From a virus: 25,877 nucleotides of DNA. Of this stretch, positions 1-25,877 are shown one piece after another. A program made the translations under genes and the position numbers. The stretch lies in the IMG/VR virus record IMGVR_UViG_3300042691_050860, positions 1-25,877 of that record; one strand, 5' to 3'. The notes below the pieces were generated by a model. It worked only from the letters and a program-made list of their open reading frames with translations. It did not search any database and had not been told where the DNA came from. The stretch's first letter is position 1. Each line of letters begins with the position of its first letter.

Positions 1-555
1 CTGAGAACCGTCAATTGTGAAGTTGTTCAATCTGCTATCAGCAGCTCCGAAAGAACGACCGTCACCCATCGGGTTGTACTTGGTGATTCCGTCAATAGTT
101 CTTGCACCAGTAATGGGAACAGAAGTAAGTTCTCTTCTTCCAAACTGTTGAGACGCACCGGTTCTACCTGAACTAAAAATGTTGTTTTTGTTTGAGTTCA
201 CAACTACTTCAGTCAAGGTTTTCACTTCGTCAATCAATACAATTTCCAAGGTTGTTGAAATACCAAGGTTTGTATTGATATCGGTAAGCTCCTTCATTTT
301 GTAACCCACGTTAGAAACGTGAATGACATAAGGACCACCAGGACGCACAGCAGGGATGGTAAAAGTACCAACTTTGTTTGTGATTGCACGATATTCAGAA
401 CCCGTAGGTTGGTGAACAGCGTGAACCGACGCTCCCGCTAGAGCATCTCCTTTTTCATTTTTCACTACACCTGACAGGGCAGAAGTTGTAATTTGCCCGA
501 AAGATGCAAGAGTCACGAATAAGGATAAAAGTGACATCATGATTTGTTTTTTCAT
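1..555 (-). CDS. TonB-dependent receptor, Oar-like, N-terminal part (cut by left edge)
   Basis: The first 185 codons are present and the rest lies beyond the left edge. An N-terminal signal peptide (MKKQIMMSLLSLFVTLASFGQ, cleavage expected after FGQ) is followed by a carboxypeptidase-regulatory-like beta-sandwich at about residues 25-105 (LSGVVKNEKGDALAGASV, then GYK). A TonB plug begins near residue 110, with the TEVVV segment, a TGASQQFGRREL stretch and NNFTIDG, which is typical of Oar-type receptors in Bacteroidetes. Such proteins form 22-strand outer-membrane barrels that import large substrates using TonB energy, and they often serve as phage receptors. The start is the only Met that precedes the signal peptide. 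The gene has a TATTTATA box 20 nt upstream and a hairpin terminator before that, in the same arrangement as the barrel gene at 929-1375. A receptor gene in a phage genome is unusual. A host/phage junction further left cannot be excluded. Confidence 0.85.
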   Translation of the reverse strand, partial: MKKQIMMSLLSLFVTLASFGQITTSALSGVVKNEKGDALAGASVHAVHQPTGSEYRAITNKVGTFTIPAVRPGGPYVIHVSNVGYKMKELTDINTNLGISTTLEIVLIDEVKTLTEVVVNSNKNNIFSSGRTGASQQFGRRELTSVPITGARTIDGITKYNPMGDGRSFGAADSRLNNFTIDGSQ

Positions 556-575
556 GTTTGTTTTGTTTATTGGTT

Positions 576-583
576 TATAAATA
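576..583 (-). promoter_or_regulatory. TATTTATA box upstream of the TonB receptor
   Basis: TATTTATA reads on the coding (minus) strand 20 nt before the start codon, directly after the T-run of a hairpin. Position and flanks match the box before the barrel gene at 1375. It is a candidate phage late promoter, by recurrence only. Confidence 0.5.
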
Positions 584-614
584 AAAAATCCCGCTGACAG
601 GTGCCAACGGGATT
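584..614 (-). terminator. Hairpin with T-run upstream of the TonB receptor
   Basis: AATCCCG (587-593) pairs with CGGGATT (608-614), a 7-bp stem. On the minus strand it is followed by a run of T that merges into the TATTTATA box. It would stop transcription from the 795-908 side and insulate the receptor promoter. Confidence 0.6.
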
Positions 615-759
615 AGTGTATTTTCTTTTTTGTTAAAATAATTCAGTCGATAAAAACTCATAAAATTATCTCCCCAACTTTCATAATTAGCCCGAATCAT
701 ACAAAAATCCTCATCGACAAAACAAAGTTAATAATTTCTTAATTGAAAATCAATAGGCG

Positions 760-786
760 AAAAAAAACCCTCGATTTCTCGAGGGT
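760..786 (-). terminator. Rho-independent terminator after the small membrane peptide
   Basis: ACCCTCGA (767-774) pairs with TCGAGGGT (779-786), an 8-bp stem with a 4-nt loop. The minus strand continues into seven T. It lies 8 nt after the stop codon of the 795-908 gene, the classic place for an intrinsic terminator. The plus-strand side has only four T, so it probably works mainly in the minus direction. Confidence 0.85.
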
Positions 787-794
787 CTTTTGGA

Positions 795-908
795 TTACTT
801 CTTAAGTTTTCCAAGAAGTTTGATAATATGTGGTCCCACCACAAATCCGACAACGACACCTAACAAGAAGTGCCAATGCCATAAAAATTCAAAATTTTCC
901 ATACTCAT
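795..908 (-). CDS. 37-residue single-span membrane protein, unknown function
   Basis: This short open frame encodes MSMENFEFLWHWHFLL, then a glycine/valine-rich hydrophobic stretch (about residues 15-28), and ends in a basic tail LLGKLKK. One transmembrane helix with a cytoplasmic Lys-rich end is likely. It lies on the same strand between the barrel gene and a strong terminator that starts just after its stop codon, which supports it as a real gene at the end of a transcript. A second ATG two codons downstream (position 902) is possible. Size and topology would suit a holin-like or membrane-anchor peptide, but nothing in the sequence decides this. Confidence 0.6.
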   Translation of the reverse strand: MSMENFEFLWHWHFLLGVVVGFVVGPHIIKLLGKLKK

Positions 909-928
909 TTTGATTTTTTTTTAGACGA

Positions 929-1375
929 TTAAAGATGATACTTCAATCCAAATCCGATAAGACTTGAATGTTTGCCGTCCTTAACAGTCCTTAGAATTGA
1001 TTGTTCTAAGCACCATTTCTTGTTTATCCTGTATCCAATGGAAGGAACATAAGTAAATTGTCCTTTTTGTCCATTGAAGAAGGTAACACCCCCATCAAGA
1101 CCTACATGGAGACCTTTTTTGAGGTGCTTACGGAAACCAACCAATGCTGGAATTCTTACGAATCCGTCATTGTCTTGCATAAAACCAATAGAGACGTTCA
1201 TGTTTTTCTTTGAGAAGTCTACTTTTTGACCCCATGCTTTGGAATCCCAATCAACATTTTTTGCGATTGGTGCCATAGCTGTTGCTCCAACGGAAATGTC
1301 CCATCCCCCTTTGTTCTGAGCAAATGTTGCTAGTGAAAACACCGTAGCAAAAAATAACAAAATGTGTTTTTTCAT
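929..1375 (-). CDS. Small secreted outer-membrane beta-barrel protein
   Basis: This 148-residue protein has a clear signal peptide (MKKHILLFFATVFSLATFAQ, cleavage after FAQ, the usual Bacteroidetes form). Alternating strands follow, with motifs such as WDISVGATA, GLHVGLDGGV and YVPSIGYRINKKW, and the protein ends in a strand with aromatic and hydrophobic termini (LIGFGLKYHL). These are features of a small outer-membrane barrel of the OprF/OmpW size class. The start at 1375 was chosen over an in-frame ATG at 1417 because it begins the signal peptide and sits 20 nt after a TATTTATA box. Its leader is nearly identical to that of the TonB receptor gene, so the two may be co-regulated. A surface change in infected cells is possible, but the specific role is unknown. 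Confidence 0.75.
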   Translation of the reverse strand: MKKHILLFFATVFSLATFAQNKGGWDISVGATAMAPIAKNVDWDSKAWGQKVDFSKKNMNVSIGFMQDNDGFVRIPALVGFRKHLKKGLHVGLDGGVTFFNGQKGQFTYVPSIGYRINKKWCLEQSILRTVKDGKHSSLIGFGLKYHL

Positions 1376-1395
1376 TTGTTTTTTGTTTATTGATT

Positions 1396-1403
1396 TATAA
1401 ATA
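1396..1403 (-). promoter_or_regulatory. TATTTATA box upstream of the barrel gene
   Basis: TATTTATA reads on the minus strand 20 nt before the ATG at 1375, the same spacing as in the TonB receptor leader. It follows a hairpin and T-run. Confidence 0.5.
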
Positions 1404-1442
1404 AAAATCCCATTCACAAACTCTTTCGAGATGCGGATGGGA
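1404..1442 (-). terminator. Imperfect hairpin with T-run between YkgJ and barrel genes
   Basis: TCCCAT (1408-1413) pairs with ATGGGA (1437-1442), with a small inner CTC/GAG stem, and is followed on the minus strand by five T. It is weaker than the hairpin at 760-786 because of the long loop. Confidence 0.45.
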
Positions 1443-1457
1443 CTGATATTTCTGTAT

Positions 1458-1465
1458 TATAAATA
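1458..1465 (-). promoter_or_regulatory. Second TATTTATA box before the barrel gene
   Basis: TATTTATA lies 2 nt after the TAA of the YkgJ-like gene on the minus strand, 82 nt before the barrel start. A transcript from here would pass through the hairpin at 1404-1442, so the box may support attenuated expression or may be chance in AT-rich DNA. Confidence 0.35.
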
Positions 1466-1467
1466 TC

Positions 1468-1872
1468 TTATAAACTCTGAAAATCGCCTTTTGTCTGTTC
1501 TGAAAGGTAGGTGCACTCGAAGTTCTTGCAGGTATCAGGGCGTATCTCATAAACCATGCAGGCCTTGAGTTTCATGTTATAAAAGATGCAAGGAAGAAAA
1601 GGATTCATTGTGTCAACACGTAGTGAGGGATAACTTTTTTCGTCTGACCACATTGATTTACTGGGGAATAGTTTTTTTCCTTCCTCGTAGTCAATAAAGA
1701 CTTCTTCGTGTTTTATTTCTCTACCAAATTTGGTAGATAATCTTTGAATGAATTCCTTTGTGTCGAAGTGAGGACCGATGATAAAATCTCTATTTCCGAG
1801 GGTACAACATCCCCCATGGTTTCCATCGAAACCCATGCACTTATTACTACATATATTACAATTTGTACCCAT
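1468..1872 (-). CDS. YkgJ-type (UPF0153) cysteine-cluster protein
   Basis: The 134-residue protein has an N-terminal cysteine group CNICSNKC (residues 5-12) plus GGCC near residue 21, a middle CIFYN segment, and a C-terminal CMVYEIRPDTCKNFEC motif. This matches the YkgJ or 'Fe-S cluster' family, in which conserved Cys bind a metal (Zn or Fe-S). The biochemical role of the family is not established. The start at 1872 is needed to keep the first Cys group. It lies only 6 nt after the CCA end of the tmRNA on the same strand and has no TATTTATA box of its own. It is therefore probably transcribed from the tmRNA promoter and released by 3' processing of the tmRNA, which would leave a nearly leaderless message. 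Confidence 0.75.
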   Translation of the reverse strand: MGTNCNICSNKCMGFDGNHGGCCTLGNRDFIIGPHFDTKEFIQRLSTKFGREIKHEEVFIDYEEGKKLFPSKSMWSDEKSYPSLRVDTMNPFLPCIFYNMKLKACMVYEIRPDTCKNFECTYLSEQTKGDFQSL

Positions 1873-1878
1873 AAAATT

Positions 1879-2271
1879 TGGTGGAGAAGACGGGAGTCGA
1901 ACCCGTGTCTTGTTCGCGATAACTATAAGTGACTACACGTTTAGTACAACATTGTTTCTCAATGTTACGAAATATTAGGTTTGATATATGTGAGAAACCT
2001 ACCTACAAACAACTTGGTCTCAGAGTTATTTTAGAGGAGCTCTGACCTGTGACCCCTATATTGGACTTCTGTTCCTAGGTGTATGTCCTAACCGACCCGA
2101 GTGTTGTCACTTATATTAAGCAACAACAGGAGCTTCCTCAGCAACAAGACCGAGAAGAGCCATTTTAGCAAAAGTATTGCCAGTTGTGTTTCGAACCAGT
2201 TTTTAAGGAGTTAATTCAGCTCCTACGTGCCACCTATACCTATACACGCCAATCGATGCCATTTCTTCCCC
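1879..2271 (-). ncRNA. ssrA: tmRNA (ssrA), one-piece, phage-encoded
   Basis: Read on the minus strand, the 393-nt RNA starts GGGGAAG and ends CTTCTCC-A-CCA. These pair as a 7-bp acceptor stem whose third pair is G.U, the alanyl-tRNA synthetase identity element, with an A discriminator and an encoded CCA. A T-arm with loop TTCGACT lies next to the 3' end. The 5' side has the D-like segment and a partner for helix 2. A pseudoknot-like AGGAG/CTCCT stem lies just before the tag reading frame. tmRNA with SmpB frees stalled ribosomes and adds a degradation tag. No smpB is seen in this window, so the host protein would be used. A host-like promoter lies just upstream. Phage tmRNAs are known but uncommon. 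Confidence 0.93.
2116..2181 (-). other. tmRNA tag reading frame (21 residues, ends in PVVA)
   Basis: The frame that begins at a GGC resume codon (2179-2181) runs 21 codons to TAA. The last ten residues are LVAEEAPVVA. It is longer than the usual tag of about 10 residues and lacks the canonical LAA end that ClpX and ClpA recognise. The other two frames give no short tag with a stop at a fitting place. The exact resume codon is inferred from the position after the first pseudoknot. Confidence 0.7.
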
Positions 2272-2290
2272 ATATTTTCAAAGAACATTA

Positions 2291-2321
2291 CAAATGTAAG
2301 TATAAATATTTTATTTCCAAA
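2291..2321 (-). promoter_or_regulatory. Host-like promoter of the tmRNA (TTTG-N19-TACATTTG)
   Basis: On the minus strand TTTG (2321-2318) and TACATTTG (2298-2291) are separated by 19 nt, which matches the Bacteroidetes vegetative consensus TTTG / TAnnTTTG. Transcription would start near 2285, leaving a short 5' leader for RNase P removal at 2271. A TATTTATA box (2308-2301) sits inside the spacer on the same strand, so early and late transcription may both be possible. Confidence 0.65.
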
Positions 2322-2325
2322 CTTG

Positions 2326-2333
2326 TATTTATG
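2326..2333 (+). promoter_or_regulatory. TATTTATG box of the 2337 gene
   Basis: TATTTATG ends 3 nt before the ATG at 2337, the same geometry as the boxes before 4973, 9373 and 9693. The box overlaps a second possible start at 2331. Confidence 0.45.
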
Positions 2334-2336
2334 ATT

Positions 2337-3380
2337 ATGGGAAGATTTGATTCTTTTATTGCACTAAGAGATTTCTTACAGGGTAAAATCAATGAATATC
2401 AGTTAGCTGAGGTTGACCCAAAAATTGATAGGGTCAATCGTAAATCTGATTTGGGTTCAAGTTTGTTGTATTATGATTTCGGAGATGATGATACCTTTTA
2501 CAAAACGATAGGTGTATCTGATGATGATATATATGCAATGAACACCATAGGGAATAGTTACGGAAACAACTACTACAGTGAAGAATCAAGTCACGAAGAT
2601 TTCAATAATGGTTATGGTTTGTGGGATGACGTTTACTCAGAAAATATGGATAAATTCGAACTCATTTCACAATACATAATGAAAGAACCATTTGAATCTA
2701 CTGATATATCGTTTTTAGGTAGATTTGCAGAAACACTTTATAAAGTTTTTCCACGAGAGACAAGAAGTTTCATTATGGATTATGCATATGAGAGAGATGT
2801 TGCGATGAAACATGCGGGGGAACAACTAATAACGGACGATTTGAAAGAATATTTCGGAAGTTTGGGAATACAACATGTTTCGAGTGGAGAGATTGCCATA
2901 CCTGTTCAAAAACTATTCGATAAATTTTTGGATTTGGCGTCTCCGCAATATTCAATAAGAAAAATATTGATTGAAATCTTCAAAGACCATGACTCCGATT
3001 TGGGAGGTTGGAATGATGCAATTTGGGAATCGGATTGGGAACCTGAATTTGATAAAGATAGCTTTAATCGAATGTTAGAAAAAGAATTGGATTCAATTAT
3101 AGAAAAATTGGAAGACGATGAAAGTAAAGCAAAAGATTATGTTGATATGATTCAAAGAGTTACATCGAAACATCCACAAGGTTATTGGAAACTTTTGCCA
3201 AAAGATAGAACAAAAACTGTTGAATATAAGGTTAAGGGGTTTGATTATAAAACCCAAAAAATTATTGTTCAATTAAGAAAAGAGTTGAAACAAAAAGAAT
3301 ATCAAATGACGGAAGAGAATTTCAACAATCTTCTTTACCAGCCTGAATTATTTAATATTGGAGAATTAGCTGGTTTTTAA
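2337..3380 (+). CDS. Hypothetical protein, 347 residues
   Basis: I do not recognise a family. The reading frame is open from 2184, but the first 88 nt of that stretch belong to the tmRNA on the other strand, so the protein should begin at 2337 (MGRFDSF, 3 nt after a TATTTAT box) or two codons earlier at 2331. The N-terminal third is acidic and rich in Asp, Tyr and Asn (for example GDDDTFYKTIGVSDDD and GNSYGNNYYSEE). The middle looks helical. The C-terminal third is charged and helical, ending QPELFNIGELAGF. No signal peptide, membrane span or obvious catalytic motif is visible. The gene lies 12 nt before the M20-type peptidase gene and could share its transcript, although that gene has its own promoter-like box. 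Confidence 0.7.
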   Translation: MGRFDSFIALRDFLQGKINEYQLAEVDPKIDRVNRKSDLGSSLLYYDFGDDDTFYKTIGVSDDDIYAMNTIGNSYGNNYYSEESSHEDFNNGYGLWDDVYSENMDKFELISQYIMKEPFESTDISFLGRFAETLYKVFPRETRSFIMDYAYERDVAMKHAGEQLITDDLKEYFGSLGIQHVSSGEIAIPVQKLFDKFLDLASPQYSIRKILIEIFKDHDSDLGGWNDAIWESDWEPEFDKDSFNRMLEKELDSIIEKLEDDESKAKDYVDMIQRVTSKHPQGYWKLLPKDRTKTVEYKVKGFDYKTQKIIVQLRKELKQKEYQMTEENFNNLLYQPELFNIGELAGF

Positions 3381-3388
3381 TATCTTTG
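3381..3388 (+). promoter_or_regulatory. TATCTTTG -7-like element before the M20 peptidase gene
   Basis: TATCTTTG fits the Bacteroidetes TAnnTTTG element and ends 4 nt before the ATG at 3393. A 3-of-4 match to the -33 TTTG (ATTG) lies 20 nt upstream. Transcription would start at or just after the start codon, giving a leaderless message. Confidence 0.45.
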
Positions 3389-3392
3389 TACG

Positions 3393-4229
3393 ATGAAGTA
3401 CAATTTAGATTTATTAAAAGAAGTTTTATCTGTTCCTACCGCTACTTACAAAGAGGATTTGATGATTGAGTTTTTGCAAAAGTGGCTTTCGGAAAATAAT
3501 ATACCACATTATACTGATTCACATGGGAATGTTTATGCGACAAAAGAAGACAATCAATTTGATGATAATAGTTATCATCCTTGTGTTGTATGCCACACTG
3601 ATACTGTTCACGGATTGGGGAGTATAGTTGTTAAAGAAGAGCAATTACCAAATGCACAAGAAGAACTTAAATTAGCACTTAAGGGGTATACACCAAAAGG
3701 TAAACCAACAGGAATTGGTGGAGATGACAAGTGTGGAGTTTTTGCTTGTCTCACACTACTAAAAGAATTACCAAATCTAAAAGCCGCTTTCTTCGTATCA
3801 GAAGAAACAGGTTGTCATGGTTCAAGGAAGGCAGATAAATCTTTCTTCAACTCTGTTGGATATGCAATTCAGTTCGATGCTCCCGAGAATTGGATGATTA
3901 CAGAGAAATGTTTCGGTCACGTGTTGTTCGATAGAGATTCTCCCTTCTTCGAAGGATGTGACAAAGTTTTGACTGAGGGAATGAACAATTCACACATGCA
4001 GTACATGGTTCACCCTTACACCGACGTTTATGCTCTTAGAAGTCAGTTTGATTTTTCCTGTATTAATTTCTCAATTGGATATTACAATTATCATACACCG
4101 AATGAATATGTAGTTGTTGAAGATGTTTTCAACGGGATTGATATGGGAAAAAAAATTATCGAGAAACTAGGTAACCAATTATATCACAAACCTCATAGTC
4201 AAGAAAAGTACCGATACGCTTTAGATTAA
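3393..4229 (+). CDS. M20/peptidase-T-like zinc metallopeptidase
   Basis: The 278-residue protein shows the ordered metal ligands of co-catalytic di-zinc exopeptidases: CHTDTVHG (His68, Asp70), GGDDKCG (Asp111 bridging), SEETGCHG (Glu137 catalytic, Glu138 ligand), QFDAPE (Asp162) and a late HTPNEY histidine near residue 232. The arrangement resembles peptidase T and related M20 aminopeptidases, which remove residues from small peptides. At 278 residues it is shorter than peptidase T (about 400) and seems to lack most of the lid/dimerisation domain. It could serve peptide turnover after Clp-type proteolysis in the infected cell, but that is inference. It overlaps the convergent gene 4221-4973 by 9 nt. 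Confidence 0.8.
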   Translation: MKYNLDLLKEVLSVPTATYKEDLMIEFLQKWLSENNIPHYTDSHGNVYATKEDNQFDDNSYHPCVVCHTDTVHGLGSIVVKEEQLPNAQEELKLALKGYTPKGKPTGIGGDDKCGVFACLTLLKELPNLKAAFFVSEETGCHGSRKADKSFFNSVGYAIQFDAPENWMITEKCFGHVLFDRDSPFFEGCDKVLTEGMNNSHMQYMVHPYTDVYALRSQFDFSCINFSIGYYNYHTPNEYVVVEDVFNGIDMGKKIIEKLGNQLYHKPHSQEKYRYALD

Positions 4230-4973
4230 GTTTTCCAACTTTGATATAAATGGTTTTACCATCGGATGGTCTTGGATATCGGAAAATTCGATACCTTGTT
4301 GTTTCATCATTTTTATAGTTCTGATTATTTGTTCCAAACTAGATTTGACAACGGCAGAGGCTTGAGGGTAGTTTTTTATGAACTCTGATAATTTGAAAAT
4401 GTTTTTGGCATCTTCCATCGGAATATTTGTTTTCTGAACAACTTTTGCAACCATATTTTTTGCAAATTGGTCTGCGTCAAGTTCCATTTCCCAATATTGT
4501 TTGTAAAGATTTTCGAAATCGTCTAAATCAAATTCAGTCAGCGGGTTTGGCATTTTTATTTCAGATATTTGTTGTTCGTGTCTTATTTCGTGAAATAAAG
4601 TGTAAAGAAAATCACCTAATGAGGACATCTGACTTGGAGCACAAACAATCACTTGGTCCCTTGTTCTTACCCCTGAGTAGGAAACACAGGCGTTCAAAAA
4701 TTTCACGTTGTATCCTGTTTTTGTAATGTAATCTTCGACAAACTTTTTTATAACAGGAATTTTATTTCTTTGTTTCACAGGAAAAAAACCTTCGAATTTA
4801 CTTAGAACTTTATCGAGATTTGAAGACTGAGGTTTGTTATCAAAACCACATTTGTGACAAATATAAGGGTCTTTCCCACCTTCTGAAAGTTTCCAAGACC
4901 ATCCGCAACCATCACAACTAACTTTGCCGTTTTTTATTTCTTCCGAAATTATTTTTTTTATAAGATTCCTCAC
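4221..4973 (-). CDS. Zinc-ribbon plus HExxH metallopeptidase-like protein
   Basis: The 250-residue protein opens with a short helix (RNLIKKIISEEI) and a zinc ribbon (Cys20, Cys23, Cys39, Cys42: CDGCGW and CHKCGFDN). At residues 128-132 it has HEIRH, an HExxH zinc-protease motif, and about 30 residues later WEMELDADQFA, an ExxAD motif that would give the third ligand, as in ImmA/IrrE-like and related gluzincins. The rest is helical. The start is GTG at 4973, 3 nt after a TATTTATC box. The gene is last on its transcript and overlaps the convergent M20 gene by 9 nt. It could be a phage protease acting on host or head proteins. No partner repressor is seen, so an ImmA-type switch is not indicated. 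Confidence 0.75.
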   Translation of the reverse strand: MRNLIKKIISEEIKNGKVSCDGCGWSWKLSEGGKDPYICHKCGFDNKPQSSNLDKVLSKFEGFFPVKQRNKIPVIKKFVEDYITKTGYNVKFLNACVSYSGVRTRDQVIVCAPSQMSSLGDFLYTLFHEIRHEQQISEIKMPNPLTEFDLDDFENLYKQYWEMELDADQFAKNMVAKVVQKTNIPMEDAKNIFKLSEFIKNYPQASAVVKSSLEQIIRTIKMMKQQGIEFSDIQDHPMVKPFISKLENLI

Positions 4974-4976
4974 ACT

Positions 4977-4984
4977 GATAAATA
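4977..4984 (-). promoter_or_regulatory. TATTTATC box of the HExxH gene
   Basis: TATTTATC reads on the minus strand, ends 3 nt before the GTG start, and directly follows the T-run of the clpC terminator. Confidence 0.45.
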
Positions 4985-4985
4985 C

Positions 4986-5011
4986 AAAAAAAGGGGATTA
5001 AATCCCCTTTT
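4986..5011 (-). terminator. Terminator overlapping the clpC-like stop codon
   Basis: GGGGATT (4993-4999) faces AATCCCC (5001-5007), and flanking A/T pairs extend the stem. The minus strand continues into seven T. The TAA of the clpC-like gene is in the loop, so the last codons (KGI) are part of the hairpin. The symmetrical A and T flanks could give some plus-strand activity. Confidence 0.85.
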
Positions 5012-7025
5012 CTGTTTTTGTTTTCTTTTGAAGTTTGATTTCCTCTCCATCAACTTTCAACTCATATGATTTGTTTTCTAACATTTTACCCGTCAGAACT
5101 TCTTCAGAAATCAAGTCTTCTATTTTATCCTGAATTGCTCTTTTGAGAGGACGAGCACCATAGATTTCATCGAATCCCACTTTCGCAAGGTAGTCTACAA
5201 GACTCTCGTCATAAGAGATTTTATACTTCATTTCTTGTAATCTATTCATCAACTTGTTGAGTTCTATAGAAGTTATTTTCTTAATGTTTTCTTGACTGAG
5301 AGAATTGAAAACGATGGTATCATCGATTCTGTTCAAGAATTCAGGAGAGAAAAAGTTTTTCATTTCTTTGAGGAGGGTTTGTTTTTTTGCCTCTTCGTTA
5401 CTGTACGAATTGTTGAATCCAATACCCGCTCCAAAGTCTTGAAGTTTTTTCACACCCAAATTTGTTGTAAGGATAATCAGGGTGTTTTTGAAGTTGATTT
5501 TTCTACCCAAACTATCTGTTACGTGACCATCATCCATCATCTGTAACAAAACTGTAAAGATATCTTTGTGTGCCTTTTCAACCTCGTCGAAAAGAATTAC
5601 TGAGTATGGTTTGTTTTTTACTTTTTCAGTAAGTTGTCCACCCTCTTCATATCCAACATAACCTGGAGGAGCTCCCACTAATTTTGATACAGTGTGTTTC
5701 TCTTGGTATTCACTCATATCAACACGAATAAGTGCATCTTCAGAACCAAACATTTCTTTAGCCAATTGTTTAGCCAAGTGCGTTTTACCTACACCTGTTG
5801 AACCTAGAAAAATGAAAGTACCAATTGGTCTATTTGGGTCTTTGATACCAAGACGATTTCTTTTAATTGATTTAGCGATTTTTTTGACAGCTTCGTCTTG
5901 ACCGATGACTTTGTTCATCAACTCTTTGTCGAGATTGATTAAGTTTTTGGTATCATCTACCGTCATCTTGTTTACAGGAATCTTTGTCATGTTGGAAACA
6001 ACATCATAGACATTATCCAACAACACCACCTGTTTCTGTTTTTCCATTTCCTCGTCAAACTTTTTCTTCTCAGTATCTAATTTGTCAAGAAGTTTTTTCT
6101 CCTTATCTCTGAGTTGTGCGGCCTGTTCGTAGTTTTGTTTTTTTACAACATCAATTTTTTGTTGTTTGATTTCAGCGGCTTTTTTCTTAAGTTCCTCAAT
6201 AACCTCAGGGATTTTAACTTCTGTTTGCATTCTTGCACCAACTTCGTCTAAGATATCAAAAGCTTTATCAGGAAACTCACGGTCAGTAATATATCTTTCT
6301 GCAAGTTTAACGCAGGTCTCAATTACTTCATCAGAGTATTTCACCTTATGGAATGATTCATATTTGGGTCTGATGTTCTTCAGAATTTCAATAGTTTCTT
6401 GAACAGAGGAAGGTTCAACCATAACTTTTTGGAATCTTCTTTCCAACGCACCGTCCTTCTCAATATTTTTTCTGAATTCATCAAGTGTGGTTGCACCAAT
6501 GACTTGAATCTCACCACGAGAAAGTGCTGGTTTGAAGATATTGGAACCATCCATAGACCCTGCAGAATTACCTGAACCAACCAAGGTGTGGATTTCGTCA
6601 ATGAAGACAATAATGTTCGGGTTTTCCTGAAGTTCTTCAATGATAACCTTCATCCTTTCTTCGAATTGGCCACGATATTTTGTACCAGCAACTACGGAGG
6701 TCAGGTCAAGATTTACAATACGTTTGTCAATCAAATTTTTGGGACAATCACCTTGAACAATCTTGATTGCAAGACCTTCTACGATTGCAGTCTTACCACA
6801 ACCAGGTTCACCAACAATAATTGGGTTGTTTTTTTTCCTTCGAGATAAGATTTGTGCGATTCTCAAAATCTCGCGGTCTCTACCAATTACAGGGTCAAGT
6901 TTACCTTGTTCTGCAAGTTTATTCAAATCTCTACTGAAGTTGTCCAAAACAGGTGTATTACTGTCGGGACTTTGTTGTTTTTTTTTACTCATCATTTTGT
7001 CGTCGTCATCCATTAAATCGTTCAT
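4998..7025 (-). CDS. ClpC/ClpA-like AAA+ unfoldase without N domain
   Basis: The 675-residue protein has two AAA+ modules. D1 has Walker A GEPGCGKT (72-79), pore loop KYRGQF and Walker B IVFIDE (139-144). A UVR-like linker follows (about 285-330, NYEQAAQLRDKEKKLLDKL). D2 has Walker A GSTGVGKT (408-415), pore loop GYVGYEEGG, Walker B VILFDE (476-481), an arginine-finger region FLNRID (563-568) and sensor 2 GARPLKR (623-629). IGFNN at 535-539 matches the loop by which ClpC and ClpA dock on ClpP, absent from ClpB. The family normally has about 140 N-terminal residues for adaptor and substrate binding. Here only about 25 acidic and basic residues precede D1. The protein is thus a ClpP-partner unfoldase with altered substrate choice. 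No clpP is seen, so host ClpP would be the partner. Confidence 0.92.
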   Translation of the reverse strand: MNDLMDDDDKMMSKKKQQSPDSNTPVLDNFSRDLNKLAEQGKLDPVIGRDREILRIAQILSRRKKNNPIIVGEPGCGKTAIVEGLAIKIVQGDCPKNLIDKRIVNLDLTSVVAGTKYRGQFEERMKVIIEELQENPNIIVFIDEIHTLVGSGNSAGSMDGSNIFKPALSRGEIQVIGATTLDEFRKNIEKDGALERRFQKVMVEPSSVQETIEILKNIRPKYESFHKVKYSDEVIETCVKLAERYITDREFPDKAFDILDEVGARMQTEVKIPEVIEELKKKAAEIKQQKIDVVKKQNYEQAAQLRDKEKKLLDKLDTEKKKFDEEMEKQKQVVLLDNVYDVVSNMTKIPVNKMTVDDTKNLINLDKELMNKVIGQDEAVKKIAKSIKRNRLGIKDPNRPIGTFIFLGSTGVGKTHLAKQLAKEMFGSEDALIRVDMSEYQEKHTVSKLVGAPPGYVGYEEGGQLTEKVKNKPYSVILFDEVEKAHKDIFTVLLQMMDDGHVTDSLGRKINFKNTLIILTTNLGVKKLQDFGAGIGFNNSYSNEEAKKQTLLKEMKNFFSPEFLNRIDDTIVFNSLSQENIKKITSIELNKLMNRLQEMKYKISYDESLVDYLAKVGFDEIYGARPLKRAIQDKIEDLISEEVLTGKMLENKSYELKVDGEEIKLQKKTKTEKGI

Positions 7026-7040
7026 AGTATTTAATTTTTA

Positions 7041-7072
7041 CAAAAGTGTATCAAAATTTGGACATTACCAAA
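7041..7072 (-). promoter_or_regulatory. Host-like promoter of the clpC-like gene
   Basis: On the minus strand TTTG (7072-7069) is followed after 20 nt by CACTTTTG (7048-7041), a one-mismatch form of TAnnTTTG. The start codon is 15 nt further on. Paired TGTCATA repeats lie directly upstream. Confidence 0.45.
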
Positions 7073-7077
7073 TAATT

Positions 7078-7120
7078 TGTCATATTGTCAAAATAATTTT
7101 TACACACTGTCATACTGTCG
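7078..7120. repeat. Two direct TGTCATAnTGTC repeats between clpC and hsp20
   Basis: TGTCATATTGTCA (7078-7090) and TGTCATACTGTCG (7108-7120) are 30 bp apart from start to start, close to three helical turns, and each is itself a doubled TGTC. A related TTGACAG occurs at 7146-7152 in inverted orientation. The sites lie between two divergent chaperone genes, fitting an operator for a stress regulator of host or phage origin. They do not match the HrcA/CIRCE inverted repeat. Confidence 0.5.
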
Positions 7121-7144
7121 GTTTGTATATCCTTTTTATAACAA

Positions 7145-7174
7145 TTTGACAGTTGATTTTAGTTGGCATTTATA
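7145..7174 (+). promoter_or_regulatory. Candidate hsp20 promoter
   Basis: TTTG (7145-7148) is followed after 18 nt by CATTTATA (7167-7174), a one-base variant of the TATTTATA box. The start codon of hsp20 is 46 nt downstream. This is the only plus-strand box in the window with a TTTG at near -33 spacing, so it may combine host and late-type features. Confidence 0.4.
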
Positions 7175-7220
7175 TTGATAATCACAAAGATAAACAATAA
7201 AACCATAAAAACAAAAAACT

Positions 7221-7616
7221 ATGAATTTATCAAATTACGAATTCAACAGAATTTTCGATGAAATTTTGGGTGGGAACTCAAACATGTATTACAAAACATC
7301 AATTGTTACAAAAAACTCAGGTGATGAAAACTACGAGGTGAATCACACCAAAGATGGGGCGTACCTATTCTTCGAAGCTCCCGGTTTCAACAAAGACAAC
7401 TTGAAAGTTGAAATGGAAAATGGAGTATTGATTATTGAAGGAAAAAGAACTTATAAATTAAATGGTGAAGAAAAAACAAGGACCATTTCTAAGGAGTTCA
7501 AAATTGGAAAAGAGTATGACCCATCACAGGTCGAAGCAACAATCGAAGATGGTTTGTTAACGGTGTTCGTACCAAATTTCAAAAAACAAGAAAAGAAAAG
7601 AATTAGTCTTCTTTAA
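7221..7616 (+). CDS. Small heat-shock protein, Hsp20/alpha-crystallin family
   Basis: The 131-residue protein has a short N-terminal arm, then an alpha-crystallin domain from about residue 40 to 120: YLFFEAPGFNKDNLKVEMENG, LIIEGKR, and the closing GLLTVFVPN motif (V-E-A-T-I-E-D-G-L-L-T type). It ends KKRISLL, which supplies the I-x-L-like C-terminal anchor used in oligomer assembly. Hsp20 proteins hold unfolding proteins without ATP. Phage versions are common in T4-like cyanophages and are thought to aid virion protein folding. The gene is divergent from the clpC-like gene with shared repeats between them, and a strong terminator follows it. Confidence 0.92.
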   Translation: MNLSNYEFNRIFDEILGGNSNMYYKTSIVTKNSGDENYEVNHTKDGAYLFFEAPGFNKDNLKVEMENGVLIIEGKRTYKLNGEEKTRTISKEFKIGKEYDPSQVEATIEDGLLTVFVPNFKKQEKKRISLL

Positions 7617-7618
7617 TT

Positions 7619-7649
7619 TTAACCCTCCCAAAAGGAGGGTTAATTTTTA
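7619..7649 (+). terminator. Terminator after hsp20
   Basis: TTAACCCTCC (7619-7628) pairs with GGAGGGTTAA (7634-7643), a 10-bp stem with a 5-nt loop and a short T-run on the plus strand. The stop codon of the convergent sulfotransferase gene (7640-7642) lies in its right arm, so it may serve both directions. Confidence 0.85.
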
Positions 7650-8299
7650 TATCCATATTTTATAAAATCCTCTGAATATAATTCGTATATTTTTTCCATA
7701 TCATTTTGATTTAGGAAATCCATGTAATTTTTAGTTATACCCTGAGAGTTCACTTTGAATAAGTTTTTGATAGAGGTTTTCAGTATACCATTCAGAGGTG
7801 TAATATCTTGATTCAAGTCTTCAAGTTTGAAAACATTAACCTCGAGATTAATATCATTCCAACTTGATTGAGAATCGAATAATCTGCTACCACCCCAACT
7901 TGAGCCACTAACTATTCTTGATTCAACATATCCAACATCTCCGTAAAAGCTTTTAATAAAATCATTACTTTTTTTAGACTCAATTAAATGGTCTATAAAA
8001 TCACTAACCTCTAATTTTTTGAAAATTGGGGTGTAATCAGATGGCATTATTTTCTTTATGAAAAAAAAGGAGGAAACAAATCTTGTATAGGGATTCCTTA
8101 CTATTTGAATTGTTTTATAATCAGTCAAATCGGAAATTTGGAATTTTTCTTTAATTTCACTTAACTTAAGATGAATTTGAGGTAAATTTTCTTTATGGGT
8201 ATCAAAAACAATTCCTTGTTTCTCCAAAGTTAGTTTCAAGGAGGTCGATGCCGTTTTTGGTGGCATTAGGGTAATGAGATTAAATTTTTTAGATATCAT
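7640..8299 (-). CDS. Sulfotransferase-family protein
   Basis: The 219-residue protein has a 5'-phosphosulfate loop, LMPPKTASTSLKLTL (PKTASTS at 14-20), and a 3'-phosphate site, IVRNPYTRFVSSFFF (67-80, Arg and Ser as in PAPS-binding proteins). This is the layout of the Sulfotransfer_2 family, which transfers sulfate from PAPS to sugars or lipids. The start at 8299 was chosen because the PAPS loop then lies at the usual place near the N terminus. An ATG at 8332 would add 11 residues and run into the divergent gene. Related genes occur in large marine phages and may modify surface glycans, but the substrate cannot be read here. It is divergent from, and 18 nt from, the oxygenase gene at 8318. 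Confidence 0.8.
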   Translation of the reverse strand: MISKKFNLITLMPPKTASTSLKLTLEKQGIVFDTHKENLPQIHLKLSEIKEKFQISDLTDYKTIQIVRNPYTRFVSSFFFIKKIMPSDYTPIFKKLEVSDFIDHLIESKKSNDFIKSFYGDVGYVESRIVSGSSWGGSRLFDSQSSWNDINLEVNVFKLEDLNQDITPLNGILKTSIKNLFKVNSQGITKNYMDFLNQNDMEKIYELYSEDFIKYGYKN

Positions 8300-8306
8300 A
8301 TTTATG
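8299..8306 (+). promoter_or_regulatory. TATTTATG box of the 8318 oxygenase gene
   Basis: TATTTATG lies on the plus strand 11 nt before the GTG start and overlaps the first codon of the divergent sulfotransferase gene. A weaker TATTTAGC lies on the minus strand at 8314-8307, 7 nt before that gene, so the two divergent promoters are interleaved. Confidence 0.4.
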
Positions 8307-8317
8307 GCTAAATAGTT

Positions 8318-8821
8318 GTGGAAAAAATACAATTAAACGGAACATACGGATATAAAAATTTTATTGATGAGAAAATAAAAAATTCTCTTGTCAACTGGGT
8401 TAATGATAATTTTGAGAATTTCAAAATCAATCCCAGTGGTCCTGGAAGGATGAATAGAACAATCAATAAAGAAGATTCAATATTCGATACAGTTAGAGAA
8501 ATAAAAAAAAGAGTTATAGAATTAGAGGGATATAATCCCGATTCAATTGATTTATCACAGAGGGATTATATTGGTGTTAATTTGGAAGGTGCTTTTATCC
8601 ACAAACATATGGATTTCAACCAAGGAAATTTGGTTCACACTAGATGGAATCTGATTTTGAGTTATCCTGAAGAAGGCGGTCATTCAATTTATAATGACCA
8701 AATTAATATATTGGAGGAGAATTTAATATGGAAATGTGTCGCCGGAAAAGTGGCACACGGCAGTACAAAAGTTATTGGAAAAAAACCGAGAATAACTTTG
8801 TCTTTGGGTTACATGTTATGA
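8318..8821 (+). CDS. 2-oxoglutarate/Fe(II)-dependent oxygenase
   Basis: The 167-residue protein carries the facial triad HxD...H plus the co-substrate arginine: HKHMDF (His97, Asp99), KVAHGST (His147) and KPRITLSLGY (Arg158) on a predicted double-stranded beta-helix (WNLILSYPEEGGHSIYND). Such enzymes hydroxylate proteins, nucleic acids or small molecules. The start is GTG at 8318, because the upstream ATG at 8304 is closed by TAG after three codons. The substrate is not evident. Its 3' end overlaps the convergent oxygenase gene by 6 nt. Confidence 0.75.
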   Translation: MEKIQLNGTYGYKNFIDEKIKNSLVNWVNDNFENFKINPSGPGRMNRTINKEDSIFDTVREIKKRVIELEGYNPDSIDLSQRDYIGVNLEGAFIHKHMDFNQGNLVHTRWNLILSYPEEGGHSIYNDQINILEENLIWKCVAGKVAHGSTKVIGKKPRITLSLGYML

Positions 8822-9373
8822 TTGTAAAAATTTTTCTTCAATCCAATCAACAATCAAATGAATTCTGTCCTCATCACCGTTGTTTTCAACTGAGTGCATT
8901 TTTTTATCGTTGTTAATTTCCCAAAGTTCACCTTTTTTTAGATGTCTCCTATCGTCACCAACAATAAAGAAACAACCTTCGTTTGTTTGTATGGGTACGT
9001 GAATTCTCCTACATATTTTGAAACTTACTCCCCAATCAACGTGAGGGACGATAGATTTTTTTGCAGCTAATTTTACAAGCAGAGCTCTCATAATTTTACC
9101 ATTCTCATTTGTGCTTAACTTAATTTTTTCTTCCAAAAAATTTAGTTCCTTTTCGAAGAGGGGATAATACTCCGTCGGCATTATTTTCGTATGGTTGAAA
9201 TTTAAGGACTTGTCAAAAATAATTGGAATTGTTTTAGTGAAAGCGTGGTCACTATTATATTTTTTTTGACGAGCTGTGTATTCATCCCAATTCAAATTAT
9301 TATCTTCAATGATTTTCAAAATTGGTGTTACGTCAATTTCTCCGTGTAAAAAAAATGTCTCAGTTGGGTTCAT
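8816..9373 (-). CDS. Aspartyl/asparaginyl beta-hydroxylase family oxygenase
   Basis: The 185-residue protein has the PF05118-type core: VPHVDWG (His111, Asp113), CRRIHVPIQT (conserved RxH just after the triad), GDDRRHLKKGELWEIN, then MHSVEN (His160) and DRIHLIVDW (Arg170). These bind Fe(II) and 2-oxoglutarate, and known members hydroxylate Asp or Asn in proteins. Phage and marine versions are frequent, with unknown targets. It belongs to a different oxygenase family from the convergent neighbour at 8318 and is not a recent duplicate. The ATG at 9373 starts on the last base of a palindromic TATTTATAAATA, leaving no room for a leader. Confidence 0.85.
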   Translation of the reverse strand: MNPTETFFLHGEIDVTPILKIIEDNNLNWDEYTARQKKYNSDHAFTKTIPIIFDKSLNFNHTKIMPTEYYPLFEKELNFLEEKIKLSTNENGKIMRALLVKLAAKKSIVPHVDWGVSFKICRRIHVPIQTNEGCFFIVGDDRRHLKKGELWEINNDKKMHSVENNGDEDRIHLIVDWIEEKFLQS

Positions 9374-9384
9374 ATTTATAAATA
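9373..9384. promoter_or_regulatory. Palindromic TATTTATAAATA, bidirectional box
   Basis: This 12-bp perfect palindrome gives a TATTTATA box on each strand. On the minus strand the box ends 3 nt before the ATG of the Asp/Asn hydroxylase. On the plus strand it lies 48 nt before the KTSC gene. Confidence 0.5.
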
Positions 9385-9428
9385 AGGCTATTATTTTATT
9401 CTGAAATAAATTAATTCAATCTGATTTT

Positions 9429-9671
9429 ATGTCAATTATAAGTGAGGAAATACAGGGTACCAAAATAAAAAATCAAATAAAGTCATCAAATCTCAAGATG
9501 ACAGAATATGACACTGAGACAAGACTTATGATTGTTGAGTTTAACAACGGTACAAAGTACGAGTATTCAGAAGTACCCCATCAGATTTACACAAGATTCA
9601 GAATGTCAGAGTCACAAGGTAAGTTTTTTTCTACAGATATAGCAAAAAAATACAAGTACAAAAAACTCTAA
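9429..9671 (+). CDS. KTSC-domain protein
   Basis: The 80-residue protein matches the KTSC pattern: SSNLKMTEYDTETRLMIVEF, NGTKYEYSEVP, then a helix, and SQGKFFSTDIAKKYKYKKL. The domain is named for residues conserved in it, and this copy keeps the late GKFF stretch. It is frequent in phages and bacteria and has no assigned biochemical function, though nucleic-acid-related roles have been proposed because it can be fused to such domains. The plus-strand face of the 9373-9384 palindrome is its likely promoter. The next gene begins 21 nt after its stop. Confidence 0.85.
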   Translation: MSIISEEIQGTKIKNQIKSSNLKMTEYDTETRLMIVEFNNGTKYEYSEVPHQIYTRFRMSESQGKFFSTDIAKKYKYKKL

Positions 9672-9681
9672 CTCATTGATG

Positions 9682-9689
9682 TATTTATA
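9682..9689 (+). promoter_or_regulatory. TATTTATA box of the 9693 fusion gene
   Basis: TATTTATA ends 3 nt before the ATG at 9693, immediately after the KTSC gene. No -33 TTTG is present. Confidence 0.5.
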
Positions 9690-9692
9690 TTG

Positions 9693-11279
9693 ATGAGCAA
9701 TATCAAGAAAATAATTGATAGTTTTCGATTGAAAGATTCACTTAACCCAAAGGTTTGGGAAAATCCTGAGGACCCAAAGAAAGCAACTTTGAAACCCAAG
9801 ATAAGGAAAGCCCTTATAAAGATTTCAGAAGAATTCGTAGACGATTTGGGTGATGATGTATTTGTTGAAGACGTTTACCTTATGGGTTCATTGGCAAATT
9901 TCAATTGGTCTGAATTTTCAGATTTTGATTTACATGTAATTGTTGATTTCGATAGATATGGAAAACAAAAGGAACTATATGTTGAACTTTTCGATTTGAA
10001 GAAAAAATTATTCAACACAAAACACGATATCAAAATTTATGGATATGATGTCGAGTTGTATGCTCAGGGTACAAAAGACGAACATCATAGTGACGGTGTA
10101 TTTTCTGTTATGAACGATGAGTGGATTCACAGACCAACAAAAAAGAAACTTGACATCAATATGTCCGTGTTGAAAGATAAAATAAAATGTTGGACTGATA
10201 AAATTGATGATGGTGTAGAGAATGCCAAAAAAACAAAGGAAACTGAACCACTGAAGAAACTAAAAGATAAGTTGAAAGATTATAGACAAGCAGGTTTGAA
10301 TAAAGACGGTGAATTTTCTTATGAGAATTTAGTTTTCAAATATTTGAGAAGGTCTGGTCATATAGAAAAACTTTTTGATGAGAAAACAAAAATAAAAGAC
10401 AAAGAACTTTCCATCGAAAGGTTAGTGAAAGAAGATGTCAATAATATGGACCCAAAGGAAGTTGTTAGTCAATCGAAATTTTTAACTGATTTGATGAAAT
10501 TAGTAGACCAAAATATTTCTTTTGAATCTACACCGGGAACGAAACCTGAAAGTGATGAAAACTTAAAGAAGATTCAAACGGCTTTACAATTTGGTGGTTT
10601 CCTATTACCTGAATATGGTGTGGATGGAAAGTTTGGACCCGAAACGGAAGGTGCTGTGAAAAAATTCCAAGAAAAATATCAACTCAATACTACTGGAAAA
10701 TTAGACCCAATTGATTTGAAACATTTAATTGCATTATTGATTGTAAAAAAATTCAGAGATTCATTTTTGAGTTCAATCAAATACCCTAAAAACGTTCAAG
10801 GTGATATATTCACATATCTCGACTTGGACAATCCTCAGGAATACGAAACATACAAAGTAATATGTCAGAAATATATTGACCATAGAAACCCGAACGCTGA
10901 GGTCACAGGTGAAATGATGGCTAATTGTGCTAAAAGATATTTTTCTCAAGGTTATGTACCACCTGAATTGGCTTTGGCACAATTGGCTTTGGAAGGTGGA
11001 CTTTCAAAAGACCCTCAAGCTAAGCCAATAAGAACAAAAAACCCATTCAATGTGGGAAACACGGATTCGGGTGCGGTAAATGTAAGACCAACTATGGAGG
11101 ATGGAGTTTGTGTTTACTATGACCTTATGACAAGAAAATATCTTACAAGTTCACAAAACGCTGAGACTTTATTACAGAATTTTGTTAATGTAAACGGTAA
11201 TCGGTACGCCAGTAACCAAGATTACGAGGAGAATTTAGTTTCTTTAGTTAATACCATCAAAAAAGTAACGCAACCTTAA
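9693..11279 (+). CDS. Nucleotidyltransferase / peptidoglycan-binding / glucosaminidase fusion protein
   Basis: The 528-residue protein has three parts. Residues 1-150 resemble a polymerase-beta-type nucleotidyltransferase: MGSLAN (Gly64, Ser65), SDFDLHVIVD (the DxD pair at 77-79) and a later VELYAQ acidic strand. A charged helical linker follows. Residues 288-345 are a PG_binding_1 domain (IQTALQF, YGVDGKFGPETEGAVKKFQ). Residues 400-525 resemble an N-acetylglucosaminidase of the FlgJ/Bax type, with LALAQLALEGG (candidate catalytic Glu434), KNPFNVG and MEDGVCVYYD. The C-terminal half would bind and cut peptidoglycan, as expected for a baseplate or tail lysozyme. The N-terminal half is an odd partner and suggests nucleotide chemistry or an autotoxic effector. 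The start is ATG at 9693; a TTG one codon earlier overlaps the promoter box. Confidence 0.8.
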   Translation: MSNIKKIIDSFRLKDSLNPKVWENPEDPKKATLKPKIRKALIKISEEFVDDLGDDVFVEDVYLMGSLANFNWSEFSDFDLHVIVDFDRYGKQKELYVELFDLKKKLFNTKHDIKIYGYDVELYAQGTKDEHHSDGVFSVMNDEWIHRPTKKKLDINMSVLKDKIKCWTDKIDDGVENAKKTKETEPLKKLKDKLKDYRQAGLNKDGEFSYENLVFKYLRRSGHIEKLFDEKTKIKDKELSIERLVKEDVNNMDPKEVVSQSKFLTDLMKLVDQNISFESTPGTKPESDENLKKIQTALQFGGFLLPEYGVDGKFGPETEGAVKKFQEKYQLNTTGKLDPIDLKHLIALLIVKKFRDSFLSSIKYPKNVQGDIFTYLDLDNPQEYETYKVICQKYIDHRNPNAEVTGEMMANCAKRYFSQGYVPPELALAQLALEGGLSKDPQAKPIRTKNPFNVGNTDSGAVNVRPTMEDGVCVYYDLMTRKYLTSSQNAETLLQNFVNVNGNRYASNQDYEENLVSLVNTIKKVTQP

Positions 11280-11308
11280 GATTGTGAAAATCTTTTGTAT
11301 AAAACGTA

Positions 11309-11316
11309 TATTTATA
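11309..11316 (+). promoter_or_regulatory. TATTTATA box of the 11328 gene
   Basis: TATTTATA lies 11 nt before the ATG. No further box is seen before the genes from 12377 to 16192, so this may drive a long transcript that reaches terminase. Confidence 0.5.
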
Positions 11317-11327
11317 AAGAAAAATAA

Positions 11328-12356
11328 ATGGCTACAGTTACATATCTTATAGCACCTTGTTCTGGTGGTGCTGCAATTGACGTTGAGTTTCAAACAACTG
11401 ATTTACCTGCGGTAGGTGGTAATTATCACTTATCTTTCACAGGTGCCACTGCAGAAGGTTGTTATGAGGTAGTAGATACTGCGGAGCCAGGTACAGGAAC
11501 AGATGGGGTTAGTGGTGCGATAGGAACAAATTATGGAGACTGTCAAACTTGTCTCGACGCAAACCCAACCCCAACCCCTACTCCGACGCCAACGGTCACA
11601 CCTACAAAAACTGTCACACCGACAGTAACACCCACAAAAACACCAACTAATACTCCAACTACAACCTCTTCACCCACCCCAACTGCAACACCTGGAGTTA
11701 CACCCTCTATCACACCATCTCCTACAGCGACTCAAACCGCAACACCTACCACAACCCCTACGAAGACAGTAACTCCTTCTGTGACTCCTACTAATACACC
11801 AACTCCTTCTGTCACCGCCACTAACACACCAACAACTTCAGTCACCCCATCAGTGACTCCAACGAATACTGTAACACCTTCAGTTACTCCAACAAATACT
11901 CCCTCGTTAACACCTACTAAAACAGTCACACCAACTCCAACTACAACACCTACTCCAAGTCCAACACCCCCCGGGTTTTGGATAATTACAGATTGTGATG
12001 GTACAACTCGTATAGTTGATTTAGTTGGAATTAGTCCAACTTTAGGTGAGATGTATTTATTACAATTTAGTGGTTCAACACCTTACGGATGTTATTTTAT
12101 AATTGACACAAGTTACGGACCTTCTACAGACATAGGAAGTTCTTTGGGTGGTCCATATGTAGACTGTACTGAATGTGGTGTAAATTATACGGGAACCTCT
12201 GTAAATAGTTTTTATGAAACGGAGGGATTCTGTTGTGAAAGCGGAACTACATCTCCGGGTGCGGCTTACCCACATCCTGTATACGCGGCTCCAGGTGGAG
12301 TTGCGATACAATTAAACGCTGTTGCTCTCGGAGGATTTAACGGTCTAAATAATTAA
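11328..12356 (+). CDS. Pro-Thr-linker structural protein with two related Cys domains
   Basis: The 342-residue protein has an N-terminal domain of about 78 residues, a Pro-Thr-rich linker of about 136 residues (11565-11972), then a second domain related to the first. Both share a GCY motif after a beta-rich stretch ([17 protein letters not shown] against [17 protein letters not shown]) and end in a DCxxC pair (DCQTC, DCTEC). A C-terminal tail of about 60 residues has GFCCESG and ends GGFNGLNN. There is no signal peptide. The layout of two globular modules on a stiff, extended linker suits a virion decoration or fibre-like adhesin. I do not recognise a named family. Paired Cys could form disulfides or bind metal. 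Confidence 0.75.
11565..11972 (+). repeat. Pro-Thr (PT, TPTxTVTPT) repeat linker
   Basis: About 136 codons alternate Pro and Thr with Val, Ser, Lys and Asn inserts ([15 protein letters not shown]-like units of 6-12 residues). Codon use for Pro and Thr varies widely between units, so the repeat is maintained at protein level rather than by recent DNA duplication. Open frames on the other strand here are by-products. Confidence 0.85.
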
Positions 12357-12376
12357 AAAAAATTAAATCAATTAAT

Positions 12377-13618
12377 ATGGCAGATTTGAAACCAATCGGA
12401 AGTGAAAAACTCAAAGGACAGGATAAAATCAAAAGAATCCTTGAGATATCCCGATATAAAGAAAATAACCCGACTTCTGTTAATGAAACAGCTAGTTCAG
12501 AATTTTCTATACCTTTATCAGACGGCACTGAATACCAAATTGTTAAAGAAAAATTAGGTTATATTATTAAAAAAACAATTTCGGAATCAGCAACTGAATA
12601 CATTGAACCGATGAAAAATAGAAAATATTTTCCATCTTATTCTCAAGCTTTGAAAAGATTGAATCTATTAGCTAAGGAACTCAACAGGTTGAATGAAAAC
12701 GAGGAAGGAACTGAATTGTTCGGTGAACAAAAAAAGTTTGTCTTGAAAACACCTAAGCCAGCACCGGCACCTGAAGCGGAAGCTCCGATGCCACCGGCAG
12801 AACCACCAGCGGTTCCAGCACCTGCATTGCCACCTTCACCTGAAGCTGCGGCGGATATGGGTCCTGAGGAAATAAGTCCTGAAGTTGATGCAACTGCAGA
12901 GATGGATGCTGAAATTTCAACACCAGAAGGTGATATGGATATAGAAGCTGGTGCAGAAGAAATGAGTACAGACCAAGGAGAAGAGGTTGTAACTTTTAAG
13001 TCAATTCAAAAACTTACTGGTAAGTTGACACAAAAAATCAGAGATTTCGACAATCAAGATGGTATGACTTCAGAAGACATCAAGTATGTTATTAATATGG
13101 TTTTATCGGCTTTAGATTTGAAGAATTTGTCGGACGAAGACAAAGAGGATATCATGACTAAATTTGAAGAAGCTGAAGAGAGACCTGAAGGTGAAATGGA
13201 CATGGGTGCTGAAGAAGATATGACTTCTGACACAGAAGTTGAAGACATTCAAGCAAGTATGGATGTACCTGTAGACCAAGAAATGGCTGAAGGTGACCAC
13301 GGGATGATTTTGAATAACATTTTCAAAGAATCTAAGGTTGATAAAGTTTTGTCAAAATACTTCGAAATTTCTAAGAAAGAAATTTTGGAAGAAAAACAAA
13401 AAAGAACTGAAAGACAAAAAAACAATCGTATTCGTTTGGAAGAAAAAATGAATACTGTTGTAAGATTTACAGAAACTGTTGAACAAGAGTTAGCTTCGAA
13501 AAAATTCTTAGAAGAGAATTCAAAATTCAATTTGGTTGGTAAAACAAACAAAAACAACTTGGTTTTCGAAAGTTCTGAAAAACAAGTAAAAATTACACCA
13601 GAAGGAATGGTTATATGA
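12377..13618 (+). CDS. Hypothetical acidic, Pro/Ala-rich protein, probable virion assembly
   Basis: The 413-residue protein is not assigned to a family. A charged N-terminal region (residues 1-125) is followed by a Pro-Ala-Glu-rich linker (about 133-160, APAPEAEAPMPPAEPP-like) and acidic Met/Glu-rich stretches. These alternate with a possible helical segment (about 205-255) and a long basic, coiled-coil-like C terminus (about 310-390, with KRTERQKNNRIRLEEK). The layout resembles the scaffold-like protein at 23104. It is the first of four tightly packed genes before terminase and shares an ATGA overlap with the next. Its role could be in prohead core, neck or DNA packaging, but only context supports this. 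Confidence 0.7.
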   Translation: MADLKPIGSEKLKGQDKIKRILEISRYKENNPTSVNETASSEFSIPLSDGTEYQIVKEKLGYIIKKTISESATEYIEPMKNRKYFPSYSQALKRLNLLAKELNRLNENEEGTELFGEQKKFVLKTPKPAPAPEAEAPMPPAEPPAVPAPALPPSPEAAADMGPEEISPEVDATAEMDAEISTPEGDMDIEAGAEEMSTDQGEEVVTFKSIQKLTGKLTQKIRDFDNQDGMTSEDIKYVINMVLSALDLKNLSDEDKEDIMTKFEEAEERPEGEMDMGAEEDMTSDTEVEDIQASMDVPVDQEMAEGDHGMILNNIFKESKVDKVLSKYFEISKKEILEEKQKRTERQKNNRIRLEEKMNTVVRFTETVEQELASKKFLEENSKFNLVGKTNKNNLVFESSEKQVKITPEGMVI

Positions 13619-14010
13619 GTTATTTAATTTTTGTGAATGGTCTTGGACCTAACTACAAAGGTGATAATATATATGAATTCATTTTTTCTGATGACATAGA
13701 TGTTTGGGGGGAATCGTGGGAAAGCAAACCATCAAACGGATACCCTGGTCCACCCGAACTTGAAAAAATTAAAAAGGTTGGAGTTCTAAGAAATACCGAT
13801 ATAAAATTGGAATTGATACAGAACTCCGATTTTTTTTGTATGATAGACGCAATGGATGATGTGGTGGCGTTGGGTTGGGAACCTGAAGAGGTTAGAGGAC
13901 AAAAGAGATTAGTTTTCAGGTTTGGTGAGGAAGAGCAAAAAATAAAAGATAGGTTATACGAAAGAGACCTTATTTTGGAATTCGAAAAGAAAGTTGTATA
14001 TGAAAAGTAA
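13615..14010 (+). CDS. Hypothetical protein, 131 residues
   Basis: I do not recognise a family. The protein begins MSYLIFVNGLGPNYKG, followed by acidic and aromatic residues (FIFSDDIDVWGESWESKP), and ends in a charged helix (RLYERDLILEFEKKVVYEK). No catalytic motif or membrane span is visible. The start ATG shares the sequence ATGA with the stop of the previous gene, so translation is probably coupled. The 3' end overlaps the next gene by 11 nt. Size and place just before the large terminase gene cluster make it one candidate for an unrecognised small terminase or neck protein, without direct evidence. Confidence 0.7.
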   Translation: MSYLIFVNGLGPNYKGDNIYEFIFSDDIDVWGESWESKPSNGYPGPPELEKIKKVGVLRNTDIKLELIQNSDFFCMIDAMDDVVALGWEPEEVRGQKRLVFRFGEEEQKIKDRLYERDLILEFEKKVVYEK

Positions 14011-14887
14011 AAACAAAGCATTTCAATTGATTGAAAAAGGATTATCCGCAGAAACAGTTTCTAAATTATCTGAGAGTGAAATTTCTATTCTCCATAAAAG
14101 ACTTGTCGTAGAAAAAAAGGAGACAAAAGAAGAGATAAAAAAAACAGTCACAAATGTAACATATGACCCGGCTAATCCAACAGACCAACAAAAATTAGCT
14201 CAAATGGGTGTTCACGTAGACCCATCGAGCAAAAAGATAACAATGAGCCAATCGGGCGGTGCAATCACTACTGAAGAAATGACCGAAGATGATGAAATTG
14301 AAAAAGACCCTTTTCAACTTCAATCGACTCAAGACAAAAGACAGGTTGGTCCTGGTGAATACGGAAATAACCCACAGGTAGATAAGGAAATGGATAATGA
14401 TGATGCTGACGGGATGGGTATTATGGAAGATAAAAAATCCGAAAAAAATCCTTGGGCTATTTGTACAGCACAATTAGGTAAGGAATTTGGTACTAAGGAA
14501 AGAAGTCAGTGGAGTGCGAAAGAGATGAACAAATATGAAAGATGTGTTAAAGATGTTAAAAAATCTTTGAAAGAAGGAAAAAATCCAATATCTTTATTCC
14601 TCGAAAACGAAATTTTAAGAATAGTCGAAAAACATATTCCACCAAAAATCACTAAAGGGGATTTAATGAAACATCTCAAAGAGCAAGGACCGACAACAGC
14701 ACCAACAAAACCCGGTACAAAAGAAAAACCTGGAGTAAAAGAAAAACCTGGTAAACCAACAAGACCAATGAGACCAGGAAAAAACCCTCACCCTGGTGAG
14801 AAAGAAGCTCCAAGAGCTAAGAAAATTTCCCATGATGAGGCAAAAGATAACGTCATCCAAACTATAATGAAACTTTTGAAAAAATGA
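14000..14887 (+). CDS. Hypothetical protein with NPWAxC / KYExCV motif
   Basis: The 295-residue protein has a helical N terminus, an acidic middle and a Pro/Lys-rich stretch at about residues 234-274 (EKPGVKEKPGKPTRP-like). A central motif, NPWAICTAQLG followed about 25 residues later by KYERCVKDVKKS, pairs two Cys between helices; similar small modules occur in proteins of T4-like phages, as far as I recall. The start at 14000 was chosen over a TTG two codons earlier because it is ATG. It overlaps the previous gene by 11 nt and ends in an ATGA overlap with the next. The function is unknown. Confidence 0.7.
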   Translation: MKSKNKAFQLIEKGLSAETVSKLSESEISILHKRLVVEKKETKEEIKKTVTNVTYDPANPTDQQKLAQMGVHVDPSSKKITMSQSGGAITTEEMTEDDEIEKDPFQLQSTQDKRQVGPGEYGNNPQVDKEMDNDDADGMGIMEDKKSEKNPWAICTAQLGKEFGTKERSQWSAKEMNKYERCVKDVKKSLKEGKNPISLFLENEILRIVEKHIPPKITKGDLMKHLKEQGPTTAPTKPGTKEKPGVKEKPGKPTRPMRPGKNPHPGEKEAPRAKKISHDEAKDNVIQTIMKLLKK

Positions 14888-16185
14888 GTAAAGTAATTAG
14901 AGAACAAATTGATTATGGAGATTATCCTGAAAGAATGGACCCCAATCTCGAGAGAAAACTTAAAAGTAAAGAAAGTCTTTATGCAACAAATCCTGCATTT
15001 AGAAAAGGAGAAAAAGATGTTTCTCGTATTGCTAGCTCAAGATTCAAAAAAGTTGTAGACAAATTAAGACAGGCAAGAGGACTTCAGAGTATCACTCCAA
15101 ATATGATTCAAAGAATTTATATGGAGGAAATGAGCAAAGTTCCAATGATTATTCGAATAGAATCTGCACATAGAGACGAGTTGGAAGCTTTAGCTAAGAA
15201 AGTATCTTTGGATGAAACTGAGGTTCCTGAAGGATGGTATCAAATAGAAGCTCTCCTTAATAGAGAACCAATAGATGTTTCCAATTTCAGATACGAACCA
15301 GAAGAGGATGAGGAAGAGGAAGAAGATGAAAAAGAACAAAAATTAGAAATACCTTCTTTTGACGTTGAAGACTTAACACAGGCAGAAGAGCTTGAGTTGG
15401 AAAAACACAAGAGAAATCTTATCAATGCTATCGTACAGGGTGCTGCAAAAAAAGGTCACTACCTTTTCCAAAAACCTGAGGTGAAAGCGGAATTAGATAA
15501 AATTGACAGCAGACTTTACCCTGCTTACCTTGGAATTATGGCTATCAATGACTTCTTGTATTTCAGTATGGAACAAATGATTGAAGCTATGTCCCAAACA
15601 GGTCAAGGTGTTGCCGGTAAAGTAGAATTACAAGATGCAGATGAGGAGGAAGATGAGGGAGGTGAAGAGGGTGGTGAAGAAAAACCTGATACAAAGATTG
15701 TTGCAGAAGGTTTAATATTCCCAATCCTAACACATGAGATAATCAAAGGTATCAAAGCTGCAAATGCAAGATTTGGTCTTCCGCAAGACCCTGGCATGAG
15801 AGAAAAAGTAAAAGCCCAAGTAGATATACTTTCTAATGAACCCATGCAATTACGTATGGGTCCTGAGATTGTAGAAAAGATAAGATTTGCTCTACCTGAT
15901 GAAATGTTTGAGCAATCCAATAAAGGTTTGATAAACTGGTTTGAAATTCAATTATACCAAATTCCTGCTCAAGAATTTTTGGAAATCATTGGTAATGCGA
16001 TTTCTGATGATGCGGCGAAACAAAAGAAAGCCAATCAGAAATTTGACGAGATTATGAGAGAAGCAATGGAATTGAAAAGAGAATACGAGGACTATCAGAA
16101 AGAACAAGGAAGTGAAGATAGTGGTGATGACGAAGATGATTTAGACGATTTCTTGGGGAGTTTGGGTATATCAAGACCCAAATAA
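14884..16185 (+). CDS. Hypothetical structural or packaging protein, 433 residues
   Basis: I do not recognise a family. The N-terminal 135 residues are charged and helical. Two strongly acidic linkers (about 138-152, EEDEEEEEDEKEQK; and about 250-265, EEEDEGGEEGGEE) separate helical domains, and the C terminus is acidic (DSGDDEDDLDDFLGSLGI). The last residues fit a short helical peptide of the kind that docks on a partner. It begins by ATGA overlap with the previous gene and ends 6 nt before terminase, so it is probably made together with the packaging motor. Candidates are a neck protein or a regulator of packaging; nothing decides between them. Confidence 0.75.
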   Translation: MSKVIREQIDYGDYPERMDPNLERKLKSKESLYATNPAFRKGEKDVSRIASSRFKKVVDKLRQARGLQSITPNMIQRIYMEEMSKVPMIIRIESAHRDELEALAKKVSLDETEVPEGWYQIEALLNREPIDVSNFRYEPEEDEEEEEDEKEQKLEIPSFDVEDLTQAEELELEKHKRNLINAIVQGAAKKGHYLFQKPEVKAELDKIDSRLYPAYLGIMAINDFLYFSMEQMIEAMSQTGQGVAGKVELQDADEEEDEGGEEGGEEKPDTKIVAEGLIFPILTHEIIKGIKAANARFGLPQDPGMREKVKAQVDILSNEPMQLRMGPEIVEKIRFALPDEMFEQSNKGLINWFEIQLYQIPAQEFLEIIGNAISDDAAKQKKANQKFDEIMREAMELKREYEDYQKEQGSEDSGDDEDDLDDFLGSLGISRPK

Positions 16186-16191
16186 TTTTCA

Positions 16192-17952
16192 GTGACTAAA
16201 GAACAATTAATTATAGAGGTTACCAAATGCATGAGGAACACTCCTTATGCATTAAAAACCTATCTCCAAACATACGATAACACTGTATCAAAGTATGTTC
16301 CATTGGACTTGTTTCCTGACCAAGTCAGTTTGATAGAGGACTATGACAAGTACAATGAAAATATTGCGTTGAAATATAGACAAGCCGGAGTTTCAACAGT
16401 TACGGCTGCATGGGCATCAAAAAAACTAGTATTTGCCAAGAAACAAAAACCTGAAAAAATTCTAATTATCGCCAACAAACTTGATACGTCGGTTGAAATG
16501 GCTAATAAAATTAGAAATTTCACCGAGCAATGGCCTGCGTGGGTTGGTGTTGGATTTTCACCCGAAAAAAACTCTCAGAGACATTTCAAATTAACCAACG
16601 ACTGTGAGGTAAAGGCAGTTGCAACCTCCAAAGACGCCTTACGTGGTTATACCCCCACTATATTGATTTTTGACGAAGCTGCGTTCATTGAGGCGGATAA
16701 TGACTTCTGGTCTGCATGTATGGCCTCATTATCTACGGGCGGTAAAGTAATTGTTGTATCTACACCAAACGGTTATGACCCAATATATTACGAAATCTAC
16801 GACCAAGCACTCAGAAACATGAATGAGTTCAAAATCTCCGAGATGTATTGGTATCGTGACCCAAGATATACCAGGGATTTATACATGGTTAAAACAAATG
16901 ATTTGGTTCATTTCTTACTCAACAGGGAAGACTATCCAAAAGACGTTGTTGTTGACCTTTCAATTGATAATCCGTATGAAAGAGACCATACCATAACAAC
17001 AGATTACATTTCCAAAGGTTATAAACCATGTTCAGCTTGGTTCGAGGGAATGGTTAAGAAACTTAAATTTGACAGAAGGAAAGTTGCTCAAGAATTGGAG
17101 TGTAACTTTTTAGGTTCAGGTGACAACGTCTTCGAATCTGAACTCATGCAAAACATTTCTCACAACCAACTCAGAGAACCTTCGGCAAAATTAATGGGGG
17201 GAGCTCTTTGGATATTTAAGGAGCCTGAAAATAATCACAAATATGTCATGGGTGTCGACGTATCAAGAGGAGACTCTGAAGACTTCTCGTGTATTGAGAT
17301 TATTGATTTTGATACAAGAGAACAAGTTCTTGAATACGTTGGAAAGGTACCTCCGGACGTCATAGCTGAGATTGCATACAAATGGGGGTCAATGTATAGT
17401 GCTTATTGTGTTATCGATATTACGGGGGGTATGGGGGTCTCTACTGCAAGGAAAATGCAGGAGATGTCTTACGCTGCAGGTCTTTACGTAGATAATGTAG
17501 ACCCGTCCAAAAAATGGAAGTGGGACCCGAAACTCAATGAAAAAATTCCTGGTATAAATTTCAACTCAAAAAGAGTTCAAATTATTTCAGCATTCGAAGA
17601 AGCGGTAAGACATGACTTCAAAATATATTCCAATCGATTATACAATGAAATGAACACGTTCATCTATGTAAATGGAAGACCAGACCATCAAAAAGGTCAT
17701 CATGATGACTGTATTATGGCTATGTCGATGGCAATTTATGTCGCAGAAAAAAATTTCCAATCATTACAAAAGGTTGTGAATCATACTAAAGCAATGTTAA
17801 ATTCGTGGACAAGTATTAGCCACGAAAACAAAAATACATCAGAATTTTTCAATCCGATGGTTCCTCAGATGGGAAGACAACAGTATCAACATCCCAACGC
17901 ACCCTCACGAGCCGATTATCAGAAGTATGGATGGTTATTCGGAGTGAAATAA
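16192..17952 (+). CDS. Terminase large subunit (T4 gp17-like)
   Basis: The 586-residue protein has both motor domains. In the ATPase, the Walker A region is KYRQAGVSTVTA (61-72), Walker B is ILIFDEAAFI (157-166) and the coupling motif is VVSTPNG (188-194). The Walker A lacks the usual GKT lysine; the RQxGxST form, with an upstream Arg, is seen in other T4-like terminases. In the RNase-H-fold nuclease, acidic residues are Asp356 (GVDVSRGD), Asp409 (VIDITGG) and Asp505/506 (GHHDDCIMA). It cuts concatemeric DNA and drives it into the prohead through the portal. The start is GTG at 16192, 6 nt after the previous stop. No small terminase is recognised in the window. Confidence 0.95.
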   Translation: MTKEQLIIEVTKCMRNTPYALKTYLQTYDNTVSKYVPLDLFPDQVSLIEDYDKYNENIALKYRQAGVSTVTAAWASKKLVFAKKQKPEKILIIANKLDTSVEMANKIRNFTEQWPAWVGVGFSPEKNSQRHFKLTNDCEVKAVATSKDALRGYTPTILIFDEAAFIEADNDFWSACMASLSTGGKVIVVSTPNGYDPIYYEIYDQALRNMNEFKISEMYWYRDPRYTRDLYMVKTNDLVHFLLNREDYPKDVVVDLSIDNPYERDHTITTDYISKGYKPCSAWFEGMVKKLKFDRRKVAQELECNFLGSGDNVFESELMQNISHNQLREPSAKLMGGALWIFKEPENNHKYVMGVDVSRGDSEDFSCIEIIDFDTREQVLEYVGKVPPDVIAEIAYKWGSMYSAYCVIDITGGMGVSTARKMQEMSYAAGLYVDNVDPSKKWKWDPKLNEKIPGINFNSKRVQIISAFEEAVRHDFKIYSNRLYNEMNTFIYVNGRPDHQKGHHDDCIMAMSMAIYVAEKNFQSLQKVVNHTKAMLNSWTSISHENKNTSEFFNPMVPQMGRQQYQHPNAPSRADYQKYGWLFGVK

Positions 17953-17953
17953 C

Positions 17954-17961
17954 TATTTATA
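17954..17961 (+). promoter_or_regulatory. TATTTATA box of the portal gene
   Basis: TATTTATA begins 2 nt after the terminase stop codon and lies 28 nt before the portal ATG. Confidence 0.5.
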
Positions 17962-17989
17962 TTATCAGGGTATAAAGTAAAATTGTAAA

Positions 17990-19837
17990 ATGAGCGAACA
18001 GAATCTAACGATATGGCAGAGACTGTCCAAAACCTTTGGACCTAACTCTCTGCTGAACCAAGATTTTCCTACTTACAAGTTCGATAAAACGGAACTTTTA
18101 AGAACTAAAAGTAGAGACGAATATCAGAGGGAAAAGTTGCAGGCACAACAAAGTTATTACCTTGCAAATCAATGGGCTAAGGTTGAAAATAACTTATATT
18201 CACAAGCGATTTATTACGAACCTTCAAGACTATCAGCTCAGTATGATTATGAGTCAATGGAATACACTCCGGAGATATCCGCCGCTCTCGATATCTACGC
18301 CGAAGAATCTACAACTCCAAATGAAGATGGATTTATACTTCAAATTTACTCAGAATCGAAAAGAATTAAGGGTGTATTAGCAGACCTATTCAATAATGCT
18401 TTGGATATCAACACAAACTTACCGATGTGGACAAGAAACACATGTAAGTATGGTGACAATTTTGTTTATTTGAAGTTAGACCCTGAAAAAGGTATTGTCG
18501 GATGTCAACAACTTCCAACAATTGAAATTGAGAGAAGAGAAGTAGGTGTAAGTCAGAAAATTTCAATTGAACCTGAAAAACCAGAAGACAGAAAAGCACT
18601 CCATTTCGATTGGAAAAACAAAAATATGACATTCCAATCTTGGGAGATTGCTCACTTTAGATTACTCGGTGATGATAGAAGATTACCTTATGGTACTTCA
18701 ATGTTAGAAAAAGCCAGAAGAATTTGGAAACAATTATTGTTATCTGAGGATGCAATGTTGATTTACCGTACTTCAAGAGCACCTGAGAGAAGAATTTTCA
18801 AGGTGTTTGTGGGTAATATGAACGATGATGATGTTGAAGCATATGTACAACGTGTTGCAAACAAATTCAAAAGAGAACAAATTGTAGATAGTAAAACTGG
18901 TCAAGTTGATATGAGATTCAATCAAATGGCGGTTGACCAAGACTATTTTGTACCAGTACGTGACCCCGCAGCTCCGAGTCCAATTGATACTCTAGCGGGT
19001 GCTCAAAACCTATCTGAAATTGCGGATATTGAATATATTCAGAAAAAACTTTTAACAGCACTAAGAGTTCCGAAAGCTTTCTTAGGTTTCGAAGAAGTCG
19101 TTGGTGATGGAAAAAATCTTTCTTTACAAGACATTCGTTTTGCTAGAACGATTAATAGAATTCAAAGGAGTATGCTTCAAGAACTCAATAAAATTGCAAT
19201 TATTCACTTGTTTTTATTGGGTTTCGAGGATGAATTGGAAAATTTCACACTTGGTCTTACAAATCCATCTACACAAGCCGACTTACTCAAAATTGACGTT
19301 TGGAAAGAAAAAGTTTTACTTTACAAAGATTTGGTTGCTGACCCAGGTAATGGTATACAAGCCACTTCATCTACATGGGCTAAAAAACACATATTTGGTT
19401 GGTCTGATGATGAAGTTAAAATCGATTTACAACAACAAAGAATTGAAAGAGCCGTTGGTGAGGAACTTAAACAAACACCAACAGTTATTACTAAAACAGG
19501 TGTATTTGATAATATTGACAAACTTTACGGTACGACAACGGGGGCTACACCATCAGCAGGTGCTGAAACAACACCAGGTGGAGAAAGTATCTTAGGTGGA
19601 CCACCAACTGATTTCGGTTCAGAGCCAGCCGCTCCTGAAGCACCACCGGCACCAGAGGCTCCGGCACCTGAAGCTCCGCCAGCGGGAGGAGAGGTTACAC
19701 CTGAATCTAGAAAAAAAGATATGAATATTTTGGTCGAAAATGACCTAATTGAAGGTAAACAAATTATTGATTTGGGTCAGGCTCAAGAATCTTTGGGAAA
19801 AATTTCTCAAGAATTGAATAAGTTGTTAAAGTCCTAA
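17990..19837 (+). CDS. Portal protein (T4 gp20-like)
   Basis: The 615-residue protein matches the T4-type portal: an N-terminal wing segment (YESMEYTPEISAALDIYAEESTTP), FRLLGDDRRLPYGTSMLEKARRIWKQL, and the crown/stem region TALRVPKAFLGFEEVVGDGKNLSLQDIRFARTI (only short key stretches: RVPKAFLGFE and DIRFARTINRIQ). Twelve copies form the vertex channel through which the terminase packages DNA and on which the prohead core assembles. It is about 90 residues longer than T4 gp20. The excess is a C-terminal Ala/Pro/Glu-rich linker (about residues 535-575, PEAPPAPEAPAPEAPP) and a helical end. The extension could bind the core protein or the unknown Pro/Ala-rich protein at 12377. Confidence 0.92.
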   Translation: MSEQNLTIWQRLSKTFGPNSLLNQDFPTYKFDKTELLRTKSRDEYQREKLQAQQSYYLANQWAKVENNLYSQAIYYEPSRLSAQYDYESMEYTPEISAALDIYAEESTTPNEDGFILQIYSESKRIKGVLADLFNNALDINTNLPMWTRNTCKYGDNFVYLKLDPEKGIVGCQQLPTIEIERREVGVSQKISIEPEKPEDRKALHFDWKNKNMTFQSWEIAHFRLLGDDRRLPYGTSMLEKARRIWKQLLLSEDAMLIYRTSRAPERRIFKVFVGNMNDDDVEAYVQRVANKFKREQIVDSKTGQVDMRFNQMAVDQDYFVPVRDPAAPSPIDTLAGAQNLSEIADIEYIQKKLLTALRVPKAFLGFEEVVGDGKNLSLQDIRFARTINRIQRSMLQELNKIAIIHLFLLGFEDELENFTLGLTNPSTQADLLKIDVWKEKVLLYKDLVADPGNGIQATSSTWAKKHIFGWSDDEVKIDLQQQRIERAVGEELKQTPTVITKTGVFDNIDKLYGTTTGATPSAGAETTPGGESILGGPPTDFGSEPAAPEAPPAPEAPAPEAPPAGGEVTPESRKKDMNILVENDLIEGKQIIDLGQAQESLGKISQELNKLLKS

Positions 19838-19845
19838 TATTTATA
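19838..19845 (+). promoter_or_regulatory. TATTTATA box of the 19861 gene
   Basis: TATTTATA follows the portal TAA with no gap and ends 15 nt before the next ATG. Confidence 0.5.
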
Positions 19846-19860
19846 ACGAAAGGTAATATA

Positions 19861-20559
19861 ATGACTTTCGGCCGCGTAAAATCACAAATTGAATCTACAC
19901 TTATTGACTCATACAAAAATGAGAAGGAGTTCAAGAAAACTTTGAGAGAGTTCAAAGAAAATGTTCTTAAGAATCAAAAGTTTTCGAAACTCTATTCAAT
20001 TTACGACCAGTTGTCTTCTCCACAAGGTTTATCTGAAAAAGATGCTGAAATGTTTTTGAGCGAAGGATTGGATATTATTTCAAAACTAGCTCCACAAGTA
20101 AAATTACCTTTTTCAAAAAGTGATTCGAAAATCAACAACTACTCAGATATCGATAATTTAGTTTATACAAATAAATTGGATTTGAAAGAGAGAGTTGAAT
20201 CTAGAAAAAGAATTCTTTCTGTGTTGAAACAGGAAAAGAAAAGTGTTAACGAATCTATTAAAATTCCTGTGAGTTCAATGGTGAAAATTGCAAATCAGAC
20301 TTTAGAAAATTACATTCAGGAAATGGATACTGAAAGTAAAAAACTTTTTATGGAGTTAGCTAAAACTGATAAGGAAAATTTGGAAAAAAATTACTCAGAC
20401 TTGAAAGAAAGTGCTGTAAAGAAATTGAGTAATTTAATGACTAATGAGAAAGAGGAAGAGTTGAAAGAAAAAATTTCTGAGACAATTGAAAAACTAAGCC
20501 AAGAAAAATTTACCCAAATCAACTATCTGAAGTTGATGACTTTAGAAAAAAGTCTATAA
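19861..20559 (+). CDS. Helical prohead-core-like protein (gp67/gp68 position)
   Basis: The 232-residue protein is almost wholly helical and Lys/Glu-rich, with likely coiled coils at about residues 18-60 and 155-220. It has no membrane span or catalytic motif. Its place between the portal and the protease is where T4 carries the small prohead core genes 67 and 68, and its composition fits a core component, but I cannot show homology. It has its own TATTTATA box. The 3' end overlaps the convergent bS21 gene by 6 nt. Confidence 0.7.
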   Translation: MTFGRVKSQIESTLIDSYKNEKEFKKTLREFKENVLKNQKFSKLYSIYDQLSSPQGLSEKDAEMFLSEGLDIISKLAPQVKLPFSKSDSKINNYSDIDNLVYTNKLDLKERVESRKRILSVLKQEKKSVNESIKIPVSSMVKIANQTLENYIQEMDTESKKLFMELAKTDKENLEKNYSDLKESAVKKLSNLMTNEKEEELKEKISETIEKLSQEKFTQINYLKLMTLEKSL

Positions 20560-20742
20560 TCCGTTTTTAATTTTTTGAGAGTAGATTGCTTTCAAAAGTT
20601 TTTTCCTTTTCTTAACAGATTTCTTTTCGAATTCTTTTCTCTCGTTGAGGATTTGATTCTGCTTAGTTTTAATAACTTTGTTCTTAAGCACCTTAAGGGA
20701 CCTTTCTAAATTTTCACTATTTTTTACGTCAATAATTAACAT
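20554..20742 (-). CDS. rpsU: Small ribosomal subunit protein bS21, phage-encoded
   Basis: The 62-residue basic protein follows the bS21 pattern: MLIIDVKNSENLERSLKVLKNK, then KTKQNQILNERKEFEKKSV and a C-terminal basic helix KKRKKLLKAIYSQ (quoted in short parts). The N terminus MLII-V is typical of Bacteroidetes bS21. bS21 lies at the mRNA exit side of the 30S subunit near the anti-Shine-Dalgarno, and in Flavobacteriia it helps hide that sequence. A phage copy could replace host bS21 and bias initiation toward phage messages; this is inference, although phage bS21 genes are known. It is the only minus-strand gene in the head module, lies convergent to 19861-20559 and has no clear promoter in the 97 nt upstream. 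Confidence 0.85.
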   Translation of the reverse strand: MLIIDVKNSENLERSLKVLKNKVIKTKQNQILNERKEFEKKSVKKRKKLLKAIYSQKIKNGL

Positions 20743-20777
20743 ATTCTACATATAAGTATCCTGTAATACTTGCTTTT

Positions 20778-20809
20778 TTTGACATTGACTAAAACTACAA
20801 CTATTTTTG
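20778..20809 (+). promoter_or_regulatory. Host-like promoter TTTG-N20-TATTTTTG
   Basis: TTTG (20778-20781) and TATTTTTG (20802-20809) are separated by 20 nt, a full match to the Bacteroidetes vegetative consensus. The next ATG is at 20840, giving a leader of about 25 nt. No TATTTATA box is present here, unlike the neighbouring head genes. Confidence 0.6.
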
Positions 20810-20839
20810 TTAAAATAAACTTGTATAACATGACAATTA

Positions 20840-21268
20840 ATGAAAAAAGGAAAAAGTGTAAAATTAAATCTTTTCACGCCAATTAAATCGATGTACGGAA
20901 CTGTAGATTCAAAAAACTTGAAATCTATTTTCATAAACATCCAATCTTGGGTAACACCAATAAAAGAAACAGAAAACTGGAATAGAGTTGTTGGAAACCT
21001 CAACAGACAAATCAAGCACTCTGTATTCAATTCCAATAATTCTAACATTTTTTTAGAAAAAACTATTATTGATTTGGACCTTAGAGTAAGTGGAATTTCA
21101 ACAGGAAAAAAGTCTTTTTTTAATTTGGAAGTCAACCTTTTCACAAATGAGGAATTAGATTTCAAATCGGAAAAACTGAAACTCGAAATCAAAAAAATTA
21201 TCAAATCAATTTATCAGAATAATATAGAAAAAAATAATTATTTCGAGTTCTCCAAATCAAAAAAATAA
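20840..21268 (+). CDS. Hypothetical protein, 142 residues
   Basis: I do not recognise a family. The protein starts MKKGKSVKLNLFTPIKSMYGTV, has a basic middle (NLNRQIKHSVFN), an alternating-strand segment (IIDLDLRVSGISTGKKSFFNL) and a Lys-rich C-terminal helix. The mix of strand and basic helix would suit a small head or nucleic-acid-binding protein. It sits between bS21 (divergent) and the protease gene and appears to have a host-type promoter, so it may be expressed earlier than the head genes around it. Confidence 0.65.
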   Translation: MKKGKSVKLNLFTPIKSMYGTVDSKNLKSIFINIQSWVTPIKETENWNRVVGNLNRQIKHSVFNSNNSNIFLEKTIIDLDLRVSGISTGKKSFFNLEVNLFTNEELDFKSEKLKLEIKKIIKSIYQNNIEKNNYFEFSKSKK

Positions 21269-21287
21269 TTACTATCTCAGTTCTGTA

Positions 21288-21295
21288 TATTTATC
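21288..21295 (+). promoter_or_regulatory. TATTTATC box of the prohead protease gene
   Basis: TATTTATC ends 12 nt before the ATG at 21308. Confidence 0.45.
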
Positions 21296-21307
21296 TGAAA
21301 ACAAGGA

Positions 21308-22021
21308 ATGAAACAACTTAGAATATTAGAGGCTCACGAACTTGGACACGGAATCTTAATTGAGATGGATGCGGGTTTCATCAATCCTAATGATTCACTC
21401 AACTTACCAATTATGGAACAGGCAAGAAAAATGGATTACAAAAACCCATTTGAATTTTATGCCGTTCTTCAGAAATACGACACACCAAATCGTAATGGGA
21501 GATTTTATCCTGAAAAAATTCTCAAAAGAGAAGCAGATAGATACAAAAAAATAATCCAAAAAGGATTGTCAACATCAGAATTGAATCATCCAGAATCTTC
21601 ATTAATCGATTTAGATAGAGTATCACATTTGATTACAGATATATGGTGGGACAAAAACATCCTGATGGGAAAGTTGAAATTACTAACAAGCCCCGGATTT
21701 CACGAATCGGGTGTTGTTTCATGTAAAGGAGATGTTGCTGCAAATCTTATGAGACAAGGTGTTACCATGGGAGTATCTTCAAGAGGTGTGGGTTCACTCA
21801 AAAAAGTTGGAGAAAGAAATGAGGTACAAGACGATTTCGAATTAATCTGTTTTGATTTGGTATCATCACCTTCTACACCTGGAGCATATTTGTTTTCAAA
21901 TATCGATGAAAGAGGTCAATATGAGGAAAACCTTGAGGAAGAAAAAAAATCTAAAACAGAGGGTTCAATGGATAAGTCTATTGATTTAATGAAAAAACTT
22001 ACCGATTTTTTAGGAAAATAA
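21308..22021 (+). CDS. Prohead maturation protease (T4 gp21-like)
   Basis: The 237-residue protein matches the T4 gp21/herpes-assemblin-like serine protease fold. The conserved elements are YAVLQKYDTPNRNGRFYP, the histidine motif ELNHPE (His94), the serine motif GVSSRGVG (Ser157 or Ser158) and FDLVSSPSTPGA (Asp183). It cleaves prohead core and capsid proteins during maturation, normally after Glu in (L/I)-x-E followed by Ala or Gly. Matching sites are present in the scaffold and capsid proteins of this window. The charged C-terminal tail (EENLEEEKKSKTEGS) could be removed by self-cleavage. The gene has its own TATTTATC box, and the DUF4494-like gene starts 4 nt after its stop. Confidence 0.93.
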   Translation: MKQLRILEAHELGHGILIEMDAGFINPNDSLNLPIMEQARKMDYKNPFEFYAVLQKYDTPNRNGRFYPEKILKREADRYKKIIQKGLSTSELNHPESSLIDLDRVSHLITDIWWDKNILMGKLKLLTSPGFHESGVVSCKGDVAANLMRQGVTMGVSSRGVGSLKKVGERNEVQDDFELICFDLVSSPSTPGAYLFSNIDERGQYEENLEEEKKSKTEGSMDKSIDLMKKLTDFLGK

Positions 22022-22025
22022 TTTT

Positions 22026-22238
22026 ATGGACGAAAAGTACTTTGTAGCAAAAATTCAGTATGAGCTTCCTGATGAAACCACAGGTAAAATTAAAAAAATC
22101 AGAGAAGAAAAATTAGTTAAAGGTTTTTCTGTAACTGATGTAGAAGCAAAAGTCACAAAAAGATATGAATCTTTTTCTCACGATTGGAGGATAACTTCAG
22201 TTTCGGAGAGTAAAATTGACGAAGTAATTGAAAAATAA
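22026..22238 (+). CDS. DUF4494-like small protein
   Basis: The 70-residue protein starts MDEKYFVAKIQYELPDETTGK, followed by KIREEKLVKGFSVTDVEAKVTKRY and WRITSVSESKIDEVI. This resembles DUF4494, a family frequent in Bacteroidetes and their phages, with the form 'WF-x-K-x-KYE ... V-A-x-SFTEAEARI'. No function is established. It begins 4 nt after the protease stop, so it is co-transcribed and perhaps coupled to it. Its stop overlaps the stem of the next terminator. Confidence 0.65.
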   Translation: MDEKYFVAKIQYELPDETTGKIKKIREEKLVKGFSVTDVEAKVTKRYESFSHDWRITSVSESKIDEVIEK

Positions 22239-22267
22239 AGAGTGGTTACCCACTCTTTTTTTTTTTT
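22237..22267 (+). terminator. Terminator after the DUF4494-like gene
   Basis: AAAGAGTGG (22237-22245) pairs with CCACTCTTT (22250-22258), followed by twelve T in total. A run of seven G (22268-22274) then separates it from the next TATTTATA box. The stem is the same as that at 22657-22676. Confidence 0.92.
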
Positions 22268-22275
22268 GGGGGGGA

Positions 22276-22283
22276 TATTTATA
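22276..22283 (+). promoter_or_regulatory. TATTTATA box of the 22299 gene
   Basis: TATTTATA ends 15 nt before the ATG and directly follows a terminator. Confidence 0.5.
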
Positions 22284-22298
22284 GTAAAATAATTTTTT

Positions 22299-22640
22299 AT
22301 GTATATACAAGCTAGATGGAAAGAAAATGAGGGAAAAACGCAGATAGGGTCAGTGGTCGAGCTTGATAGTTGGGCAACTGCGGGAGCGAAACTTGAAGGA
22401 ATGTATCCAGGATACACTTTACAAACCTTAAATCTAATTGAACTTACAGTTGAAAAGGGCGACATTAATGGACCTTGTTACTTATGTAGTTTTACTGACA
22501 AACAAGGAGGAAAAACAACGACAACTTATATGTTTGTGAGAGATTTCCTAACCGCTTATGATTTTTTGACTAACATGGGATTTATTGTGTTATCAATTCA
22601 ACAAACCACATTGACTTATAAAGAGGAAGTAAGATTCTAA
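22299..22640 (+). CDS. Hypothetical protein, 113 residues
   Basis: I do not recognise a family. The protein starts MYIQARWKENEGKTQIGSV, has a CYLCSFTDKQGG stretch near residue 60 and ends in strands (VLSIQQTTLTYKEEVRF). It is predicted to be mixed alpha/beta, with no membrane span. It forms a single-gene unit between two nearly identical terminator-plus-TATTTATA cassettes. The next gene product has a similar length and a similar order of strand, helix and strand, and both carry a tryptophan in an SWA/NSW-like context early on, so a distant relation is possible but not shown. Confidence 0.65.
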   Translation: MYIQARWKENEGKTQIGSVVELDSWATAGAKLEGMYPGYTLQTLNLIELTVEKGDINGPCYLCSFTDKQGGKTTTTYMFVRDFLTAYDFLTNMGFIVLSIQQTTLTYKEEVRF

Positions 22641-22656
22641 AAATTAAAATTAATTT

Positions 22657-22682
22657 AAGAGTGGTTTCCCACTCTTTTTTTT
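22657..22682 (+). terminator. Terminator after the 22299 gene
   Basis: AAGAGTGG (22657-22664) pairs with CCACTCTT (22669-22676), followed by eight T. It repeats the stem at 22237-22258 with a different loop. Confidence 0.92.
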
Positions 22683-22690
22683 GTGGTCAA

Positions 22691-22698
22691 TATTTATA
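22691..22698 (+). promoter_or_regulatory. TATTTATA box of the 22712 gene
   Basis: TATTTATA ends 13 nt before the ATG at 22712, 8 nt after the T-run of the terminator. Confidence 0.5.
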
Positions 22699-22711
22699 TT
22701 GAAAATATACT

Positions 22712-23044
22712 ATGCATTTTTTAACACAAACAACTGTTAATGGAGACGATATTTTTCGTATCATCAATGCCAACTCTTGGTCCAACTGTTTATCATATTT
22801 GGAAGGAACTGGTGGAGACATCCTTCAAATTATTAAATTAACTGATACAACCAATGTTGTATTGGGTGATGAGTCTAGTACAAAATGTTTCAATGTTCTA
22901 TTGAAGGATGTTAATACTCAACAGAAATTTAATTATATTGTGTTCGAGACGAACTACGATAATTTACAAAATTGGATATCTCAACAGAGCGACAAACAAG
23001 TAGTCTCTATCGTACTTTCTGAAAAAACTTATGTCAACGTATAA
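22712..23044 (+). CDS. Hypothetical protein, 110 residues
   Basis: I do not recognise a family. The protein starts MHFLTQTTVNGDDIFRIINA, then has NSWSNCLSYLEGTGGDILQI and strands near the end (VVSIVLSEKTYVNV). It is mixed alpha/beta and soluble. It lies just before the scaffold gene, between its own TATTTATA box and that of the scaffold, so it is probably expressed late. In other T4-like phages small genes of this type between the protease and the core gene are often lineage-specific. Confidence 0.65.
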   Translation: MHFLTQTTVNGDDIFRIINANSWSNCLSYLEGTGGDILQIIKLTDTTNVVLGDESSTKCFNVLLKDVNTQQKFNYIVFETNYDNLQNWISQQSDKQVVSIVLSEKTYVNV

Positions 23045-23073
23045 ATTTGACAAACTTTTTTGATAATCAACAA

Positions 23074-23081
23074 TATTTATT
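23074..23081 (+). promoter_or_regulatory. TATTTATT box of the scaffold/capsid unit
   Basis: TATTTATT ends 22 nt before the scaffold ATG. No box or terminator is seen between scaffold and capsid genes, so this may drive both. Confidence 0.45.
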
Positions 23082-23103
23082 AGTTAAATCATAACAAATT
23101 TCT

Positions 23104-24738
23104 ATGCAAGAAAATAAAAATTTAGTAGAAGAGGCGCTCATTCAAATGAAAAACGTTGAAGAGGCTATCGCCGAAAACGCAAAAGGAATACTTGCTTCGA
23201 CAATGAAGGAAGAAATCAACCAATTAGTAAAAGAATCTCTTTCTGAACAAGAGGAGGTTGACATCGATGCAGAAATGGAAATGCCTGCTTCCGATATGGA
23301 AATGGACATGGATATGGATGTTGAAGATGACATGGAGGGTGACATGGATATGGAACTCGACATGGATGCTGAAGAAGCTCCAATCGATTTGACTGGAGCA
23401 TCCGATGAGGAAATCTTAAAAGTTTTCAAAGCTATGGGCGAAGAAGACGGTATCATCGTTACAAAAGATGATGAGGAAATCCAACTTACGGATAATGATT
23501 CTGATAGTGAGTACATCATCAAACTCGGTGAGTCAAAAAAGAAATCAAAGGTTAATGAAGAAAACGACCTTGATGCCATTGTGGCAGATTTGTTCAAAGA
23601 CTCAGACGAAAATGAAATGGAGGTTGAAATGGATTCCGATATGGAAACTGAAGAACCCGAAATGGCTATGGACGTTGAAGATGAAGTGATGTATGAAATC
23701 ACACTCGACGAAGAGGATGATGAAGATTCTGAAGAAGAAGATGAGTCAATGCTCGATGAAGAGGATGATGAAGATTCTGAAGAAGAAGATGAGTCAATGC
23801 TTGATGAAGAGGATGACATGGATTCTGAAGAAGAAGATGAGTCAATGCTCGACGAAGAGGATGATGAAGACTCCGACGAATCATTGGATGAAGCATACAA
23901 CCACAAGAAAGCGATTAAACCTAAAGGTGTTGGAATTGGCAGTGGTCCTAAATTTTCTTATAAAGCTACAAAGGGTGGTTTTAACGAAAAGAAAAAAGAA
24001 GGTCCAAAATCAGTTGGTACTGGTAAACCAAAATTCGAATACAAGAAAGGTGCTAATATGGAAGGTAAATCCAAAAAAATCGAAACCAAAGAAGGTCAAG
24101 GATACAAGGATAGAGAAGATGAAAGATTAGGTATGAAACATGGTAAAACATCGATGAAAGACCTAAAAGGTTCACATTCTAAAAAAGAAAAATCTCGTAG
24201 AGATGACGCAGGTTTCGAAAAAAGAGAAACTAAAGAAGCTGCAAGAACATACGGTATGGGTTCTAAAGAAGGTAGAGGTCTTAGAAAAGGTATCACCAAC
24301 AACAGAAACTATGTCTATGGTCCTAACGGTGTAAAAGTAGAATCTCTCGAAGCAGAAGTTAGTATGTTGAGAGAAAAAAATGAAGAGTATAGAAAGGCTT
24401 TGAATTTGTTCAGAGAAAAACTTAATGAAGTTGCAATCTTCAATTCAAATTTAGCTTACGCTACAAGACTTTTCACAGAACATTCAACAACTAAGAAAGA
24501 AAAAATTAATATCCTAAGAAGATTCGACTCTGTTGAGACTTTGAAAGAATCAAAAAATCTTTATAAGTCAATCAAAGAAGAATTGTCTACAGGTGAAAGT
24601 AAACCAATCACTGAATCAATTGAAAATAAGTTGAATTCAACTGTTTCTTCAGGTTCAGCGGTTAATCTTATAGAATCAAAGACTTACGAAAATCCTCAGT
24701 TTATGAGAATGAAAGATTTGATGAGTAAGATAAAATAA
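23104..24738 (+). CDS. Prohead core/scaffold protein (T4 gp22-like)
   Basis: The 544-residue protein is very acidic in its first half (Met/Asp/Glu-rich runs such as MEMDMDMDVEDDMEGD, then four LDEEDDEDSEEEDESM units at 23704-23892). It then turns basic (about residues 265-410, KSKKIETKEGQGYKDRE) and ends in a coiled-coil domain (VSMLREKNEEYRKALNLF, AYATRLFTEH, RRFDSVETLKESKNLYKSI) that resembles gp22-type core proteins. The core is the internal scaffold around which capsid protein assembles, later degraded by the gp21 protease. LDE-A at residues 261-264 matches the gp21 site and lies at the acidic/basic boundary. T4 gp22 is about half this length. Place between protease and capsid genes supports the call. 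Confidence 0.85.
   Translation: MQENKNLVEEALIQMKNVEEAIAENAKGILASTMKEEINQLVKESLSEQEEVDIDAEMEMPASDMEMDMDMDVEDDMEGDMDMELDMDAEEAPIDLTGASDEEILKVFKAMGEEDGIIVTKDDEEIQLTDNDSDSEYIIKLGESKKKSKVNEENDLDAIVADLFKDSDENEMEVEMDSDMETEEPEMAMDVEDEVMYEITLDEEDDEDSEEEDESMLDEEDDEDSEEEDESMLDEEDDMDSEEEDESMLDEEDDEDSDESLDEAYNHKKAIKPKGVGIGSGPKFSYKATKGGFNEKKKEGPKSVGTGKPKFEYKKGANMEGKSKKIETKEGQGYKDREDERLGMKHGKTSMKDLKGSHSKKEKSRRDDAGFEKRETKEAARTYGMGSKEGRGLRKGITNNRNYVYGPNGVKVESLEAEVSMLREKNEEYRKALNLFREKLNEVAIFNSNLAYATRLFTEHSTTKKEKINILRRFDSVETLKESKNLYKSIKEELSTGESKPITESIENKLNSTVSSGSAVNLIESKTYENPQFMRMKDLMSKIK
23704..23892 (+). repeat. 48-bp tandem repeat, four copies, in the scaffold gene
   Basis: Units at 23704-23751, 23752-23799, 23800-23847 and a partial 23848-23892 encode LDEEDDEDSEEEDESM. 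Units 1 and 2 are nearly identical in DNA and unit 4 is the most diverged, so the array has grown by recent duplication. It preserves the reading frame (16 codons per unit). Confidence 0.92.
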
Positions 24739-24766
24739 TAATAAACTAAAACTAAAAATACTCAAA

Positions 24767-25877
24767 ATGGGAGCATTATTAGAATCAGGTCTTGTTGGTA
24801 ACATCGGTCTTAAGCACCTTAAAGTTATCAAAGAAGACACAATCGGCAAGTGGGACAAATTAGGATTCCTAGAGGGTCTTAAAGGTCACTTGAAAGAAAA
24901 CATAGCACAGCTTTATGAAAACCAAGCTAGCTATTTAATCAATGAAGCAGCAACGACATCTGATACAGGTGCATTCGAAACTGTGGTTTTCCCTATCGTT
25001 AGAAGAGTTTTCTCTAAATTGTTAGCTAACGATATCGTATCAGTACAAGCAATGAACTTACCAATCGGTAAATTGTTCTACTTTGTACCTAACGTACAAA
25101 ACTATGAAGTAGGTGGTGGTCAAGCAGACAACACAGGTATTCACTACAAACCAGTAGGTGCACCTGATGGTCCAACAGCGGGAGACCCTAACGTAGGTTA
25201 CAACTATAATAACGGTAGAGACCTTTATGATAGATTCTACGAGGGTCAGGAACCAGCTTTAGACCCACCAGGCATGTATGACTATTCTAAAGGTCAATTC
25301 TCAGCTATCACTGGTACAGCAGTAACTGCGGTTTGGAACAACACAACGTTGAACCTTGTAACTTCAGGTTATGGTACAAGTGATTACAGAAAAGTTTTGT
25401 TAATCATGTCAGGTTTCGCATCTGATGGTGCAGGTAAACTTATCGGTCCTGATGGTCAACCTATGGACAATGAATCTTTCTTAGCTGATTTGACACTTTA
25501 CGGAAGTGAGACAGGAAATCCAACTACTGGTGCAGGTAGAGCTGCGGGTCCATATCTTTTCAGAGTAGTAACTCAAAGATACGGTAAAGGAATCGTACAG
25601 TATGGTAACAACAACCAAACGTTGGTATTCCCTAACTCTAAGACTGGTGGTGGTCAGTATGATGATATCTGTACTCCTGACGGAGAAATCTATCTTGAGG
25701 TAGACCTTCAAGTTCCATGTTGTGTAACTTGCACAGGATGTCTTGATGGTTACACAGGTTCAACATTCTCTTCAACTACAGCTAACAATGACGCTTTCAC
25801 ACCTGTTTACAGAATTTACAAGAATTTGGAATTCGAAGACAGAATGGGTGAGGTTTCATTTGACCTTATGTCAGTAA
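24767..25877 (+). CDS. Major capsid protein (T4 gp23-like), N-terminal 370 codons
   Basis: The gene runs off the right edge. The N terminus (MGALLESGLVGNIGLKHLKV) leads to a helical propeptide, then YLINEAATTSD, with I-N-E-A placing a gp21-type cleavage after Glu60, near the T4 position (Glu65). The mature part then has VVFPIVRRVFSKLLANDIVSVQAMNLPIGKLFYF (key words FPIVRRVF and VQAMNLPIG), a gp23 hallmark. Further on come a Gly/Asn-rich insertion (about residues 120-160) and an uncommon Cys cluster, VPCCVTCTGC, near residue 325. It forms the hexameric shell. It follows the scaffold gene by 28 nt with an A-rich leader and no box of its own. Confidence 0.93.
   Translation, partial: MGALLESGLVGNIGLKHLKVIKEDTIGKWDKLGFLEGLKGHLKENIAQLYENQASYLINEAATTSDTGAFETVVFPIVRRVFSKLLANDIVSVQAMNLPIGKLFYFVPNVQNYEVGGGQADNTGIHYKPVGAPDGPTAGDPNVGYNYNNGRDLYDRFYEGQEPALDPPGMYDYSKGQFSAITGTAVTAVWNNTTLNLVTSGYGTSDYRKVLLIMSGFASDGAGKLIGPDGQPMDNESFLADLTLYGSETGNPTTGAGRAAGPYLFRVVTQRYGKGIVQYGNNNQTLVFPNSKTGGGQYDDICTPDGEIYLEVDLQVPCCVTCTGCLDGYTGSTFSSTTANNDAFTPVYRIYKNLEFEDRMGEVSFDLMSV

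Follow-up and report, generated by a model that had tools for sequence, protein, structure and literature searches.

A phage-borne bS21 gene without an extended Shine-Dalgarno element and with a predicted near-leaderless mRNA in the head module of a T4-like Bacteroidota phage

The viral DNA analysed here, a stretch of 25,877 nucleotides (the window), carries a gene for ribosomal protein bS21 (rpsU) in a T4-like head module, between the genes for the portal protein and the prohead protease. The gene is without the extended Shine-Dalgarno (SD) element that most sampled flavobacteria use as a switch for rpsU, and the predicted mRNA has no leader or almost none. We are inclined, with some reserve, to the view that the phage bS21 is made late, becomes part of host ribosomes, leaves the anti-SD hidden and evades the feedback to which the host gene is subject. 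The basis for this in the present analysis is homology, Tyr54, location and strand, purifying selection, the absence of the SD element and a box near the AUG.

The preliminary description had called the minus-strand ORF at 20554-20742 a phage bS21 within the head module, and this identification is borne out: the coordinates are exact, the ORF starts with ATG, and it encodes 62 amino acids (MLIIDVKNSENLERSLKVLKNKVIKTKQNQILNERKEFEKKSVKKRKKLLKAIYSQKIKNGL). The protein reaches 40.6 bits with the Pfam Ribosomal_S21 profile (2.1e-10; cut-off 27), and its top phmmer matches among solved structures are the small-subunit bS21 proteins of 9i5v (2e-10) and 7jil (4e-8), the latter being the F. johnsoniae ribosome. 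With the NCBIfam equivalog TIGR00030 it scored 22.3, under the cut-off of 28.95, as did three other phage bS21 proteins (23.3–25.7), whereas four cellular Bacteroidota proteins lay above it (47–55). Since the Pfam cut-off is exceeded but that of TIGR00030 is not, the protein is homologous to bS21 yet divergent, and the missed cut-off limits a claim of strict functional equivalence, not one of homology. Its sequence marks the ORF as a homologue of bS21 that has Bacteroidota features, Tyr54 among them.

Viral contigs yielded, in a first scan, 42 loci encoding relatives of the window bS21, one of them 98% identical, and more came from scans in which a profile or the F. johnsoniae protein served as query; when annotated phage records were searched at the protein level, only two matched, weakly and in part. 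Most loci of the first scan share these neighbours and their orientation with the window (the exceptions are L041 and L042), and the place of the gene and its opposite strand recur over dozens of viral contigs. The head-module context holds as well: around the window gene lie TerL, portal, protease and major capsid protein (MCP) genes. Between the window gene and seven relatives pN/pS is 0.05–0.34, and phage bS21 is under purifying selection. These relatives and ratios show that the ORF does not exist by chance. A small gene on the opposite strand inside a structural module might also be a passenger without function, but its conserved place across divergent phages, the pN/pS values and the separate phage lineages in the tree described below contradict this, and we give it hardly any credence.

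Table 1. Features of the window around the bS21 gene, with the tmRNA near the left end
Feature	Position	Strand	Evidence or remark
Phage tmRNA, 21-residue tag GNTFAKMALLGLVAEEAPVVA	1879-2271	-	
Terminase large subunit, T4 type	16192..17952	+	PF03237 3.8e-13; PHROG terminase
Portal protein, gp20 type	17990..19837	+	PF07230 7.9e-75
Helical 232-aa neighbour, conserved, convergent with rpsU, 6-bp overlap	19861..20559	+	
Phage rpsU, bS21, 62 aa, Tyr54 present	20554..20742	-	Pfam PF01165 2.1e-10; PDB bS21 matches; pN/pS 0.05-0.34
rpsU start region without extended SD	20743..20767	-	16S-tail pairing -4.1 kcal/mol (predicted)
Promoter-like box TACTTATA of rpsU, starts -16 from AUG	20751..20758	-	sequence; predicted leader ~3-4 nt
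Divergent promoter-like pair, host type, before gene 20840	20779..20809	+	TTGACA 20779-20784, TATTTTTG 20802-20809
142-aa neighbour, conserved, divergent from rpsU	20840..21268	+	next to rpsU at most related loci; identity 37-96%
Prohead protease, gp21 type	21308..22021	+	PF03420 5.5e-22
Major capsid protein, gp23 type, continues past window end	24767..25876	+	PF07068 3.1e-8

The novelty that the preliminary description implied for such an arrangement falls away, because Chen et al. 2022 already described 47 Bacteroidota phage genomes whose head module holds bS21 on the reverse strand (PMC9723584), and the window is thus a further member of a known bS21 phage group. With these jumbo myophages (clades a-e; bS21 genomes of ~293–331 kb) it has in common a reverse-strand bS21 gene flanked by two hypothetical genes within the TerL/portal/protease/MCP region, an aromatic residue at position 54, which those phages keep, chaperone and Clp genes, and a bS21 of Bacteroidota type (PMC9723584). 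It differs in its nearby tmRNA, of which the main text of PMC9723584 makes no mention, and the SD and leader features of phage rpsU are absent from that description. The 142-aa neighbour, modelled as a confident alpha/beta fold (pLDDT 93), may correspond to bS21_CN of Chen et al.; the sole strong match in a fold search was another uncharacterised phage (Myoviridae) protein, and in the PDB nothing was better than E 0.001. A fold search with the 232-aa neighbour gave no useful match.

The tmRNA named in the preliminary description does belong to the phage: the motif of its tag is present in 51 viral contigs, of which three carry a bS21 locus of the first scan as well, and the genes on either side are syntenic in phage contigs. 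The tag is conserved in phages as GNTFAKMAxLGLIAEEAVVxA or similar and ends in VVA, VEA, VKA or VAA, not in LAA; six of the eight cellular Bacteroidota tmRNAs tested give 9-residue tags, e.g. GENNYALAA. We rejected the idea that positions 1-1872 (SusC/TonB-like, beta-barrel and CxxCxxCC genes) are host flank beside a host tmRNA, which would have meant a prophage junction or a chimeric assembly, because many phage contigs have these genes and the tmRNA in synteny. The minus-strand gene at 1-555 is the start of a phage-borne SusC/TonB-like outer-membrane protein that runs past the window edge; its identity across phage contigs is 71–98%, and that of the CxxCxxCC neighbour 51–85%. Gene 2331 found no relatives as sole query in the scan, and tblastn of the loci fetched via the tmRNA tag found them at 28–58%. 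The window itself is only a fragment, of 25.9 kb; contigs that share its tmRNA region attain lengths of 317–321 kb. A plus-strand gene at 11328-12356 encodes a protein in which a long stretch consists of Thr/Pro-rich repeats.

Tyr54, which in Bacteroidota bS21 stacks on A1534 of 16S rRNA (PMC9976891), is present in the window protein and retained in 93% of the phage copies, so that a loss of anti-SD hiding is not to be expected. Phage and cellular bS21 have in common L16, K17, K20, K22, K40 and R46, and nearly all of them also A52 and Tyr54. With the cellular protein of F. johnsoniae (7jil) the window protein shares 45% identity over 62 residues, including Tyr54, and with cellular Bacteroidota bS21 it shares K17, K20, K22, K40, S42, R46 and A52, but it is of phage type at positions 5, 8, 21, 23, 24, 27, 28 and 50. 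The consistent changes from cellular to phage proteins are R to S/N at 21, F to V at 23, D to I at 24, G to K at 27 and T to Q at 28, with position 50 and others in addition, and the strongest of them (N/S21, V23, I24, K27 and Q28) lie within or after the first helix. Chen et al. placed the first-helix region where mRNA would bind, found divergence in the helix over the anti-SD, and listed Arg21 and Phe23 among the divergent positions (PMC9723584). The main rival reading is one of supply only, in which phage bS21 is a functional equivalent by which ribosomes stay complete as host synthesis stops, mRNA choice being unchanged. We regard it as possible but doubtful: it accords with the retention of Tyr54 and of the residues common to both groups, and with the need for host bS21 in good initiation on SD-less mRNAs (PMC9976891), but the consistent phage residues at 21, 23, 24, 27 and 28 across divergent phages suggest a distinct role, although drift following one capture event might have fixed them too.

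A phylogeny with host bS21, suggested earlier as a check, was computed for 24 phage and 54 cellular proteins. One branch (100/80) has every cellular protein on the same side of it; the phage sequences L041 and L042 adjoin the cellular side. With 64 columns only, the tree gives no resolution of deeper relations.

Two other roles seem less likely. Chen et al. proposed ribosome substitution and raised virion packaging as a possibility (PMC9723584); a non-ribosomal role, such as that of an RNA-binding or packaged virion protein, would suit a gene among head genes, but the 30S-facing features including Tyr54 are retained, and we hold such a role to be very improbable. Phage-borne bS21 is also known from the Pelagibacter phage HTVC008M, and its entry into 70S ribosomes was shown (PMC6375957); likened by description, it differs from the window bS21 in its Alphaproteobacterial lineage and non-Bacteroidota host group. 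Mizuno et al. 2019 reported that pelagiphage bS21 enters E. coli ribosomes and cuts in vitro translation to ~5% (PMC6375957), as would be expected if phage bS21 poisoned ribosomes and shut off the host. However, E. coli is a foreign host for that protein, and relatives of the window phage transcribe bS21 late, together with structural genes that themselves need translation (PMC9723584), so that poisoning appears unlikely.

The start region of the gene sets it apart from cellular rpsU. McNutt et al. 2023 showed that host rpsU is autoregulated via an extended SD, which is read by ribosomes that lack bS21; they also offered an interplay with phages as a speculation (PMC9976891). We predicted the pairing energy between the 25 nt that precede the start codon and a 13-nt 16S tail (1532-1544, the span used by McNutt et al.), with values below -13 kcal/mol taken as an extended SD. 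Such a sequence is present in 28 of 36 distinct cellular rpsU start regions, in a set picked by similarity to a phage-plus-host profile and consisting mostly of Flavobacteriaceae, but in none of the 77 distinct phage start regions, whose mean is -0.9. The window rpsU thus pairs more weakly than SD-autoregulated Flavobacteriales rpsU (Table 1), and the window genes tested are generally SD-less, none having an extended SD. The cellular genes closest by identity, those of Saprospiraceae (52–55%), are likewise without an SD; the absence in phages therefore need not be a phage adaptation, and the SD could have been missing already before the phage acquired rpsU. A viral rpsU without the SD switch used by most sampled flavobacteria seems new relative to the published descriptions that we found.

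A second point that seems new in the same respect is a conserved box near the AUG. A TA[TC]TT[AG]T box lies at -17 to -11 before 47 of 77 phage rpsU genes (1.1 on average in shuffles), and with a slightly looser pattern it stands exactly at -12 in 37 of the 77 (about half); as these genes are related by descent, the counts show conservation, not independent events. In many relatives the rpsU box is GATATTTGTA, which can be assigned neither to the phage box nor to the host box TAnnTTTG, the host-type promoter consensus (PMC9723704). In F. psychrophilum the -7 box covers -12 to -5, and only 5.5% of mRNAs are leaderless (PMC9723704). By this geometry the commonest phage rpsU mRNA would start at the A of AUG and that of the window would have the short leader given in Table 1, a near-leaderless promoter layout in which, as in the missing extended SD, the phage gene differs from cellular Bacteroidota rpsU. 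The TTGACA/TATTTTTR pair before gene 20840 is separate from the rpsU box and is kept in most related loci.

The motif TATTTAT occurs 18 times in the window, counting both strands, and 13 of these lie at most 45 nt upstream of a gene in the sense direction, where only 2.4% of all positions fall (binomial P ~8e-18). It precedes 13 of 28 window genes, as against a mean of 1.1 after shuffling, e.g. at 4978-4984, 9682-9688, 11309-11315, 19838-19844, 21288-21294, 22276-22282 and 22691-22697, and it is found at 66 of 169 gene starts of related phages (about one expected), as compared with 8 of 435 in cellular loci surrounding rpsU. The box is probably a phage late promoter. The late genes had been described as leaderless-looking, which may apply in part: several window genes have the box at -11 or -12, and those at -11 would be leaderless, but in others it lies at -20 to -36. 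Sigma-like proteins are encoded in seven of the ten larger related contigs, which makes a phage late sigma plausible. They include gp55-like proteins of 248–249 aa in related phages (L200 1318-2064, L201 1099-1848, L199 and L202), with weak likeness (PHROG late sigma, E 0.015–0.025; PDB gp55, E 0.15), and, as a second type, a clear sigma-70 protein (L197 1333-2133).

Returning to the reading given at the outset, we assume that late in infection a T4-like Bacteroidota phage makes its own bS21, which would replace or top up host bS21 on the 30S platform. Late transcription and entry into ribosomes are taken by analogy from the work of others on relatives (PMC9723584 and PMC6375957, respectively). 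Tyr54 and the conserved C-terminal half would keep the 16S 3' tail with the anti-SD hidden, ribosomes would stay fit for SD-less mRNAs, including those of the phage, and the binding of mRNA may be tuned by the first helix, which is of phage type; that phage bS21 changes which mRNAs start well is plausible as a hypothesis. With almost no leader and no extended SD, its synthesis would be uncoupled from the SD autoregulation that limits host bS21 in Flavobacteriales. Against this reading stand the SD-less rpsU of Saprospiraceae, the ~5% translation with pelagiphage bS21, the predicted nature of the boxes and pairing energies, and the missed TIGR00030 cut-off. More tentatively, and with doubts of our own, we suggest that phages took bS21, dropped the SD element and put the gene behind a near-leaderless late promoter, beyond restraint by the host's bS21-sensing ribosomes, and that a ribosome pool with phage-type helix 1 and hidden anti-SD would favour SD-less or leaderless late phage mRNAs. 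The comparison of leaders and SD sequences predicts 5' ends of rpsU mRNA at the AUG or within ~4 nt of it. Host bS21 of Flavobacteriales is among the clearest cases of a ribosomal protein deciding which mRNA is read, and a phage bS21 without the host control element would offer a natural test of virus-made specialised ribosomes.
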